In this document: in pieces, positions 1-64,000 of the stretch | Layout of the letters: every line of letters starts with the position of its first letter | How positions within the stretch are numbered: the stretch's first letter is position 1 | Made by a program: the position numbers and the translations under genes | Notes under the pieces: model-generated | Seen by the model: the letters and a program-made list of their open reading frames with translations, nothing else | What the model was told of the DNA's origin: nothing | Databases searched by the model: none | Source: Allostella sp. ATCC 35155 | GTDB lineage: Bacteria; Pseudomonadota; Alphaproteobacteria; ATCC43930; Allostellaceae | Reading direction: 5' to 3' | DNA: 64,000 nt | NCBI GenBank assembly: GCA_006738865.1 | Contig: AP019701.1 | Location: 2,662,001-2,726,000, forward strand

Positions 1-1
1 C

Positions 2-601
2 TGGACCAAGAGCGGCCGGTTCCCCTCGCTGAGCGAGCCCGAGCCCGCCTATCACGGGCTGCGCTTCCACGAGACCTTCGGCGACCTCGCGCTGACCGTC
101 CACGGCCATGCGCTCGGCCTGCGCGACCTCGGCGCGGCGATGGCACCGCTCAACGCCTTCCTGACCTTGACCGGCAGCGAGACGCTGGCCCTGCGCATGG
201 AGCGCCATGTCGCCAATGCGCAGAAGGTGGCGGAGTTCCTCGAGGGCCATCCGGCCGTCGCCTGGGTCTCCTATGCCGGGCTGCCGTCGAGCCCCTATCA
301 CGCGCTGGCGAAGAAGTACCTGCCGCGCGGTGCCGGCTCGGTCTTCACCTTCGGCGTCAAGGGCGGCTACGAGGCCGGCGTCAAGCTGGTCGAGGGCTGC
401 GAGCTCTTCTCCCACCTCGCCAACATCGGCGACACCCGCAGCCTCATCATCCATCCGGCCTCGACCACCCACCGCCAGCTCTCCGACGAGCAGCGGGTGG
501 CGGCCGGCGCCGGACCCGACGTCGTCCGCCTCTCGATCGGCATCGAGAGCGTCGACGACATCATGGCCGATCTCGACCAGGCGCTCGGCAAGACGGCCTG
601 A
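2..601 (+). CDS. metY: O-acetylhomoserine sulfhydrylase (MetY-like), C-terminal part, 5' end outside window
   Basis: PLP-dependent trans-sulfuration enzyme that makes homocysteine from O-acetylhomoserine and sulfide. The reading frame is open from base 2 to the stop at 601 (199 residues), so the gene begins before the window. The visible part opens with a FPSLSEPEPAYHG stretch and ends with the conserved SLIIHPASTTHRQLSDEQ region typical of Cys/Met-metabolism PLP enzymes of the MetY type. The PLP lysine lies upstream and cannot be checked. The length past the lysine fits a full family C-terminus. The internal ATG at 140 is not the true start, because family-conserved sequence continues upstream of it. 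The gene is convergent with the next one, with a strong hairpin between them. Confidence 0.85.
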   Translation, partial: WTKSGRFPSLSEPEPAYHGLRFHETFGDLALTVHGHALGLRDLGAAMAPLNAFLTLTGSETLALRMERHVANAQKVAEFLEGHPAVAWVSYAGLPSSPYHALAKKYLPRGAGSVFTFGVKGGYEAGVKLVEGCELFSHLANIGDTRSLIIHPASTTHRQLSDEQRVAAGAGPDVVRLSIGIESVDDIMADLDQALGKTA

Positions 602-609
602 GCCGCCGC

Positions 610-646
610 GCCCGGCGGAGTGGCGCTTGCCGCCGCTCCGCCGGGC
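610..646. terminator. Hairpin terminator shared by metY and the PotD-like gene
   Basis: An 11-base perfect inverted repeat (arms 610-620 and 636-646, GCCCGGCGGAG and its complement) with a 15-base loop lies between two convergent stop codons. It could serve both strands. There is no long T tract, as is usual in GC-rich alphaproteobacteria. Terminator function is inferred. Confidence 0.6.
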
Positions 647-1722
647 TACGCCTGCCGGACCCGGTCCCAGGCCGCCTGATACATCGCGGCGACGTCCGGG
701 CCCTGGTAGACGCGAACCTTGCAGCTCGCGAGAACGATCTCCGACGGGAAGATCACCAGGTTGTCGCGATAGGATCGGGGCATCAGCCGCAGCGCCGCCC
801 GGTTCGCGACCGGCAGGTTGAGGGACCGGGCGATCTTCGCGCCGTTGCGGGCGTCGAGAATGAAGTTGATGAACGCGTGCGCGTTCTGCGGATGCGGCGC
901 CCCCCTGGGGATGCACAGCGAATCCTGCGACAGGATCGAGCCCTCGCGCGGGATGATGTAGCCGAGGTCGGGATCCTGGGCGATCATGCCCTGCATGACG
1001 CCGCTGTAGACGAGGATCAGGTCCGCCTCGCCGGACAGCAGCAGCTTGTTCGCGGCGACCGGCCCGACGATGCGGATGTTGGGCTTCTGGCGGATCAGCA
1101 GACGCTCGACCGCATCGATATGGGCGGGGTCCGTCGTGTTGACCGGCAGGCCGAGATAGCGCAATGCGCAGCCGAAGACATGCGACGGCTCGTCGTAGAG
1201 GGCGATGCGTCCGTCGAACCGGTTCGACTGGAACAGCCAACGCCAGCTTCCCGGCGGCTCGGCCATCGCCGATCGCCGGTAGGCGATGCCCAGGGTTCCC
1301 CAGACGTAGGGGATCGAGTATCGGCGGCCGGGATCGAACAGCGCGTCGCTGAACTGCCGCTGGATGTTGGGCTTGTTCGGCAGCGCCGCCTCCTCCAGCG
1401 GCATCAGGAGATCGCTCGCCAGCAGCCGGCCGACGAACTCGTTGGTCGGCACGATCACGTCATAGCCGTGGTCCGGCCGGCTGACGGCGTCGAACATTTC
1501 CTGGTTGTTGCGGAACGGCGTGAAAGCGACGTCGATGCCGGTATCGGACCTGAAATCGGCGAAGGTCGTCGCCCCGATATAGTCGTCCCAGTTGAGGAAC
1601 CGGACCACCGGCTCCTCCCGGGCCGCACCGTCGCGCGACGCGAGCGCCATTCCGACGGCGAGCGCGCCGCCGCCGGCCAGAAGGCCGCGGCGCGACAGTC
1701 GGCGGCTCGCCAAGTCCGTCAT
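646..1722 (-). CDS. Periplasmic polyamine-type ABC substrate-binding protein (PotD-like)
   Basis: Extracellular solute-binding protein (358 aa), the usual length for PotD/PotF-type proteins that deliver spermidine or putrescine to an ABC importer. The N-terminus has twin arginines (SRRGLLAGGG, about residues 10-19) followed by a hydrophobic stretch, which suggests Tat export. The mature protein begins near VVRFLNWDDYIG, the motif typical of PotD-family proteins. No permease or ATPase genes lie beside it, so the rest of the transporter is elsewhere or this is an orphan receptor. It lies 43 bases downstream of the next gene on the same strand and may be co-transcribed with it. The substrate is inferred from family only. 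Confidence 0.75.
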   Translation of the reverse strand: MTDLASRRLSRRGLLAGGGALAVGMALASRDGAAREEPVVRFLNWDDYIGATTFADFRSDTGIDVAFTPFRNNQEMFDAVSRPDHGYDVIVPTNEFVGRLLASDLLMPLEEAALPNKPNIQRQFSDALFDPGRRYSIPYVWGTLGIAYRRSAMAEPPGSWRWLFQSNRFDGRIALYDEPSHVFGCALRYLGLPVNTTDPAHIDAVERLLIRQKPNIRIVGPVAANKLLLSGEADLILVYSGVMQGMIAQDPDLGYIIPREGSILSQDSLCIPRGAPHPQNAHAFINFILDARNGAKIARSLNLPVANRAALRLMPRSYRDNLVIFPSEIVLASCKVRVYQGPDVAAMYQAAWDRVRQA

Positions 1723-1765
1723 GTCTCAGCCCCTCGCGAACCGGCCAACCGTCCGGTCATGCCGC

Positions 1766-2944
1766 CTAGCGCAGCGCATATCGCCCGCGGCGGATGAGCG
1801 GCATGTTGTTCGCATCCGAAAGCCAGAAATAGAACATCGCGACTTCGGCATAGTTCTCGAAACTGTCCGAGTTCTGCTTGGATTTCTGCAGCAGGGCCTG
1901 AGCCTCGTCGACACCGCGCGTGTAGTTCGCGAGGTGCGACCAGTAGAAATACGCTTCCGAGGATTTCGGATTGATCGAGATCGCGGACTGGAACGCCTGG
2001 ACCGCCTCGGCCTTGCGGCCGATCCTCGACAATGCGACGCCGCGCATGACATGCGCCGCCGCCAGCACGAGCTGGTTGCCGGTCGCCGGCCAGTACCAGG
2101 GCTGGGCGATGCTCTCGACCTTGCGGATGGCCTGATCGTGGCGGTCGTAGTGCAGGTCGACGAAGGCCATGTTCAGCTTCGCCACATGGAAGGACGGGTC
2201 GGACGCCATCGCCTGCGCGAAGCGGATCTCGGCCAGTTCGACGTCCTCCTGCAGCAGGGCGATCAGTCCCAGCAGGTTTTCCAGCCGCGCGCGTTCCGCA
2301 CTGGTCGGGGTATCCGGCAAAGCGACGATCAGGCCCTCGATCATCGCCTTCACGGGGTCGAGGGATGTCTCCCCGGAGATCGCGGTATCGAGCCGGTGAA
2401 GGGCGGCGAGGTAGGGGTTCAGCTTCAGGACGATCTGAAAGGCCCCCTCCCGGATCAGCTCGTCCATGCCCATGGGGATTTCGCGATCGTTGCCGATCTT
2501 GAGGACGAAGTATCCGGACTGCTTCGAGAACCCCGTCAGCAGAAGTTGATAGCGGTCCGGCGATCCGGCGGCGGTCGCCTTGCCCTTCTTCACATCGTCG
2601 TCGATCACGGTGGAAAGGATGACCTTGCTCTGCACGACGCCGAACATCGTCTGGATGGCGGTCAGCGACTCCTCGAGGTTGACCAGCTCGGCCAAGGCGA
2701 CGGAGACCGGCTTGGTCTTGCTCGAGGCAAGCGTGACCCCCTCGATCAATGACTTCGTCGCACTGATTTCCTTGAACCGGGTGAGGAATATCTGGTCGAC
2801 GACATCCTTCGAGTAGCCCTTCTGGTCCAGCGTCTGCGCGGTCCGGGCATCGAGGTAGACGGATTGCGAACTCAAGAGGCTGTCGACCGTGACCAGGCCG
2901 AGACCGGCAAGAAGCGCGTAGATCATGGCCACGGTGAGTTCCAT
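1766..2944 (-). CDS. Unrecognised membrane-anchored protein with TPR-like C-terminal half
   Basis: I do not recognise a named family. The 392-residue product begins with a hydrophobic segment (about residues 3-24) that could be a signal anchor. A mixed region of about 200 residues follows, then a helical part (about 225-375) with tetratricopeptide-like spacing of small and aromatic residues (for example ENLLGLIALLQEDVELAEIRFAQA and RIGRKAEAVQAFQSAISINP, the second a good TPR match). Codon use is less extremely GC-rich than in neighbours and many residues are K, S and D, which hints at a different history. It is the probable first gene of a two-gene unit with the PotD-like gene. A scaffold or envelope role is only a guess. 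Confidence 0.6.
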   Translation of the reverse strand: MELTVAMIYALLAGLGLVTVDSLLSSQSVYLDARTAQTLDQKGYSKDVVDQIFLTRFKEISATKSLIEGVTLASSKTKPVSVALAELVNLEESLTAIQTMFGVVQSKVILSTVIDDDVKKGKATAAGSPDRYQLLLTGFSKQSGYFVLKIGNDREIPMGMDELIREGAFQIVLKLNPYLAALHRLDTAISGETSLDPVKAMIEGLIVALPDTPTSAERARLENLLGLIALLQEDVELAEIRFAQAMASDPSFHVAKLNMAFVDLHYDRHDQAIRKVESIAQPWYWPATGNQLVLAAAHVMRGVALSRIGRKAEAVQAFQSAISINPKSSEAYFYWSHLANYTRGVDEAQALLQKSKQNSDSFENYAEVAMFYFWLSDANNMPLIRRGRYALR

Positions 2945-3064
2945 CGGCGTTCCCTCGGACTCCCGTTCCCATTATTTGCCGACGCTGCAGACTATGCGGC
3001 CGCCGTCAGCCGTTCAAGCCGACCCTCCAGAATAGGCACATGCGATGAAGAGCCGTCCGACCTC

Positions 3065-4267
3065 CTACTCCGCCGGTTCGGCCATTGCAGCGGCGCGCGG
3101 CGGCCGGCGCTCGCCCGGCAGCAGGGCGGCGGTGGCGACGATGAGACCCGCGAGCACGGCCAGCACCACGAAGAACCAGTAGAAGCTGCCAGTGCGGTCA
3201 TAGACGATCGCGACCAGCGGCACCGCGGCGGCGCTGACGCCCAGCGCCAGCACGAACTTGGCGCCGAAGGCGGTCGCCCGCCACTTGCCGGGCGTGTACT
3301 TCACCAGCAGCAGGTTCTCGGCCGGCGTCACGCCGATGTGGAGCAGCGCCTGGGCCGTGACGAGCGAGAAGAGCAGCCAGTTCTGCGCCGTCGCGGCCAG
3401 CGCCAGCAACGGCACCTGGGCCAGCCAGCCCCAGACATAGATCGGCTTGGCGGGATAGCGATCGGCGAGCCAGCCGCCGACGACATGCCCGCCGGCGGAG
3501 ACGAGATAGACGATCGTGACCAGCATGCCCGCCCCGGCCGCCGTGCCGCCGGTGATGGCCGGAGTCATGTCGGCGAAGACCTTGGGCAGGGCCAGCGTGA
3601 TGCCCTGGAAGATGACGCCGGCCGCCGCCATCGTCACCGACAGCACGAAGAAGACGCGGATGATGTCGCCGCGCGCGGCCGCCTTCTCCGGCAGACGATC
3701 CTCCTTCAGCGCGACGACCGTGCCCTGGCGCATGCAGAGTGCCAGCGCGAGTCCGAAACCGATGGTGGCGAAGCCGGGCACGATGAAGGCCCAGCGCCAG
3801 GAGATGAGATCGGTCAGGGCGCCCGCGACGAAGGGCGCCGCAGCGAGCCCGGCCGAGCCGAACAGGCCGTTGATGCCCAGCACCTTGCCGCGGTTGACGC
3901 TGGCCCGGACCAGCCAGGCGATGCCGACCGGATGATAGATCGAGCCGAAGAGCCCGATCAGTCCGAGGCCCGCGGCGATCCCCAGCGGTCCCGTCGCCAG
4001 CCCGGTGAGGATGCAGGCCCCGCCCGTGCCGACGAAATAGATCAGCATCATGCGCTCGGCGCTCCAGCGGTCGCCGAGCCAGCCGGCCGGCAGCGCGCCG
4101 GCGCCGAAAAGGATGAACCCCGCGAGCGACAGCGACAGCAGCTCGCCATAGGGCAGCCCCCACTCGCGCTCGAGCGCGAGCACGACGGTCGGATAGAGCA
4201 GCATCACGAGATGCGAGATCCCGTGCCCGACGCACGAGAAGCCGACGACCAGCCGACCGTTGTTCAT
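3065..4267 (-). CDS. MFS transporter (fosmidomycin-resistance-like group)
   Basis: Twelve-helix major facilitator protein of 400 residues. The N-terminus (GHGISHLVMLLYPTVVLAL) resembles Fsr/FsmA-type exporters. A loop 2-3 motif (GWLGDRW, about residue 62) and a second copy at mid-protein (GGWLADRYP) mark the two six-helix halves. It lies 50 bases downstream of the hydratase gene and on the same strand as phnM and phnF, so it may belong to the minus-strand half of the phosphonate island. Fosmidomycin is itself a phosphonate and Fsr exports it, so a role in moving a phosphonate or a breakdown product is possible but unproven. Confidence 0.75.
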   Translation of the reverse strand: MNNGRLVVGFSCVGHGISHLVMLLYPTVVLALEREWGLPYGELLSLSLAGFILFGAGALPAGWLGDRWSAERMMLIYFVGTGGACILTGLATGPLGIAAGLGLIGLFGSIYHPVGIAWLVRASVNRGKVLGINGLFGSAGLAAAPFVAGALTDLISWRWAFIVPGFATIGFGLALALCMRQGTVVALKEDRLPEKAAARGDIIRVFFVLSVTMAAAGVIFQGITLALPKVFADMTPAITGGTAAGAGMLVTIVYLVSAGGHVVGGWLADRYPAKPIYVWGWLAQVPLLALAATAQNWLLFSLVTAQALLHIGVTPAENLLLVKYTPGKWRATAFGAKFVLALGVSAAAVPLVAIVYDRTGSFYWFFVVLAVLAGLIVATAALLPGERRPPRAAAMAEPAE

Positions 4268-4317
4268 GGTTCCTCCGTCCGGGTGCCCATGGGGCGTGCC
4301 CGACGCGTCTTCCTGGT

Positions 4318-5112
4318 TCAGCCGAAGGATACGCCGACGCGGCCGAGCCCGTCGAATGCGACCTCGACGCGGTCGCCGGCCACCACCGGCTGCGGCGCCA
4401 CGACGCTGCCCAGGAAGACGAACTCGCCCGCCCGGAGCGCCGTGCCGGCGGCATTCAAGGTGTTCGCGAGCCAGGCCAGCGCCGCCAGCGGATGCCCCAT
4501 CATCGCCGCCCCCAGCCCCTCGCCGCGCGGCATGCCGGAGATCGTGACGCGGCCGCGCAGCGCCGGCAGGTCGAGCGACCGCCAGTCGGGCGCAGCGGCA
4601 CCGATCACCGCCCCGGCCTGGAAGAAGTCGTCGCCGATCAGCGCCGGTACGCCGACCGCCGCGAAGCCGTCATAGCGGTCGTCCACCAGCTCGATGCCGG
4701 GATGCAGGCTGGCGACCGCGGCCACGACGGACTCCCGGTCGTGCCCGCCCGGCCGCGCCGGCAGGTCGGCCGACAGGCGGGCGACGATCTCGGTCTCGAC
4801 CATCGGCTTGATGCAGTCGGCCGCGACGAAAGCGCCGCCATCTTCGCGCAAGCCCGATTCCAGCACACCGCCGCCGCAGGGGTGGTCGATCGCCAGCCAT
4901 TCCTGCATGACCCGGGTGGTGGCGCCAATCTTCCAGCCGACGCGCCGGCCGAATCGCGGCGCCAGGAGCGCGTGCGCGGCGAACTGGACCCGGTAGCCTT
5001 CGGCCGGATCGGCGGGCGTGACGGCGGGCGGCAGCGGCGCCAGCAGGCGACGGCCCAGCCGCGCTTCGGCGATCACGGCAGCGGCAGGCGCAGGGTCGAA
5101 CGCACGGGCCAT
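4318..5112 (-). CDS. 2-keto-4-pentenoate hydratase-like protein (FAH superfamily)
   Basis: Member of the 2-oxopent-4-enoate hydratase / fumarylacetoacetate hydrolase superfamily, 264 residues, the normal length. Such enzymes add water to 2-keto-4-enoates in meta-cleavage pathways, or decarboxylate related oxo-acids. The sequence shows the family pattern: GYRVQFAAHALL near residue 40, GWKIGAT near 58, an acidic metal-site region (VETEIVARL) near 105, and the C-terminal FLGSVV...VAGDRVEVAFDGLG block. The start at 5110-5112 is chosen because family similarity begins there; the much longer open frame upstream runs antisense to phnM. It lies between phnM and the MFS gene on the same strand. The substrate is unknown. 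Confidence 0.75.
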   Translation of the reverse strand: MARAFDPAPAAAVIAEARLGRRLLAPLPPAVTPADPAEGYRVQFAAHALLAPRFGRRVGWKIGATTRVMQEWLAIDHPCGGGVLESGLREDGGAFVAADCIKPMVETEIVARLSADLPARPGGHDRESVVAAVASLHPGIELVDDRYDGFAAVGVPALIGDDFFQAGAVIGAAAPDWRSLDLPALRGRVTISGMPRGEGLGAAMMGHPLAALAWLANTLNAAGTALRAGEFVFLGSVVAPQPVVAGDRVEVAFDGLGRVGVSFG

Positions 5113-5252
5113 TCCGGCTCTCCTGGCGGTGGGGCGGGGGCGGTGAAATCGGGGGCGGATGGAAGGGTGAAGATATAATCCCAATCCGCAGCTGGGCAAA
5201 AGCACCGGCGGCGAGCTCGCGGACGATGGGCGATCCTGGCCGCCCCCCTGCG

Positions 5253-6428
5253 TCAGGCGGCCGCCGCGAATCCCCCGCCGGCCGCGAGACGGCCTTCGGC
5301 ATGCACGACACGGCCGCCGGCGACGGTGGCGACGACGCGCGGCAGGCCCGGCGCCCGATCGTCGACCAGGACGAGGTCGGCACGCAGGCCGGGCGCGATG
5401 CGGCCGCGATCGGCAAGACCGGCCGCGGCTGCCGGACCGGCCGACACGAGATCCCAGGCGCGCGCAAACGGCAGGACGCCGTCCCCGGCAAGGCGGAACG
5501 GCGCCTGCAGCAGGGCCGGATAGTAGTAGTCGGACATCAGGACAGAGCAGAGGCCGGCGGCGACGAGTTCGGCTGCGCCGACGAGGTTGAGGTGGCTGCC
5601 ACCGCGCACGACGTTTGGCGCGCCCATGGCGACGGTGTCGCCGGCGGCGACCGCGGCAGCCGCCGTCTCGCGGTTGGTCGGGAACTCGCAGATGCGCGCG
5701 CCGATATCGCGGAACCCGGCGCGCACCGCGGGGCTGGTGTCGTCGTGCGATGCCAGCGGCACGCCCGCCGCGCGGGCCGCCGCGCCGATGCGGACGAGCG
5801 AATCCGCGATCTCGCCGCCGCGTGCACCGACGGCCACCAGCTGCGCGGTGAAGTCCTCGACCGAGAGCCCCGTCCGCTCCGCCATGCGGGCCAGGCGGTC
5901 CGGCTCGCCCAGCCGGCGCAGCATGGCCGGCGTGTGGTCGTTGAAGGCGACCAGCGCCACGCGGCCGGCACCGAGCCAGTCGACCAGCGGCCGCTCGCCG
6001 TCGAGGTTGTAGGCTTCGTGGCGAAGATGGATGCGCGTGTCGCAGGCCAGCCGCGGCTGCAGTTCCGCGACGCGGTCGACGATCTGCCCGGCGTTGGCCA
6101 GCGAGCGCAGGCCGGTTTCCCAGGAGCAGGTGACGGCATGGAAGGCCGTCGTGATGCCGTTGGCGGCCAGCTGCCGGTCGCTGTCGACCAGCGCCAGGTC
6201 GGTCGCGAAGGCCACCCCGGGACGGGGCATCATCTGGCGCTCGAAGGCATCGCCGTGGAGATCGACGATGCCGGGCAGGACGAGCATGCCGCCCGCGTCG
6301 AGCGCCGGGCCGCCGCCTTCCCCCAGGCCGGCGATATGAGAGCCGGAGAGCGCGAGTTCGGCTTCGACGATGGTGCCGTCCGCGGTCAGGACGCGGCCGT
6401 TGGCGATCTGCCAGTTGCTTGCGGACAT
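5253..6428 (-). CDS. phnM: Alpha-D-ribose 1-methylphosphonate 5-triphosphate diphosphatase, first copy
   Basis: Amidohydrolase-fold enzyme of the C-P lyase pathway (391 aa) that removes diphosphate from the 5-triphosphate intermediate to give the substrate of PhnJ. The metal-site strand GIVDLHGDAFERQMMPRPGV (H58 and D60) and the later motifs DHTP, SHDD, GAPNVVRGGSHL and SDYYYP are all present. It differs from the second copy in this window (11849-12991): the canonical HTDNLEKHLTPRPGV is HGDAFERQMMPRPGV here. It is divergently placed from the phnG operon and follows phnF by 26 bases on the same strand. Two phnM genes in one locus suggest division of labour, for instance different side chains; that is inference. 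Confidence 0.88.
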   Translation of the reverse strand: MSASNWQIANGRVLTADGTIVEAELALSGSHIAGLGEGGGPALDAGGMLVLPGIVDLHGDAFERQMMPRPGVAFATDLALVDSDRQLAANGITTAFHAVTCSWETGLRSLANAGQIVDRVAELQPRLACDTRIHLRHEAYNLDGERPLVDWLGAGRVALVAFNDHTPAMLRRLGEPDRLARMAERTGLSVEDFTAQLVAVGARGGEIADSLVRIGAAARAAGVPLASHDDTSPAVRAGFRDIGARICEFPTNRETAAAAVAAGDTVAMGAPNVVRGGSHLNLVGAAELVAAGLCSVLMSDYYYPALLQAPFRLAGDGVLPFARAWDLVSAGPAAAAGLADRGRIAPGLRADLVLVDDRAPGLPRVVATVAGGRVVHAEGRLAAGGGFAAAA

Positions 6429-6454
6429 GGGATCGGAGGCTTCTGTCGGCGGGC

Positions 6455-7189
6455 TCAGGGTTCGAAGACCAGCTGGACGCGCTCGGCCGCCATCCGGGCG
6501 ATGCTGATCTCGATCGGCCGGCCCTCGGGATCGATGTTGAGGTTCTCGGCCACCAGCACCGGCCGCGAGCGCGGCATGTGCAGGGCCCGCGCATCCTCGG
6601 CCGAGGGCAGGCGTGCCGTCACCCGGGTCGATTTGCGGGTGTAGTCGGCGATGCCGCAGCGGGCCAGTGCGCGGGTGATCGAATCCTCCGCACGATAGGC
6701 CGCGATCATGTCAGGCACGCGACAGGCCGGAAAATAGTGCGAGGCGATGCTGATCGGCCGGCCGTCGGCCTCGCCCAGGGTCTCAAGCAGGATCAGGCTC
6801 TCCCCGCGCTTGAGGCCCAGCGGCCCCGCAATCGCCGCCTCGGCCGCGACCACGCCCGAACGCACGAGCCGCGAATGCGGCTCGCGATTCTGGCGGCGGA
6901 TCGTCTCGCTGAAGCGCGTGCGCTTGCGCACGGCATAGGCGACCGGATCGTCATGGACGAAGGTGCCGCGCCCCTGCTCCACCCGCACCAGGCCGCGCTC
7001 CTCGAGCGAGGCCAGCGCCTGGCGGACGGTGTGGCGGTTGACGCCGAACCGCTCGGCCAGCGCGTTCTCGGTCGGCATGCGGTCGCCGGGCGCCAGCCGG
7101 CGCGCGACGATCTCCGCCTCCACCGCCTGTTCGATCTGGCGCCAGAGGGCAACGCCGCCGCGGCGCGACAGGATGACCGGGTCCGTCAT
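6455..7189 (-). CDS. phnF: GntR/HutC-family transcriptional regulator of phosphonate genes
   Basis: Regulator of 244 residues with an N-terminal winged helix (about residues 10-75, including MPTENALAERFGVNRHTVRQAL) and a C-terminal UTRA ligand-binding domain, the HutC subgroup layout of PhnF. I chose the ATG at 7187-7189, where family similarity begins. An in-frame ATG at 7220-7222 would add 11 residues and a GTG further up would run into the operator. It sits between the divergent phnG operon and phnM, and a HutC-type site lies at 7259-7266. PhnF proteins in other bacteria repress phosphonate or phosphate-related genes; local control of both directions is inferred. Confidence 0.88.
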   Translation of the reverse strand: MTDPVILSRRGGVALWRQIEQAVEAEIVARRLAPGDRMPTENALAERFGVNRHTVRQALASLEERGLVRVEQGRGTFVHDDPVAYAVRKRTRFSETIRRQNREPHSRLVRSGVVAAEAAIAGPLGLKRGESLILLETLGEADGRPISIASHYFPACRVPDMIAAYRAEDSITRALARCGIADYTRKSTRVTARLPSAEDARALHMPRSRPVLVAENLNIDPEGRPIEISIARMAAERVQLVFEP

Positions 7190-7258
7190 CAAAGTTTCAG
7201 CGGATGTGGCTTTACTGACCATCGAGGCTGGGGCAGTATCGCCAGGAAAGATGCGGAC

Positions 7259-7266
7259 GTCTAGAC
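7259..7266. promoter_or_regulatory. Candidate PhnF (HutC-type) operator
   Basis: The palindrome GTCTAGAC fits the known HutC-subfamily consensus GT-N-TA-N-AC exactly. It lies 13 bases before the chosen phnG ATG and about 70 bases before the phnF start, where a PhnF repressor would be expected to act. The match is seen directly; binding is inferred. Confidence 0.6.
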
Positions 7267-7278
7267 AAATTGCAGCAG

Positions 7279-7746
7279 ATGTCGAGTAAGGAACCACCGG
7301 TCGATCCGGAGATGGCGGCGCGGCAGCGCTGGATGGCGCTGCTGGCGCGCGCCTCGGCAGAACGGCTGGAGGCCGGCCTCGCGGCGCTGGGCGAACCGCC
7401 CCGCTACGACCTGCTGCGCCGTCCGGAGACCGGCATGGTGATGGTCCGCGGACGCAGCGGCGGCACCGGCCCGCGCTTCAACCTCGGGGAAATGACCGTC
7501 ACCCGCTGCGTCGTCCGCCTCGCCGACGGGACCATGGGCCATGGCTATGTCGCCGGGCGCGACCGGCGGCACGCGGAACTGGCCGCTCTCTTCGACGCCC
7601 TGCTCCAGCAGCCGGAAGCCCGGCCGACCATCCTCGACGCCGTCATCGATCCGGTCGCGGCCGATCTCGCCGCCGCCGAACGGACGGTGCGCGAGAAGGC
7701 GGCCGCGACCAAGGTGCGCTTCTTCACGATGGTGCGCGGCGAATGA
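7279..7746 (+). CDS. phnG: C-P lyase core complex subunit PhnG
   Basis: Subunit of the PhnGHIJ core that, with PhnI, couples methylphosphonate and other phosphonates to the ribose of ATP. The product is 155 residues from the ATG at 7279; an in-frame TTG at 7270 would add three. Family features include RQRWMALLARA at the N-terminus, TRCVVRLADGTMGHGYVAGRD at mid-protein and the C-terminal KVRFFTMVRGE. It is the first gene of an operon that appears to run to azlD: its stop overlaps the phnH start by four bases (ATGA). No convincing ribosome-binding site lies close upstream, since the HutC-type operator occupies that position. Confidence 0.9.
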   Translation: MSSKEPPVDPEMAARQRWMALLARASAERLEAGLAALGEPPRYDLLRRPETGMVMVRGRSGGTGPRFNLGEMTVTRCVVRLADGTMGHGYVAGRDRRHAELAALFDALLQQPEARPTILDAVIDPVAADLAAAERTVREKAAATKVRFFTMVRGE

Positions 7747-8351
7747 CCGGACGGCTCCTCGAAACCGCCCCCGGCCCCGGTTTCGCCGATCCGGTCGCCG
7801 ACTCGCAGCGCGCCTTCCGCGCGATGCTGGAGGCGATCGCCCGCCCCGGCACGGTGCAGGCGATCGGGGCCGAGCTGACGCCGCCGGCGCCGCTGTCGCG
7901 CGCCGCGGCCGCCGCCCTGCTGACGCTGGTGGATTTCGAGACGCCGCTGTGGCTCGACGCCGCGGCACGGCAGCCCGCCGTCGAGGCCTGGGTGCGCTTC
8001 CATTGCGGCGTGCCGCTGGTCGACGACCCGGCAGCGGCACGTTTCGCGCTGGTCGCCGATCCCATGGGCTCCCTGCTGCCGCTCGACCGGTTCCCGATCG
8101 GGGAGGACGCCTTCCCCGACCGCTCGGCGACCGTGATCGTCGCCGCTGCAGGCCTGAAGAGTGGAAGCGGCTGGCGCCTGTCCGGTCCCGGCATCGAGGG
8201 CGAGGCACGCCTGGAAGCCGGTGGGCTGCCCCTGGGTTTCGCCGCCGCGTGGCAGGCGAATCGCGGGCTCTTTCCCTGCGGGATCGACCTCTTCCTGACG
8301 GCGGACGACCGCGTCGCGGCCCTGCCGCGAACGGTCCGGCTGGAGGACTGA
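7743..8351 (+). CDS. phnH: C-P lyase core complex subunit PhnH
   Basis: Structural subunit of the C-P lyase core (202 aa, normal length), needed for phosphonate use although it has no known catalytic centre. The N-terminal PGFADPVADSQRAFRAMLEAIARPGTV segment is the PhnH hallmark, and the central TLVDFETPLWLD and C-terminal FPCGIDLFL blocks are also conserved. It starts inside the phnG stop codon and ends four bases before phnI, which suggests translational coupling. Confidence 0.92.
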   Translation: MTGRLLETAPGPGFADPVADSQRAFRAMLEAIARPGTVQAIGAELTPPAPLSRAAAAALLTLVDFETPLWLDAAARQPAVEAWVRFHCGVPLVDDPAAARFALVADPMGSLLPLDRFPIGEDAFPDRSATVIVAAAGLKSGSGWRLSGPGIEGEARLEAGGLPLGFAAAWQANRGLFPCGIDLFLTADDRVAALPRTVRLED

Positions 8352-8355
8352 CGCC

Positions 8356-9462
8356 ATGTACGTCGCGGTCAAGGGCGGCGAAGCCGCCATCGCCAACGCC
8401 GAACGCCTGCTGGCCGAGACCCGGCGGGGCGACCCGGCGGTGCCGGAGATCAGCACGGCCCAGATCGAGCAGCAGCTCGGGCTGGCCGTCGACCGGGTGA
8501 TGACCGAGGGCTCGCTATACGATCGCGAACTGGCGGCGCTGGCCCTGAAGCAGGCCTGCGGCGATCAGCTGGAGGCGGTGTTCCTGCTGCGTGCCTTCCG
8601 CACCACCCTGCCCCGTTTCGGCGCATCGCAACCGATCGACACCGGCCGGATGCAGGTGGCGCGGCGCATCTCGGCGACCTTCAAGGACCTGCCCGGGGGG
8701 CAGATCCTCGGCCCCAGCTTCGACTACACCCATCGCCTCCTCGACTTCTCGCTGCTCGCCGCGGGCGAGACCCCGGGCGGCCCGCGCGGCGAATCCGACC
8801 CCGAGCCGATGCCGCACGTCCTGGCCATGCTCGACCGGGAGGGGCTGATCGAGTCCGAGATCGAGGACAGCCCCGACGCTCCCGTGCCGGACATCACCCG
8901 CGAGCCGACGACCTATCCGGCCGACCGCGCCGCGCGCCTGCAGACGCTCGCCCGCGGCGACGAGGGCTTCCTGCTCGCGCTCGGCTATTCGGTGCAGCGC
9001 GGCTATGGCCGCAACCATCCCTTCGCGGGCGAGATCCGCTTCGGCACCGTGGAGGTCGAGTTCGTGCCGGAAGAACTCGGGTTCCCGGTATCGATCGGCG
9101 ACGTCGCCGTCACCGAGTGCGAAATGATCAACCAGTTCAAGGGCTCGGCGACCGAGCCGCCACAGTTCACCCGCGGCTACGGCCTCGCCTTCGGCCATTG
9201 CGAACGCAAGACCATGGCGATGGCGCTGGTCGACCGGGCGCTGCGTGCCCGCGAACTCGGCGAGGAGATCGACTCCCCGGCCCAGGACGAGGAGTTCGTC
9301 CTGGCCCATTCGGACAATGTCGAGGCGTCCGGCTTCGTGCAGCACCTGAAGCTGCCGCACTATGTCGACTTCCAGTCCGAACTCGTCCTGGTGCGCGAGC
9401 TGCGGCGGCGCGCCGCTGCCGCGCCCGGGCGGCGCGAGACCGCCCTGGCCGGGGACGAGTGA
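8356..9462 (+). CDS. phnI: C-P lyase core subunit PhnI (nucleosidase-type)
   Basis: PhnI displaces adenine from ATP with phosphonate, with help from PhnG, PhnH and PhnL, to form ribose 1-phosphonate 5-triphosphate. The 368-residue length matches the family. Recognisable blocks are MYVAVKGGEAAIANAE at the start, the QILGPSFDYTHRLLDFSL region, and the late GYGLAFGHCERKTMAMALVDRAL segment. It sits between phnH (four-base gap) and phnJ (two-base gap). Confidence 0.93.
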   Translation: MYVAVKGGEAAIANAERLLAETRRGDPAVPEISTAQIEQQLGLAVDRVMTEGSLYDRELAALALKQACGDQLEAVFLLRAFRTTLPRFGASQPIDTGRMQVARRISATFKDLPGGQILGPSFDYTHRLLDFSLLAAGETPGGPRGESDPEPMPHVLAMLDREGLIESEIEDSPDAPVPDITREPTTYPADRAARLQTLARGDEGFLLALGYSVQRGYGRNHPFAGEIRFGTVEVEFVPEELGFPVSIGDVAVTECEMINQFKGSATEPPQFTRGYGLAFGHCERKTMAMALVDRALRARELGEEIDSPAQDEEFVLAHSDNVEASGFVQHLKLPHYVDFQSELVLVRELRRRAAAAPGRRETALAGDE

Positions 9463-9464
9463 CC

Positions 9465-10349
9465 ATGGACGGCTACAACTTCGCCTATCTCGACGAGCAG
9501 ACGAAGCGGATGATCCGCCGCGCCATCCTGAAGGCGGTGGCGATCCCGGGCTACCAGGTGCCGTTCGCGAGCCGCGAGATGCCCCTGCCCTACGGCTGGG
9601 GTACCGGCGGCATCCAGGTCACGGCCGCCATCATCGGCACCGACGACGTCCTCAAGGTCATCGACCAGGGCGCCGACGACACCACCAACGCCGTCAGCAT
9701 CCGGCGCTTCTTCGCCCGCACGACGGGCGTCGCCACGACCGAGCGCACGGCCGAGGCGACGATCGTCCAGACCCGCCACCGCATCCCGGAACGGGCGCTC
9801 TCCGCCGGCCAGATCATCGTCTTCCAGGTGCCGATCCCCGAGCCGCTGCGCTGGCTGGAGCCGCGCGAGACGGAGACCCGCAAGATGCACGCGCTCGCGG
9901 AATACGGCGCGATGCACGTCAAGCTCTACGAGGACGTGGCGCGGCACGGCCGCATCGCGACGGCCTATGACTATCCGGTCATGGTCGGCGGCCGCTATCT
10001 GATGCGGCCCTCGCCGATCCCCAAGTTCGACAATCCCAAGCTGGACCGCTCGCCGGCGCTCCAGCTCTTCGGCGCGGGGCGGGAGAAACGCATCTATGCC
10101 GTGCCGCCCTGGACCACGGTCGTCAGCCTCGACTTCGAGGACCACCCGTTCGAGGTGCAGCGGTGGGAGAGCTGCTGCGCGCTCTGCGGCGCAACCGACA
10201 GCTTCCTCGACGAGGTGATCGTGGACGACCGCGGCGGCCGCATCTTCGTCTGCTCGGACAGCGACCATTGCGGCGAGCGGCGCGCCGCCGGCCATGTCGG
10301 GCCGCAGCCGGACGCGCTCGGCCAGCCGGTCGCCGAGGAGGCCACATGA
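9465..10349 (+). CDS. phnJ: Radical-SAM C-P lyase catalytic subunit PhnJ
   Basis: Cleaves the C-P bond of alpha-D-ribose 1-phosphonate 5-phosphate by radical chemistry using a 4Fe-4S cluster and S-adenosylmethionine. The product has 294 residues. The cluster cysteines C238, C241 and C263 and the catalytic C269 keep exactly the spacing of the E. coli enzyme (241, 244, 266, 272), so the site is intact. The ATG at 9465 is chosen because the family-typical GYNFAYLDEQTKRMIRRAILKA follows at once; the open frame reaching further upstream is a shadow of phnI. The phnK start overlaps the stop (ATGA). Confidence 0.95.
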   Translation: MDGYNFAYLDEQTKRMIRRAILKAVAIPGYQVPFASREMPLPYGWGTGGIQVTAAIIGTDDVLKVIDQGADDTTNAVSIRRFFARTTGVATTERTAEATIVQTRHRIPERALSAGQIIVFQVPIPEPLRWLEPRETETRKMHALAEYGAMHVKLYEDVARHGRIATAYDYPVMVGGRYLMRPSPIPKFDNPKLDRSPALQLFGAGREKRIYAVPPWTTVVSLDFEDHPFEVQRWESCCALCGATDSFLDEVIVDDRGGRIFVCSDSDHCGERRAAGHVGPQPDALGQPVAEEAT

Positions 10350-11137
10350 CGACCCTCGCCATGACAGGCCGCCCGCTGCTGCAGGTCGAGGGGCTGACCC
10401 ACCGCTACGGCAGCCGGATCGGTTGCCGCGACGTGACGTTCGACCTCTGGCCGGGCGAGGTGCTCGGCATCGTCGGAGAGTCCGGCTCGGGCAAGACCAC
10501 CCTTCTCAAGTGCCTGTCGGCCCAGATGGAGCCCCATGCCGGCCACGTCGTCTACGACACGCGCGAGGACGGGCCGCAGGACGTGTTCGCCCTGTCCGAG
10601 CCGCGCCGCCGGCTGCTGATGCGGACCGACTGGGGCATCGTCCACCAGCACCCGGTCGAGGGCCTGCGCATGAAGGTCAGCGCCGGCGCCAATGTCGGCG
10701 AGCGGCTGATGGCGGTGGGGGCGCGCCACTATGGCGAGATCCGCGGCGCCGCGCTCGACTGGCTGGGCCGCGTCGAGATCGCCCGCGACCGCATCGACGA
10801 CATGCCGCGGACCTTCTCCGGCGGGATGCTGCAGCGGCTGCAGATCGCCCGGAACCTCGTGTCGCGCCCGCGCCTCGTCTTCATGGACGAGCCGACCGGC
10901 AGCCTCGATGTCTCGGTCCAGGCGCGCCTGCTCGACCTCCTGCGCGGGCTCGTCGCCGACCTCGGCCTCTCGGTCATCGTCGTTACGCACGACCTCGCCG
11001 TCGCGCGGCTGCTGGCGCACCGGCTGATGGTGATGCGCGCCGGCGCGGTCGTCGAGGAAGGGCTGACCGACCAGGTGCTCGACGATCCGCAGCATCCCTA
11101 CACCCAGCTTCTCGTGGCTTCGATTCTCCACCCATGA
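10346..11137 (+). CDS. phnK: C-P lyase associated ATP-binding protein PhnK
   Basis: ABC-type ATPase that docks on the C-P lyase core rather than on a membrane permease. The 263-residue product has Walker A (GESGSGKTT), the signature LSGG-like block (FSGGMLQRLQIARNL), Walker B (LVFMDEPTGSLD) and the PhnK-specific DWGIVHQHPVEGLRMKVSAG segment. It overlaps phnJ at its start and phnL at its end by four bases each. Confidence 0.93.
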   Translation: MTTLAMTGRPLLQVEGLTHRYGSRIGCRDVTFDLWPGEVLGIVGESGSGKTTLLKCLSAQMEPHAGHVVYDTREDGPQDVFALSEPRRRLLMRTDWGIVHQHPVEGLRMKVSAGANVGERLMAVGARHYGEIRGAALDWLGRVEIARDRIDDMPRTFSGGMLQRLQIARNLVSRPRLVFMDEPTGSLDVSVQARLLDLLRGLVADLGLSVIVVTHDLAVARLLAHRLMVMRAGAVVEEGLTDQVLDDPQHPYTQLLVASILHP

Positions 11138-11838
11138 CCGCTTCCCCGTCCCTCTCGCTCGCCGGCATCGGCAAGCAGTTCACCCTCCACGTCCAGGGCG
11201 GCGTCGTGCTGCCGGTCCTGGCCGGGGTCGCGCTCGACGTCGCGCCGGGGGAATGCGTCGCCCTGCACGGGCCGTCGGGCTCGGGCAAGAGCTCGCTGCT
11301 GCGGCTCGTCTACGGCAACTATCGCGCCCAGGCCGGCAGCATCGCCATCCGCCATCGCGGCCAGACGATCGACGTGGCGGCGGCCAGCGCCCAGACGATC
11401 CTGAAGTTGCGCCGGTACACGCTGGGCTATGTCAGCCAGTTCCTGCGGGTCATCCCCCGGGTGCCGGCCATCGACGTGGTGGCGGAACCGGCGCGCGCCG
11501 TCGGCATGACGGCGGCCGAGGCGGAGCGCCGGGCCGAGCGGCTGCTGTCCCGCCTGCGCATCCCGGAGCGGCTCTGGTCGCTGCCGCCGGCCACCTTCTC
11601 CGGCGGCGAGCAGCAGCGCATCAACCTCGCGCGCGGCTTCGTCGTCGACTATCCGGTCCTGCTGCTCGACGAGCCGACGGCCGCCCTCGACGCCGACAAT
11701 CGGCGGACGGTCGTCTCGCTCATCCACGAGGCGAAAGCCCGCGGCACCGCATTGCTCGGCATCTTCCACGATGCGGAGGTGCGCGATCAGGTGGCCGACC
11801 GCCTCTTCGCCATGCGACCGCCATCGATGGCGGCGTAG
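11134..11838 (+). CDS. phnL: C-P lyase associated ATP-binding protein PhnL
   Basis: Second ABC-type ATPase of the C-P lyase system (234 aa). It has Walker A (GPSGSGKSS), the signature FSGGEQQRINLARGF, Walker B (VLLLDEPTAALD) and the PhnL-type GYVSQFLRVIPRVPA segment. PhnL supports the PhnI-PhnG-PhnH step and binds the core together with PhnK. The gene ends 10 bases before the second phnM. The chosen ATG (11134-11136) overlaps the phnK stop. Confidence 0.93.
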   Translation: MTASPSLSLAGIGKQFTLHVQGGVVLPVLAGVALDVAPGECVALHGPSGSGKSSLLRLVYGNYRAQAGSIAIRHRGQTIDVAAASAQTILKLRRYTLGYVSQFLRVIPRVPAIDVVAEPARAVGMTAAEAERRAERLLSRLRIPERLWSLPPATFSGGEQQRINLARGFVVDYPVLLLDEPTAALDADNRRTVVSLIHEAKARGTALLGIFHDAEVRDQVADRLFAMRPPSMAA

Positions 11839-11848
11839 GATCGCCGCC

Positions 11849-12991
11849 ATGCGCGAATCGATCCTGACCGACGCCCGCATCGTCACCCGCGACGCGGTGC
11901 TCCACGGCACCCTCGTCGTCCGCGACGGGCGCATCCACGACCTCTCGACCGGCCGGAGCGCGGCCGCCGGCGCCATCGACTGCGGCGGCGACTATCTCCT
12001 GCCCGGGCTCGTCGAACTCCACACCGACAATCTGGAAAAGCACCTGACGCCGCGGCCGGGCGTGCCGTGGCCGCCCGAGGCCGCGATCCTGGCGCACGAC
12101 ACCCTCGTCGCCGGCTGCGGCATCACCACCGTGTTCGATTCCGTCGCCGTCGGCGACGTCATCGCCGGGACGCAGCGCCGCCGCAGCCTCGAGGTGACGC
12201 CGATCGGGCTGGCCCATGCGATCCGCCACGACATTCTGCGGGCCGAGCATTTCCTGCACATGCGCATCGAGGTCAGCGAGCCGGACGCCCGCGAGATGTT
12301 CGAGCCCTTCCTCGACGATCCGCTCGTCCGACTGGTCTCGCTGATGGATCACACGCCGGGCCAGCGACAGTATGCCGACGAGGCCGCCTATCGCCGCGGC
12401 TACCAGAAGCGGCACGCGGTCAGCGACGCCGAGTACGAGCGGTTCGCCGAGCACCGCAAGGCGCTCGCGGCCGAGTTCGCCGGCCCGCACCGGGCCTGGA
12501 TGGCAGCGCTGGCGCGCGAACGCGGCTGGCCGCTGGCGAGCCACGACGACGCGACCGAGGCGCATGTCGCAGAGTCGCTCGCGGCCGGCATGACCATCGC
12601 GGAGTTCCCGACGACGGTCGAAGCCGCCCGCGCGGCCCATGCCGGCGGCATGACGGTGATGATGGGGGCACCCAACCTCGTCCGCGGCCGGTCGCACTCC
12701 GGCAACGTCTCGGCGGCGGAGCTGGCGGAGCTCGGCCTCGTCTCCATCCTGTCGTCCGACTACTATCCGCACAGCCTGCTGCACGGCGCGTTCCTCCTCA
12801 CCCGGCCGCCGGTCGCGATGCCGCTGCCGGACGCGGTCGCGACGGTATCGGACACGCCGGCGAAGGCGGTCGGCCTCGACGATCGTGGCCGTCTGGAACC
12901 CGGGCTGCGCGGCGACCTGATCCGGGTGCGGGATGTCGACAGCCTGCCGGTCGTCCGTGCGGTCTGGAAGCAAGGGGAACGCGTGGCATGA
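11849..12991 (+). CDS. phnM: Alpha-D-ribose 1-methylphosphonate 5-triphosphate diphosphatase, canonical copy
   Basis: The canonical PhnM of the operon (380 aa): the metal-site block GLVELHTDNLEKHLTPRPGV (H58 and D60), MDHTPGQRQY, SHDDAT, GAPNLVRGRSHSGN and LSSDYYP are all present, as in E. coli PhnM. It releases diphosphate to make the PhnJ substrate. The ATG at 11849 lies 10 bases after phnL; an open frame further upstream is not needed. The stop overlaps the start of the flavoprotein gene (ATGA). The other copy at 5253-6428 is clearly diverged, so this is not a recent duplication. Confidence 0.93.
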   Translation: MRESILTDARIVTRDAVLHGTLVVRDGRIHDLSTGRSAAAGAIDCGGDYLLPGLVELHTDNLEKHLTPRPGVPWPPEAAILAHDTLVAGCGITTVFDSVAVGDVIAGTQRRRSLEVTPIGLAHAIRHDILRAEHFLHMRIEVSEPDAREMFEPFLDDPLVRLVSLMDHTPGQRQYADEAAYRRGYQKRHAVSDAEYERFAEHRKALAAEFAGPHRAWMAALARERGWPLASHDDATEAHVAESLAAGMTIAEFPTTVEAARAAHAGGMTVMMGAPNLVRGRSHSGNVSAAELAELGLVSILSSDYYPHSLLHGAFLLTRPPVAMPLPDAVATVSDTPAKAVGLDDRGRLEPGLRGDLIRVRDVDSLPVVRAVWKQGERVA

Positions 12992-13611
12992 TCGACGAAG
13001 CGCACTTCCTCCGCGACGCCGACGAGCTGCAGCGGCGCTACGGCACGCCGACCGAGACCTCGGTCGTCAAGGAAGTGGACCACATCCACCCCGTCTACCG
13101 TCCCTTCATCGAGGCCGCCCCGTTCTTCGTGCTGGCGACCAGCGGCCCGGACGGCCTCGATGCCTCCCCCCGCGGCGACGGTGCCGGCTTCGTCGTCGTC
13201 GAGGACGACAAGACCCTCCTGATCCCCGACCGGCGCGGCAACAACCGCATCGACAGCCTGCGCAACATCCTGGCCGATCCCCGCGTCGGCCTGCTGTTCC
13301 TCATCCCCGGCGTCGGCGAGACGCTGCGCATCAACGGGCGCGCCCGCCTCTCGGTCGATCCGGCGCTGCTCACCCGCTTCGCCGTCGACGGCAAGGAGCC
13401 GCGTTCGGTGATGGTGGTCGCCGTGGAGACGGTCTTCTTCCAATGCTCGCGCGCCATCGTGCGCTCGGCCCTCTGGGATGCCGCCCGGCATGTGCCGCGC
13501 GCGGCGCTGCCGAGCGGCGGCCGCATCCTGGCTGCGCTCAGCGCCGACCGGGTGGGTGGCCCCGACTATGACGCGGCGCTGCCGGCGCGGGTTGCGGCAA
13601 CGCTCTACTGA
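12988..13611 (+). CDS. PPOX-class FMN-binding protein (MSMEG_1061-like)
   Basis: Pyridoxamine 5'-phosphate oxidase-fold protein of 207 residues, the size of the MSMEG_1061-type group thought to bind FMN or F420. Visible family blocks are PFFVLATSGPDGLDASPRGD (about residues 44-63), LLIPDRRGNNRIDSLRNIL and GLLFLIPGVGETLRINGRA. It overlaps phnM by four bases, so it is firmly part of the phosphonate operon. A redox step on a released carbon product, or reductant supply, is possible, but no reaction can be assigned. Confidence 0.82.
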   Translation: MIDEAHFLRDADELQRRYGTPTETSVVKEVDHIHPVYRPFIEAAPFFVLATSGPDGLDASPRGDGAGFVVVEDDKTLLIPDRRGNNRIDSLRNILADPRVGLLFLIPGVGETLRINGRARLSVDPALLTRFAVDGKEPRSVMVVAVETVFFQCSRAIVRSALWDAARHVPRAALPSGGRILAALSADRVGGPDYDAALPARVAATLY

Positions 13612-13628
13612 AGGACATGGAGAACAGC

Positions 13629-14177
13629 ATGGAGACGTTCGACGACCTGTTCGCCGTGCTCGAGAAGGCCGGCGCCGAGCAGTATGGCCAGGAGGCGGTG
13701 AGTCAACTCGAGCACGCGCTGCAATGCGCCCAGTTGGCCGAGCAGGAGGGCGCGCCGGCGGCCTCGGTGACGGCGGCCCTGCTGCACGATGTCGGCCACC
13801 TCATCCACAATCTCGGCGACGACGCGGCGCTGCGCGGCATCGACGACCGCCATGAGTTCTCCGGCGCGGCTGTCCTCGAACGGTGGTTCGGCCCGGACGT
13901 CACCGAGCCGATCCGGCTGCATGTCGACGCCAAGCGCTGGCTCTGCCAAGCCGAGCCCGCCTACCACGACACCCTGTCGCCGGCTTCCGTGCGCAGCCTG
14001 CAGCTGCAGGGCGGCGTGTTCGACCCGGCCGGCGCCGACCGGTTCATCGCCCAGCCCTATGCCCGTGCGGCGGTCGCGGTGCGGCGGTGGGACGATATCG
14101 GCAAGGTCGCCGGCCTGGAGACCCCGCCGCTCTCGCACTATCGCGCCATCGCCGAACAGGTGCGGCGCACGGACTGA
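13629..14177 (+). CDS. phnZ: PhnZ-like HD-domain mixed-valent diiron oxygenase (phosphonate associated)
   Basis: HD-domain oxygenase of the PhnZ type, which splits alpha-hydroxylated aminoethylphosphonate into glycine and phosphate using a Fe(II)/Fe(III) pair. In the 182-residue product the metal ligands are H29, H53-D54, H75, H98 and D155, and the PhnZ-specific lid residues Y19 and E22 (YGQEAVSQLEHALQCA) and K102 are kept. I chose the ATG at 13629, with GGAG seven bases upstream; an in-frame ATG at 13617 has its purine run too close. No PhnY-type hydroxylase lies beside it, so its substrate may come from elsewhere or differ. It follows the PPOX gene by 17 bases. Confidence 0.8.
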   Translation: METFDDLFAVLEKAGAEQYGQEAVSQLEHALQCAQLAEQEGAPAASVTAALLHDVGHLIHNLGDDAALRGIDDRHEFSGAAVLERWFGPDVTEPIRLHVDAKRWLCQAEPAYHDTLSPASVRSLQLQGGVFDPAGADRFIAQPYARAAVAVRRWDDIGKVAGLETPPLSHYRAIAEQVRRTD

Positions 14178-14238
14178 GCGCCCTGGCCGGGCGGCTTCGC
14201 GTCGGGCAGGATGCCGGCCCGATCGCGAAGGAGCCCCC

Positions 14239-15129
14239 ATGCTGTTCGAAGGTTTCCGCAAGGGCGACGCCGCGGCGTCGGTCGGCCCGATCCGCCATGT
14301 CGTGGGCGGCTCGGGGCCGCCGGTGCTGCTGCTGCACGGCCATCCACAGACGCATGCCATGTGGCACCGGGTGGCGCCGCTGCTCGCCCGCCGCTTCACC
14401 GTCGTCGCGAGCGACCTGCGCGGCTATGGCGACAGCGCGAAGCCGGAGAGCGATCCCAGCCACGCCCCCTATTCCAAGCGCGCCATGGCGCAGGACCAGG
14501 TGGAGCTGATGGCGAGCCTCGGCTTCGACCGCTTCGCGCTGGTCGGCCATGATCGCGGCGGGCGCGTCGGCCATCGCCTCTGCCTCGACCATCCCGAACG
14601 GGTGGCCGCCTTCGCCGCCCTCGACATCGTGCCGACGCGGGCGATGTACCGCGCCATCACCATGGGCTGGGCCCGCCCCTACTATCACTGGTTCTTCCTG
14701 ATCCAGCCATTCGACCTGCCGGAGCGCCTGATCGGGGCCGACCCCGACTTCTATCTCGCCTGGCACATGGAGAAGCGACAGCCGACCAGGGAAGCGATCT
14801 TCGATCCCGAGGCAATGGCCGAGTACCGCCGCTGCTACCACCTGCCGGGCACCATCCACGCCATCTGCGAGGACTACCGCGCCGCCGCGTCGATCGACCT
14901 CGAGCACGACGAGGCCGACCTCGACCGGCAGATCGCGTGCCCGATGCTCGCGCTCTGGGGCGCGACCGGGGTCGTGGCCGAGCATTTCGACCCGATCGCC
15001 GAGTGGCGCAAGCGGGCCCGCGACGTTTCGGGCCGGGCCATCGCCGCCGGCCACTACCTTGCCGAAGAGGCGCCCGAAGACACTGCCGAGGCGCTGGCTG
15101 CCTTCATCGCGAACCCGGAATCCCAATGA
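14239..15129 (+). CDS. Haloacetate (fluoroacetate) dehalogenase, alpha/beta hydrolase
   Basis: Alpha/beta hydrolase of 296 residues that hydrolyses the C-halogen bond of haloacetates through an aspartyl ester. The nucleophile D105 (GHDRGGRVGHR, with R106 and R109 for carboxylate binding), the second acid D129, the halide-pocket residues H150, W151 and Y213, and a C-terminal GH as the base all align with the well-studied fluoroacetate dehalogenase, offset by about five residues. A good ribosome-binding site (GAAGGAG) precedes the ATG at 14239. It is 61 bases after phnZ and overlaps the next gene by four bases, so it is tied to the phosphonate operon. The exact halo-acid is unknown. Confidence 0.82.
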   Translation: MLFEGFRKGDAAASVGPIRHVVGGSGPPVLLLHGHPQTHAMWHRVAPLLARRFTVVASDLRGYGDSAKPESDPSHAPYSKRAMAQDQVELMASLGFDRFALVGHDRGGRVGHRLCLDHPERVAAFAALDIVPTRAMYRAITMGWARPYYHWFFLIQPFDLPERLIGADPDFYLAWHMEKRQPTREAIFDPEAMAEYRRCYHLPGTIHAICEDYRAAASIDLEHDEADLDRQIACPMLALWGATGVVAEHFDPIAEWRKRARDVSGRAIAAGHYLAEEAPEDTAEALAAFIANPESQ

Positions 15130-15650
15130 CCGAGACCCTGCAGATCGCCGACGGGCCGTTCGTCCATGCCGTCACCATGGACGATCTCGTCAAGTATCAC
15201 GGCCGCGACTTCCTCAACGGCCTCGCCCAGGCCTTCGTGGTGATCCGCACCGCGACGGAGCGGCTGGGCGGCGGCCGGCCGCTCGATCGGCGGCGCATCC
15301 GGCTGCTCCTCGGGCTCGACCCGCCCGGCGTGCTCGACGGGTTCGAGTATCTCACCCGCGCCTTCACCGATCGCCGGGTGATCGTCGACCGCCGCATCGG
15401 CATCGGCCCGGAATCCTTCGACGGCCATTACTACTTCGAGGTCCAGTACGAGGGCCGGCGCCTCGTCCTGGTGCTCCGGGACGGGATCATCCCGGACGGC
15501 TATTCGCAGATGGCGCGGCGGGGCTTCGCCCGCCTGCTCGATCCCGAGGAGGAGCGGCGCTGGAGCGCCGGCAAGCGGGACATCGCCGAACGCATCCTGG
15601 CCGCCCCGGTCGAAGAGATGTTCCACGTCACCGGCCCCCATCCCGCATGA
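15126..15650 (+). CDS. Unknown protein with FmdE-like pattern but no cysteines
   Basis: A 174-residue protein without a confident name. The N-terminal half (KYHGRDFLNGLAQAFVV near residue 23, and LGLDPPGVLDGFEYLT about 45 residues later) reads like the FmdE domain of formylmethanofuran dehydrogenase subunit E, whose pattern is HGH-x-C-PG and a later D-x-C-x-V-D. Here the cysteine positions are replaced and the whole protein has none. H25 and G26 remain. It may bind a one-carbon or pterin-like compound without a metal, but that is speculation. It overlaps both the dehalogenase gene and azlC by four bases, so it is co-translated with them. Confidence 0.5.
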   Translation: MTETLQIADGPFVHAVTMDDLVKYHGRDFLNGLAQAFVVIRTATERLGGGRPLDRRRIRLLLGLDPPGVLDGFEYLTRAFTDRRVIVDRRIGIGPESFDGHYYFEVQYEGRRLVLVLRDGIIPDGYSQMARRGFARLLDPEEERRWSAGKRDIAERILAAPVEEMFHVTGPHPA

Positions 15651-16348
15651 CGGAGCATCTCCGCCCGGTCACCTTCACCCGGGCCGGCGCATTCCGAGGC
15701 GCCCGCGACGCGCTGCCGATGGCGCTCGGCAGCGTCGCCTTCGGCCTCGTCTTCGGGGTTGCGGCACGCCAGGCCGGCCTCAGCCTCGCCGAGGCGACGC
15801 TGATGAGCGCGCTCGTCTTCGCCGGCTCCTCCCAGTTCGTCGCCATCGGCATCTGGGGCAGCCCGGTGCCGGTATTCGCCGTCATCGTCGCGACGCTGAT
15901 CGTCAATGCCCGCCACCTGCTGATGGGGGCCGCGCTGCGCCCCTGGTACAGCCGCCTGTCGCGCGGCCGGGCCTACGGCTCGCTCTTCTTCATGACGGAC
16001 ACCAACTGGCCCTTGCAGCTGCAGGCGTTCCTGCGGGGCGAGCGGGAAGGTGCCATCCTGCTCGGCAGCGGCCTCTTCATGCTGTCGACCTGGGTCGCCT
16101 CGACGGCCCTCGGCCATGCCGGCGGCGCGATCATCGGCGACCCGCGCACCTGGGGCCTCGACTTCACCGTCGTCGCCTTCTTCGCCGCCGTCCTGGTCAA
16201 GCTCTGGCGGGGCCGCGGCGACGCCCTGCCCTGGATCGTCGCGGCGGTGGTGGCGGTCGCGGTGCATGCCGTCGTGCCGGGCTTCTGGCACGTCATCGCC
16301 GGCGCGCTCGCCGGGTCGCTGGTCGGGGCGGTGCGCGATGCCCGCTGA
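15647..16348 (+). CDS. azlC: AzlC-family inner membrane exporter subunit
   Basis: Large subunit of an AzlC/AzlD (YgaZ/YgaH) amino-acid exporter, 233 residues, with about seven hydrophobic segments. The conserved MALGSVAFGLVFGVAARQAGLS and ALVFAGSSQFVAIG blocks near the N-terminus and the NARHLLMGAALRPW motif are clear. Known members export branched-chain amino acids or methionine. Its start overlaps the FmdE-like gene and its end overlaps azlD. Its place at the end of a phosphonate operon suggests export of a by-product (inference). Confidence 0.85.
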   Translation: MTEHLRPVTFTRAGAFRGARDALPMALGSVAFGLVFGVAARQAGLSLAEATLMSALVFAGSSQFVAIGIWGSPVPVFAVIVATLIVNARHLLMGAALRPWYSRLSRGRAYGSLFFMTDTNWPLQLQAFLRGEREGAILLGSGLFMLSTWVASTALGHAGGAIIGDPRTWGLDFTVVAFFAAVLVKLWRGRGDALPWIVAAVVAVAVHAVVPGFWHVIAGALAGSLVGAVRDAR

Positions 16349-16655
16349 CCCCTGGGTGCTCGATCCGCTGGCGGTCGCCGCCATCGCGGGCATGTCGCTC
16401 GCCACCTACTCGATGCGGGCGGGCGGCTTCTGGCTGATGCGCTGGATGCCGATGTCGCGGCGGGTCGAGGCGTGGCTGCGCCACATCCCGGGCGCCGTCA
16501 TCGTCGCCCTGCTCGCCCCCATGGTCGCGCGCGGCGGCCCGGCCGAGCTGGTCGGGGTCGCCGCCGCGGCACTTGCGATGCGCGTCGTCGGCCACGACCT
16601 GGCGGCGATCGTGGCCGGCATCGCGACGGTCGCGCTGCTGCGGCAGGTTCTCTGA
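16338..16655 (+). CDS. azlD: AzlD-family small exporter subunit
   Basis: Small hydrophobic partner of AzlC (105 aa, normal length) with about four predicted membrane segments and the family pattern SLATYSMRAGGFWLM near residue 19 and HIPGAVIVALLAPM near 48. It overlaps azlC by 11 bases, and the pair should work as one exporter. It is the last plus-strand gene of the apparent phosphonate operon: the next gene is convergent, 28 bases away. Confidence 0.85.
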   Translation: MPADPWVLDPLAVAAIAGMSLATYSMRAGGFWLMRWMPMSRRVEAWLRHIPGAVIVALLAPMVARGGPAELVGVAAAALAMRVVGHDLAAIVAGIATVALLRQVL

Positions 16656-16683
16656 CGAGCTACCCGCCGCAGCGGCCCGCGAT

Positions 16684-17079
16684 TCAGAGCCGGGCGGGGA
16701 TCTGGACGACGTGCTGGTCGCCGTCGACCCCGAGATAGATCGCCCGCCGGCCGCGCAGATAGACGAAGTACTGCGCGCAGCCTGCCTGCATCATGCCCTG
16801 CAGGAACGTCGCGTAGTCCGCATCCGGCCCGCGCATCCGCATGATCGTGCGGTCGATCGCGCCGGAGGAGAAGAACTCCGACGGGGCGAGGTCGGCCGGT
16901 ACCTCGATCGCCACGGCGTGATGGCTGCCGTCCTCGCCGTAGAGCATGAGCCGGCGGGCGACGAAGTCGACCTCGTAGCTCCGCACCCGGGCCTCGAGCA
17001 GGGCGGCGACGACCTCGATGAAGTTCTTGCGGCGCGCCAGCAGGTCGGTGAAGGCGCCTTCGGCCATTTCGGCGTTCAT
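16684..17079 (-). CDS. DUF1398-family protein
   Basis: Small protein of 131 residues matching the DUF1398 pattern: a helical start (LLARRKNFIEVVAALLEARVRSYEVDFV), a beta strand pair around YGEDGSHHAVAIEVPADLAPSEF, and the C-terminal GCAQYFVYLRGRRAIYLGVDGDQHV. The family has no established function; some members are labelled phage envelope proteins without support. It lies four bases downstream of a hypothetical gene on the same strand and is probably co-transcribed with it. Confidence 0.7.
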   Translation of the reverse strand: MNAEMAEGAFTDLLARRKNFIEVVAALLEARVRSYEVDFVARRLMLYGEDGSHHAVAIEVPADLAPSEFFSSGAIDRTIMRMRGPDADYATFLQGMMQAGCAQYFVYLRGRRAIYLGVDGDQHVVQIPARL

Positions 17080-17083
17080 GGCG

Positions 17084-17677
17084 TTATGGCCGGATCCAGG
17101 TTTCGGAGAAGGCGAGGAAGGCGGTCGTGATCGACCGTCCCACCATGTCGCGCGGCATCGGCTTGCCCGGCAGCGGCCGCCCGTCGACCGTGGCCTCGGC
17201 GCGGCCGGCGCCGGCGAACAGGCTCAGCATGATGTGGCGCCCCGTCGCCGAATGGGCGACCGGCATTTCCAGCGCGAACGGCTCGCCGATGTCCATCCAG
17301 GACATCCGGACCTCCATGCCGTCGCCACGGACGATCTCGCTATAGGTCGAGCGGGTGTCGCCCTCGGTCGCGACGCTGTCCAGGCCGGCATAGCGCAGCC
17401 CCGACATGCCGGGCGTCCCCTTGAAGGCGCCGAAGTTCGAAGCGTAGTCGGCGACCAGCCAGCGCGCGAGCGGCTCGTTGTCCGTCAGGCAGACATTGCC
17501 GGCATCACCCGACTGCTGCGGCTGCCGCAGCATGAGCAGCGCGTTCCCCCGGCCATGCGGCGAAACCACCACGCGGAAGAAGCTGAGCAGGGTGACGAAG
17601 GGCCCGTCCTGGGTCTCCTTCAGATACATGCCGGGATTCTCGCCCGACCAGTCGACGGTTCCGGGATATGCGGGCAT
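17084..17677 (-). CDS. Hypothetical protein
   Basis: A 197-residue protein that I do not recognise. It has no signal peptide or membrane segment. The composition is that of a mixed alpha/beta or beta-rich soluble protein, with a glycine- and aspartate-rich middle (GTPGMSGLRYAGLDSV). It forms a likely two-gene unit with the DUF1398 gene. The start at 17677 is the first ATG. The open frame has the third-position GC bias of real genes here, and the adjacent divergent promoter region supports it as a gene. Confidence 0.6.
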   Translation of the reverse strand: MPAYPGTVDWSGENPGMYLKETQDGPFVTLLSFFRVVVSPHGRGNALLMLRQPQQSGDAGNVCLTDNEPLARWLVADYASNFGAFKGTPGMSGLRYAGLDSVATEGDTRSTYSEIVRGDGMEVRMSWMDIGEPFALEMPVAHSATGRHIMLSLFAGAGRAEATVDGRPLPGKPMPRDMVGRSITTAFLAFSETWIRP

Positions 17678-17754
17678 CTGTTCCTCCCCAGCGACGAATC
17701 CCGCGCAGGATAGCGGGCGTCCGGAACGGCGACCAGATCAGCCTGCGACGGCGG

Positions 17755-17782
17755 TTGAAGGACGGCCCGACGCGGCTATATC
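17755..17782 (+). promoter_or_regulatory. Candidate sigma-70 promoter for the redoxin gene
   Basis: TTGAAG (17755-17760) and TATATC (17777-17782) are separated by 16 bases and lie about 42 bases before the redoxin ATG. They stand out in a GC-rich intergenic region between divergent genes. This is a pattern match only. Confidence 0.35.
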
Positions 17783-17823
17783 GCTCGGTGGAAATCCAAC
17801 CAGCACCCGGGAGCACAGGCATC

Positions 17824-18462
17824 ATGGATCGGAGAACATTCCTCGCCGGGGCCGCGGCGGCCACCGCCGCAGCGGCGACCGGCCTGCCCGCCGGCGCCAC
17901 CGTCAACGCCCCGGCGATCGGCGCGCCGGCGCCGGACTTCCAGGTGACGACCGCGGACGGCGGGACGCTGTCGCTCTCGCAGCTCCGCGGCAAGGTCGTG
18001 GTGCTGGAATGGACCAATCACGACTGCCCGTTCGTGCGCAAGCACTACAACGGCGACAACATGCAGGCGCTGCAGCGGGAGGCGAAGCAGCAGAACGTGG
18101 TCTGGCTGACCGTCGTCTCCTCGCCGCCGGGCGAGCAGGGCCATGTGACCCCAGCCCAGGCCAACGACCTGACCCGCTCGCGCAAGGCCGAGCCCGCGCA
18201 TGTCCTGCTCGACCCCAAGGGCACGATGGGACGCGCCTACGGCGCGCAGGTGACGCCGCACATGTATGTGATCGATGCCGAGGGCCGGTTGCAGTACATG
18301 GGCGCAATCGACGACAAGCCGAGCGCCAATCCCGCGACGCTGCAGACGGCGAGCAACTATGTCCGCCCGGCGGTCGCCGCCGTCCTCGCAGGCAAGCCCG
18401 CGCCGACCCCGGTCACGCGCGCCTATGGCTGCTCGATCAAGCTGGCGCCGCAGACGACCTGA
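17824..18462 (+). CDS. Exported thioredoxin-fold (AhpC/TSA-like) protein
   Basis: Redoxin-family protein of 212 residues. The N-terminus DRRTFLAGAAAA is a twin-arginine-type signal followed by an alanine-rich hydrophobic stretch, so export to the periplasm is likely. The mature part has the fold markers GAPAPDFQVTTADGGTLSLSQLRGKVVVLEW and a single thiol motif HDCPFVRKHY where TlpA-type proteins have CxxC, so it is a one-cysteine, peroxiredoxin-like version at that site. The late GAQVTPHMYVIDAEGRLQYMGAIDD contains the cis-proline (TP). One further cysteine lies near the C-terminus (YGCSIK). The physiological partner is unknown. Confidence 0.75.
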   Translation: MDRRTFLAGAAAATAAAATGLPAGATVNAPAIGAPAPDFQVTTADGGTLSLSQLRGKVVVLEWTNHDCPFVRKHYNGDNMQALQREAKQQNVVWLTVVSSPPGEQGHVTPAQANDLTRSRKAEPAHVLLDPKGTMGRAYGAQVTPHMYVIDAEGRLQYMGAIDDKPSANPATLQTASNYVRPAVAAVLAGKPAPTPVTRAYGCSIKLAPQTT

Positions 18463-18478
18463 CAGTCCGTCGGAGCAA

Positions 18479-18510
18479 GCCCGGCCGCGCCCACGAGGAC
18501 GCGGCCGGGC
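18479..18510. terminator. Bidirectional hairpin terminator
   Basis: Perfect 11-base arms (GCCCGGCCGCG at 18479-18489 and its complement at 18500-18510) with a 10-base loop, between the convergent stop codons of the redoxin gene (18462) and the TauD gene (18517). Confidence 0.65.
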
Positions 18511-18516
18511 CGCGCA

Positions 18517-19440
18517 TCACGAGACGGACGCGACGACGCTGCGGTGGGTCGCCTCGGGCTTGGCCGCGGCGGCGCTGTCGTCACCCTGGTAGACATAGCC
18601 GAGCGGCTCGCCCTGGATCGAGCAGCGCAGCATGTGGCGCGGCTTCGACTGGTCGAAATCCGCCAGCGCGACGTGCATCGTCGCACGGTTGTCCCACATG
18701 ACGAGGTCGTTGACCGTCCAGCGGTGGCGATAGACGAACTCGTCGCGAACGGCGTGCCGGGTCAGGAAGCGCAGGATCGGCTCGCTCTCCTCATCGCTGA
18801 GGCCGACGAAGTGGCGCACGCGCTGGCTCACGAACAGGGCCGCGCGGCCGCTCTCCGGATGGATCCGCACGACCGGATGGGCGATCGGCGGGTTGATCCG
18901 CTTGATCTCGGCCACCAGTTCCGGCGACCGTTGCTCGATGCCCTTCACCAGCGTGACGTCGTGGACGGCCTCCAGGCTGTCGATGAAGGCCCGCATGCGC
19001 GGCGACAGGGTCTCGTAGGCCAGGTACTGGTTGGCGAACATGGTGTCGCCGCCGACGTCCGGCCGCTCCTTGCACAGCAGCAGCGAGCCCATCGCCGGGC
19101 GGCCGGTGTAGCTGAGGTCGGAGTGCCAGTTGCGTCCGGTGTTCCGGGTTTCGGACGGCTTGCCGTTGACCGGCTTGTTGCTGACGACCAGAACCTCCGG
19201 ATGCTCCGGATGCCGGTAATAGGGGGTGGCGTCGTTGGGATCGAGCTGGCCGAACCGGCGGGAGAACGCGACATGCTGCTCGGGCGTGATGTCCTGGCCC
19301 GGCAGCACGAGGACCAGATGCTCCATCCACGCTTCGCGCAGGGCCGCGACGGTGCCGTCGTCCAGCGGCTGCCGCAGGTCGACGCCGGTGACCTCGGCGC
19401 CCAGGGCATAGCCAAGCCTGCGAATCTTCAACTCCGCCAT
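18517..19440 (-). CDS. TauD/TfdA-family Fe(II)/2-oxoglutarate dioxygenase
   Basis: Non-heme iron dioxygenase of 307 residues, the usual length. H106 and D108 (NWHSDLSY) plus a distal histidine in NRATMHVALADF form the iron site, and the arginine of RHMLRCSIQG should bind 2-oxoglutarate. Members act on taurine, sulfonates, 2,4-D, alkyl sulfates and similar compounds; the substrate cannot be read from the sequence. The ATG at 19438-19440 is chosen because the family start (KIRRLGYALGAEVTGVDL) follows directly and purine-rich GGAGGAAG precedes it. It diverges from the TTT transporter operon, which may import its substrate. Confidence 0.85.
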   Translation of the reverse strand: MAELKIRRLGYALGAEVTGVDLRQPLDDGTVAALREAWMEHLVLVLPGQDITPEQHVAFSRRFGQLDPNDATPYYRHPEHPEVLVVSNKPVNGKPSETRNTGRNWHSDLSYTGRPAMGSLLLCKERPDVGGDTMFANQYLAYETLSPRMRAFIDSLEAVHDVTLVKGIEQRSPELVAEIKRINPPIAHPVVRIHPESGRAALFVSQRVRHFVGLSDEESEPILRFLTRHAVRDEFVYRHRWTVNDLVMWDNRATMHVALADFDQSKPRHMLRCSIQGEPLGYVYQGDDSAAAAKPEATHRSVVASVS

Positions 19441-19613
19441 TGCTTCCTCCTTCTCGATCGATCCCCATGGGCGGCCGGGCCGGCCGGCCACGCCCAGGGC
19501 TTTTCCGAATTGACGGGTGGGTGACCTTTCACAAAACTAGCGCCTTGCCGCGCCGATGGCATCGGAAGAATGTGCCGTTCGGTCGATTAATCAATAGTCG
19601 GGAGAGCAACGCG

Positions 19614-19676
19614 ATGAGGACGGCCAGCGACCTTGCGCCAGAGATGGGCGGACCCGCCGGGCCCCATGCGCCGTAG
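19614..19676 (+). CDS. Possible 20-residue leader peptide overlapping the tctB start
   Basis: ATG at 19614 is preceded by GGGAGA at good spacing and opens a 20-codon frame that stops at 19676, overlapping the tctB-like start (19666) in another frame. The tctB-like gene itself lacks a strong ribosome-binding site, so the short frame could couple translation. No family evidence supports it; it may be chance. Confidence 0.25.
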   Translation: MRTASDLAPEMGGPAGPHAP

Positions 19677-20976
19677 AGGCCTGCTTCTCGAAGTCGTCTT
19701 CCTGGGAGGTCTGTGCGCCGTTGCGGCGGCACTTCTCTGGTACGGCTCGTCGATCCCGCTGTGGCAGGACGACACGCTCGGGCCGGGGGCCTATCCGCTT
19801 CTGGCTCTTTCGGGCGTGCTCCTGTGCGGCGGCTGGCTGCTCCTCCGCGCCCTGATGAACCGCGACCTGCGGCTGATCTCGCCGTTTCCCGAGGGTCTGG
19901 CGGACGACACGCGGCTGCGCGTGCTGGTCGGCGGGCTGTCGCGGTCGCTCGGCCAGCGCGTGGCCGTCGACCGCCGGGTCGGAGAAGGTGCCTTCTCCGC
20001 CTTCCATGCCGGCATCCGGCTCGCACGGGACGGCAGCGTCGCGACGATCGTGGCCTCGGACGGCACCAGCCTGCCGAACTTCGACGCGGCCGCATACTGC
20101 GCAGGCCGCTTTCGCCCGGCCGCCGGCCTTTTCTTCGATCCCGACGTCGCAATCGTCCGCGCCGACAACGCCTGGACGAGCATCGACGATGCGCTCGCCG
20201 AGCGCGGTGCCGGCGATCTGCGGATCGCCTTCAACCATCACCGCGACCTTCGCCATGGGCTCGACGAGTGGCTGGCGCACGGCCTCGGTGCCCGTTTCAC
20301 GCCGTCCTACGACCCGGATGCGCAGCAGCTCCTGGCCGCCCTGGCGGAAGGCGCCATCGACGTCGCGGTGATGCACTTCTCCGAGGCCAGGATTGCGCTC
20401 TCCGACGGTCGCGCCCGCTGCATCGCGGTCGCCGCTCCCGAACCGCCGGAAGCGAGCGGGCCCGCCTTGCTGGACCGCAACGGCGCCCCGGTCGCCTCCG
20501 GCCGCTGGGCCGCACTGATGATGCCCGCCGACACGCCCGAGCCGCTGCGCGAGCGCTGGGAACAGGCGGCGCTCGCCGCGATCGCGACGCTCGACCAGGG
20601 GGAATCGCACCGCGGCGGCGCGGCCTGGGAGCCGATCCCGGGACACACGATGACCACCTTGCTCGCGGTCCAGATCGATGCCCGCCGCACCCTGCCGGAC
20701 CGGACGCCGGCCGAGTTGCGGGGCGGCCGACGCGGCGCGCTCATCGCCGCCATCGCGGGGCTCGCGGTCTTCCCCTTCGTCATGCCGCAGCTCGGCTTCT
20801 CGATCACCGCCTTTCTCTATTCCGCGGGGATGATGGCGATGCTCTGGCCGCGGCTGACGCCCGTCCGCATCGCGGTCACGTTCGCGGCTGCCGCCGTCCT
20901 GGCTTTCGGCAGCGAGGCGCTCTTCGGCGGCGTGTTCGGCGTCGTCTTTCCCGCGGCCCGGCTGTTCGGTGGCTGA
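19666..20976 (+). CDS. TctB-type TTT transporter subunit with an inserted TctC-like binding domain
   Basis: A 436-residue protein with unusual layout. Residues about 5-60 hold two membrane helices ending in the TctB-typical TLGPGAYPLLALSGVLL, and residues about 357-420 hold the remaining TctB helices (FPFVMPQLGFSITAFLY). Between them sit about 285 residues that read like a full TctC/Bug substrate-binding protein: SLGQRVAVDRRVGEG near the start, FFDPDVAIVRADNAWTSIDDALA, then GAIDVAVMHFSEA...LSDGRARCIAVAAPE and MMPADTPEPLRERWEQA. Ordinary TctB is about 150-180 residues. By the positive-inside rule (MRRR at the start, RALMNRD after helix 2, RGGRRG before helix 3) the insert would face the cytoplasm. 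The tctA and tctC genes follow directly. Confidence 0.75.
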   Translation: MRRRGLLLEVVFLGGLCAVAAALLWYGSSIPLWQDDTLGPGAYPLLALSGVLLCGGWLLLRALMNRDLRLISPFPEGLADDTRLRVLVGGLSRSLGQRVAVDRRVGEGAFSAFHAGIRLARDGSVATIVASDGTSLPNFDAAAYCAGRFRPAAGLFFDPDVAIVRADNAWTSIDDALAERGAGDLRIAFNHHRDLRHGLDEWLAHGLGARFTPSYDPDAQQLLAALAEGAIDVAVMHFSEARIALSDGRARCIAVAAPEPPEASGPALLDRNGAPVASGRWAALMMPADTPEPLRERWEQAALAAIATLDQGESHRGGAAWEPIPGHTMTTLLAVQIDARRTLPDRTPAELRGGRRGALIAAIAGLAVFPFVMPQLGFSITAFLYSAGMMAMLWPRLTPVRIAVTFAAAAVLAFGSEALFGGVFGVVFPAARLFGG

Positions 20977-22458
20977 ATGTTCGACCTGATCCTCGCCGGC
21001 TTCGGCCCGTTCCTCGACTGGAACATGCTCCTCCTCGTCTTCGGTTCGGTCGCGGCCGGGATCGTGGCGGGGGCGATTCCCGGCATCTCGGCGACCATGG
21101 GCGTGGCGCTCATCGCGCCGCTCACCTTCACCATGCCACCGCTGGCCGGCATCATGAGCCTCGTCGGCGTCTATTGCGGCGCCGTCTCGGGCGGCTCGAT
21201 CTCGGCGATCCTGCTCGGAATTCCCGGCACGCCCGGAGCGGTCGCCACCACCCTCGACGGCTATGCCATGGCGCGCCGCGGCGAGGCGGGGCTCGCGCTC
21301 GGGGTCGCGACCATCTCCTCGCTGATCGGCGGCATCATCAGCGCGCTGGCGCTCATGCTGCTCTCCTACCCGATCGCCGACTTCGCGCTGGCCTTCGGCC
21401 CGCAGGAGTATCTGGCCCTGGCGGTGTTCGCACTGACCGCGATGGCGGCGCTGTCCGGCGGCTCCTTCCTGCGCGGGATGCTGGCCGGGCTGATCGGGCT
21501 GTTCCTGGCCGGCATCGGCATCGACGAGACCTACGGCGTCTCGCGCTTCCACTTCGACCAGACCTACCTGATGGGCGGGATCTCCTTCATCCCCGCCATC
21601 ATCGGCCTTTTCGCCCTGCCGGAGACGCTGCAGGGCATCGAGCGGATCGGACCGGTGCCGCGGCGCGCGATCCAGATTTCCCGGATCCTGCCGAGCGCCC
21701 GCCTCGCCCGCCGCCTCCTGCCCGCCCAGTTGCGCTGTGGCGTCATCGGCGTCATCGTCGGCGCCGTGCCGGGCACCGGCAGCGACATCGCCGCCATCAT
21801 CGGCTACAGCCAGGGCCGCAACCTCTCCCGCCATCCCGAGCGCTTCGGCACCGGCGAGCCGGAAGGCGTGGCCTGCCCGGAAGCCGCCAACAACGGCGCG
21901 ACCGGCGGCAGCCTGATCCCGCTCCTCACGCTGGGCATCCCGGGCGGCGCGGTCGCCGCGATCATGCTCGGTACCTTCATGACGCACGGGCTGCAGCCGG
22001 GCCCGTTGCTGATGCAGAACAACGCCGAGATCGTCTACCAGATCTTCGCCGGGACGATGATCGCGTGCATCGCCGTCGGCATCCTCGGCCTGCTCGGCGC
22101 CCGGCTCTTCGCGCGCGTCCTCGCCGTACCGGAGGCGGTGCTGACGGTGGCCGTGCTCGTCCTCTGCGTGCTCGGCGCCTTCTCGATGCGCAACGACACC
22201 ACCGACGTCGCGATCATGGTGATCGCCGGCCTGCTCGGCTACGCCATGGTCAAGCTCGACATTCCCCGGGCGCCGCTGGTCATCGGACTGATCCTCGGCC
22301 CCATGGTCGAGAGCGAACTGAGCCGCACGCTGATCGTGACCTCGGACGACCGACTCAACATCTTCACGCCGATCAGCACCGTCATCTGGCTGCTCACGGC
22401 CGCCCCGCTGATCGTACCGCTCGTCGCGCGCGTCTTCCGACGCTTGCGGCAGGCATAA
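20977..22458 (+). CDS. tctA: TTT transporter large membrane subunit TctA
   Basis: Large permease of a tripartite tricarboxylate transporter, 493 residues with about ten or more membrane segments. Hallmarks are AGIVAGAIPGISATMGVALIAPLTF near residue 25, GAVSGGSISAILLGIPGTPGAVATTLDGY near 70, and the second repeat NGATGGSLIPLLTLGIPGGAVAAIMLG near 315. It takes up a carboxylate driven by a cation gradient, receiving it from TctC. The ATG directly follows the TctB-like stop codon, so translation is likely coupled. Confidence 0.9.
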   Translation: MFDLILAGFGPFLDWNMLLLVFGSVAAGIVAGAIPGISATMGVALIAPLTFTMPPLAGIMSLVGVYCGAVSGGSISAILLGIPGTPGAVATTLDGYAMARRGEAGLALGVATISSLIGGIISALALMLLSYPIADFALAFGPQEYLALAVFALTAMAALSGGSFLRGMLAGLIGLFLAGIGIDETYGVSRFHFDQTYLMGGISFIPAIIGLFALPETLQGIERIGPVPRRAIQISRILPSARLARRLLPAQLRCGVIGVIVGAVPGTGSDIAAIIGYSQGRNLSRHPERFGTGEPEGVACPEAANNGATGGSLIPLLTLGIPGGAVAAIMLGTFMTHGLQPGPLLMQNNAEIVYQIFAGTMIACIAVGILGLLGARLFARVLAVPEAVLTVAVLVLCVLGAFSMRNDTTDVAIMVIAGLLGYAMVKLDIPRAPLVIGLILGPMVESELSRTLIVTSDDRLNIFTPISTVIWLLTAAPLIVPLVARVFRRLRQA

Positions 22459-22474
22459 CCAGGGAGGATCGAAC

Positions 22475-23440
22475 ATGCGCACGACACAGATCGCCGCGAT
22501 CGCCGCCGGGCTCGGCCTGGCGCTGGGGGCATTCCCCGCAGCAGCGGCCGAATTCCCCTCCAAGCCGATCGAGGTCGTCATCCCGTTCGCCCAGGGCGGC
22601 GGCACCGACCAGGTCGGCCGAGCCTTCGCCCAGTTCGCCAAGCCGCATCTCGGCGTCGACCTCTTCGTCAGCAACCGCACCGGCGGCAGCGGTGCGACCG
22701 GCTTCGCCTACGGCGCCCAGGCAGCCCCCGACGGACATGTCATCACGATGACCGTGACGACGCTGGTCTCCGCCCCGCACACGATCAAGGGCTATCCGGT
22801 CACCTATCGGGACTTCAAGACGATCTGCCTGATCTCGGCGCCGCCGGGCGTCCTCAGCGTCCACAAGGACAGCCCCTTCAAGACCCTGAAGGATCTCATC
22901 GCCTTCGGTAAGGCCAACCCGAAGAAGCTGACCTTCGGCACCGCCGGGCCCGGCAGCAACACCCACCTCATCGGCGCGGCTTTCGCCAACAAGGCCGGCA
23001 TCGAAGTGCGCTACGTCCCGCACCGCGGTTCGGGTCCGGTGCTGACGGCCACATTCGGCAAGCATGTCGACGTGGCCGTGACCGACAAGGCCGAGGCCCT
23101 GCCCTGGCTCACGGACGGGCGCCTGCGGGCACTGACGGTGTTCACCGGCGAAGCCGACAGCGGCCTGAAGGACGTCCCCACCGCCAAGGCCGCCGGCTTC
23201 GACATGGACATCGGCTCGTTCCGCGCGCTGGGTGCTCCCAAGGATACGCCGGCGCCCGTCATGGCCAAGCTGATCGACGGCTGCCGCAAGACCGCCGCCG
23301 ACAAGGAGTTCATCACCTTCCTCGAGAAGACCGGAACCGAGATCAACACCAAGTTCGGCGATGACGCCGCCGCCTGGATCAAGCAGCAGGACGAGCTGTT
23401 CGGCGAGGCGGCCCGCATCGTCTCCGGTCAGGGCAGCTGA
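22475..23440 (+). CDS. tctC: TTT transporter periplasmic binding protein (TctC/Bug family)
   Basis: Periplasmic receptor of the Bug family, 321 residues with a clear N-terminal signal peptide (residues 1 to about 23, ending at AAAAEFPSKPI). Family motifs are VVIPFAQGGGTDQVGR, the loop NRTGGSGATG, the APDGH block and the SPFKTLKDLIAF segment. It carries its ligand to the membrane subunits just upstream, after a good ribosome-binding site (GGGAGG). The ligand is unknown. The domain inserted in the TctB-like protein aligns block by block with this one but is much diverged, so it is not a recent copy. Confidence 0.9.
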   Translation: MRTTQIAAIAAGLGLALGAFPAAAAEFPSKPIEVVIPFAQGGGTDQVGRAFAQFAKPHLGVDLFVSNRTGGSGATGFAYGAQAAPDGHVITMTVTTLVSAPHTIKGYPVTYRDFKTICLISAPPGVLSVHKDSPFKTLKDLIAFGKANPKKLTFGTAGPGSNTHLIGAAFANKAGIEVRYVPHRGSGPVLTATFGKHVDVAVTDKAEALPWLTDGRLRALTVFTGEADSGLKDVPTAKAAGFDMDIGSFRALGAPKDTPAPVMAKLIDGCRKTAADKEFITFLEKTGTEINTKFGDDAAAWIKQQDELFGEAARIVSGQGS

Positions 23441-23449
23441 TCGAAAGGA

Positions 23450-23484
23450 CCGGGGCGGCGGACGGTTGCCGCCCGCCGCCCCGG
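23450..23484. terminator. Strong bidirectional hairpin terminator
   Basis: Perfect 12-base GC-rich arms (23450-23461 and 23473-23484) with an 11-base loop, lying between the convergent tctC and SDR genes; followed by a pyrimidine run (CTTCTCTC) on the plus strand. Confidence 0.7.
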
Positions 23485-23490
23485 CTTCTC

Positions 23491-24234
23491 TCAATGGGTG
23501 ACGCGGCCGCCGGCCACCGGCAACGTGATGCCGCTGACCCATTTCGCCTCGTCGCTGCCGAGATAGAGGCAGGCATAGGCGATGTCGTCGGGATCGCCGA
23601 GCCGGCCCAGGGGATGAGCCTCGAGCATCCGGTCCATCTCCGCGTTCGACATGCTGTCGATGAGGTTCGCCGTCAGCGGCGTGCGGATCAGGCCCGGCGC
23701 CACGAGATTGACCCGGATCCCCTTCGGCCCCAGCGTCAGCGCAAGTTGGCGCGTCATGCCGCCCATGCCGGCCTTGGCCGTCGCATAGGACAGGCGGTTG
23801 GCCGACCCCACCATCCCGGCGACCGATCCGATCAGCACGATCGATCCGCCATGCCCCATGGCCTTCAGCGCTTCCTGGACGACGATGAAGGAACTCGTCG
23901 TGTTCAGTTCGATGGTGTTGCGAAACCCCTCGAGGGTGACGTCCTCGATGTTCCTACGCTCCGGGTTGCCGCCGGCCGAATGCACGACGATGTCGATCCG
24001 CCCGAACCGCTCGACGATCCGCTGCACGGCTGCGCGCACCTGCTCGGGATCGGTCGCATCGCCCGGAACGTCGAGGGTTCCCGGGCCGATCGCCGCGGCC
24101 GCCTCCGCCAGCACGTCCGCCCGGCGCCCGAGGACGGCCACCCGCGCCCCTTCGCGGTGGTATAGTTTGGCCGTCGCGAGGCCCAGCCCCGTGCTGCCGC
24201 CTGTGATGAATACGACCTTGTCCTTGACCCGCAT
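23491..24234 (-). CDS. Short-chain dehydrogenase/reductase
   Basis: Classical SDR of 247 residues. The nucleotide-binding TGGSTGLGLATA (about residues 11-22), the SAGG in place of the usual NAG, the catalytic serine (IVLIGSVAG), the YATAK pair and the PG motif (NLVAPGLIRTPL) are present, so it should be an active NAD(P)-dependent oxidoreductase. The substrate is unknown. It diverges from the aldo-keto reductase gene and converges on the TTT operon. Confidence 0.85.
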   Translation of the reverse strand: MRVKDKVVFITGGSTGLGLATAKLYHREGARVAVLGRRADVLAEAAAAIGPGTLDVPGDATDPEQVRAAVQRIVERFGRIDIVVHSAGGNPERRNIEDVTLEGFRNTIELNTTSSFIVVQEALKAMGHGGSIVLIGSVAGMVGSANRLSYATAKAGMGGMTRQLALTLGPKGIRVNLVAPGLIRTPLTANLIDSMSNAEMDRMLEAHPLGRLGDPDDIAYACLYLGSDEAKWVSGITLPVAGGRVTH

Positions 24235-24302
24235 CGCGATCCCCTCTGAATGGCTCGGGTCGGGAGTATGCGGGGACGCGGCAGGGAGCGCGAGGGTCAG
24301 GC

Positions 24303-25322
24303 ATGGAATTCCGACGGCTGGGTGAAAGCGGGCTCACGGTGTCGCGGCTCTGTCTCGGCACGATGATGTTCTCGCAGCCGACGGGCGCTGCGGAAGCGGC
24401 GCGGATCGTCGCCATGGCGCGCGATTCCGGGGTCAATTTCGTCGACACCGCCGACTTCTACGGCGCCGGCGGCTCCGAACGGATGCTCGGCCCGCTGATC
24501 GCCGGCGACCGCGACCGCTGGGTCGTCGCGACCAAGGTCGGACTGGCGATGGCGCCGGGCCCGCACCGGTCGGGCCTGTCGCGCAAATGGATGCTGCGGG
24601 CGATCGACGACAGCCTCGCCCGGCTCGGGCTCGACCATGTCGACATCTGGTATCTCCATGCAGACGACCGTTTGACGCCGCTGGCGGAGAGCCTGTCGGC
24701 GGCGGGCGACGCCCTCCGCGCCGGCAAGGTCCGCTATCTCGGACTGTCCAACTTTGCCGGCTGGCGGCTGGTCGAGGCGGTGCGCACGGCCGAATGCCTC
24801 GGCCTCCCGCGGCCGATCGCCAGCCAGCCGCTCTACAATCTCGCCACCCGCGGCAGCGAGGTCGAGCAGCTGCCGGCTGCCGCCGCGCTCGGGCTCGGCA
24901 ACGTCTGCTACAGCCCCCTCGCCCGCGGTGTCCTGACCGGCAAGTACCGCGCCGGAGCGCAACCCCCCGCCGAAAGCCGGGCCGGCCGCGGCAACAAGCG
25001 CCTGCTGGAGACCGAGTTCCGACCGGAGTCCTTCGCCCTGGCCGACGCGCTGGCCGCCCGCGCCCGCCAGCGCGGCACCTGCCCCGTCGGATTCGCCGTC
25101 GGGTGGGTGCTGGCAAACCGGCTGGTCACCGCGGTGCTGGCCGGGCCGCGCACGGCCGAGCAGTGGCGCTCCTACCTGGACGCCGCCGAGTTCCGGCCGG
25201 ATGCCGAGGACGAAGCGTTCGTCGACGGACTCGTCCCGCCGGGTCACGCCTCGACGCCGGGCTATGTCGACCCGTCCTTCCCGGTGACCGGTCGGCCGCT
25301 GCGCACGGCTGATCGGCGCTGA
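24303..25322 (+). CDS. Aldo-keto reductase
   Basis: AKR-superfamily oxidoreductase with a TIM-barrel fold, 339 residues. The catalytic tetrad is visible: D and Y in FVDTADFYGAGGSERMLG, K in VVATKVGL and H in DIWYLHADD. The family-typical GKVRYLGLSNFAGWRL and the late AGPRTAEQWRSYLDA (NADP-binding end) are present. Members reduce aldehydes and ketones, and some act on sugars. There are 68 bases between its start and the SDR start, so the two may share regulation. Confidence 0.85.
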   Translation: MEFRRLGESGLTVSRLCLGTMMFSQPTGAAEAARIVAMARDSGVNFVDTADFYGAGGSERMLGPLIAGDRDRWVVATKVGLAMAPGPHRSGLSRKWMLRAIDDSLARLGLDHVDIWYLHADDRLTPLAESLSAAGDALRAGKVRYLGLSNFAGWRLVEAVRTAECLGLPRPIASQPLYNLATRGSEVEQLPAAAALGLGNVCYSPLARGVLTGKYRAGAQPPAESRAGRGNKRLLETEFRPESFALADALAARARQRGTCPVGFAVGWVLANRLVTAVLAGPRTAEQWRSYLDAAEFRPDAEDEAFVDGLVPPGHASTPGYVDPSFPVTGRPLRTADRR

Positions 25323-25370
25323 TCTCCGCTGGACTCGCCGCCCCGATCCCGGCGTAGAATGCGGCTATCA

Positions 25371-25386
25371 GGTAAAATATAAAATC
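25371..25386 (+). promoter_or_regulatory. AT-rich promoter-like tract before leuC
   Basis: A run of A and T (GGTAAAATATAAAATC) in a GC-rich setting lies 14 bases before the leuC ATG and contains TATAAA. GGAGG at 25388-25392 is the ribosome-binding site. I find no matching -35 box and no leader peptide or attenuator, so only an initiation region is suggested. Confidence 0.35.
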
Positions 25387-25399
25387 TGGAGGATGAGCG

Positions 25400-26815
25400 A
25401 TGGCCGACGCCCTGCCGGCTCACCCGCGCACGATCATCGACAAGATCTGGGACTCCCACGTCATCACCGAACAGAACGGCGAGACCCTGCTGTATGTCGA
25501 CCGCCACCTGCTCCATGACGGCTCCTTTCACGCCTTCGACGGGCTGAAGGCCGAGGGCCGCCGGGTGCTGCGGCCGGCCCAGGCGCTGGCGACACCCGAC
25601 CACTATGTTCCGACGACCGGCCGCCGCCACGGAATTCCGGTCGCCGACTATCGCAACCTCGTCGAGGGGCTGGTCGCCAACACCGCGGCATCGGGGATCA
25701 CGCATTTCGGCATGGACGACCCGCGCCAGGGGATCGTCCATATCGTCGGCCCCGAACAGGGCTTCACCCAGCCGGGCATCGTGCTCGTCTGCGGCGACAG
25801 CCACACCTCGACGCACGGGGCGCTCGGCGCCCTGGCCTTCGGCATCGGCGCGTCGGAGGTGAAGCATGTCCTGGCCACCCAGTCGATCTGGCAGCGACGC
25901 CCGAAGACCATGCGCATCGCGGTCGAGGGTCGCCTGCCGGAGGGGCTCGGCGGCAAGGACGTGATCCTGGCGATCATCGGCCAGATCTCGGCCGCCGGCG
26001 CTTCCGGGCATGCCGTGGAATATTGCGGCCCCGCCATTCGCGCCCTTTCGATGGAAGGCCGGCTCACGGTCTGCAACATGTCGATCGAGGCCGGCGCGCG
26101 CGCCGGGCTGATCGCGCCCGACGACACCACCTTCGCCTATCTGGCGGGCCGGCCCTACGCCCCTGTGGGCAAGGCCTGGGATGCAGCCCTGGCCCACTGG
26201 CGGTCCCTGCCGACGGACGCGGGCGCGACCTACGACCGGTCGGTCACGATCGACGTCAGCGGGCTCGCCCCCATGGTCACCTGGGGCACCAGCCCCGAGG
26301 ACGCCGCCCCGATCGACGGCCGCGTCCCCGACCCCTCGGCCATCGCCGATGCCGCCCGCCGCGAAAGCAAGATCCGGGCGCTGGAATATATGGGCCTGAA
26401 GCCGGGCACGCCGCTCTCGGAGATCGAGGTCGATCGCGTGTTCATCGGCTCCTGCACCAACGGGCGCATCGAGGATCTGCGGGTGGCCGCGGCGATCGCC
26501 CGCGGCCGCAAGGCGAGGGTTCCGACCCTCGTCGTCCCCGGCTCCGGCCTCGTGCGTCAGCAGGCCGAGGCCGAAGGGCTCGACCGCATCTTCGCCGATG
26601 CCGGCTTCGAATGGCGCGAGCCCGGCTGTTCGATGTGCCTCGGCACCAACGGCGACACGATCGCCGCCGGCATGCGGGCGGCCTCGACCTCGAACCGCAA
26701 CTTCGAGGGCCGCCAGGGCAAGGGCGGCCGCACCCATCTGATGAGCCCGGCGATGGCGGCCGCTGCCGCCGTCACCGGCCGCTTCACCGACTTCCGCCGC
26801 CTCGGCCCGAGTTGA
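25400..26815 (+). CDS. leuC: 3-isopropylmalate dehydratase large subunit
   Basis: Aconitase-family large subunit (471 aa) that isomerises 2- to 3-isopropylmalate in leucine synthesis with a 4Fe-4S cluster. Cluster cysteines are seen in [11 protein letters not shown] and [11 protein letters not shown], and the substrate-binding [13 protein letters not shown] and the late [13 protein letters not shown] are conserved. The gene has a clear ribosome-binding site and is followed by leuD after 25 bases. An equivalent isomerase of another 2-alkylmalate cannot be excluded from sequence alone. Confidence 0.92.
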
Positions 26816-26840
26816 CGAGGGGCGAACTGACGAGGGCGCC

Positions 26841-27446
26841 ATGGACAAGTTCGAGACCCTGACGGCGGTGGCCGTGCCGCTCAAGGTCGCCAACTGCGAC
26901 ACCGACCGCATCATCCCCGCCCGCTTCCTCAAGACCCGGCGCAGCGAGGGCTTCGGCCGGCACCTCTTCTGCGACGTCCGCTACGACGCGAGCGGCGCGC
27001 CGCGGCACGATTTCCCGCTCAACCGGCCGGCTTATGCCGACGCGAAGATCCTCGTGGCCGACGCCAACTTCGGCTGCGGGTCCTCGCGCGAGGCGGCCGT
27101 CTACGCGCTCCACGACGCCGGCTTCCGGGCGGTCATCGCGCCCAGTTTCGGCGACATCTTCTTCAACAACTGCTTCAAGAACGGGATGCTGCCGATCGTC
27201 CTGCCGGCCGAGGAGGTGGCGGCGATCCGCGCGGCGCTGACCGAGAATCCGGGAACGCCGCTGACCATCGACCTCGAGAACCAGACCGTCACGCGCGGCA
27301 ACCAGGTCTGGAGTTTCGCGGTCGACCCGCAGCGCAAGCAGTGCCTCCTCGAGGGCCTCGACGACATCAACCTCACGCTCCAGCATCGGAGCGCGATCGA
27401 CCGATTCGAAGCGCAGTACCGGGCCGAACGGGCCTGGGTGGAGTAA
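26841..27446 (+). CDS. leuD: 3-isopropylmalate dehydratase small subunit
   Basis: Swivelling small subunit of the isomerase, 201 residues, normal length. Markers are NCDTDRIIPARFL near the N-terminus, the GFGRHLFCDVRYD segment and ILVADANFGCGSSREAAVYAL at mid-protein, which positions the substrate over the cluster held by LeuC. It sits between leuC and leuB, with five bases before leuB. Confidence 0.92.
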   Translation: MDKFETLTAVAVPLKVANCDTDRIIPARFLKTRRSEGFGRHLFCDVRYDASGAPRHDFPLNRPAYADAKILVADANFGCGSSREAAVYALHDAGFRAVIAPSFGDIFFNNCFKNGMLPIVLPAEEVAAIRAALTENPGTPLTIDLENQTVTRGNQVWSFAVDPQRKQCLLEGLDDINLTLQHRSAIDRFEAQYRAERAWVE

Positions 27447-27451
27447 CCGGC

Positions 27452-28552
27452 ATGGCACGCAACGTCCTCTTCATTCCCGGCGACGGGATCGGCCCCGAGG
27501 TCATGGGCGAGGCCCGCAAGGTGATCGAGTGGCTCAATGCCAAGCGGCGCACCGACATCGCGCTGACCGATGCCGCGATGGGGCTCGGCGAGTGGAAGCG
27601 CACCGGATCGCCGATGAGCGACGAGACCATCGCGGCCGCCAAGGCGGCCGATGCGGTGCTGTTCGGCGCGGTCGGCGGCGACGAGGAGATCCCGCGCAAG
27701 CTCCGGCGCGAGCGCGGGCTGCTGGCACTGCGGCGGGCGATGGGGCTCTATGCCAATCTCCGCCCGGTCCGCGCCTATGAGGGCCTGCTCGACGCGAGCA
27801 GCCTGAAGGAACGGGTGGTGCGCGGCGTCGACATGGTGGTGCTGCGCGAACTGTCGAGCGGCGTCTATTTCGGCGAGCCGCGCGGCATCGAGACGCTGCC
27901 GAACGGCAAGCGGCGCGCCGTCGACACCCAGTCCTACACCGAGGAGGAGATCGAGCGGGTGGCGCGCGACGCCTTCCTCCTCGCCCGCTCGCGCCGCGGG
28001 CTGCTGGCGTCGGTCGAGAAGAGCAACGTGATGGAGACCGGGCGGCTGTGGCGCGACGTCGTCACCGCCATGCATGCCGAGTATCCCGACGTCACCCTGC
28101 GCCACGTCCTGTCGGACAACTTCGCCATGCAGCTGATCCGCGAGCCGCGGCAGTTCGACGTGGTCGTGACCGACAACCTCTTCGGCGACCTCCTGTCCGA
28201 CGCCTCGGCGATGATCGCGGGCTCGCTCGGCATGCTGCCGTCGGCCAGCCTCGGCACCGCCGATGCGAGCGGACGCCGGCCGGCGCTCTACGAGCCGGTG
28301 CACGGCTCGGCGCCCGACATCGCCGGCAAGGGCATCGCCAACCCGATCGCCGCCATCCTCAGCGTCGCGATGATGCTGCGCCACTCGTTCGGCCTCACCG
28401 CCGACGCCGAGCTGATCGAGAAGGCGGTCGAGGCCGCGCTCGCCGAGGGCGCACGCACCGCCGACCTCTACATGCAGGGCGGCATCCAGCCGCTGACCAC
28501 GCTCGGCATGGGCAAGGCCATCCTGGCCAAGCTCGACACGCTGGCGGCGTGA
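27452..28552 (+). CDS. leuB: 3-isopropylmalate dehydrogenase (LeuB-type)
   Basis: NAD-dependent beta-decarboxylating dehydrogenase of 366 residues. Markers: FIPGDGIGPEVM, the substrate arginines in RRAMGLYANLRPVRAY, the tyrosine in RELSSGVYFGEPRGIE, VEKSNVMETGRLW, the metal aspartates in TDNLFGDLLSDASAMI, and the NAD-binding EPVHGSAPDIAGKGIANPIAAI. The stretch LGEWKRTGSPMSDETIAAAKAADAVLFGAVGGDEE differs from common alphaproteobacterial LeuB, so a secondary paralog acting on a related malate is possible. The start at 27452 is chosen over a longer frame that would overlap leuD. Confidence 0.88.
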   Translation: MARNVLFIPGDGIGPEVMGEARKVIEWLNAKRRTDIALTDAAMGLGEWKRTGSPMSDETIAAAKAADAVLFGAVGGDEEIPRKLRRERGLLALRRAMGLYANLRPVRAYEGLLDASSLKERVVRGVDMVVLRELSSGVYFGEPRGIETLPNGKRRAVDTQSYTEEEIERVARDAFLLARSRRGLLASVEKSNVMETGRLWRDVVTAMHAEYPDVTLRHVLSDNFAMQLIREPRQFDVVVTDNLFGDLLSDASAMIAGSLGMLPSASLGTADASGRRPALYEPVHGSAPDIAGKGIANPIAAILSVAMMLRHSFGLTADAELIEKAVEAALAEGARTADLYMQGGIQPLTTLGMGKAILAKLDTLAA

Positions 28553-28559
28553 AACAGTG

Positions 28560-28583
28560 GCCCGGCCGGCCTACCGGCCGGGC
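28560..28583. terminator. Hairpin after leuB overlapping the antitoxin stop
   Basis: Perfect 10-base arms (28560-28569 and 28574-28583, GCCCGGCCGG and its complement) with a four-base loop follow the leuB stop by seven bases. The right arm and loop cover the stop codon of the convergent antitoxin gene (28571). Confidence 0.6.
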
Positions 28584-28825
28584 AATTCGTCGCCGTCCCT
28601 CGGCGGCTCGTCCGATCCGGCGCGCTCCAGAATCTGGAGCGCGCCATGCAGGTCGCCGCGTGCGGCACGCTCCGCGAAATACCGCTCCGTCCGCAGAGCC
28701 GACAGCTTCTCGGCCACGGCCACGTTGATGAACTGGTTGAGCGCCACGCCCTCGGCTTCGGCGACCTTGCGCGCCTCGTCCAGGAGCGACGGCTGCAGTC
28801 GAAGCGCAAAGTTGCTCTTTCTCAT
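28571..28825 (-). CDS. Ribbon-helix-helix (HicB/CopG-like) antitoxin
   Basis: Small protein of 84 residues. The start MRKSNFALRLQPSLLDEARKVAEAEGVALNQFI is a typical ribbon-helix-helix DNA-binding domain of antitoxins paired with PIN-type toxins, and the C-terminal tail (RTERYFAERAARGDLHGALQILERAG) is the usual toxin-binding part. The ATG at 28823-28825 overlaps the stop of the PIN remnant (ATGA), so the pair was once co-translated. As the toxin is truncated, this appears to be an orphan antitoxin that could still bind DNA or cross-neutralise a related toxin. Confidence 0.75.
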   Translation of the reverse strand: MRKSNFALRLQPSLLDEARKVAEAEGVALNQFINVAVAEKLSALRTERYFAERAARGDLHGALQILERAGSDEPPRDGDELPGR

Positions 28826-29133
28826 CGTCGATCCTCCCATTCGGCCAGTGCGTCACGGGGCAAGCAAATACCGATACCGAACCGATCGGCCGGGCCGCGG
28901 AAATCGCGCAGGTTAAAGGTGACCACCACGGACGCACCGGCATTGATCGCTGTTTCCAGCACCATGTCGTCATTCGGGTCGCGCAGCTGCGGGCGCCAGA
29001 GAAACGCGAGATTGACGGGCACCGCCACGGCCGCCACCGCATCCAGCAATTTGAGTACCTCCGCCGCTGTAACTCCGGCAGCGCGAATGTGATCGGGCCT
29101 CGTCAGCACGGCTTCGTATTCGAGCAGCTGCTT
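28822..29133 (-). pseudogene. PIN-domain toxin, 5'-truncated remnant
   Basis: The frame reads KQLLEYEAVLTRPDH and continues to DPNDDMVLETAINAGASVVVTFNLRDF, matching the second part of PIN-family toxins (PF13470-like). It is preceded in frame by a TAG at 29134-29136, and the bases beyond belong to the end of the HtrA gene. Full members have about 135-140 residues and begin with the catalytic DTNV strand; here roughly the first 35-40 residues with the first metal aspartate are missing. The acidic pair DPNDD and the late aspartate remain. It should be inactive as a nuclease. A GTG at 29107-29109 would give a 95-residue fragment if translated. Confidence 0.7.
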
Positions 29134-29162
29134 CTAAGCGGGTCAGCTACGAAGCCTCGCTC

Positions 29163-30248
29163 TCAGCGCCCGGCCACGTCCACCACGGTGACGCGCACGG
29201 TCATGCGTTGGCCGCTGCGCAGGATCGTCAGCTCGATGGTGCCGTTGAGGCCGGCCCGCTCGACGGCGGCCGCAAGGTCGCCCAGGGTGCGGGTCGGGCC
29301 GCCGTCGACGCCGATGATGACGTCGCCGATGGCGCCCGTTCGCGGATCGGCGCCGCGCAGGCCGGCATTGGCGGCGGGGCTGCCCTGGAGCACCCGCTCG
29401 ATCGCGATGCCGGGCAGGTCCGGGACGGCGTCCTCCGGCAACGCGACGATGCCGATGCCGGGACGCGGTACCCGGCCGTCACGGATCAAGGCGGGAACGA
29501 CGCGGTTGACCGTGTCGACCGGGACGGCGAAGCCGATGCCGGCGGAGCCGCCGCTGTCCGAGATGATCGCGGTGTTGACCCCGACCAGCCGGCCGGCGGA
29601 ATCGAGCAGCGGCCCGCCCGAATTGCCGGGGTTGATCGCGGCATCGGTCTGGATCACGCCGGCGATCTCGCGATGTGAGGCGGTCGGCAGCCGCCGGTCG
29701 AGGGCCGAGACGACGCCCGTGGTCAGCGTCCGCGCCAGGCCGAACGGATTGCCGATGGCGAAGGTCGCCTGTCCGACCTTGAGATCGGCCGACGTGCCGA
29801 TCGGGATGGGCCGCAGGGCCGCGCGCACCCCCAGCAGCCGCACCACCGCCAGGTCGTGGTCCGGCGCCGCACCGACCACGCGGGCGTCGACCGTGGTTTC
29901 GTCAAAGAGCCGGACGCGCACCCGCTGGGCCTGGTCGACGACGTGGAAGTTGGTCACCACATGGCCCGACTGGTCCCAGATGAAACCCGTTCCGGTGCCG
30001 CTCTGGCGGGCGCGGCCGCGGGGCGTGGAGACGTAGGCGCCCTCGGTGAAGATGTAGACCACCGACGGCGCCGCATTCTCGAACAGCGCGATCGTGTGCT
30101 GTTCGGAGGCCGCGAGGTCGCCCCGCGCGGTCACCGCCCGGGGCTCGTCCCCGACCAGCCAGAGGTCGCGGATGAACTGGTCGCCGATATAGACCGTGGC
30201 CAGGATCAGCACCCAGATGATGGCGTACCGCAAGAAACTGCCCTGCAT
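29163..30248 (-). CDS. Membrane-anchored HtrA/DegS-like serine protease
   Basis: Trypsin-like periplasmic protease of 361 residues with one N-terminal membrane anchor (about residues 7-25) and no cleavable signal, as in DegS. The catalytic triad is visible as H in VVTNFHVVD, D in APDHDLAVVRL and S in INPGNSGGPLLD. A single PDZ domain occupies about the last 100 residues (VLQGSPAANAGLRGADP, GDVIIGVDG). Such proteases handle envelope stress, sometimes by cutting an anti-sigma factor; none is nearby. The ATG at 30246-30248 is chosen because the anchor starts directly after it. Confidence 0.88.
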   Translation of the reverse strand: MQGSFLRYAIIWVLILATVYIGDQFIRDLWLVGDEPRAVTARGDLAASEQHTIALFENAAPSVVYIFTEGAYVSTPRGRARQSGTGTGFIWDQSGHVVTNFHVVDQAQRVRVRLFDETTVDARVVGAAPDHDLAVVRLLGVRAALRPIPIGTSADLKVGQATFAIGNPFGLARTLTTGVVSALDRRLPTASHREIAGVIQTDAAINPGNSGGPLLDSAGRLVGVNTAIISDSGGSAGIGFAVPVDTVNRVVPALIRDGRVPRPGIGIVALPEDAVPDLPGIAIERVLQGSPAANAGLRGADPRTGAIGDVIIGVDGGPTRTLGDLAAAVERAGLNGTIELTILRSGQRMTVRVTVVDVAGR

Positions 30249-30414
30249 CCCGGCTCCCCGTATTCGCCCGCCCGCCCTGCGCAACTCGTCCGGCCAAGTC
30301 CTTTAGCACGCGACGACACGGGCCGGTCCAGGCTTGATCCCGGCGCCGGTGCGCCCCATGCTCGACCCGTCACCTCGGTCCGGATTCCCGCCGGCCGCCC
30401 GCCCGGAGAGGCGC

Positions 30415-32019
30415 ATGTCCCCCCAGGAATTCGACTTCATCGTCGTCGGTGCCGGATCGTCCGGCTGCGTGCTCGCCAACCGCCTGTCGGCCGACGGCCG
30501 CAACCGCGTCCTGCTGCTGGAGGCGGGGCCGCGCGACCGCAATCCCTGGATCCACATCCCGGTCGGATACGTGAAGAACCTGCGCAATCCGCGCGTCAAC
30601 TGGTGCTACGAGACCGAGCCCGACCCCGGCATCGACGGCCGCAAGTCCTTCTGGCCGCGCGGGCGGGTCCTTGGGGGATCGAGCTCGATCAACGGGCTCA
30701 TCTACATCCGCGGCCAGAAGGAGGACTACGACCACTGGCGCCAGCTCGGCAACCGCGGCTGGAGCTTCGAGGACGTGCTGCCCTTCTTCAAGCGGGCGGA
30801 GCGCCAGGAGCGCGGCGCCTCGGACCTGCACGGCGCCGACGGGCCGCTCAGCGTCGAGGATCTGCGGCAGAAGCACGAACTCTGCGAGGCCTTCATCGCC
30901 GCCTGCGAGGCGATCGGCATTCCGCGCAACGACGACTTCAACGGCGCGGAGCAGGAGGGCGCCGGCTACTACCAGCTCACGAACCGGAAGGGGCGGCGCT
31001 GCTCGGCCGCGGTCGCGTATCTCCGGCCGGCCGAAAAGCGCCCGAACCTGCGCATCGAGACCGAGGCGCTGGCGACCCGCATCCTCTTCGACGGCCGGGC
31101 GGCAAGCGGGGTCGAGTACCGGCAGCGCGGGCAACTGGTTCAGGCGAAGGCGCGGCGCGAGGTCATCCTCTCCGGCGGTGCGATCAACTCGCCGCAGCTC
31201 CTGCAGCTCTCCGGCGTCGGGCCGGCCGACCATCTGCGCCAGCACGGCATCGCCGTCCTCCACGATCTCGCGGGCGTCGGCGCCAACCTGCAGGACCATT
31301 TCCAGGCCCGCATCGCCTATCGCTGCACCCGCCCGATCACCGTCAACGACGATGTGCGCAGCCTCTGGCGGACCATGCTCATGGGCCTCGAATATGCCAC
31401 CCGGCGCACCGGCGCCATGACGATCGGCGCCGGCCAGGCGGGCCTCTTCGCGAAGACGCGGCCCGAGCTCGCGACGCCCGACGTCCAGTACCACTTCATC
31501 CTCTTCAGCTCGGACGGCGCCGGCCTGACGCCCCACCCCTTCCCCGGCTTCACCAACTCCGTCTGCCAGCTCCGGCCGGAGAGCCGCGGCACCGTGATGG
31601 TCCGCAGCGCCGACCCTTCGACGCACCCGGCCATCCGCCCGAACTATCTCGCGACCGAGACCGACCGGCGCACGATCATCGACGGCCTGAAGCTCGCCCG
31701 CCGGATCGGCGAGCAGGCGCCGCTCGCAGCCTATGTCGCGGCCGAGCATATCCCCGGGCCGGCCGCGGCCAGCGACGAGGACCTGCTCGCCTTCGCCCGC
31801 CAGACGGGATCGACCATCTATCACCCGACCAGCACCTGCATGATGGGCGACGGCCCGACGGCGGTCGTGGACGACCAGTTGCGCGTCCGCGGCCTCGGCC
31901 GGCTGCGCGTCGTCGACTGCTCGGTCATGCCGACCGTGGTCTCGGGCAACACCAACGCGCCCGCCATCATGATCGGCGAGAAGGCGAGCGACATGATCCT
32001 GGCATCCCCAGCCGCATAA
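30415..32019 (+). CDS. GMC-family FAD-dependent oxidoreductase (choline dehydrogenase-like)
   Basis: Flavoprotein alcohol dehydrogenase or oxidase of 534 residues. The N-terminal FAD site [19 protein letters not shown], the first GMC signature [26 protein letters not shown], the second signature ([19 protein letters not shown]) and the active-site HPTSTCMMG plus [18 protein letters not shown] are intact. It lies 35 bases before a ThDP enzyme gene on the same strand, so an alcohol oxidised here may become the keto substrate of that enzyme; that is inference. The start at 30415 has GGAGAG upstream. Confidence 0.88.
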
Positions 32020-32054
32020 CGTCCGATCCACAAACTTCGAAGGGAGCAAACGCC

Positions 32055-33686
32055 ATGAAGGCAGGACTGGCCATCGCGGAAATCCTCAAGCGCGAGGGCG
32101 TCGAAATCATCTTCGGCTATCCGGTGAACCATCTGCTGGAGTACGCCGCGCACGTCGACATCCGCCCGGTGATCGTGCGCCAGGAGCGCATCGGCCTGCA
32201 CATGGCGGACGCCTATTCCCGCCTGTCGCGCGGCAAGAAGATCGGCGTCTTCGCCATGCAGCACGGGCCGGGTGCCGAGAACGCCTATGGCGGCGTCGCC
32301 CAGTGCTACGGGGAGTCGATCCCGGTGCTGGTGATGCCGATGGGCTATCCGCGGCGCATCGCCCATGTCCCGCCGAACTTCAATTCGGTCACCGCGATGC
32401 AGCACATCACCAAGAGCGCCGAGCCGGTGACGACGGCGGCCGAGATCCCGAACGTCATGCGCCGCGCCTTCACCCAGCTGCGCAACGGCCGCTTCGGGCC
32501 CTGCCTCGTCGAGGTGCCGACCGACGTCTTCAACGAGGAAGTGCCGGAGCCGATCGCCTACGAGCCGGTGATGACGACCCGCTTCGGACCCGACCCGATG
32601 GCGGTGCGCAAGGTCGCCCAGGTGCTGGCCGGTGCGAAGAACCTCGTCATCCATGCCGGCCAGGGCGTCCATTGGGCCGACGCCTATGCCCAGCTGAAGG
32701 AACTGGCGGAGCTGCTGGCCGCGCCGGTGATGACCACGCTGCAGGGCAAGAGCGCCTTTCCCGAGGATCATCCGCTGGCGCTCGGCTCCGGCGGTCGCGC
32801 CTATCCGGCCACCGTCGACAAGTTCCTGAAGAACGCCGACGTCATCTTCGGCATCGGTTGCAGCTTCACCGAGACGAACTTCGGAACCGCGATTCCGAAG
32901 GGCAAGACGATCGTCCATGCGACGCTCGACCCGCTCGACGTCAACAAGGACGTGATCGCCGCCCACGCGCTCATCGGCGATGCCGCGCTGACGCTGGATG
33001 CGCTGCTGGCCGAACTGAAGCGCACGATCACCACGCCGCGGGACGCGAGCGCGGTCGCGGCCGAGATCGCCACAGTCCAGGAGGAGTGGCTGGCGAAGTG
33101 GATGCCGAAGCTGACTTCGGACGACGCGCCGCTGTCGCCCTATCGCGTGCTCTGGGATCTCGCCAACACGGTCGACCGGGCCAACACCATCATCACCCAC
33201 GATGCCGGCAGCCCGCGCGACCAGCTCTCGCCCTTCTGGAAGGCGACGACGCCGCTGTCCTATATCGGCTGGGGCAAGACGACCCAGCTCGGCTACGGGC
33301 TCGGCCTCGCCATGGGCGCCAAGCTCGCCTGTCCCGACAAGCTCTGCATCAATGTCTGGGGCGACGCCGCCATCGGCTTCACCGGCATGGACTTCGAGAC
33401 CGCGGTGCGCGAGCGCATCCCGATCATGTCGATCCTGCTCAACAACTTCTCCATGGCGATCGAGCTGCACATCATGCAGGTCTCGACCGAGAAGTACCGG
33501 GCGACCGACATCTCGGGCGACTACGCCGCGATGGCGCGCGCCTTCGGCGGCTATGGCGAGCGGGTGACGAAGCCCGAGGACATCATCCCCGCCATCAAGC
33601 GCGGCATCGAGCAGACGCAGAAGGGCGTGCCCGTGCTGCTCGAGTTCATCACCTCGAAGGAGACCGAGATCTCCAGCTTCAAGTAG
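32055..33686 (+). CDS. Thiamine-diphosphate-dependent enzyme (acetolactate synthase-like fold), substrate unknown
   Basis: ThDP enzyme of 543 residues with the three-domain layout of acetolactate synthase and related decarboxylases: Pyr domain (FGYPVNHLLEYAA...VRQERIGLHMADAYSR, with the cofactor-activating glutamate in RQER), central domain, and PP domain with the GDG-type metal motif written GDAAIGFTGMDFETAV and ending near SILLNN. The sequence is unlike typical IlvB or oxalyl-CoA decarboxylase. A good ribosome-binding site precedes it (AGGGAG). It is paired with the GMC gene. It overlaps soxG tail to tail by eight bases, so no terminator fits between them. Confidence 0.8.
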   Translation: MKAGLAIAEILKREGVEIIFGYPVNHLLEYAAHVDIRPVIVRQERIGLHMADAYSRLSRGKKIGVFAMQHGPGAENAYGGVAQCYGESIPVLVMPMGYPRRIAHVPPNFNSVTAMQHITKSAEPVTTAAEIPNVMRRAFTQLRNGRFGPCLVEVPTDVFNEEVPEPIAYEPVMTTRFGPDPMAVRKVAQVLAGAKNLVIHAGQGVHWADAYAQLKELAELLAAPVMTTLQGKSAFPEDHPLALGSGGRAYPATVDKFLKNADVIFGIGCSFTETNFGTAIPKGKTIVHATLDPLDVNKDVIAAHALIGDAALTLDALLAELKRTITTPRDASAVAAEIATVQEEWLAKWMPKLTSDDAPLSPYRVLWDLANTVDRANTIITHDAGSPRDQLSPFWKATTPLSYIGWGKTTQLGYGLGLAMGAKLACPDKLCINVWGDAAIGFTGMDFETAVRERIPIMSILLNNFSMAIELHIMQVSTEKYRATDISGDYAAMARAFGGYGERVTKPEDIIPAIKRGIEQTQKGVPVLLEFITSKETEISSFK

Positions 33687-34275
33687 GCGCGGGGCCGGCG
33701 ATCGGCGCCAGGCGATATTCCGCCATGGCGTCGATCAGCCAGCGCGCCAGGTACTGCGCGAAGGACGGGCGGACGAAGATCCAGTAGGTCGGCCGCCCGT
33801 CCCGCTGCAGCAGGATTGCCGGCACGCGCGCCACGGTCGACTGCGCCACCTGCCCCGGGCCGAACGCCCTGGGGTGGAGGTCGATGTGGCAGCTCTTCTC
33901 CATGACCGCCCGCGCCATCGGACCGGAGAGTTCCAGGCCGAGCCGGCCCGCGGAGGTGTCGACCGCCGCGAAATGGGCGCCGGCGAGCGCCATGTCGAAG
34001 CGCGCGATCGTCGTCGCGACCTCGGCCCGCGGCAGCACCAGCAGCCATTCGTCGGGACCGAGCCAGAGCGCCGCGCGGGCGCCGTCGGACTCGAAGCGGT
34101 TGACCGCCGGCACGCCGGTACCGAACGCGGCCGCCGCCAGCGGCAGGCAGGCCGGCTCGCCGCGGAAGGTGATCTGGCCCACCGGCGGCAGGGCCCCCAG
34201 GGTCACCGCTTCTCCGGAGGCGGCGGCCATGTCGGCCGCCAGACCATCCAGCATGGTGGCGTGCCGGTCAGCCAT
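33679..34275 (-). CDS. soxG: Sarcosine oxidase gamma subunit
   Basis: Gamma subunit of heterotetrameric sarcosine oxidase, 198 residues, normal length. Typical blocks are PVGQITFRGEP, LGPDEWLLVLP, TSAGRLGLELSGPMARAVMEKSCHIDLHP and a C-terminal RPSFAQYLARWL. It is the last gene of soxBDAG, and its start lies within the soxA stop region. A GTG one codon upstream is a possible alternative start. Confidence 0.87.
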   Translation of the reverse strand: MADRHATMLDGLAADMAAASGEAVTLGALPPVGQITFRGEPACLPLAAAAFGTGVPAVNRFESDGARAALWLGPDEWLLVLPRAEVATTIARFDMALAGAHFAAVDTSAGRLGLELSGPMARAVMEKSCHIDLHPRAFGPGQVAQSTVARVPAILLQRDGRPTYWIFVRPSFAQYLARWLIDAMAEYRLAPIAGPAPT

Positions 34276-37200
34276 CACGCCGCGCCCCCGACGGATCGTA
34301 GAGCACGGGTTCGGCGATGACGGCCGATACCATCATCTCGCCCGCGGCGGGCCGCACCAGCGGCGCATAGACCCGCTCGCCGATGCGCGCCCTGCCGTTG
34401 CGGATGAGCGCCAGCGCGAAGGTCCGTCCGAGGGCGGCACTGCGATAGCTCGACGTCACATGCCCCACCATCGGCATCGGCGTGCGCAGCACCGCCTCGT
34501 CGACCAGCTGCGCCCCTTCGTCGAGTAGTGTCCCCGGATCGTCCGGCAAGAGGGCGACCAGCTGCTTGCGGTCGCTGCGGGCCGTGTCGTCACGCGACAG
34601 CGAGCGCTTGCCGAGGAAGTCCTTGCGCTTGGCGACCATGCGCTCCAGGCCGAGGTCGATCGGCGTCACCGTGCCGTCCGTCTCGTGGCCGACCATGAAG
34701 AAGCCCTTCTCGGCGCGCAGCACATGCATGGCCTCCGTTCCGTACGGGGTGATCCCGAACGGCGCACCCGCTTCCGCGACGGCATCCCACATCGCCTCGC
34801 CGAGCGTGCCTTCGACCGAGATCTCGAAGGCGAGTTCGCCCGAGAAGCTGACGCGGGCGAGGCGCGCCGGCATCCCCGCGACCGTGACGTCGCGGAAGGT
34901 CATGAATGCAAAGGCCGCAGCGGAGAGGTCCGCCTCCGGCATCAGCCGGGCCAGGACGTCGCGCGAGCGCGGCCCCGCGACGGCGACGGTCGCCCACTGC
35001 TCCGTAACGGATGTCGAGAAGACCTTCAGCTCGGGCCATTCCGTCTGGTGCCACTCCTCGAACCAGTCGAGAACCCGCGCGGCACCGCCCGTCGTGGTCG
35101 TGACGAAGAAGCGGTCCGGCGCGAGGCGCATGACGACCCCGTCGTCGAAGACCATGCCGTCCTCGCGGCACATCACGCCGTAGCGGCAGGCGCCCACGAC
35201 CAGGGATGCGATCGGATTGACGTAGAAGCGATCCAGGAACCGGGCCGCATCGGGGCCGCGGACCTCGATCTTGCCCAGCGTCGAGGCGTCCATCATGCCG
35301 ACGGCCCCGCGCACGGCCCGACATTCCCGCTCGACCGCGCGCGCCATGTCCTCGGCATTGCGCGGGAAATAGTGCGGGCGCTTCCACTGCCCCACATTCT
35401 CGAACACGGCATGGGCCGCGACGTGGCGGGCATGGATCGGGGTGATCCGTTCGGGATCGAACAGCGCGCCAACATGCCGGCCGGCAAGGGCCCCGTAGGC
35501 GACCGGGACATAGGGCGCCCGGTAGGTCGTCGTCCCCGTCTCGCCCATCGGCCGCGCCAGCGCCCGCGACAGCAGCGCCACCGTGGTGACGTTGCCGAGC
35601 TTGCCCTGGTCGGTGCCCATGCCGCTGGTCGTATAGCGCTTGACGTGCTCGACCGAGTGGAAGCCCTCGCGCGCGGCGAGGGCGATGTCGGCGGCGGTGA
35701 CGTCGTTCTGCAGGTCGACGAACGCCTTACCCCGGCTGCCCTGCGACAGGCCCCAGAAGGGCAGCAGGGGCGTCTCCGCCTCCTCCTCCGGCGCCGTCGC
35801 AGGAACCGGCCGCCGGCCGCCCCGTCCCCTGGCGGCGGCCGACGCGTCCTCGCCCGCGGCATGCCCGGCGGCGATACATCCGGCGAGCGAGAAAGTGCCG
35901 CCCGCGGCGCCCGCGACGGCCAGCCCCGCCGGCAACGTCTCCGGCCGGAAGGTCGCATGCGCCTCGTCCCAGGTCAGGCCGGCGCGCAGTTGGCCCAGCA
36001 GATGGACGGCAGGGTTCCAGCCGCCCGACACGGCCACCAGGTCGCACTCCAGCCGACGCAGCGAGCCGGTGGTCCGGTCGCCGTCCAGCGCCCGCACGTC
36101 GATGCCGCGCACCCCGGCACGACCATGAACCGCGACCGGCACCCGCCCCGCCAGGATCTCGACACCGCGATCGGCCAACGCCTTGGACGCAGCCGGCGGC
36201 GGCACGGGACGGAGGTCGACGAGCGCGACCGGAGGTACCCCAGCATCCGCCAGGGCGATCGCGGCAACGTAGGCCGAATCGTTGTTGGTGACGAAGACCG
36301 GGCTGCGGCCGCAGGCGACGCCGAAGCGCCGTGCATAGGTGCGGACCGCGCCCGAGAGCATGACGCCCGGCCGGTCGTTCCCCGCGAAGAGCAGCGGCCG
36401 CTCGTGCGAACCGGCCGCGACGATCGTGCGCGCCGCCCGGACGTGCCAGACGCGCTGCCGGGCGTGCCCGGGACAGGCGCCGGGCGGCCGGTGGTCCGTG
36501 CGGCGCTCGACCGCGACGGCATAGCCATGGTCGTAGAGGCCGAGGACCGTGGTGCGGCTCAAGACCGTGACGTCCGACATTGCGCCGAGCGCAGCCGCCG
36601 TCTCGGCCGCCCAGGCGGCGCCGGGCCGTCCCTCGATGGTCGCGGACGAGGTCAGCAGATCGCCGCCCGCCTGGGCCCCGTCATCGGCCAGGACGACGCG
36701 GATCCCGGCTGCGGCCGCGGCCCGCGCCGCCGCCAGCCCGGCCGGCCCGGCGCCGACGACCAGCAGGTCGGCATGGACATGGGCATGGTCGTAGAGGTCC
36801 GGGTCCGGCTCGTCCGGTGCCTTGCCCATGCCCGCCATGCGCCGGATCGCCGGCTCGTAGACCCGGCGCCACCAGCCGCGCGGGCCGAGGAAGGTCTTGT
36901 AGTAGAAGCCGGCGACCAGCAGCGGCGAGAGGAACTGGTTGATCGCGCCGGCATCGAAGCGCAGCGACGGCCAGACATTGACCGGGCTCGCTTCCAGGCC
37001 CGCGTACAGATCGACCTGGGTCGCCCGGACGTTCGGCTCCGACCAGGGGCCGCGGCCGAGCTGGACCAATGCGCTGGGCTCCTCCGGGCCGGCGGAATAG
37101 ATGCCGCGCGGACGGTGATATTTGAAGCTGCGCCCGACGACCCGCACGCCGGCGGCGATCAGCGCCGAGGCCAGCGTGTCGCCCGCAAAGCCCGAACGGT

Positions 37201-37276
37201 CGCGCCCGTCGAAGGTGAAGCCGAGGGGCCGGGTGCGATCGACAGCACCGCCTGCCGGCAGCCGGTATCCGGTCAT
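34268..37276 (-). CDS. soxA: Sarcosine oxidase alpha subunit
   Basis: Large subunit (1002 aa, normal) of sarcosine oxidase, which demethylates sarcosine to glycine and passes the methyl group to tetrahydrofolate. The N-terminal part (FTFDGRDRSGFAGDTLASALIAAGVRVVGRSFKYHRPRG) binds the 2Fe-2S-like ferredoxin region, the middle has a dinucleotide fold (DLLVVGAGPAGLAAARAAAAAGI) and the C-terminal 400 residues form the GcvT-like folate domain. The ATG at 37274-37276 overlaps the soxD stop. The longer open frame upstream runs over soxD and soxB in another frame and is discarded. Confidence 0.93.
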   Translation of the reverse strand: MTGYRLPAGGAVDRTRPLGFTFDGRDRSGFAGDTLASALIAAGVRVVGRSFKYHRPRGIYSAGPEEPSALVQLGRGPWSEPNVRATQVDLYAGLEASPVNVWPSLRFDAGAINQFLSPLLVAGFYYKTFLGPRGWWRRVYEPAIRRMAGMGKAPDEPDPDLYDHAHVHADLLVVGAGPAGLAAARAAAAAGIRVVLADDGAQAGGDLLTSSATIEGRPGAAWAAETAAALGAMSDVTVLSRTTVLGLYDHGYAVAVERRTDHRPPGACPGHARQRVWHVRAARTIVAAGSHERPLLFAGNDRPGVMLSGAVRTYARRFGVACGRSPVFVTNNDSAYVAAIALADAGVPPVALVDLRPVPPPAASKALADRGVEILAGRVPVAVHGRAGVRGIDVRALDGDRTTGSLRRLECDLVAVSGGWNPAVHLLGQLRAGLTWDEAHATFRPETLPAGLAVAGAAGGTFSLAGCIAAGHAAGEDASAAARGRGGRRPVPATAPEEEAETPLLPFWGLSQGSRGKAFVDLQNDVTAADIALAAREGFHSVEHVKRYTTSGMGTDQGKLGNVTTVALLSRALARPMGETGTTTYRAPYVPVAYGALAGRHVGALFDPERITPIHARHVAAHAVFENVGQWKRPHYFPRNAEDMARAVERECRAVRGAVGMMDASTLGKIEVRGPDAARFLDRFYVNPIASLVVGACRYGVMCREDGMVFDDGVVMRLAPDRFFVTTTTGGAARVLDWFEEWHQTEWPELKVFSTSVTEQWATVAVAGPRSRDVLARLMPEADLSAAAFAFMTFRDVTVAGMPARLARVSFSGELAFEISVEGTLGEAMWDAVAEAGAPFGITPYGTEAMHVLRAEKGFFMVGHETDGTVTPIDLGLERMVAKRKDFLGKRSLSRDDTARSDRKQLVALLPDDPGTLLDEGAQLVDEAVLRTPMPMVGHVTSSYRSAALGRTFALALIRNGRARIGERVYAPLVRPAAGEMMVSAVIAEPVLYDPSGARRDG

Positions 37277-37563
37277 GCCGCTTCGCCCGGCAGCGGCGGC
37301 GGTGGCGCCCCCGGCGGATAGGCGGCGGCGATCTCGTGCGTCACCGTGTGGCGGACGAGGTTGAACCAGCGGCGGCAGCCATGGGCGTGGAACCAGCGCT
37401 CGCGCATCCACCCCTTGGGATTGTCGCGCAGGAAGACGTAGGCCGCCCACTCCTCCTGCGACAGCGCGGCCGGGTCGGCCGGGCGGGCGATGTGCGCCTC
37501 CCCGCCGTTGGCGAACTCCGTCTCCTCGCGCCGGCCGCACCAGGGGCAGGGAATCAGCAGCAT
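37273..37563 (-). CDS. soxD: Sarcosine oxidase delta subunit
   Basis: Zinc-binding small subunit of 96 residues: the start MLLIPCPWCGRREETEFANGGEAHIARP is the family hallmark with two of the zinc cysteines, and HAHGCRRWFN supplies further ligands. It is stop-start overlapped with soxA and lies 11 bases after soxB, giving the standard soxBDAG order. Confidence 0.9.
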   Translation of the reverse strand: MLLIPCPWCGRREETEFANGGEAHIARPADPAALSQEEWAAYVFLRDNPKGWMRERWFHAHGCRRWFNLVRHTVTHEIAAAYPPGAPPPPLPGEAA

Positions 37564-37574
37564 GGGGATCGGCC

Positions 37575-38825
37575 TCAGTGGGCGACCGCGGCCGCGCCGT
37601 GCTCGTCGATGAGCGCGCCGGACGTGAAGCGGTCGAGGCGGAACGGGGCGTTGAGCGGATGCGGCTCGCCGGTCGCGATCGTGTGGGCGAAGACCCAGCC
37701 CGATCCCGGCGTCGCCTTGAAGCCGCCCGTGCCCCAGCCGCAGTTGATGAAGAGCCCGTCGACCGGGGTTCGGCCGATGATCGGCGAGGCATCGGGGCAG
37801 ACATCGACGATGCCGCCCCAGGTCCGCATCATGCGCAGCCGGCTGAAGATCGGGAACAGCTCCAGCAGCGCGCCCATCTGGTGCTCGATGACGTGGAACG
37901 AGCCGCGCTGCGCGTAGGAGTTGAAGGCATCGATGCCGGCGCCCATCACCAGCTCGCCCTTGTCGGACTGGCTGACATAGACATGGACCGCGTTCGACAT
38001 GACGACGCAGTCGAGGATCGGCTTGATCGGCTCTGAGACCAGCGCCTGCAGCGGATGCGACTGCACCGGCAGGCGGAATCCGGCCATGCCGGCCAGGACC
38101 GAGGAATGACCCGCCGCGACAAGGCCGACCCGGCGCGCGCGGATCGCGCCGCGCGTCGTCTGCAACCCCGTGATCCGGCCGTTCTCGACATCGATGCCGG
38201 TGACCTCGCAGTTCTGCACGATGTCGACCCCGCGGGCGTCGGCGGCCCGCGCATAGCCCCAGGCTACCGCATCGTGGCGCGCCACCCCGCCGCGGCGCTG
38301 CAGCGTAGCGCCCAGCACCGGGTGCCGCCGCCGGGCGTCGATGTCGATGATCGGGCAGAACTCCTTCACCTGCTCGGGCGACAGCCATTCCGCGTCGATG
38401 CCGTTGAGCCGGTTCGCCTGCACCCGGCGCACGCCCTCGCGCACATCGTGGAGATTGTGCGCGAGGTTGAGTACGCCGCGCTGGCTCAGCATCACGTTGA
38501 GGTTGAGCTCGGTCGACAGCCCCTCCCAGAGCTTCAGCGCATGCTCGTAGAGGTGGGCGCTCTCGTCCCAGAGATAGTTGGAGCGGATGATCGTCGTGTT
38601 GCGGCCCGTGTTGCCGCCGCCGAGCCAGCCCTTCTCCAGCACCGCCACATCGGTGATGCCGTGATTCTTGGCCAGGTAGTACGCGGTGGCGAGGCCGTGT
38701 CCGCCGGCGCCGACGATCACCGTGTCATAGGATTCCCGCGGGGCGGCGGCCCGCCAGAAGGCGGGCCAGGACCGATGCCGGTCGAGCGCGTTGAGCGCCA
38801 GCTGGAAGAAGGAAAAGCGCTGCAT
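37575..38825 (-). CDS. soxB: Sarcosine oxidase beta subunit
   Basis: Flavin subunit of sarcosine oxidase, 416 residues. The FAD-binding [24 protein letters not shown] (about residues 33-56) and [17 protein letters not shown] are typical, and the histidine in [19 protein letters not shown] should carry the covalent FMN at the alpha-beta interface. The late [15 protein letters not shown] closes the FAD site. It is the first gene of soxBDAG; no glyA, folD or purU lies next to the operon here, unlike in many other bacteria. Confidence 0.93.
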
Positions 38826-38902
38826 CCACCCTCGGGCCGCGGGACACGGGACGGCCCGAGGGTAGGCGAGCAGCCGGGCGCTTGTCTAACGCCCGATGAC
38901 CG

Positions 38903-39487
38903 TCAGGCGCGCATGCGCTCGATCGGCGGCAGATCGTGTCCGAGAGGGCGCACCGTCGAGGCCTGGGCCCCCTTCACGCCTTCGCCCTCGGCGATCTCGC
39001 ACCGCACCTTGGTGCCGACCTCCAGGCCGGCGAAGCCTTCGTCGACCACGGCATTGCGGTGGAAATAGACCTCCTGCCCGTCCGGCATGCGCACGAAGCC
39101 ATAGCCTTCGTGCGGGAACAGCCGATCGACCACCCCGTGGGTCGGCACCTCGTGCGACTTCACGATGCCGGCCATGCGCTCCGCCTTGTCGGCGAGCTGG
39201 CGACGGGCCGCCTCGAAGACCTCGTTGATGGCGAGATAGATGCCCTCGTGCGCCTGGGCGTCGTGATGCTCGCGGGCGACCGCGATCTCCCCGCCGGGAT
39301 AGGTGATGTCGAGCCGGACGCGGAAGAGCTTGGCGACCTTCTGGCGGCGCACCGCCTCGATGGCGACCCGGCAGCTCGTGATGCGGTCCTTGAACCGCGC
39401 CAGCCGGTCGACCCGCTCGCGGACGCGGGCTTCGACGCTCTCCGAGGAATCGAGATTGCGGAAGGTGATCTGCAGCGGAATCTGCAT
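38903..39487 (-). CDS. Ribosome hibernation factor (HPF/RaiA) fused to a cold-shock domain
   Basis: A 194-residue two-domain protein. Residues 1 to about 105 form the HPF/S30AE domain (PLQITFRNLDSSESVEARVRE, then ITSCRVAIEAV and FRVRLDITYPGGEIAV). Residues about 118-180 form a cold-shock nucleic-acid-binding domain with the RNP motifs YGFVRM and VYFHRNAV in GVVDRLFPHEGYGFVRMPDG. The N-terminal part should bind the ribosome and the C-terminal part RNA. Similar fusions exist in other proteobacteria. The ATG at 39485-39487 follows GAGGACAG. It diverges from the dipeptidase gene. Confidence 0.82.
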   Translation of the reverse strand: MQIPLQITFRNLDSSESVEARVRERVDRLARFKDRITSCRVAIEAVRRQKVAKLFRVRLDITYPGGEIAVAREHHDAQAHEGIYLAINEVFEAARRQLADKAERMAGIVKSHEVPTHGVVDRLFPHEGYGFVRMPDGQEVYFHRNAVVDEGFAGLEVGTKVRCEIAEGEGVKGAQASTVRPLGHDLPPIERMRA

Positions 39488-39629
39488 GGCTGTCCTCTTG
39501 GTGGGTGTCTCGCGTCCCCATTGCATCGCGGGTGGCGCCCGCCCTCGCCTTCGCACCTCCTTCTATTTCCATGTCGTTCGGAATCCAGGAGTATCAAGAT
39601 CCTGCTACGTGCATTACCGGACCGGTGCC

Positions 39630-40640
39630 ATGACGAGCGACCGAGCTGCTGCCCTCCACCGCGATGCGATCGTCATCGACGCCACCTGTCCGCTGCTTCA
39701 GGACAAGAGCCGGATCGAACTCTACCGCCAGGGCGGTATCACCGCCCTGTGCCCGACCGTCGGCGCGGTCGAGGGCGCCGCACAGACCTTCCGCAGCGTC
39801 GCCGGCTGGCTCGCCCACATCCGCAACGACGACGGGCTCCTGCTGGTGCGCCGCGCCGCCGACATCGAGGAGGCCAAGCGCAGCGGGCGCATCGGCATCA
39901 TCATCCACTTCCAGGGTGCCGACCCGATCGAGGACGAGCTCGACCTGCTCGACGGCTACCAGGCCATGGGCCTCAGGATGTTCCAGCTCGCCTACAACGT
40001 GAAGAACCGGGTCGGCGACGGCTGCGACGAGCGCACCGACGCCGGCCTCAGCCGCTTCGGCGTGGCGCTCGTGCGGCGGCTCGAGGCGCTCCGCATCGTC
40101 GTCGACTGCTCGCACACCGGATACCGGACAACGATGGACGCGATCGAGATGGCCACGCGTCCCATCGTCTTCTCCCATTCCAATCCGCGGACGGTGAAGG
40201 AGTCGCCGCGCAACATCGGCGACGACCAGATCCGGGCGGTCGCCGCGACCGGCGGCCTCATCGGCATGAACGGTTTCCCGGCTTTCGTCTCGGCGCGCGA
40301 GAAGCCGACCCTCGACGAGTTCATCGACCATATCGACTACACGGTGCAGCTCGTCGGCGACGACCATGTCGGACTCGGCATCGACTACTATTACGGCCAG
40401 CATCCCTATGCCGATCCGGTCGAGGCGCGCCGCCTCTACGACCGCTGGGTGGCGGCAGGCCACTGGAACCCCAACGCCTACCCGCCCCCGCCCTATCACT
40501 ACCCCCAGGGGATCGAGACGCCGGAGCGCCTGCCGCGGTTGTCCGAGCGCCTGTCCGAGCGCGGCTATGGCGACGATGCGGTCCGCAAGATCCTGGGCGG
40601 CAATTGGGTGCGGGTCTTCCGCGAGGTCTGGGGCGCGTGA
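39630..40640 (+). CDS. Membrane dipeptidase (peptidase M19) family member with altered metal site
   Basis: Peptidase family M19 homologue of 336 residues. The last half keeps the family histidines (VDCSHTGYRT, PIVFSHSNPRTV) and GTGGLIGMNGFPAF. The early HxD ligands of renal dipeptidase-type enzymes are replaced: the strand reads IVIDATCPLL (D17 to L22), and the bridging glutamate of the EGAD motif is Q95 (IHFQGADPIED). The enzyme may use a single metal, a different chemistry, or be inactive. The ATG at 39630 is where similarity begins; an upstream open frame overlaps the divergent promoter region. A GST gene follows after five bases. Confidence 0.75.
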   Translation: MTSDRAAALHRDAIVIDATCPLLQDKSRIELYRQGGITALCPTVGAVEGAAQTFRSVAGWLAHIRNDDGLLLVRRAADIEEAKRSGRIGIIIHFQGADPIEDELDLLDGYQAMGLRMFQLAYNVKNRVGDGCDERTDAGLSRFGVALVRRLEALRIVVDCSHTGYRTTMDAIEMATRPIVFSHSNPRTVKESPRNIGDDQIRAVAATGGLIGMNGFPAFVSAREKPTLDEFIDHIDYTVQLVGDDHVGLGIDYYYGQHPYADPVEARRLYDRWVAAGHWNPNAYPPPPYHYPQGIETPERLPRLSERLSERGYGDDAVRKILGGNWVRVFREVWGA

Positions 40641-40645
40641 CCAGG

Positions 40646-41287
40646 ATGCGGCTCTGGGGGCGCCGCAACTCCTTCAACGTCCAGAAGGTCGCCTGGCTTC
40701 TCGCCGAACTCGGGCTGGAGCATGAGCATATCGAGATCGGCGGCAGCTTCGGCGGCCTCGACGATCCGGAGTTCCTCCGCCGCAACCCGCACGGCCGCGT
40801 GCCGGTGCTGGAGGACGGCGAACTCGTGCTCTGGGAGAGCCACGCGATCCTGCGCTATCTCGCCGCCCGCTATGGCAGCGCGGCGCTGTGGCCCGCAGCG
40901 CCCGGACCGCGCGCGCTCGTCGACCGCTGGCTCGACTGGGCGCAGACGAGCCTGCAGCCGGCATTCATGGACCTGTTCTGGGGCTGGTACCGCACCCCGG
41001 AAGCCGCGCGGGACGGCGCCCGCGTCGATGCGGCCCGCCACCGCTGCGACGCGCTCTACGGTCTGCTCGACCGGGAACTGGCAAACCGGCCGTGGCTCGC
41101 CGGCGACCACTTCACGCTGGCCGACGTTCCCGCCGGCGCCACCCTCTACCGCTGGCACCGGATCGACCTGCCGCGACCTGCGCTCGGCAACCTCTCTGCC
41201 TGGTACGAACGACTGGCGGAGCGACCCGCCTATCATGCGCAGGTGATGCGGCCATGCCCGGAACTATGGGGCCGACAGGACTATTGA
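40646..41287 (+). CDS. Glutathione S-transferase family protein
   Basis: GST of 213 residues: thioredoxin-like N-domain (MRLWGRRNSFNVQKVAWLLAELGLEHEHIEI) with the glutathione-binding GRVPVLEDGELVLWESHAILRYLA (cis-proline and ES pair) and an all-helical C-domain ending in LADVPAGATLYRW and a buried aspartate. The S or N near residue 9 to 11 is the likely activating residue. The ATG at 40646 is chosen; an in-frame GTG three codons upstream overlaps the dipeptidase stop. Together with the dipeptidase it may handle a glutathione conjugate, which is a guess from context. Confidence 0.85.
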   Translation: MRLWGRRNSFNVQKVAWLLAELGLEHEHIEIGGSFGGLDDPEFLRRNPHGRVPVLEDGELVLWESHAILRYLAARYGSAALWPAAPGPRALVDRWLDWAQTSLQPAFMDLFWGWYRTPEAARDGARVDAARHRCDALYGLLDRELANRPWLAGDHFTLADVPAGATLYRWHRIDLPRPALGNLSAWYERLAERPAYHAQVMRPCPELWGRQDY

Positions 41288-41505
41288 CGATCCAGCGTCT
41301 TGAAGTTTCGCCGCCGGGATGGCATCTTCCACCGATCGAAGCGGCCGTCGAGGCCGCATTCGCGGTAGGGCGCTGAGCGCCACTCCCAATCTCCCGCTGA
41401 AAAGCTGTTGGCCGCGGAACTCGCGGCCGCCGGTACCGTTCAACAGGACGGTATCAACAACCAGAAGAAGTCGCCCCGGAAGCACCGGGGCGTCCGATAG
41501 AGAGC
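41288..41505. other. Non-coding gap after the GST gene
   Basis: This 218-base stretch has no convincing gene on either strand. It ends with the hairpin at 41472-41492. A short imperfect hairpin (CCGCGGAACTCGCGG region near 41413) is the only other structure I see. Together with the small ORF after it, 395 bases separate the GST from the aminotransferase gene. Confidence 0.5.
41472..41492. terminator. Hairpin between GST gene and small ORF
   Basis: Perfect 8-base arms CGCCCCGG (41472-41479) and its complement (41485-41492) around a five-base loop; no T tract follows. It may end the dipeptidase-GST transcript or act in the leader of the small ORF that starts 14 bases later. Confidence 0.45.
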
Positions 41506-41676
41506 ATGCACACCAACTTCGCATCCGACACCACCGCACTTTCCGGCCGCCCGCATTCCGAGGCCGGTCTTCATTCCCTCTCCTTCCGGCGCGGCGCCAC
41601 CAACGAGCGCAAGCTCGGGCAGCCTGGCCTCTCCCCCGCCAGCCTCCGCAAGATCGTCCTCGATCTGATCGGCTGA
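41506..41676 (+). CDS. Possible small protein, 56 residues
   Basis: ATG at 41506 opens a 57-codon frame ending in TGA at 41676, with AGAG close upstream. The product is basic and hydrophilic with an ordered-looking C-terminus (SLRKIVLDLIG) and a middle FRRGATNERKLGQPGLSP. Codon third positions are mostly G or C, as in real genes here. It is antisense to nothing annotated and fills the only long gap of the window. I do not recognise a family. It overlaps no neighbour; the next gene is convergent, with its stop seven bases away. Confidence 0.4.
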   Translation: MHTNFASDTTALSGRPHSEAGLHSLSFRRGATNERKLGQPGLSPASLRKIVLDLIG

Positions 41677-41682
41677 GGTGGC

Positions 41683-42600
41683 CTACTCCGCCGCCTCGGC
41701 GAGATAGGCGACCGGCGTGAGGTCGCGTGGGTCCGCGTGGCGCTGCCAGTAGAGGTCGCGCACGCGGCTCGTGACCGGGCCGGGAACTCCATTGAACAGG
41801 ATACGGTCGTCCAGGCGGACGACCGGCATCACGCCGCCCGCGGTGCTGCTGAGGAAGATCTCGTCGGCCTCGCGGAAGCGGGCCTCCGGGATCGGCCCGA
41901 TCTCCAGCGGGATGCCGCGTTCCCGGCAGATGTCGATCACCGCGCTGCGGGTGATCCCCTCCAATACCCCACGATCCGGCGTGACGATGCGGTCGCCGTA
42001 TACGGCGAAGACGTTGAACCCCGGCCCCTCGGTGACGTTGCCGTCGGTCCCGAGCAGGATCGCGGTGTCGGCGCCGCGCTCGTACGCCTCCAACTGGCCG
42101 CGCTCCAGATCCAGCCAGTGATAGTTCTTCACCGTCGGGTCGACCGATTCCGGCGGAATGCGCCGGAACTGCGGAACGATCGCCGACATTCCCTCCTTCT
42201 GCGCCTTGTCGCCGCCGATCCAGACGAAGGGCAGCGCGTAGGCGATCAGCCGATTGCGGCACAGCCGGAGGTCGCGCGACCCGGGCGCCGGCCGCCCGCG
42301 GGTGCAGACCATCGCGACATAGGCCCGCCTCAGGCCGGTGCGGCGCACGCATTCGGCCAGCAGTTCGGCCAGCTCCTCCCGCGTCCTGCCGATGTCCATC
42401 TTCAGGATCGCGGTCGAGCGCAGGAAGCGGTCGAGATGGTGGCCGAGCCGGAAGAAGGCGCCATCCCAGACATGGACGACGTCGTAGGTCACGTCCGAGC
42501 GGGTGAAGCCGAGATCGAGGATCGAGATCGACGCCTCGTCCAGCGTCTTCCACTCGCCGTCGATCCAGGCAATGCCGCCAGGGGCCAGTTTCAGGGTCAT
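41683..42600 (-). CDS. Class IV PLP aminotransferase (BCAT / D-amino acid aminotransferase-like)
   Basis: Fold-type IV aminotransferase, 305 residues. It has the catalytic lysine in TVKNYHWLDLERG, the PLP phosphate and pyridine contacts in DGNVTEGPGFNVFAVYGDRIVTP and GVLEGITRSAVIDIC, and the late SSTAGGVMPVVRLDDR. It transfers amino groups between 2-oxo acids and branched-chain, D- or aromatic amino acids; the exact type cannot be fixed. The start overlaps the MetX-like stop (ATGA), and the desaturase precedes that gene, so three enzymes are translationally chained. Confidence 0.82.
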   Translation of the reverse strand: MTLKLAPGGIAWIDGEWKTLDEASISILDLGFTRSDVTYDVVHVWDGAFFRLGHHLDRFLRSTAILKMDIGRTREELAELLAECVRRTGLRRAYVAMVCTRGRPAPGSRDLRLCRNRLIAYALPFVWIGGDKAQKEGMSAIVPQFRRIPPESVDPTVKNYHWLDLERGQLEAYERGADTAILLGTDGNVTEGPGFNVFAVYGDRIVTPDRGVLEGITRSAVIDICRERGIPLEIGPIPEARFREADEIFLSSTAGGVMPVVRLDDRILFNGVPGPVTSRVRDLYWQRHADPRDLTPVAYLAEAAE

Positions 42601-43610
42601 GTTGCCAGCAACTCCGCGACTGCCTTGGCGATGAAGCGCTCGTCCTCGGGGTTCTGCGCCGGGTTGCCGGCGCGGTGGCCCCAGGCCGAAGGGATCGGCT
42701 TCAGGCGCGCGAACGGCATGTGCGGCACCTCGCGCGCATTGTCGGCGACCTGGAAGTAGAGGTCGGTCTCGCCCGGCATGACCAGCGCCTTGGCTCGGAT
42801 CGAGCCCAGCGCCCGGCGCAGGTCGCCGCGATGGCGGTCGTTGGCCGAGATGTCGCCATGCTCCCAGGTCCAGAGCTGCGCCAGCAGGTCGTCGGCGTTG
42901 CGGCGGAGATAGTTCCCCTCCCAGCCGGACACGAGGAAGTCCTCCAGCGAGGCGAAGCCGAGCCCGCGCCACATCTCCTCGCGATAGAAAGTCTGCGACA
43001 GCGCCCATCCGGCATAGACGCGGCCCATGGCGCGCAGGCCGCGCACCGGTGTCTCGTGGAACCAGCCGTCGCGATAGGCGGCGTCGGCCGTCAGGGTCGC
43101 GCGGACGCCTTCGATGAAGACCCGGTTGTGCGGCGCCGTCCGCGCCGACCCGCAGACGACGCAGATACGCTCGACCATCTCCGGATGCAGCGCGCCCCAG
43201 TGATAGGCCTGCTGTCCGCCCATCGACCAGCCATAGACCAGCGCCAGCCGGCGCACGCCGAACTCCTCGGTCAGGAGGCGGTGCTGCGCGGCGATGTTGT
43301 CGAGGTAGGTGACGTTCGGCCAGCGGCCGCGGTCATGCGGCGCCCCGACATTGCTGGGGGAGGTCGAAAGGCCGTTGGCGAACTGGTTCGGAATGACGAT
43401 GAACCAGCGCGACGGGTCGAGCACGCGCCCCGGCCCGATCAGCCACTCGATATCGGAATGCTGGGCCGAATAGGACGTCGGGTAGAGGATGACGTTGTCG
43501 CGCGCCGGCGAGAGCGTGCCGTAGGTCGTGTAGGTGAGCTGCGCGCCGCGCAGGGTCATGCCGCCCTGCAGGACGAAATCGCCGAGCGGAAAGGTCCGGG
43601 CTTCGGTCAT
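42597..43610 (-). CDS. MetX-like alpha/beta-fold acyltransferase or hydrolase
   Basis: Alpha/beta hydrolase of the homoserine O-acetyltransferase group, 337 residues, shorter than typical MetX (about 370-400). The nucleophile elbow is YGWSMGGQQAYHWG, the acid lies in MPGETDLYF and the base histidine in SAWGHRAGNP. The N-terminal NVILYPTSYSAQHSDIEWLIGPGRVLDPSRWFIVIPNQFANG block is MetX-like. It could acylate an amino or hydroxy acid, or hydrolyse an ester. The start at 43608-43610 overlaps the desaturase stop. The longer frame extending to 44360 is a shadow of the desaturase gene. Confidence 0.8.
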   Translation of the reverse strand: MTEARTFPLGDFVLQGGMTLRGAQLTYTTYGTLSPARDNVILYPTSYSAQHSDIEWLIGPGRVLDPSRWFIVIPNQFANGLSTSPSNVGAPHDRGRWPNVTYLDNIAAQHRLLTEEFGVRRLALVYGWSMGGQQAYHWGALHPEMVERICVVCGSARTAPHNRVFIEGVRATLTADAAYRDGWFHETPVRGLRAMGRVYAGWALSQTFYREEMWRGLGFASLEDFLVSGWEGNYLRRNADDLLAQLWTWEHGDISANDRHRGDLRRALGSIRAKALVMPGETDLYFQVADNAREVPHMPFARLKPIPSAWGHRAGNPAQNPEDERFIAKAVAELLAT

Positions 43611-44515
43611 CGTGCCGTCAGCCCGCCGACGATGGCCCGGTGCGTCGGCGCGTACCCGTCCGCGACATGCACGAGGTGGGGCCGCAGCCGCGCATGCGCC
43701 GCCGGCAGCGCATGGAAGGGAATCGACGGATAGAGGTGGTGCTCGGTGTGATAGGGCATGTTCCAGTGGAGCAGCCGGACCGGCCAGGCCGCAAGGGTCG
43801 TTCGCGTGTTGGCGAGCGTGTCCCCGCTTTCCTCGCACAGCGTATGCTCGGCCAGCAGGATCGCGCGCAGGATGGGCTGCGCCAGCACGACCGGCCCGAT
43901 CCAGTAGAGGACCGGGCCCCATGGGTCGATGGCCGCCCAGCCGAGTGCGGCGACCGCCGCCAGTGCCAGCATCGCGGCGACGGACCGACGGACCTCGGGT
44001 CGCGCGCGCTCGGGCACGAAGGAGAACCCGCCGAACTCGCCCCGCAGCACGCGGATCGCACCGACGAAGCGCGCCCGCCAGTAGTTGATGGCCGTCAGCC
44101 GCAGCAGGTACTGGCCGAGCGAGGCCGGCGCCGGCGGCGCCAGTTCCGGATCGCGCACCGGATCCTGGCAGTAGCGGTGATGGGCATAGTGGAAATGCTT
44201 GTAGAAGTCGAAGTTGAGCAGGCTCGGCACGGCCGCTACCCAGCCGACCCAGTCGTTGAGCCGGCGCGTGCGGAACGCGGTGTAGTGCACGCACTCGTGG
44301 ACCGGCGCGAACAGCGCGACCAGGAACCAGCCCAGCGGCAGCATCGCCGGGACGACCCACCAGGTGCCGCGCGCGGCCCAGACGAGGGCGGCGGCGCCGG
44401 CAATCAGGGCGAGGTGAACGGCAAGGCGCAGCAGTCCCGCCGCATCCGACCGACGCGACAGATCCTTGATGTCGGCCGGCGTCAGAAGTCGGCCGACCGG
44501 CATGGCCCCTTGCAT
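43607..44515 (-). CDS. Membrane fatty acid desaturase family protein
   Basis: Integral-membrane diiron desaturase-type protein, 302 residues, with the three histidine boxes HECVHYT, HYAHHRY and HTEHHLYP spaced as in FA_desaturase (PF00487) proteins, and about four membrane segments. An extra histidine region (AEHTLCEESGDTLANTR) lies near box 3. It may hydroxylate or desaturate an acyl chain or a small amphipathic substrate. It is the first gene of a three-gene overlapping unit with the MetX-like and aminotransferase genes. ATGs at 44515 and 44503 are both possible starts. Confidence 0.85.
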   Translation of the reverse strand: MQGAMPVGRLLTPADIKDLSRRSDAAGLLRLAVHLALIAGAAALVWAARGTWWVVPAMLPLGWFLVALFAPVHECVHYTAFRTRRLNDWVGWVAAVPSLLNFDFYKHFHYAHHRYCQDPVRDPELAPPAPASLGQYLLRLTAINYWRARFVGAIRVLRGEFGGFSFVPERARPEVRRSVAAMLALAAVAALGWAAIDPWGPVLYWIGPVVLAQPILRAILLAEHTLCEESGDTLANTRTTLAAWPVRLLHWNMPYHTEHHLYPSIPFHALPAAHARLRPHLVHVADGYAPTHRAIVGGLTAR

Positions 44516-44668
44516 CGAGCGGTTCCCACGGTGGATCGCGTTTCCGCCAGCTTAGGGCATGCTTGCCAAAAGGTGTAGCGGGATGGGAATGGCCGGTCGG
44601 TGCGCAAGGGTTGGATAGGACGCAACCCGGAGTTTATGATGGGCGGCTGTCACTGCTAGGCGCAACGC

Positions 44669-45568
44669 GTGTCCTGCTTCTGCGTCGTCATCGTCCCGCG
44701 AGGAACAGCGCATCTTTCCGGGTTTCTGGCTCATGTACGCGACCATGTCGACGGGATCGTCGCGCTGGATGGTGGCATGACCACCGCGGAGCGCGCGCTG
44801 CTGCAGGAGGTTCGGCGGCCGGTATCGATCGTTCCGGCCGATGGCGCCCGCACAGCCGAGCACCGAATGGTCCGCGATCGCCATCGCGTTCTGGCCGAGG
44901 CGGCGGCTTTGGGCGCCTCCTGGGTGCTCTGCGGCAGCATCGACGAGCGGTTCGATCCTGAGTTTCTTGGCCGCCTTCCGGATGAGACCGCGCGGGCAAT
45001 GCGGCGCGGAGAACCGGTCCGCTGCATGAGACTCGTCCATCTCTGGGACTCGCTCCGCGCGTTTCGGGCCGACGGACCCTTCCGGCCACGCTGGACGACA
45101 CGCTTGTTCCGACTTCCGAAATCCATGGCCGCGCGACCGGGGGCCGCGCGTACCGGCTGGCTCCCGTCGGAACTCGCCGCGATCGCGCCGGTGCGGATGG
45201 ACGGCTACGTCCACCAGCTGAGCACGGTCGATCCGCTGGAACGGCGCCGGCGCTTCGGCATCGACGACCCGACCGGCGTTGCGATCGACCTGGTCCCGCT
45301 TCCGCCGGGTCGGGAACCTTTGGTCGCGACCTGTCCGTCGTTCATCATCGCGCGCCATCAGGCCGACCCCGACGATTTCGACGAGCGCCACTACCTCGGT
45401 CTTCATCCCGATGTCAGCGCGGCGGTGACGCAAGGCCTGTTCGAAAACGGATGGGACCATTTCCGCCAATTTGGTGCCGGAGAAGGGCGCCATTGGCGAA
45501 AGCGGGGAACCCTCCGCGGCCTGGATTTCGCCGGGATTTTCGCGCGCCGCAAGGCTGCCCTGACGTGA
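44669..45568 (+). CDS. Glycosyltransferase-like protein with C-terminal DHFxxxGxxEGR-type repeat
   Basis: A 299-residue protein with a GTG start. The N-terminal 190 residues look like a GT2-type nucleotide-sugar fold: an early CVVIVPRG strand and ASWVLCGSIDERFDPEFLG where GT2 enzymes carry the metal-binding DxD-like acids. The C-terminal part has FDERHYLGLHPDVSAAVTQGLFENGWDHFRQFGAGEGR, a motif that recurs at the ends of many bacterial glycosyltransferases and surface proteins. No ribosome-binding site is obvious. Its stop overlaps the next gene (GTGA), so the two are co-translated. GT function is inferred from fold-like features, not from a close match. Confidence 0.55.
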   Translation: MSCFCVVIVPRGTAHLSGFLAHVRDHVDGIVALDGGMTTAERALLQEVRRPVSIVPADGARTAEHRMVRDRHRVLAEAAALGASWVLCGSIDERFDPEFLGRLPDETARAMRRGEPVRCMRLVHLWDSLRAFRADGPFRPRWTTRLFRLPKSMAARPGAARTGWLPSELAAIAPVRMDGYVHQLSTVDPLERRRRFGIDDPTGVAIDLVPLPPGREPLVATCPSFIIARHQADPDDFDERHYLGLHPDVSAAVTQGLFENGWDHFRQFGAGEGRHWRKRGTLRGLDFAGIFARRKAALT

Positions 45569-46854
45569 CGGGGCGGACAGCTGGGGACCAGCGCAATCTC
45601 GTCCTGCTGCACCTCGAGAGCATCGCCTGGCAGGCCGTCCATGCCTTCCCCGAGGCATTCCCCAACCTTCGCAGGCTGATGGCCGGATCGAGAGTCTTCC
45701 GTTCCTACTTCGCGTCGGCCAGTTCGACGCAGATGGTGCTGGGGGCACTGGTCCACGCCAACGACTTCGAATTCGACGCCAATCCGCACCTCGACGAACC
45801 CGCGGGGAACAACCCCGGGCTCTTCGCCCTTCTGTCGGCGGCCGGATATCGCACTCAGTTCCTGTGTGCCACTTCCGCGGTCCCGCCCCGCATGCTTCCG
45901 CTGCTTGCGAACTGCCTGCCGCCGATCCGCGCAACGGACGACTACCGTGTCCTGCTCGCGCAGTTTCGCGAAGCAACCGCCCGCGGCCCGTTTGCAGTCT
46001 ATGTCTGGAACCTCGTCACCCATATCGAGCATGCATCTGCCCTGGCGAGCTATGCCGAGGGAAGCGACGACGTCCTGGGCGGAGCCTGCGCGGTCGCCGA
46101 TCACGTCCTCGGCGAACTGCTCGCCATCCTCGATCAGAACGGTCGCAGTCGCGATACGGCCGTCATCGTCTTCGGCGATCATGGGGACGACTTCTGGACG
46201 CACGGCTTTAAGAGCGGCCAACTCCACGGAATCGAGCCCTACGCGCCACTCATCCACTGCCCGCTGGCAATCCGCGACGGGTCACTGGCGCCGGGAGAGG
46301 ACCATCGCTTAGCCAGCACCATCGACATTGCACCATCGTGCTTCGATTTGATCGGGCTGAGGGCCGATCTGCCATTTCCGGGCTCGGGCTCCAGCCTGTT
46401 GCGCGATCGCCGGCACGCGGTCGTCTTCTCGCAGAACTATACCGCCACCCAGCCGGACGACCCGGAAGCGTCGGTCCGACGCGCCTTCGCCACCATCGAC
46501 CAGTCCCATCTGCTGCTCGCGAGCTCCGCCGGGCTGGAGCTGTACAACTACCGGCTGGATCCCGGGAATCATTGCAACCTCCTGCACTTTTTTGATCTTG
46601 GCGCAGATGGCGGACTGCACTGGGCCCTGCCGGCGGGCCGGGTTCACCCGCATTTCACAACGGCCGTGCGCCACTTCATGGCCGATGCCGGCAGTGTCGA
46701 TCGCGATTTCCGCCGCCTGCGCGACGCGCTGGCGGCGCAGGTCGCACGAAAGCACGCCTACGTCGCGGAGCGGATGCCCGATGCCGCCGCGTCGCTCGGG
46801 ACGGTCCGCTTCGATCGCGCCTCGCGCGCCGGCCGCGACGCGTTCTTCGCATGA
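45565..46854 (+). CDS. Alkaline-phosphatase-superfamily enzyme (sulfatase / LtaS-like)
   Basis: Metal-dependent phospho- or sulfo-transferase or hydrolase of 429 residues with the PF00884 pattern: VLLHLESIAW near the start (first metal acid), SSTQMVLGAL with a threonine where LtaS and phosphoethanolamine transferases have their nucleophile, a later THIEHAS histidine, and VIVFGDHGDDFWTHG (D and H metal ligands). I see no N-terminal membrane helices, unlike LtaS or MdoB, so the substrate would be soluble or the partner membrane protein is elsewhere. The start is GTG, four bases inside the preceding gene. It overlaps the IspD-like gene by four bases. Confidence 0.7.
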   Translation: MTGRTAGDQRNLVLLHLESIAWQAVHAFPEAFPNLRRLMAGSRVFRSYFASASSTQMVLGALVHANDFEFDANPHLDEPAGNNPGLFALLSAAGYRTQFLCATSAVPPRMLPLLANCLPPIRATDDYRVLLAQFREATARGPFAVYVWNLVTHIEHASALASYAEGSDDVLGGACAVADHVLGELLAILDQNGRSRDTAVIVFGDHGDDFWTHGFKSGQLHGIEPYAPLIHCPLAIRDGSLAPGEDHRLASTIDIAPSCFDLIGLRADLPFPGSGSSLLRDRRHAVVFSQNYTATQPDDPEASVRRAFATIDQSHLLLASSAGLELYNYRLDPGNHCNLLHFFDLGADGGLHWALPAGRVHPHFTTAVRHFMADAGSVDRDFRRLRDALAAQVARKHAYVAERMPDAAASLGTVRFDRASRAGRDAFFA

Positions 46855-47516
46855 ACATGCAGGTACAGGCCCTGATCCAGGCAGCTGGCGCCGGCGTGCG
46901 GCTTGGGCTCGGTCCCAAGGCGTTCGTACGCCTGGATGGAAGCACCTTGCTCGAACGGGCGATCGCGACCGTCAGCGGGCTCGTCTCGGACGTCATCGTG
47001 GCGGTGCCGGAGACGCTGATCGCCCCGGCCCGCGCGCTGGTCGAAGGAGCGCGCGTCACGGTCATCGCCGGTGGCTGCAGCCGCAGCGAAACTACCCGCC
47101 TGCTCGTCGAGGCGGCGCGTGCGCCATGGCTGCTCCTGCATGACGTGGTGCACCCCTTCGTCACCGCCGATCTGGTCGCGGCACTGTTGGCCGCGGCGCA
47201 GGAGCACGGCGCCGCGGCTCCGGGAATCACCAACACCGAGTTCCTTTATTCGCCGGACGGTGATCTTCTGCATGCGCCGGGCGACGTGCTCGTCGGGCAG
47301 AAGCCGGTCGCTTTTGCGCGCCAGCCCGTCGCCGACCTCTATGCCCGGCGCCCGGCCGCGCCCGCTTCCGCCGATCCGAGCTTCCTGGAGTTGCTCCGCC
47401 TGGCCGGAACACCGGCGCGGTTCGTCCCCGGCGCCGGAGGGAACATCAAGGTGACCTGTCCGGACGATCTCCGATTCGCCGAGGCGCTGCTGGCGCTTGG
47501 TCGCCGCGCCTCGTAG
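46851..47516 (+). CDS. IspD/TarI-like cytidylyltransferase
   Basis: Nucleotidyltransferase of 221 residues close in length to IspD. The signature GAGVRLGLGPKAFVRLDG (nucleotide-binding, with R and K), the HDVVHPFV strand (IspD: HDxxRPxV) and GNIKVTCPDDLRFAE at the end match the IspD/TarI fold that makes CDP-activated polyols such as CDP-methylerythritol, CDP-ribitol or CDP-glycerol. The R of the HDxxRP motif is H here. It is not beside ispF or other isoprenoid genes; instead it completes an overlapping operon with a GT-like protein and a phosphatase-fold enzyme, so glycan or teichoic-like chemistry is more plausible than isoprenoid synthesis. Confidence 0.7.
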   Translation: MNMQVQALIQAAGAGVRLGLGPKAFVRLDGSTLLERAIATVSGLVSDVIVAVPETLIAPARALVEGARVTVIAGGCSRSETTRLLVEAARAPWLLLHDVVHPFVTADLVAALLAAAQEHGAAAPGITNTEFLYSPDGDLLHAPGDVLVGQKPVAFARQPVADLYARRPAAPASADPSFLELLRLAGTPARFVPGAGGNIKVTCPDDLRFAEALLALGRRAS

Positions 47517-47559
47517 CCGCCCGACCCCGAACGGGTCCGAACTCGCGGAAGGACGCCTG

Positions 47560-48183
47560 TCAGGGTCGCGTCGGCGGCTCCGGTGCCGGCCCTCCCCCGA
47601 GCCAACGACCGATGCGCCGGAAGAGGCGGATCAGGACGCGGATCAGCTTCGGCAGCAGCCAGATCACCAGCGCGACGAAGACGACCATCAGGACGATGAA
47701 GATCCAGGGATGCTGGATCGCCGCCCACAGGCCGGCGAACACCGCGACGTCCTCGCCGATCGAGGCGCCCCAGTTGGTGAAGGGCTCGGGCGAGGTGTTG
47801 ATCACCAGCCGCGTGCCCGCCTTGGCGGCATGGCTCGCCGTCGCCATCGTGCCTCCCACCAGGCCGGCCGCAAGGCCGAGGGCGGGATCGACGTCCCACA
47901 TCGCTCCGGCCGCCATCACCGCGCCGGCGGGGATGCGGATGAAGGTGTGCAGCGCGTCCCAGCCACTGTCGACGCCGGGCACCTTGTCGGCGACGAACTC
48001 GACCGCATACATCAGCGCGGCGGCGAGGATGACGATCGGCGAAGCCAGAATCTGCAGGTCGGGCGGCAGCGCCATCGCACCCGTCGACCCCATCAGGCCC
48101 AGCGTCAGCATCGCCGCGTAGAGATTGACCCCGCTGGCCCAGCCGACGCCGAGCGTCAGCGCAATTGCCGAAACCGGATCCAT
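47560..48183 (-). CDS. DUF4126-family membrane protein
   Basis: Hydrophobic protein of 207 residues with about five predicted membrane segments. The N-terminal LTLGVGWASGVNLYAAMLTLGLMG and YAVEFVADKVPGVDSGWDALHTFIRIPAGAVMA blocks mark the DUF4126 family, whose function is unknown. The ATG at 48181-48183 has GGAGGG just upstream. It diverges from the amidase gene. Confidence 0.72.
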   Translation of the reverse strand: MDPVSAIALTLGVGWASGVNLYAAMLTLGLMGSTGAMALPPDLQILASPIVILAAALMYAVEFVADKVPGVDSGWDALHTFIRIPAGAVMAAGAMWDVDPALGLAAGLVGGTMATASHAAKAGTRLVINTSPEPFTNWGASIGEDVAVFAGLWAAIQHPWIFIVLMVVFVALVIWLLPKLIRVLIRLFRRIGRWLGGGPAPEPPTRP

Positions 48184-48302
48184 TGCATCCCTCCTCTGCG
48201 GCGGCTCCCCGACAACGACCGGCGTTGCCGCCCATTCCGCCCGGGGTCTAGGATCGTCCGACGACCGTTCACCCGCGACCACATTCGAGGTTCGAGGAAC
48301 CG

Positions 48303-49757
48303 ATGCAGGACCTTCCCTTCCGTTCGGCCAAGGAACTGGCCAGCCTCGTCCGCCGCAAGAAGGTGAGCGCCCTCGAACTGCTCGACCTCTATCTGAAGCG
48401 GGTGGAGGAGCACAATCCCGCCCTCAATGCCATCGTCGCCATGGATGTCGAGCGCGCCCGCAAGCGCGCCCGGGCGGCCGACCGCGCGCTGGCGAAGGGA
48501 AAGAGCCTGGGGCCGCTCCACGGCGTGCCCATGACGATCAAGGAATCCTACGACGTCGCCGGCATGCCGACGACCTGGGGCCTGCCGGCGTACGCCGACA
48601 ACATCGCGCCGCAGAACTCGGTGGCGGTCGACCGCTTCGAGGCGGCGGGCGTCACCCTGTTCGGCAAGACCAACGTGCCGGCATGGCTCGCCGACTGGCA
48701 GAGCTACAATGCGGTCTACGGCACCTGTAACAACCCCTGGGACCTGTCGAAGACGCCGGGCGGCTCCTCCGGCGGCTCGGCGGCGGCGCTCGCCGCCGGC
48801 CTGACCGGCATCGAGGCCGGCAGCGACATCGGCGCCTCGATCCGCAACCCCGCGCATTATTGCGGCGTCTACGGTCACAAGCCGACCATGGACATCTGCC
48901 CCGGGCGCGGCCAGGCGCTGCCGGGCAAGCTCGCGGGCTCCGACATCGCCGTGGTCGGCCCGATGGCGCGCAGCGCCGACGATCTCGACATCGCGCTGAC
49001 GGCGATGGCCGGGGCGGACGAGATCGAGGCCGGGGCGTGGCAGCTCCGCCTGCAGCCGTGCCGCAAGAAGTCGCTGAAGGAATTCAAGGTCGGCATCGTC
49101 CTCGACGATCCCAACGGCGAGGTCGACGGCGAGATCCAGGACCGCATTCAGGAACTGGCCGACTTCCTCGCCAAGAAGATGAAGGCCAAGGTCGCCGACG
49201 CGCGGCCGGACATCGACACCACCGACGCCCACCGCACCTATATCCACCTGCTGCGGATGGCGACCTGCGGCCGGCAGACCGACGAGGAGTTCGCCCGCAA
49301 CACCGACATCGCCAAGGCGCTGTCGGCCGACGACGACAGCTACTATGCCCGGATGATGCGGGCCAACACCGGCTCGCACCGCGACTGGTTAGCGCTGAAC
49401 GAGAAGCGCCGGCATCTGCAGTGGGCCTGGCACGAGTTCTTCCAGTCCTACGACCTGCTGCTCTGCCCTGCCGCCTCGACGACCGCCTTCGCGCACAATC
49501 ACGAGGGCAACCGCTGGGACCAGACGATCATCGTCAACGGCAAGCCGGTCTCGGTCATCGACCAGATGTTCTGGGCCGGCTATTCGGGCGTGGTCTACCT
49601 GCCCTCGACGGTGGCGCCGGCCGGCCGCAGCCCGGCCGGGCTGCCGATCGGGGTGCAGATCGTGGGCCCCTTCGGCGGCGACCGCAGCACGATCGGGTTT
49701 GCGAAGCTGCTGGCCAAGGAATGGCACGGCTTCGAGCCGCCCGCCGGCTACCTCTGA
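48303..49757 (+). CDS. Amidase (amidase signature family)
   Basis: Serine amidohydrolase of 484 residues. The Ser-cisSer-Lys triad is visible: K in GVPMTIKESYDV, and the two serines in GGSSGGSAAALAAGLTGIEAGSDIGASIRNPAHYCGVYGHKP. Such enzymes hydrolyse amides, including acyl-amino compounds; the substrate is not known. It is followed after 11 bases by a PhyH dioxygenase gene. Confidence 0.9.
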   Translation: MQDLPFRSAKELASLVRRKKVSALELLDLYLKRVEEHNPALNAIVAMDVERARKRARAADRALAKGKSLGPLHGVPMTIKESYDVAGMPTTWGLPAYADNIAPQNSVAVDRFEAAGVTLFGKTNVPAWLADWQSYNAVYGTCNNPWDLSKTPGGSSGGSAAALAAGLTGIEAGSDIGASIRNPAHYCGVYGHKPTMDICPGRGQALPGKLAGSDIAVVGPMARSADDLDIALTAMAGADEIEAGAWQLRLQPCRKKSLKEFKVGIVLDDPNGEVDGEIQDRIQELADFLAKKMKAKVADARPDIDTTDAHRTYIHLLRMATCGRQTDEEFARNTDIAKALSADDDSYYARMMRANTGSHRDWLALNEKRRHLQWAWHEFFQSYDLLLCPAASTTAFAHNHEGNRWDQTIIVNGKPVSVIDQMFWAGYSGVVYLPSTVAPAGRSPAGLPIGVQIVGPFGGDRSTIGFAKLLAKEWHGFEPPAGYL

Positions 49758-49768
49758 GGAGCGCCGCC

Positions 49769-50644
49769 ATGGCCGTCCTGGACCAGGAGCAGATCGCGCG
49801 GTTCCGCCGGGACGGCTACCTCGTCGTCCCGGACGCCGTGACGCCGCAGCAGCTGGCGGCGATGCGGGCCGAGATCGCGGGCTGGGTCGACGAGAGCCGC
49901 GCCCATTCCACCCCGTTCGGCCCGCCCACCATCGACGGGCGGCCGCGCTTCGACATGGGCGCCGAGCATTCGGCAGAGCGGCCGGCGCTGCGCCGCGTCA
50001 ACAACCCGTCGGACATCTCGGCCGCCTATCGGACCGTGATGGAGAACGCCCGCGTGGTCGACATGGTCGCCGACCTGATCGGGCCCGACGTCAAGTTCCA
50101 CCACTGCAAGATCAACCTGAAGCTGCCCGGCGCCCGCACCGAGGTCGCCTACCATCAGGACTTCGCCTATACCCCGCACACCAACGACGACATCGTCACC
50201 GCCCTCATCTTCATCGACGATGTCGACGAGGAGAACGGCTGCCTGATGGTCGTGCCGGGCTCCCATCTGGGGCCGATGCATTCGCTGTTCGACGGCGAAC
50301 GCTTCACCGGCGCCGTCGCACCCGCGGCCGAAGCCGGCATGAAGGCCGCCAGCGTGGCGTGCCTGGGCCAAGCCGGCAGCGTCTGCCTGATGCACACCAA
50401 GCTGCTGCACGGCTCGGCGCCCAACCATTCGACCGCCTCGCGCGGGCTCTATATCTGCGTCTATACCGCGGCCGACGCGGTGCCCATCGCGCGCAACCCG
50501 ATGCCGAGCCCGAACGAGGGCCGCATCGTGCGCGGCCGGGAGGCCCGCTTCGCACGCCTGACCGAGACCCGGGTGGAACTGCCGAAGCAGCCGAAGACCG
50601 CCTCCTTCTTCACCGTCCAGGGCCAGGAGTCGAAGACCGGCTGA
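49769..50644 (+). CDS. Phytanoyl-CoA dioxygenase (PhyH) family protein
   Basis: Fe(II)/2-oxoglutarate oxygenase of 291 residues. The first facial-triad ligands appear in VAYHQDFAYTPH (H and D), the distal histidine in MHTKLLHGSAPNHSTASRGLYI with a following arginine for 2-oxoglutarate. The N-terminal FRRDGYLVVPDAVTPQQLAAMRAEI is the PhyH hallmark. The start at 49769 is preceded by GAGGAGCG; longer open frames are shadows of the amidase gene. An NTF2-like gene follows after 47 bases. The substrate is unknown. It is not near phnZ, so it need not be its partner. Confidence 0.87.
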   Translation: MAVLDQEQIARFRRDGYLVVPDAVTPQQLAAMRAEIAGWVDESRAHSTPFGPPTIDGRPRFDMGAEHSAERPALRRVNNPSDISAAYRTVMENARVVDMVADLIGPDVKFHHCKINLKLPGARTEVAYHQDFAYTPHTNDDIVTALIFIDDVDEENGCLMVVPGSHLGPMHSLFDGERFTGAVAPAAEAGMKAASVACLGQAGSVCLMHTKLLHGSAPNHSTASRGLYICVYTAADAVPIARNPMPSPNEGRIVRGREARFARLTETRVELPKQPKTASFFTVQGQESKTG

Positions 50645-50691
50645 GCGGCCGGAGCCCACCCCGCCCTCACATCCAACGAAAGCCGACAGCC

Positions 50692-51153
50692 ATGTCCGAA
50701 CAGGCAAAGCCCGAACAGGCCGACCGGGCCAGCCTCGTCGCGTTCTTCGACCGCTGGACCGAACTGGTGCGCGCCGTCGATTTCGCGACCGCGCGCGAGA
50801 TGTTCGACCCCGACCTCGTCGGCTTCGGAACCTATGCCGACATCGTCATCGGCCGCGACGTCGTGATCTCCGGACAATGGATGCAGGTCTGGCCGAAGAT
50901 CGCCGAGTTCCGCTTCCGCACCGAGGCGCTGCATGTCGACGTCTCGCCCGACCGCCGGATGGCCTATGCCGCCGTGCCCTGGACCTCGACCGGCTTCCAT
51001 GAGGACGGGCGGGCCTTCGCGCGAAACGGCCGCGCCACCGTCACCTTCCGCCGCGCTGCGGTGGAGGCACCCTGGCGGGGTCTCCACACGCACTTCTCGC
51101 TCAACCGCGGGACGCCCGAACTGTCCTTCGGGCGTCCCGTGATGACGGCCTGA
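50692..51153 (+). CDS. SnoaL/NTF2-like protein
   Basis: Small cone-shaped-fold protein of 153 residues: an N-terminal helix pair (DRASLVAFFDRWTELVRAVDFATAREMFDPDLVGFGTYADIV) followed by a curved sheet (WPKIAEFRFRTEALHVDVSPDRRMAYAAVPWTS). Such domains act as small hydrolases, isomerases or ligand-binding modules. It closes an amidase / PhyH / NTF2 unit. Its last 30 codons contain a perfect 13-base inverted repeat (51108-51139) that may terminate the convergent gene. Confidence 0.75.
   Translation: MSEQAKPEQADRASLVAFFDRWTELVRAVDFATAREMFDPDLVGFGTYADIVIGRDVVISGQWMQVWPKIAEFRFRTEALHVDVSPDRRMAYAAVPWTSTGFHEDGRAFARNGRATVTFRRAAVEAPWRGLHTHFSLNRGTPELSFGRPVMTA
51108..51139. terminator. Hairpin inside the end of the NTF2-like gene, likely terminator of the iron-binding protein gene
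   Basis: Perfect 13-base arms (51108-51120 and 51127-51139) with a six-base loop lie within the coding sequence, 16-47 bases past the stop of the convergent gene at 51155. No separate intergenic space exists between the two genes. Confidence 0.5.
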
Positions 51154-51154
51154 G

Positions 51155-52177
51155 CTAGCGCCAGCCCGCCCGGTCCATGATCTTCAGCGCCTCGGCGCTG
51201 TTCTTGGCGAAGGTCTTGGCATTGAGGTCGTCCGCCTTGAACTCGCCCCACGAGACCAGCGTCGGATGCGTTTCGGCACCCTTCGTAACCGGGAACTCGT
51301 AGTTGCCGATCGCGAAGATCTTCTGGGCCTCCGGCGAAGCCAGGTACTCGAGGAACTTCACCGCCGCATCGCGGTTGGGCGAGTTCTTGCAGACCCCGGC
51401 GCCGCTGATGTTGACGTGCGTCCCGCGGCCCTTCTGGTTCGGGAAGAACACGCCCACCTTCTCCGCGACCGCACGGTCCTCCGGCTTCTTAGAATTGACG
51501 AGGCGGGCCAGGTAGTAGGTGTTGGAGATGGCGATATCGCCCTCGCCCGCCGCGGCCCCCTTGATCTGGTCGGTGTCGCCGCCGCGCGGCGGCCGCGCGA
51601 AGTTGGCGGTGAAGCCCTTCGCCCAGGCTTCCGTCTTCTCCGGCCCGTTGGCCGCGAGGATCGAGCCGGTGAGCGACAGGTTGTAGATGTTGGTCGAGCT
51701 GCGCATCAGGATGCGGCCCTTCCACTTCGGATCGGCCAGATCCTCGTAGGTCGACAGCTCGGACGGCTTGACCTTCGCCTTGTTGTAGACGATGACGCGG
51801 GCCCGCTTGGAGAAACCGAACCAGTTGCCCTCCGGGTCGCGCAACGCCGCCGGGATCTTCTCCTCGAGGACCGCCGACTTGACCGGTTGGAAGACGCCCT
51901 GGTTCTCGGCCGCGACCAGCCGCCCGGCATCGACCGTGACGAAGATGTCGCAGGGGCTGTTGACGCCCTCAGCCTTGATCCGCTCGATGAGCTTCTCGGC
52001 CGAATCCTCGACCAGCCGGACGCGATGGCCGGTCAGCTTGGTGAAGCCCTCGTAGAGCGAATTGTCGGTATCGTAGTGGCGGGCCGTGTAGAGGTTGAGG
52101 TCGGCCGCGGCCGCACCCGTCGCCGCCCCCATCACCATCGACGCCATCAGCGCCGCGAGGCTCATCGGTCGCATCAT
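51155..52177 (-). CDS. Periplasmic Fe(3+)-binding protein (FbpA/FutA-like)
   Basis: Iron ABC transporter receptor of 340 residues with a clear signal peptide (residues 1 to about 24, ending at AAAADLNLYTARHYDTD). Iron-ligand tyrosines are visible in TARHYDTDN and ISNTYYLARL, and the GNWFGFSKRARVIVYNK block is family-typical. No permease or ATPase gene is adjacent. It lies about 80 bases from a site that resembles a Fur box (52256-52270), fitting iron control. Confidence 0.87.
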   Translation of the reverse strand: MMRPMSLAALMASMVMGAATGAAAADLNLYTARHYDTDNSLYEGFTKLTGHRVRLVEDSAEKLIERIKAEGVNSPCDIFVTVDAGRLVAAENQGVFQPVKSAVLEEKIPAALRDPEGNWFGFSKRARVIVYNKAKVKPSELSTYEDLADPKWKGRILMRSSTNIYNLSLTGSILAANGPEKTEAWAKGFTANFARPPRGGDTDQIKGAAAGEGDIAISNTYYLARLVNSKKPEDRAVAEKVGVFFPNQKGRGTHVNISGAGVCKNSPNRDAAVKFLEYLASPEAQKIFAIGNYEFPVTKGAETHPTLVSWGEFKADDLNAKTFAKNSAEALKIMDRAGWR

Positions 52178-52255
52178 CCCTCCGTCAGTGTCTTCGCCCC
52201 CGGCCGGGTCGGTCGGGGGACGGTGCGAAAGGAACTAGTCCGACGGCGCTGCGAG

Positions 52256-52270
52256 TGCAAGTAACTCTCA
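52256..52270. promoter_or_regulatory. Fur-like box upstream of the iron-binding protein gene
   Basis: TGCAAGTAACTCTCA agrees at 11 of 15 positions with the alphaproteobacterial-type Fur site TGCGAATGATTCTCA, and lies about 80 bases before the fbpA-like start. The comparison was made by eye. Confidence 0.4.
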
Positions 52271-52301
52271 CACTCACAGGCTGACATGTCTGTAATGTCC
52301 C

Positions 52302-53477
52302 CTACACCGGGTTTCGCTCGATCAGTTGCCGGGCGATGATCAGGCGCTGCAACTCGTTGGTCCCCTCCCCGATCACGAGCAGCGGCGCGTCGCGATAGAG
52401 CCGCTCGACCGGGAACTCCTTGGAATAGCCGTAGCCGCCATGGACGCGCATGGCCTCGAGCGAGTTCTCCACGGCCGCTTCGCTGGCGAAGAGCTTGGCC
52501 ATGCCCGCCTCCATGTCGCAGCGCCGGCCGGCATCCCACGCGTCGGCGGCCGCGCGCACGAGCAGACGGGCCGCCTCGACGCGGGTCGCCATGTCGGCGA
52601 GCTTGATCTGGATCGACTGGTGCTCGCAGATGGGCTTGCCGAAGGTCTTGCGGATCTGCGAATAGCGGACCGCCTCGTCGAGTGCCGCCTGCGCCACCCC
52701 GACACCGCGGGCCGCGACGTTGATGCGTCCGAGTTCGAGCCCGCCCAGCGCGTGCTTCAGGCCCGATCCCGGCACGCCGCCGATGAGGTTCTCGTTGCCG
52801 ATGCGGTAGTCGGAGAAGATCAGTTCGGCGCTGTCGATGCCCTTATATCCAAGCTTCTCCAACTTACGGCTCGCCGTGAAGCCCTCCCCCTTCTCGCAGA
52901 TGAACATGGACATTCCGCGATGCCGCGGCTGGGCTTCGGGGTCGGTCTTGACGAGGACGGCGAAGGCCTGGCCGTGGATGCCGTTCGAGATCCAGGTCTT
53001 GGTGCCGTCGATCACCCAGCCGTTGCCGTCGGCGCGCGCGACGGTGCGGATCGCCTGCAGGTCGGTGCCGCAGTCGGGCTCGGTCAGCGCCAGGCCGCCG
53101 CGCAGTTCGCCGCTCGCAAAGCGCGGCAGGAACCGCTCCTTCTGCTCGGCCGTCCCGAAGCGCTGCACGGCGGACGCCATGATCAGGTGCGAGTTGAAGA
53201 TGCCCGAAAGGGACATCCAGACCAGCGAGACGCGTTCGACGACGCGGGCATAGGTCGAGGCCGACAGGCCGAGCCCGCCATATTCCGGCGCGATCGTCGC
53301 GCCGAACAGGCCCAGTTCCTTCATCCGCCCGACGATCTCCTCGGGGTAGATGTCGTCATGCTCGAGATGGTGGACGTGCGGCTTCACGTCGCGGTCGAGA
53401 AAACGGCCGACGGCGTCCAGGATCATCCGGTCCTGTTCGGCGGCTTCGTCCCGGTCTCGGCTCGTGGTCTCGGTCAT
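52302..53477 (-). CDS. Acyl-CoA dehydrogenase
   Basis: FAD-dependent acyl-CoA dehydrogenase of 391 residues, normal length. FAD-contact motifs ALTEPDCGTD and WISNGIHGQAFAV, the RKTFGKPICEHQSIQIKLADM block, and the catalytic-loop region VHGGYGYSKEFPVERLYRDAPLLVIGEGTNELQRLII are present. The catalytic base should lie in the last block. The chain-length or branched specificity cannot be read. The ATG at 53475-53477 is chosen; the longer upstream frame is a shadow of the MaoC gene. It follows the MaoC gene by 17 bases on the same strand. Confidence 0.9.
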   Translation of the reverse strand: MTETTSRDRDEAAEQDRMILDAVGRFLDRDVKPHVHHLEHDDIYPEEIVGRMKELGLFGATIAPEYGGLGLSASTYARVVERVSLVWMSLSGIFNSHLIMASAVQRFGTAEQKERFLPRFASGELRGGLALTEPDCGTDLQAIRTVARADGNGWVIDGTKTWISNGIHGQAFAVLVKTDPEAQPRHRGMSMFICEKGEGFTASRKLEKLGYKGIDSAELIFSDYRIGNENLIGGVPGSGLKHALGGLELGRINVAARGVGVAQAALDEAVRYSQIRKTFGKPICEHQSIQIKLADMATRVEAARLLVRAAADAWDAGRRCDMEAGMAKLFASEAAVENSLEAMRVHGGYGYSKEFPVERLYRDAPLLVIGEGTNELQRLIIARQLIERNPV

Positions 53478-53494
53478 GGCGCTGCCCCGCGATC

Positions 53495-54010
53495 TCAATA
53501 ATTGGCCCGGTCGGCGACGCCATGGCCGCGCATGGCGACCAGGATGGCGCGCCGGAATTCCATGAACAGGCTGCCGTCGGCCTTGAGGCCGCGGGTCAGC
53601 ACCGTCACCACCCCCTGGTTCGGCCGCGAGCGCGACGCGCGCTTGTCCAGCACCTCGCTCTCGGCATAGATCGTGTCGCCGTTGAAGACCGGCGCAGTCA
53701 GCTTGATGTCGGTCCAGCCGAGGTTGGCGATCGCATGCTGGCTGACGTCGCCGACGCTCATGCCGGTCACGATCGACAGGGTGAGTGCACTGTTCACCAG
53801 CGGGCGCCCGAACTCGCTCTTCGCCGCATACTCCGCATCGAAATGCAGCGGGTGGGTGTTCATCGTCAGGAGCGTGAACCACGCATTGTCGGTCTCGGTG
53901 ATCGTCCGCCCGGGGCGATGCTCGTAGACGTCGCCGACCGCGAAATCCTCGAAATATCGGCCGGGCGAAGCCCGGTAGCGTTGCGGCGCGATCTCACGGC
54001 TGCCGACCAT
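53495..54010 (-). CDS. MaoC-family hot-dog dehydratase
   Basis: MaoC/FabZ-type hot-dog-fold protein of 171 residues. The hydratase signature D-x(4)-H region (DNAWFTLLTMNTHPLHFDAEYA) contains the likely catalytic D and H. It should hydrate an enoyl-CoA, matching the adjacent acyl-CoA dehydrogenase as consecutive beta-oxidation or methylcitrate-like steps. Divergent from the second GST gene by 78 bases. Confidence 0.88.
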   Translation of the reverse strand: MVGSREIAPQRYRASPGRYFEDFAVGDVYEHRPGRTITETDNAWFTLLTMNTHPLHFDAEYAAKSEFGRPLVNSALTLSIVTGMSVGDVSQHAIANLGWTDIKLTAPVFNGDTIYAESEVLDKRASRSRPNQGVVTVLTRGLKADGSLFMEFRRAILVAMRGHGVADRANY

Positions 54011-54088
54011 TCTTTCTTCCTCCCGTCGTTCCGGCCATCATACCGGCGTTCGCTTTCGAACACTCCCTCCGACGGAGCATCGTCCGCA

Positions 54089-54697
54089 ATGGCCGACCTG
54101 CAGATCTACGGCATCGCCCGCTCGCGCGCGTTCCGCGTCCTCTGGGCCGCGAAGGAACTGGCCCTGAACTACGACCACGTCCAGATCGGCTTCGACGGCA
54201 GCAACAAGACGCCCGAGTACCTGGCGGTGAACCCGCTCGGGGCCGTTCCCGCGATCGTCGACCACGGCTTCAAGCTTTCGGAATCGCTGGCGATCAACCT
54301 CTACCTCGCCAAGCGCGCGGGCTCGGGCCTCTACCCCGCGTCGCTGGAGGACGAAGCGCGCACCTGGCAATGGACACTGTTCGCCGCGACCGAGCTCGAC
54401 TTCCCCATCCTCGACTGGGCGCGCCACACCACCGTGCTGCCGCCGGAGAAGCGCGATCCCGCCGTGGCGGCCAAGGCGCTGGGCACGCTGGCGCCCAAGC
54501 TCGCGCACCTCGACGCGACATTGCGCGACCGGCCCTACCTGCTGGGCGAGCGCTTCACCATCGCCGATCTCAACGTGGCATCGGTGATGTACCGCCTGCT
54601 CTGGGGCGACCTGACGCAGACGCCCGCTGCCAAGGCCTGGCTCGACCGCTGCTACGACCGACCGGCGGCACGGGAGGCACGGGCGCTGCGGGAATGA
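54089..54697 (+). CDS. Glutathione S-transferase family protein, second copy type
   Basis: GST of 202 residues with N-terminal YGIARSRAFRVLWAAKELALNYDHVQI, the glutathione-site NPLGAVPAIVDHGFKLSESLAINLYLA and a helical C-domain (YLLGERFTIADLNVASVMYRLLWGD). It is unrelated in detail to the GST at 40646. Its stop overlaps the serine hydrolase start (ATGA). Confidence 0.85.
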   Translation: MADLQIYGIARSRAFRVLWAAKELALNYDHVQIGFDGSNKTPEYLAVNPLGAVPAIVDHGFKLSESLAINLYLAKRAGSGLYPASLEDEARTWQWTLFAATELDFPILDWARHTTVLPPEKRDPAVAAKALGTLAPKLAHLDATLRDRPYLLGERFTIADLNVASVMYRLLWGDLTQTPAAKAWLDRCYDRPAAREARALRE

Positions 54698-56247
54698 TCC
54701 CCGGCCCGATCGAAGCCGGCCGGCTCGACCGGCTCCTCGCCGTCGATGGCGGGGAGCCGGGCATGGCCGCGGCCGTGGTCGGCGCGGACGGCGTATGCTG
54801 GTCCGGGACGGCCGGGCTGGCGAGCCTTGCCCAGGGCACGCCCATCACCCGGGATACGCGCTTCCACCTCGTCTCGCTGAGCAAGCCGTTCACCGCCGCG
54901 ACGATGGTGGCCGCGGCGACGGCGGGCCGCCTTGCGCTCGACGACGACATCCGCCGCCACCTGCCGGAGATGCCGCCGCCCGACCATGGCCGGCCGGTCA
55001 CCATCCGTCACCTGCTGTCGATGACGAGCGGCCTCGACGACGTGCTGGAGATCGACCGGCTGCGCGGCATCTGGCACCCCGCGCCAGGCCGCGCCGCGGA
55101 CCTGCTCGAACGCGCACTCGGCCGGTCGCGGACCAGCGCACCGCCCGGACGGCGCTACATGTACGGCAACGTCAATTTCGTCCTGACCGACGAAATCCTG
55201 CGCCGGCTCGGCCACGCCTCGGCGGACGCCGCGCGCCGTGCTGCGATCTACGGCCCGCTCGGCCTCGCGCGCACGACCGACCGGCACGATGACGGCATGC
55301 CGCTGGACGGGATCGCCGAGCCCTACGTCCGCGACGGTGACTCCTGGCGGCGGGCGACGGACATCCTCGGCATCTGCGGCGACCCGGTCGTCTCCACGCT
55401 GTCCGACCTGACGCGCTGGGCCTCGGCGCTGCTGGCAGGCCGCGTCCCGGCCCTCGCCGCCATGGCCGAGCCGACCCGGCTTGCCGACGGCAGGCCGCTG
55501 CGCTACGGCCTCGGCCTGTTTCTCCGCCACTGGCGGGGCCACCGCGCCATCGGCCATTTCGGGACGCAGCCCGGCTGGAAGGCCGGGATGCTGCTGCTGC
55601 CGGCGGCGGGGGTCGGCGTCGTCTTCCTCTCCAACCGCGAGGACCGCACGCCCGGGCAGATGGTCCCGCGCATCCTGGAGGCGATCCTGCCTCCCGATGA
55701 ATCCGCCACCGATACGCCGCCGACCGCGATGGGTGAGTTCGTCGCGCCGGAGGCCGGCGAGTGGGTGCGGGTCGCACCGGGCGGCCTCCTCGATACGGTC
55801 GGCTCCACCTACCGGGTCGTCGCCGAGGGGGCTGGCTTCCGCGTGGCCGACGACCTGTCGGCGATGATCCATGCCGACGGCGCGCTCGCAGCGGACGGCA
55901 GCCTCGATCTCGATCTCGGCGGCGAACGGCTGCGGCTCGTTCCGGCCAGCCGCCCGGCCTTCGATCCCGCGGACTATGCCGGCGCCTATGACGGCGTCGA
56001 CATCCCGAGCCGCCACGTCGTCCGGCCGGCCGATGGCGGCCTCGCGATCGACTACGGGCCGGGCGGCGACCGCGGCCGCGCCTTTCCGATGCGCCCGATC
56101 GGCCCGGACCTATTCCTCGTCGAGCCGGCCGCGCCCGGCATCGCCCACCGCCACGTCTTCCGCTTCCTGCGATCGGCAGAGGGCCGGGTCGACGGCGCCG
56201 AAGCGACGCTGGAACGGCTGAAGCGGGTCCGGCTGCGACGCGCGTGA
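54694..56247 (+). CDS. Beta-lactamase-fold serine hydrolase (class C / EstB-like)
   Basis: Penicillin-binding-fold hydrolase of 517 residues. The nucleophile motif SLSKPFTAATM (S and K), the YxN motif in MYGNVNFVLTDEIL and the KTG-like HFGTQPGW are intact. A C-terminal extension of about 170 residues (after LPPDESATDT) forms a separate beta-rich domain seen in some D-aminopeptidase-type members. I see no signal peptide. It is in the middle of a GST / hydrolase / TSUP operon with four-base overlaps. The substrate is unknown. Confidence 0.82.
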   Translation: MIPGPIEAGRLDRLLAVDGGEPGMAAAVVGADGVCWSGTAGLASLAQGTPITRDTRFHLVSLSKPFTAATMVAAATAGRLALDDDIRRHLPEMPPPDHGRPVTIRHLLSMTSGLDDVLEIDRLRGIWHPAPGRAADLLERALGRSRTSAPPGRRYMYGNVNFVLTDEILRRLGHASADAARRAAIYGPLGLARTTDRHDDGMPLDGIAEPYVRDGDSWRRATDILGICGDPVVSTLSDLTRWASALLAGRVPALAAMAEPTRLADGRPLRYGLGLFLRHWRGHRAIGHFGTQPGWKAGMLLLPAAGVGVVFLSNREDRTPGQMVPRILEAILPPDESATDTPPTAMGEFVAPEAGEWVRVAPGGLLDTVGSTYRVVAEGAGFRVADDLSAMIHADGALAADGSLDLDLGGERLRLVPASRPAFDPADYAGAYDGVDIPSRHVVRPADGGLAIDYGPGGDRGRAFPMRPIGPDLFLVEPAAPGIAHRHVFRFLRSAEGRVDGAEATLERLKRVRLRRA

Positions 56248-57008
56248 ACGGCGACGCGGTGGGGACCGGCGAGGCCGCCGGGCTCGGCGTCGCCCTCCTG
56301 GTGATCGCCGTGCTCTACGCCGCAGTCGGCCAGGCCGGGGCATCGGGCTATCTCGCCGTCATGGGCCTCTCCGGCTTCGGCCCGGCAGCGATGAAGACGA
56401 CGGCGCTGGCCCTCAACGTCGTCGTGGCCGGGATCGGCACCTGGCGCTTCTGGCGGGCGGGGCTGCTGACCTGGCGAACCTTCTACCCGTTCGGCGTGCT
56501 CGGCATCCCCTTCTCGTTCCTCGGCGGCTGGGTCCAGCTGCCGCGGGCGATCTACGAGCCGGCGGTCGGAGCGATCCTGCTGCTGGCCACGGTCCAGATG
56601 ATCCGCCATGGGGGCGCCGCGAGCAGCGGTGAGAACCGTGCGCCGATCGTCCCGCCGATCGTTCCCGCGCTCGCGGCCGGAGCCGCCGTCGGCTTCGTTT
56701 CCGGCGTCACGGGCACCGGCGGCGGAATCTTCCTGGCGCCGCTGATCCTCTCGCTCCACTGGGTCGACATGCGCCGGACAGCGGCCGTAACCGCTGCCTA
56801 CAATCTCCTGAACTCGGCCGCGGCCCTGGCCGGCGCGCATCGCATGCTGGGCGCCCTGCCCGATGCCCTGCCGCTCTGGATCGCGGCGGTGGCGGTCGGG
56901 GGCTGGCTGGGCGCGACCCTCGCCCTGCGGCGGCTTCCGGAGGCGGCCATGCGCCGCGTCCTGGCCGTCATCCTCTGCCTTGCCGCCGCGAAGCTGCTCC
57001 TGCTCTGA
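56244..57008 (+). CDS. TSUP/TauE-SafE family membrane permease
   Basis: Integral membrane protein of 254 residues with about eight hydrophobic segments in two repeats. The family markers GQAGASGYLAVMGLSGFGPAAMKTTALALNVVVAG and the second repeat SGVTGTGGGIFLAPLILSLHWVD...TAAYNLLNSAAALAG are present. Members export sulfite, sulfoacetate or other organic anions. The start is GTG overlapping the hydrolase stop (GTGA). It converges on the haloacid dehalogenase gene with seven bases between. Confidence 0.82.
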   Translation: MNGDAVGTGEAAGLGVALLVIAVLYAAVGQAGASGYLAVMGLSGFGPAAMKTTALALNVVVAGIGTWRFWRAGLLTWRTFYPFGVLGIPFSFLGGWVQLPRAIYEPAVGAILLLATVQMIRHGGAASSGENRAPIVPPIVPALAAGAAVGFVSGVTGTGGGIFLAPLILSLHWVDMRRTAAVTAAYNLLNSAAALAGAHRMLGALPDALPLWIAAVAVGGWLGATLALRRLPEAAMRRVLAVILCLAAAKLLLL

Positions 57009-57015
57009 CGCGCGG

Positions 57016-57729
57016 TCAGATCGCGCCGAGCTGCCGCGCGAGGTCGACGAGGTCGGTCGCGACGAAATCGAAGCGATGATCGGCCTGCTTGTCCTTCACC
57101 TGGGCCGGCCCGTACTCGCTCGGCCGCGGGAAGAAGGCGGTCCGGAGGCCCTCCTGCGATGCGGCGACGAGGTCGGAGTTGTGGGCTGCCGTCATCAGCA
57201 CCTCGTGCGGCTCGAGGCCGAGCAGCCCATAGGCCATGCGGTAGACCTCCGGGTCGGGCTTGTAGTGGCCGCACAGTTCGGCCGAGAGGATCGTGTCGAA
57301 CGGCATCCCGGCATGCTTGGCCATGTTCAGCAGCAGGGCGACGTTGCCGTTGGACAGCGTCGCCAGCGCGAATCGCGGCTTCAGCGCCAGAAGGCCCGGC
57401 ACCGTGTCGGGCCACGGCGTCAGCCGGTGCCAGACGCGGTTCCAATGGTCCTTCTCGGCCTCGTCCAGTCCGGCCAATCCGAACTCCGCGAGCAGCCGGT
57501 CGAGCGTCTCCCGGTGGAGGTCGTCGAGCTTGGTCCAGGGCCGGTCGCCGCGGCGGACGCGGTCCATCGACGGGTGGTAGGCCCCGCGCCACGCGTCGGC
57601 GAAGGCCGCCCAGTCGACCGAGATGCCGTGCGCCCTGCCCCAGGCTTCGCCCTCGCGGACGATTGAGCCGCGCCAGTCGACGAGCGTCCCGAAGACGTCG
57701 AAGACCAGCGCCTTGATGCCGTGCCCCAT
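57016..57729 (-). CDS. Haloacid dehalogenase, type II (L-2-haloacid dehalogenase-like)
   Basis: HAD-superfamily enzyme of 237 residues. The nucleophile is D11 (VFDVFGTLVDW), motif II serine in ATLSNGNVALL, and the type II lysine and acids in HYKPDPEVYRMA and MTAAHNSDLVAASQEGLRTAF. These match L-2-haloacid dehalogenase rather than phosphatases. A second, unrelated dehalogenase is encoded at 14239-15129. The neighbouring gene on the same strand (CapA-like) follows in order upstream, 9 bases away. Confidence 0.82.
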   Translation of the reverse strand: MGHGIKALVFDVFGTLVDWRGSIVREGEAWGRAHGISVDWAAFADAWRGAYHPSMDRVRRGDRPWTKLDDLHRETLDRLLAEFGLAGLDEAEKDHWNRVWHRLTPWPDTVPGLLALKPRFALATLSNGNVALLLNMAKHAGMPFDTILSAELCGHYKPDPEVYRMAYGLLGLEPHEVLMTAAHNSDLVAASQEGLRTAFFPRPSEYGPAQVKDKQADHRFDFVATDLVDLARQLGAI

Positions 57730-57738
57730 GGCTTTCCC

Positions 57739-59049
57739 CTATGCCTTCCAGTGACCGAGGCCGCCCTTCCAGGTGACCGCGCAGCCGAAATGCCGCGACA
57801 GCTCGGCAAAGCGCGTGACGACGCGCTCGCCGGTCGCCTTGTCCGTCAGCCGCGGCGTGCCCCGCCGCGACGGCGGCAGCGCCTGCGACAGCTCGACCGG
57901 ATGGAAGGTGATGCCCGTCACCTCCGTGCCCGAGAAGCGCAGGATCGGCAGCAGCGTCTCGTAGTAGGCCGTGTCGGCGAAATTGAGCGATGCGCTCTTG
58001 CCCGCGCGTGCCGCGTAATAGTCGGCCGGCACCGCGGTCCCGCCCGGCAGGTCGAGCACCTCGTACTGGTCGAAGGGCACCGGTTCGGTCGTGTCGCGGT
58101 GGAAGACGAAATTGCCGAGGCTGTAGAAGATCGGCCGGCCGGCATGGATCTCCATCCCGCGCAGCTGGTGCGGCCCATGGCCGAGATAGGCAGTCGCGCC
58201 GGCGTCGATGCAGGCCCGGGCGAAGGTGACGAGCCATTCGGGCGTGCGCGTGACCGGGTTCGCCGGCTCGTGCGTGTGGCCGTTGACCAGCACGATGTCG
58301 GCGAACGCGGCGGCGTTGCGGATCTCGGCGAGAAACCGGTCGACGTCGCGCGGATCGAGCCACTCGACGATGCGCGTCTCGGTGCCTTCGGCCAGCGGCA
58401 GATTGGCGTTCTCGAAGAGGCGCGGATTGCCCTGCGCGGCCTGGGCGGCCGTCAGCGCCTTGTAGGTCTGGGGGTCGAGCTCCAGCCGGCGCTTCACGCG
58501 CACGCCGTTGACCCCTGGCCGGCCGGCGACGTCGCCGCGCTGGGCGCCCGCACGATGGCTCGCCGGGAAGGTGGTCGTCAGGCTCAGCATCGCCACCCGC
58601 CCGACCACGGTGTCGAGATAGGTCGCGCGACCGGCCTGCCCGAGGTTCTCGCCGCAGCCGGAATGCGGCAGGCCCATCCCGTCCAGCACCCGGGTCGTCT
58701 CGCGCAGGCCCTCGATGCCCCAGTCGCAGGCATGGTTGTTGCCGCGCGCGAAGAGGTGGAAGCCCATATGGGCGAGATCGGCCAGCGCCGCCGGCGGCGC
58801 GATCAGGTAGCTGCCGCCCCGCTCCGCACCGGGGGAGCCATTGAAGGTCGCCATGTCGAAGACGTTCGTCTCGAGATTGACCGAGGCGACATCGACCGAC
58901 CGGATCAGGCGGCAGAGTTCATGGAAGCCCGCATCCTCCGGTCGGTCGAGATGGCGGGTCCGGTTGCCGATGATGGCGTCCCCGGCGGCCGTCAACGTCC
59001 ATTGCTGTGCCGTCGGCCGTCCCTTCGCTGCTGTCCCGCTGCGCGCCAT
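57739..59049 (-). CDS. CapA-like metallophosphoesterase-fold protein
   Basis: CapA/PgsA-type protein of 436 residues, related to capsule poly-gamma-glutamate enzymes and to calcineurin-like phosphoesterases. Markers are TLTAAGDAIIGNR, SVNLETNVFD, FARGNNHACDWGIEGLRET, LVNGHTHEPANP and GHGPHQLRGMEIHAGRPIFYSLGNFVF. No signal peptide or anchor is visible, unlike capsule CapA proteins, so a cytoplasmic hydrolase is possible. The ATG at 59047-59049 follows AAGGGA; an earlier in-frame start would add 28 residues without similarity. Confidence 0.78.
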   Translation of the reverse strand: MARSGTAAKGRPTAQQWTLTAAGDAIIGNRTRHLDRPEDAGFHELCRLIRSVDVASVNLETNVFDMATFNGSPGAERGGSYLIAPPAALADLAHMGFHLFARGNNHACDWGIEGLRETTRVLDGMGLPHSGCGENLGQAGRATYLDTVVGRVAMLSLTTTFPASHRAGAQRGDVAGRPGVNGVRVKRRLELDPQTYKALTAAQAAQGNPRLFENANLPLAEGTETRIVEWLDPRDVDRFLAEIRNAAAFADIVLVNGHTHEPANPVTRTPEWLVTFARACIDAGATAYLGHGPHQLRGMEIHAGRPIFYSLGNFVFHRDTTEPVPFDQYEVLDLPGGTAVPADYYAARAGKSASLNFADTAYYETLLPILRFSGTEVTGITFHPVELSQALPPSRRGTPRLTDKATGERVVTRFAELSRHFGCAVTWKGGLGHWKA

Positions 59050-59181
59050 GGCGTTCCCTTGCTCCTGATCCCGAGGCGCCATGCTAACCCAGATGCGCCG
59101 CCCGCGGTCACTCCTCGCGCACGGCCGGCGCAAGCGGATCGCGGCTGACCGGCATGGCGCAGACAGGGCCCCGGGGCCGGA

Positions 59182-61902
59182 TCATCGGACGGAAGCGTCG
59201 CGGACGCGGTCATCGCCGAATATCCCCGTCCGGGTCAGGATCGCCTTCTCCACCTCCAGCACGGCCATCAGCACCATGCCGGCGCCGATGACGACGATGC
59301 CGTCGAGCAGTCCGACGGGGCGCGTGTCGAACAGCGCCTGCATGGCCGGCAGGTAGGTGAAGGCGAACTGCGCCGTGATCACGACCCCGAGCGCGATCAG
59401 CGTGGCCGGCGTGCCGAGCGCGCCCCGCAGCGTCAGCGAGCCCGTGTGCAGGTAGCGGACATTGAAGAGATAGAAGATCTCGAAGACGACGATGGCGTTG
59501 ACGACCATGGTCCGCGCCGTCTCCACCGGCAGGCCGCGGCCGAGGGCGTAGAAGAAGATCCCGATGGCGCCGAGGGTGAAGAGAGCCGACACGAAGAAGA
59601 CCCGCCAGACCAGGAAGGGCGACAGCAGGGCGGCGCCCGGGGGGCGCGGCGGCCGCGCCATGACCCCCGGCTCCGGCGGCTCGAAGGCGAGAACGAGCCC
59701 GAGGGTGACCGAGGTGATGAGGTTGATCCAGAGGATCTGCGCCGCCGTCATCGGCATGGCGAAGCCGATCAGGATCGCGGCGATCACGGTCATCGCCTCG
59801 CCGCCGTTGGTCGGCACCGTCCAGGCGATGACCTTGCGGATATTGTCGAAGACCGTCCGCCCCTCGTGGATGGCCGCGGCGATCGAGACGAAATTGTCGT
59901 CGAGCAGCACCATCTCGGCGGCCTCCTTCGCGGCCTCCGTCCCCTTCCGGCCCATGGCGACGCCGATGTCCGCCTGCTTCAGCGCCGGCGCGTCGTTGAC
60001 GCCATCGCCGGTCATGGCGACGACCGCGCCCGTCGACTGCAGCGCGCGGACAATCTTCAGCTTGTGGGCAGGATCGGTGCGCGCGAAGACGGCCGTCTCC
60101 CGCACCAGCGGCACCAGTTCGGCCTCGGGCGTGCGGTCGAGTTCGGCGCCGACGACGACGCGGTCGCCGTCGCCGAGCCCGAGCTGCCGGGCGATGGCAC
60201 CGGCCGTCACGCCATGGTCGCCGGTGATCATCTTGACCGCGATCCCGGCGGAGCGGCATTCCGCGATCGCCCGCACGACCTCCTCGCGCGGAGGATCGAT
60301 GAAACCGACGATGCCGAGGAAGACCAGCCCCTCGTCGAGATCGGCGAAGGTCAGGACGCCCGCTGCCGCGCGCCGCCGCAACGCGAATCCCAGGATGCGC
60401 TCGCCCTCCGACGCGGCGTGCGCAATCGCCGCGTTCCAGCGTTCGTGATCGATCGGCCGTGCGCCATCGACCGACAGTTCCAGGGCGCACATCGCCAGGA
60501 GTCGCTCGGGCGCTCCCTTGACGAAGATGGCCTCGGTGCCGTCCGGGGCACGGTGGCAGGTCGCCATGAAGCGGTGCTGGGCGTCGAACGGGATCTCGTC
60601 GACGCGCGGCCATTCGCCCCGCACATGGTCGGCACCGAGGCCGGCCTTGGCCGCCAGCGCGACCAGCGCCCCCTCCATGGGGTCGCCCTCGACGGTCCAG
60701 CCGTCCGGTCCCCTGCGCAGTTGCGCATCGTTGCACAGGAGACCGGCGCGCAGCAGCGACACGGCAGCCTCCAGGGCCGCGACATCGTCGCCGCCATCGG
60801 CCGCAGTCAGCTCGCCCTCGGGGGCATAGCCGGCCCCGGACGCCGCCAGGACGTGCCCGCATGAGACGACGTGGCGGGCGGTCATTTCGTTGCGCGTCAG
60901 GGTACCCGTCTTGTCGGAACAGATGATCGAGGTGGCGCCCAGGGTCTCGACCGCCGGCAACCGCCGGACCACCGCATTGCGCGCCGCCATGCGCTGCACG
61001 CCGATCGCCAGCGTGATGGTGATGACCGCCGGCAGGCCCTCCGGGATCAGGCCGACGGCAAGCGCGACCACCGCCATGAGCGCGTCCGACCAGTCATAGC
61101 CGCGCACCAGCGTCGCGAAGGCGAAGAGCAGGACCGCACCCGCCGCGGCAACGCCGGTGAAGCGCTGGCCGAAACGGTCGATCTGGCGCAGCAGCGGCGT
61201 CGTCAGCGTCTCGACCTCGGCCATCATGCGGCTGATGCTGCCGATCTCGGTCCGCGCGCCGGTTTCGACGACGACGCCCGTGCCCTGGCCCGCCGCCACC
61301 AGGGTTCCGGAAAACAGCATGCCCACGCGGTCGCCGAGCGCAGCCGTCGGCGCGGCCGGCAGGTCCTGCTTCTCGGCCGCCACCGACTCGCCGGTCAGCA
61401 TGGCCTCGTCGACCAGCAGGCCGCGGGCGCGCAGGAGGCGCAGGTCCGCCGGCACCCGGTCCCCGGCTTCGACCAGGACGATATCGCCCGGCACCAGTTC
61501 GGCCACCGGCACCGAGATGCGCCCCCCGTCGCGCCGGACGGCAGCGGTCGGGGAGATCATGCGGCGAATGGCGGCGAGCGCCTTCTCGGCCTTGTCCTCC
61601 TGGAGAAAGCCCATGACGGCATTGACCGTCACCACGGCGACGATGACCGCAGCGTCGACGAGATGGCCGAGGATCCAGGCCGCGGCCGCGGCCGCGAGCA
61701 GAAAATAGATCAGCGTGCTGTGGAACTGCGCCAGGAAACGGCGGACCGGGTGGGGCCGGGCCGGCTCCGGCAGGGCGTTCGGCCCGTGGCGGCGGAACCG
61801 CTCCTCCACTTCGGTCGTCGACAGGCCGCGCTCCGAAACCCCCAGGGCCGACAGGGCCTCCGCCGAGGTCATCGCGTGCCAGTCGGTCCGATGCTCCTGC
61901 AT
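59182..61902 (-). CDS. Cation-transporting P-type ATPase (P2-type)
   Basis: P-type ATPase of 906 residues. It has the N-terminal cation-ATPase domain (WHAMTSAEALSALGVSERGL), actuator TGES (DEAMLTGESVAAEK), the membrane motif VGLIPEGLPAVITITLAIG of Ca/Na-type pumps, the phosphorylation DKTGT (IICSDKTGTLTRNE) and hinge GDGVND, and a C-terminal four-helix bundle. Ca2+, Mn2+ or Na+/K+ are likely ions; the sequence does not decide. The ATG at 61900-61902 follows GAGGGAG; the ORF could be extended 33 residues upstream without support. Confidence 0.9.
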   Translation of the reverse strand: MQEHRTDWHAMTSAEALSALGVSERGLSTTEVEERFRRHGPNALPEPARPHPVRRFLAQFHSTLIYFLLAAAAAAWILGHLVDAAVIVAVVTVNAVMGFLQEDKAEKALAAIRRMISPTAAVRRDGGRISVPVAELVPGDIVLVEAGDRVPADLRLLRARGLLVDEAMLTGESVAAEKQDLPAAPTAALGDRVGMLFSGTLVAAGQGTGVVVETGARTEIGSISRMMAEVETLTTPLLRQIDRFGQRFTGVAAAGAVLLFAFATLVRGYDWSDALMAVVALAVGLIPEGLPAVITITLAIGVQRMAARNAVVRRLPAVETLGATSIICSDKTGTLTRNEMTARHVVSCGHVLAASGAGYAPEGELTAADGGDDVAALEAAVSLLRAGLLCNDAQLRRGPDGWTVEGDPMEGALVALAAKAGLGADHVRGEWPRVDEIPFDAQHRFMATCHRAPDGTEAIFVKGAPERLLAMCALELSVDGARPIDHERWNAAIAHAASEGERILGFALRRRAAAGVLTFADLDEGLVFLGIVGFIDPPREEVVRAIAECRSAGIAVKMITGDHGVTAGAIARQLGLGDGDRVVVGAELDRTPEAELVPLVRETAVFARTDPAHKLKIVRALQSTGAVVAMTGDGVNDAPALKQADIGVAMGRKGTEAAKEAAEMVLLDDNFVSIAAAIHEGRTVFDNIRKVIAWTVPTNGGEAMTVIAAILIGFAMPMTAAQILWINLITSVTLGLVLAFEPPEPGVMARPPRPPGAALLSPFLVWRVFFVSALFTLGAIGIFFYALGRGLPVETARTMVVNAIVVFEIFYLFNVRYLHTGSLTLRGALGTPATLIALGVVITAQFAFTYLPAMQALFDTRPVGLLDGIVVIGAGMVLMAVLEVEKAILTRTGIFGDDRVRDASVR

Positions 61903-61967
61903 CCGTCCGCGCTCCCTCTTCGCTGCGCCGCCGACGATGGTCGACCGCCACCGGATCTCGGGACGTA

Positions 61968-61980
61968 CAGCATCATGCTG
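61968..61980. promoter_or_regulatory. Palindrome between divergent ATPase and SnoaL-like genes
   Basis: CAGCAT-C-ATGCTG, a perfect 6-base inverted repeat with one central base, lies 66 bases before the ATPase start and could be an operator. No regulator gene is nearby. Confidence 0.25.
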
Positions 61981-61994
61981 ACGGGGGATCCGCA

Positions 61995-62024
61995 TTGACA
62001 TCGATCAGGTCGGCCGCACTTGAT
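61995..62024 (+). promoter_or_regulatory. Candidate promoter for the SnoaL-like gene
   Basis: A perfect TTGACA at 61995-62000 is followed after 18 bases by CTTGAT, a weak -10 match, about 50 bases before the ATG at 62076. Confidence 0.3.
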
Positions 62025-62075
62025 CCGGCTGCCCGGCCCATGGTCCGATCGCCCGGAGAAACCGGGAGCGATCCG

Positions 62076-62453
62076 ATGGCCGAACCGACCGAAGCGCTGA
62101 TCATGGAGATCGAGGCGGCCTTCAACAGCCGCGACGTCGACCGCATCCTGTCCTTCTTTTGCGAGGACGGCGTGTTCTGCACCGCCCGCGGCCCGACCAG
62201 GACGGGGATCGAGCTGCGCGGCAAGCCGGCGATCGGCGCCTTCCTGCGCGAGCGCTTCTCCCATATCCCTGACATGTATTGGCACCCGCACTTCCGCTTC
62301 GTGTCGGGCGACCGCGGCGTCTCCTACTGGACCGTGACCGGAACCGACCGCCGGACGGGCAAGGCGCTCGATCTCCACGGCTGCGACATCTTCCACTTCC
62401 GCGACGGCCGGATCGCGCACAAGGACACGTTCTGGAAGACGATCGAGCCCTGA
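62076..62453 (+). CDS. SnoaL-like (NTF2-fold) protein
   Basis: Protein of 125 residues with the SnoaL/NTF2 pattern: IMEIEAAFNSRDVDRILSFFCEDGVFCTARGPTRTGIELRGKPAI and an FxSGDRGVSYWTVTGTDRRTGKALDLHGCDIFHFRDGRIAH sheet. The ATG at 62076 is chosen, with GGGAGCG upstream; longer frames add residues without similarity. Function unknown. The end is six bases from the convergent hydrolase gene. Confidence 0.75.
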   Translation: MAEPTEALIMEIEAAFNSRDVDRILSFFCEDGVFCTARGPTRTGIELRGKPAIGAFLRERFSHIPDMYWHPHFRFVSGDRGVSYWTVTGTDRRTGKALDLHGCDIFHFRDGRIAHKDTFWKTIEP

Positions 62454-62459
62454 CGCCCT

Positions 62460-63617
62460 TCAGTTCCCAGCGCGGGCGAGGAAGTCGAGCAGGAGACGGG
62501 TCACGGCCGGGGCCTGCTCCTGCTGCACCCAGTGGCCGGCGCCCTCGATCAGGTGGCAGCCCAGCATGCGGGGGCAGACCGTCTCCTGCATCGCCTCGAT
62601 CGCACCGGGCTTCTGGTAGATGCCCCAGTCGCTGCGGCCGGCGATGAAGGCCGACGGGATGTCGATGGTCCGGCCCGAGAAGACCTCCATCTCGGTGTCG
62701 AAGCGGCCGGTGGTGCGGCAGCGGTACCATTGCAGGCCGCCCTGGAAACCGGTGCGCCCGAACTCGCCCGCATAGACGGCGAGTTCGTCCTCGGTCAGCC
62801 AGCCGCAGGCGGCCACCTGCGCCGGGCTCGGCATCTCCCGGTCGACGGTCGCGGCCATGCCCTCGTCGCGGTCCATGATGTAGTAGGTCGGCATCCGGGC
62901 CAGTTCGTCGGCCGTCCAGCCGGCGAGGCGGACCGGCCGGTTGCCCGCCCAGTCGGCGCTCTTGAAATGGTAGTAGGCGCGCAGGAAGGCATGGATGCCC
63001 TGCGGCGCGCGCCACATGTCGGCGTCCGCCGTACGCTCCGAATAGTACCATTGGTAGTGCTTGCGCGGCCGCGGCAGCGCGGCGAGGGCGGCGTGGATAT
63101 CGACCCCTGCCGGCTTCGTCGGCGGCCCGTCCGCCGTGCCGAACGGGATCGCCGGCGCACCGGCGAACGGCGCGCTCATCAGCACCATCGAGCGGAAATA
63201 GTCCGGCCGGGCCAGCGCCGCCATGGCCGCGACGGAAGCGCCGAAATCATGCCCGATCACGGCCGCCACCGAGCGGTGGCCGAGGGCCAGCGTCAGGCCC
63301 AGCGCGTCGCGCAGGAGATTGAGGAAGCGGAACGGCGCGAGGTCGCCGTCATAGTCCGGGTCCCAGCCCGTCGTGCGGCCATAGCCCCGCTGGTCGGGCG
63401 CGATCACGTGGTAGCCGGCCTCGGCCAGCGGCACCATCACCTTGCGCCAGCTGTAGGCGAGTTCGGGAAACCCGTGCAGCAGCAGGATCGCGGGGCGGCC
63501 GGCCGTCTCATGGCCGGCCTCCAGCACATGCATCCGCAGCCCGTTGATCCCCGCGACGAAGCGCGAACGGATGCCGGCCGGCAGGATGCCGGGGTCGAGG
63601 GGGGCGAGTTCGGTCAT
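62460..63617 (-). CDS. Epoxide-hydrolase-type alpha/beta hydrolase
   Basis: Alpha/beta hydrolase of 385 residues. The nucleophile elbow is GHDFGASVAAMAAL with aspartate, typical of epoxide hydrolases and haloalkane dehalogenases; the oxyanion HGFPELAYSWRK and the C-terminal base in EGAGHWVQQEQ are present. The lid carries two tyrosine-containing stretches (KHYQWYYSER, RAYYHFKS) which could polarise an epoxide. The ATG at 63615-63617 is chosen; a longer frame adds no similarity. Confidence 0.82.
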   Translation of the reverse strand: MTELAPLDPGILPAGIRSRFVAGINGLRMHVLEAGHETAGRPAILLLHGFPELAYSWRKVMVPLAEAGYHVIAPDQRGYGRTTGWDPDYDGDLAPFRFLNLLRDALGLTLALGHRSVAAVIGHDFGASVAAMAALARPDYFRSMVLMSAPFAGAPAIPFGTADGPPTKPAGVDIHAALAALPRPRKHYQWYYSERTADADMWRAPQGIHAFLRAYYHFKSADWAGNRPVRLAGWTADELARMPTYYIMDRDEGMAATVDREMPSPAQVAACGWLTEDELAVYAGEFGRTGFQGGLQWYRCRTTGRFDTEMEVFSGRTIDIPSAFIAGRSDWGIYQKPGAIEAMQETVCPRMLGCHLIEGAGHWVQQEQAPAVTRLLLDFLARAGN

Positions 63618-63690
63618 GGCAGGCGCTCCATCGCTGGTCGGAGCGACCTTCCCGCCGGTACGTCCCCCCGTCAACCGGGGTCGCGGGCGG

Positions 63691-64000
63691 CTACTGGGCC
63701 GCCTTGACCACGCCGCAGCCGATGCGCGGGCCGGCGCCGCCGATCGGCTGGGTCATGTGGTCGTCGGGGTTGGCGTGAATGACGAGCGCGGCCCCGTCCC
63801 CGTCGAGCACCGCCGCACGCCCACCCTTGCCCGTCAGCGACGCCAGCGTCGTGAAGAACTCGGCCAGGACCGTGCCGTCCGAATGCACGCGAAGGTTCGG
63901 CAGGTCGCCGGCATCGGGCCCGTCCGGATTCTTGAGCCCGTGCTTGCGGCCCTGGGGGTTGAGATGCGACTTCGACGCCACGAAGCCATGGTCATGGTCC
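63691..64000 (-). CDS. sodC: Cu-Zn superoxide dismutase, C-terminal part, 5' end outside window
   Basis: Open frame to the window edge. The visible 103 residues read HDHGFVASKSHLNPQGRKHG, GDLPNL, and the metal and disulfide-bearing end HANPDDHMTQPIGGAGPRIGCGVV, matching bacterial SodC. The copper and zinc histidines in HDHG/SHLN/KHG and the DDH are seen. The signal peptide and first strands are beyond the window. It protects the periplasm from superoxide. Confidence 0.87.
   Translation of the reverse strand, partial: DHDHGFVASKSHLNPQGRKHGLKNPDGPDAGDLPNLRVHSDGTVLAEFFTTLASLTGKGGRAAVLDGDGAALVIHANPDDHMTQPIGGAGPRIGCGVVKAAQ

Follow-up and report, generated by a model that had tools for sequence, protein, structure and literature searches.

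In the 64,000-nucleotide stretch of the Allostella sp. ATCC 35155 genome analysed here (the window), a single gene encodes a TctB membrane subunit whose two ends enclose a whole TctC-type binding domain, an architecture that we regard as practically certain. The gene lies on the forward strand, runs from an ATG at 19666 to a stop at 20976 with no internal stop, and gives one protein of 436 residues. Its TctB N-terminal part (residues 1–63; 19666–19854), delimited by alignments with ordinary TctBs and by the helices of a structural model, comprises a helix at 3–27, a GPGAYP turn, and a helix that begins at 42. The inserted TctC/Bug-fold domain (residues 64–347; 19855–20706) is placed by phmmer, by VIA-align, and by its grouping in one clade with the inserts of the other five genomes. 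The TctB C-terminal part (residues 348–436 and the stop; 20707–20976) is recognized by Pfam TctB, by the alignments, and by the model, which gives it helices at 353–376, 378–393, and 399–423. With 436 residues and a 284-residue domain, the protein departs from the small TctB of four to five helices without a large soluble domain. A 20-codon open frame follows a GGGAGAG at the front of the gene (19614–19676, forward strand) and ends just inside the nested-gene start in another frame; it is possibly a leader peptide or a means of translational coupling.

The protein as a whole matches Pfam TctB above the cut-off (8.9e-10) in two stretches, the printed best being 332–429, and all six nested proteins known to us exceed the curated cut-off of PF07331 (37.9–42.7 bits against 29.1). 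When a genome-wide scan meets the C-terminal part alone, both Stella nested proteins fall just under that cut-off, with 25.5 and 28.1. Besides the nested protein there are ten TctB matches in its own genome and twelve in Stella (now Allostella) vacuolata ATCC 43931. The twelve ordinary S. vacuolata TctBs, with starts picked by our own rule, have 140–185 residues (the sequence-only reading had given about 150–180 as normal for TctB), and they carry a short loop at the place of the insert. Two alignments with these proteins place the insert where it replaces the short loop between helices 2 and 3 of TctB: one holds all 12, with the insert excised beforehand at boundaries of our choosing, and the other holds whole proteins, including 10 of the 12. 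Four ordinary TctB matches of ATCC 35155 sit in stop-to-stop frames of 302–663 residues, and the long TctB frames of S. vacuolata were set aside as candidates since they reduce to the 140–185-residue proteins once the start is chosen by our rule.

The insert has the complete fold of the TctC/Bug receptors (PF03401; for example 4x9t, 25hk, and Bug27), but it is internal to a membrane protein, predicted to be cytoplasmic, and without a signal peptide of its own. Pfam TctC matches residues 85–305 at 3.8e-5, under its cut-off (23.8 against 27 bits), and the cut-off of 27 bits is missed by all six inserts, four of which score 23.8, 17.9, 23.7, and 26.9, while the two of the Thalassobaculum genus give no Pfam TctC match up to E 0.1. 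A single-sequence phmmer search of the PDB ranks TctC-type proteins first (25hk, 5e-14 over 65–306; 4x9t, 8.3e-12). An AlphaFold2 model of the nested protein (pLDDT 88.5, pTM 0.78), built on 30 rows made up of six nested proteins, 14 mature TctCs, and 10 TctBs, shows helices at 3–27 and 42–64, an alpha/beta domain, and three C-terminal helices. Comparison of model residues 64–347 with the TctC structure 4x9t by VIA-align gave a Z of 26.6 and an rmsd of 3.0 over 278 of 288 residues, at an identity of 20–22% across the whole domain; the remaining TctC/Bug structures reached Z 18.5–23.1, and binding proteins outside TctC/Bug at most 14.5. VIA-align re-compared the Foldseek matches and carries little information on the helices. 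Because TctC rows were in its alignment, the model is not independent of TctC, whereas phmmer needed no alignment; a model from the six nested rows alone (pLDDT 60) still placed TctC/Bug structures first, with 4x9t at E 4.8e-14. The layout proposed by the sequence-only reading, two TctB ends around a TctC-like domain, is thus borne out by Pfam, phmmer, the alignments, and the model, and the limits it had drawn for the insert, 66–350, lie close to the fold match. Its expectation that the domain would be recognized as TctC or a related binding protein likewise agrees with Pfam, phmmer, and VIA-align, all of which point to TctC.

A frameshift, a misassembly, or a fusion artefact, the pitfall that the sequence-only reading had named, would have only the unusual layout in its favour, and we consider it scarcely conceivable and reject it, as the nested frame is present in six genomes. 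The search for homologues with the same nesting that had been advised returned five further genomes, whose nested frames have no internal stops; one copy lies on a complete plasmid, where it is annotated simply as a TctB family protein, one gene with 431 codons ahead of its stop. All six proteins belong to Alphaproteobacteria: two to Stella, two to one genus of another family, and two to the genus of Thalassobaculum. The S. vacuolata relative is 37% identical over residues 3–433. In an even sample of the class, four of 385 genomes matched at E 1e-20, namely the genome of the window, two of the one genus in another family, and Thalassobaculum sp. OXR-137; in a sample of the phylum three of 398 matched at E 1e-25, with nesting only in the genome of the window. 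At most four candidates were scored per genome in these two samples, which makes absences from them not firm. The own order contributed two of 43 genomes, both of the own genus, and the family of Thalassobaculum two of 36, adding a second genome of that genus. The two other matches in the phylum sample, G658 and G772, were rejected as nested proteins, as they cover only profile positions 54–359 and 56–358, with in-frame stops, and the frames at those places encode ordinary TctCs, 310 and 308 residues long. L004, a frame of 843 residues that matches TctC, proved to be an open GC-rich frame that ends in an ordinary TctC.

The distribution is patchy even within genera, with two of four genomes carrying the protein in the own genus, two of four in the second genus, and two of six in the genus of Thalassobaculum. 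In Thalassobaculum sp. OXR-137 the cassette lies at 7183–10952 of plasmid NZ_CP139716.1, which is complete and typed as mobilizable. A mobilizable plasmid together with presence in only some genomes of each genus suggests that the cassette has moved between lineages. A plasmid search returned this one Thalassobaculum record only, at E limits of both 1e-10 and 1e-60. The nested protein had no match among viral contigs or phages, nor had a single nested protein used as the query against genome contigs, and neither the nested protein nor its TctC matched NCBIfam. As the plasmid record says simply TctB and all six inserts lie under the TctC cut-off, more such proteins may go unnoticed. In the four genomes outside Stella the nested gene is open for about 50–60 residues further upstream (L038 from 5313; L013, L011/L014, and L012/L015 upstream of the aligned nested start), and these stretches have in common a QC(M/T)P(A/G)xYP sequence that is absent from the two Stella proteins; the plasmid annotation starts later.

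The gene context is that of a transporter of the TTT family, in which TctA, TctB, and a separate TctC are encoded together. Directly downstream in the window follow the permease gene tctA (20977–22458, forward; Pfam TctA 5.4e-145) and an ordinary tctC (22475–23440, forward; Pfam TctC 3.8e-47), which the sequence-only reading had already placed at 22475. By our reading this TctC has a signal-like N-terminus, and in the tree it groups with the TctCs encoded next to the other nested genes. Both genes accompany the nested gene in all six loci, with tctC preceding it in S. vacuolata. A divergent gene for a TauD/TfdA-family dioxygenase (18517–19440, reverse; Pfam TauD 4.1e-74, and tblastn) lies on the other side. 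Each of the six nested genes has a homologue of this dioxygenase as a neighbour, and tblastn at an E limit of 1e-5 found none in 22 regions of about 12 kb each (two of them overlapping) that surround ordinary TctB genes in both Stella genomes. The dioxygenase gene is divergent in both Stella genomes and codirectional in the four remaining loci. Compared with the TctA of the window, those of the five further cassettes are 67–71% identical, and the best one from each of the 22 ordinary regions 35–41%; in the class sample, a close TctA (E 1e-155) occurs in just the four genomes that have a nested protein. The TctA of the window found no relative among PDB sequences. Upstream, the four loci outside Stella carry a gene for a GntR-type regulator (L018:6730–7476, L014:7519–8310, L015:1025–1831, and L038:3206–4033), the label coming from the plasmid annotation in L018 and from our own reading in the other three, and S. 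vacuolata has downstream what we take to be an IclR-like gene (L017:8774–9658).

To predict on which side of the membrane the insert lies, we counted charges on the loops given by hydropathy, pooled over the six nested proteins and with the N-terminal segments excluded from both the inner and the outer sum. Lysines and arginines number 52 in the 247 residues of the predicted inner loops (the insert flanks and the loop that precedes the last helix), as against 10 in 234 residues of the predicted outer loops (between helices 1 and 2, between helices 3 and 4, and the C-terminus); Fisher's test gives p 2e-8 on pooled residues, treating related sequences as independent. The two flanks have 18 and 23 such residues, and the next inner loop has 11 with no aspartate or glutamate. 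After the insert, the hydropathy scan finds two helices in the ATCC 35155 protein and three in each of its five nested relatives, and the model has three there; we predict five membrane helices for the nested TctB. From this charge pattern the insert is likely to be on the cytoplasmic side, as the sequence-only reading had supposed, and this placement is still a prediction. The nested TctB could instead be inverted, or its loop could cross the membrane, which would make the insert a periplasmic, tethered second receptor. TctC domains normally act in the periplasm (PMC5812351), and the nested proteins begin with segments that have no net positive charge (16 K+R against 17 D+E in 142 residues). 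We nevertheless find such an arrangement improbable, given the basic residues on both flanks and in the next inner loop, the poverty of the outer loops, and the same pattern in ten ordinary TctBs (36 of 201 inner against 18 of 355 outer residues). For TctBs, moreover, a 2018 review gives predictions of four to five helices with the N-terminus inside (PMC5812351). An ordinary TctC is also already encoded in all six loci, and the residues that would grip a ligand in the insert are altered.

In ordinary TctCs, according to the review, the loop of a near-ubiquitous signature, P-F-x-A-G-G-x-x-D, and the loop after beta7 pinch the carboxylate of the ligand (PMC5812351). All six inserts retain the proline, the phenylalanine, the first glycine, and the aspartate of the signature, and all six have leucine for its second glycine. 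This glycine is found in 13 of 14 TctCs and in no insert, and the glycine of loop 2, a loop that we assigned from the model strands, in 14 of 14 TctCs and again in no insert. Because both pincer loops have lost one signature glycine in every one of the six, the insert appears unlikely to bind a ligand the way an ordinary TctC does. It could rather have given up ligand binding to become a docking platform, which would hold the dioxygenase or another cytoplasmic partner or stiffen the TctA–TctB pair. This is the main rival to the sensor or gate discussed below, and we think it less likely, though it draws on more than the lost glycines: the dioxygenase neighbours six of six nested genes and 0 of 22 ordinary ones, and F157, W202, and W321 are invariant in the six inserts and found in none of the 14 TctCs. 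The association with the dioxygenase is, however, explicable by a shared substrate alone, and five of the six inserts show preferential conservation of the loops that end strands in the cleft. With S. vacuolata left aside, 20 of 38 cleft-loop positions are invariant against 64 of 238 elsewhere (p 0.002), and in the six adjacent TctCs the corresponding numbers are 24 of 38 and 82 of 238. Once the S. vacuolata insert is added, significance is lost, with 9 of 38 positions in the loops and 38 of 238 elsewhere (p 0.25). The cleft loops are our assignment from the model strands, and these comparisons treat related sequences as independent. The S. vacuolata insert lacks many residues common to the other five and, around residues 236–250, shows a short deletion as well as an insertion (locus L017:5852–7189), so that it looks eroded and may be losing its ligand site. 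The cleft thus looks reshaped rather than dead, except perhaps in S. vacuolata. Residues 191–197 (20236–20256) form a clade-specific stretch of histidine and aspartate that could be a metal or ligand site; it reads HHRDLRH in ATCC 35155 and HHxDxDH in the four inserts outside Stella (L014, L015, L018, and L038), and is lost in S. vacuolata.

A tree built from 20 domains groups the six inserts together (100/100) and, as a second clade, the six adjacent TctCs (100/100). Both clades branch alike, with S. vacuolata first, then ATCC 35155, then the two other genera, although the step between the two Stella members is weak among the adjacent TctCs (77/72). This like branching is consistent with a single insertion, after which the cassette descended as a unit: a whole TctC-type domain would have entered the short inner loop of a genuine TctB once and then been retained. 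Could it have been retained merely as a tolerated passenger, a neutral insertion now decaying? The insert does evolve faster than the adjacent TctC, as the own protein and its four relatives outside Stella are 40–45% identical in the insert and 62–65% in TctC, and the S. vacuolata copy is eroded. Yet two close pairs give the insert dN/dS values of 0.18 and 0.15, which exceed those of the adjacent TctC (0.07 and 0.11) and inside the range of the TctB ends (0.09–0.27). Its length is kept across families, and 47 of its positions are invariant in all six copies (19 of them occur in at most two of 14 TctCs). We therefore hold a mere passenger to be very improbable.

We favour, by inference, a sensor or gate over a docking platform. 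If the predicted topology is correct, the insert cannot be the periplasmic receptor, a role that the separate TctC with its signal-like N-terminus probably keeps. In the mechanism that we propose, the ordinary TctC would still bring substrate from the periplasm to TctA, and the inner domain would open and close on a cytoplasmic metabolite, either the imported substrate or the product of the dioxygenase, and would thereby brake or permit transport through TctB. That the TctC-derived insert senses a cytoplasmic metabolite to control the importer is a proposal to which we give nearly an even chance. Slightly more tentative is the wider reading of an inside-facing receptor that either reads the substrate or the dioxygenase product and gates the importer, or hands the substrate to the enzyme.

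Among known systems, TctB itself (PF07331) comes close: it has in common with the nested protein both ends, the helix order and charge pattern, a GPGxYP-type turn, and a place beside tctA and tctC, and it differs in having a short helix 2–3 loop where the nested TctB has its 284-residue domain. In GlnPQ-type ABC importers a binding-protein fold is likewise covalently part of the transporter, but those fused domains lie outside the membrane and are themselves the receptors; 6h30, a structure of GlnPQ domains, was among the matches of the model. The methionine importer MetNI and the molybdate importer ModBC, in which a cytoplasmic ligand-binding domain acts as a brake at high internal substrate, may offer a functional parallel, although they are driven by ATP and their brake domains are unrelated to the insert. 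We know of no earlier inside-facing receptor in the TTT family. Titles and abstract openings in the literature outside subscription papers gave no TctB–TctC nesting, and the terms tried gave nothing on transinhibition. A rearranged TTT subunit is also found in the TctAB fusion of Paraburkholderia caribensis, the one TTT fusion mentioned in the available part of the review; it joins two membrane subunits, in contrast to a receptor domain inside one subunit (PMC5812351).

If our reading is true, the nested TctB would be the first inside-facing receptor known to us in the TTT family and would provide a first function for a TctB, and a binding-protein fold would have been put to use on the other face of the membrane. 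The function of TctB is given as unknown in the 2018 review (PMC5812351). The nested TctB makes this question testable in one gene, where altering a single domain asks whether TctB controls the permease.
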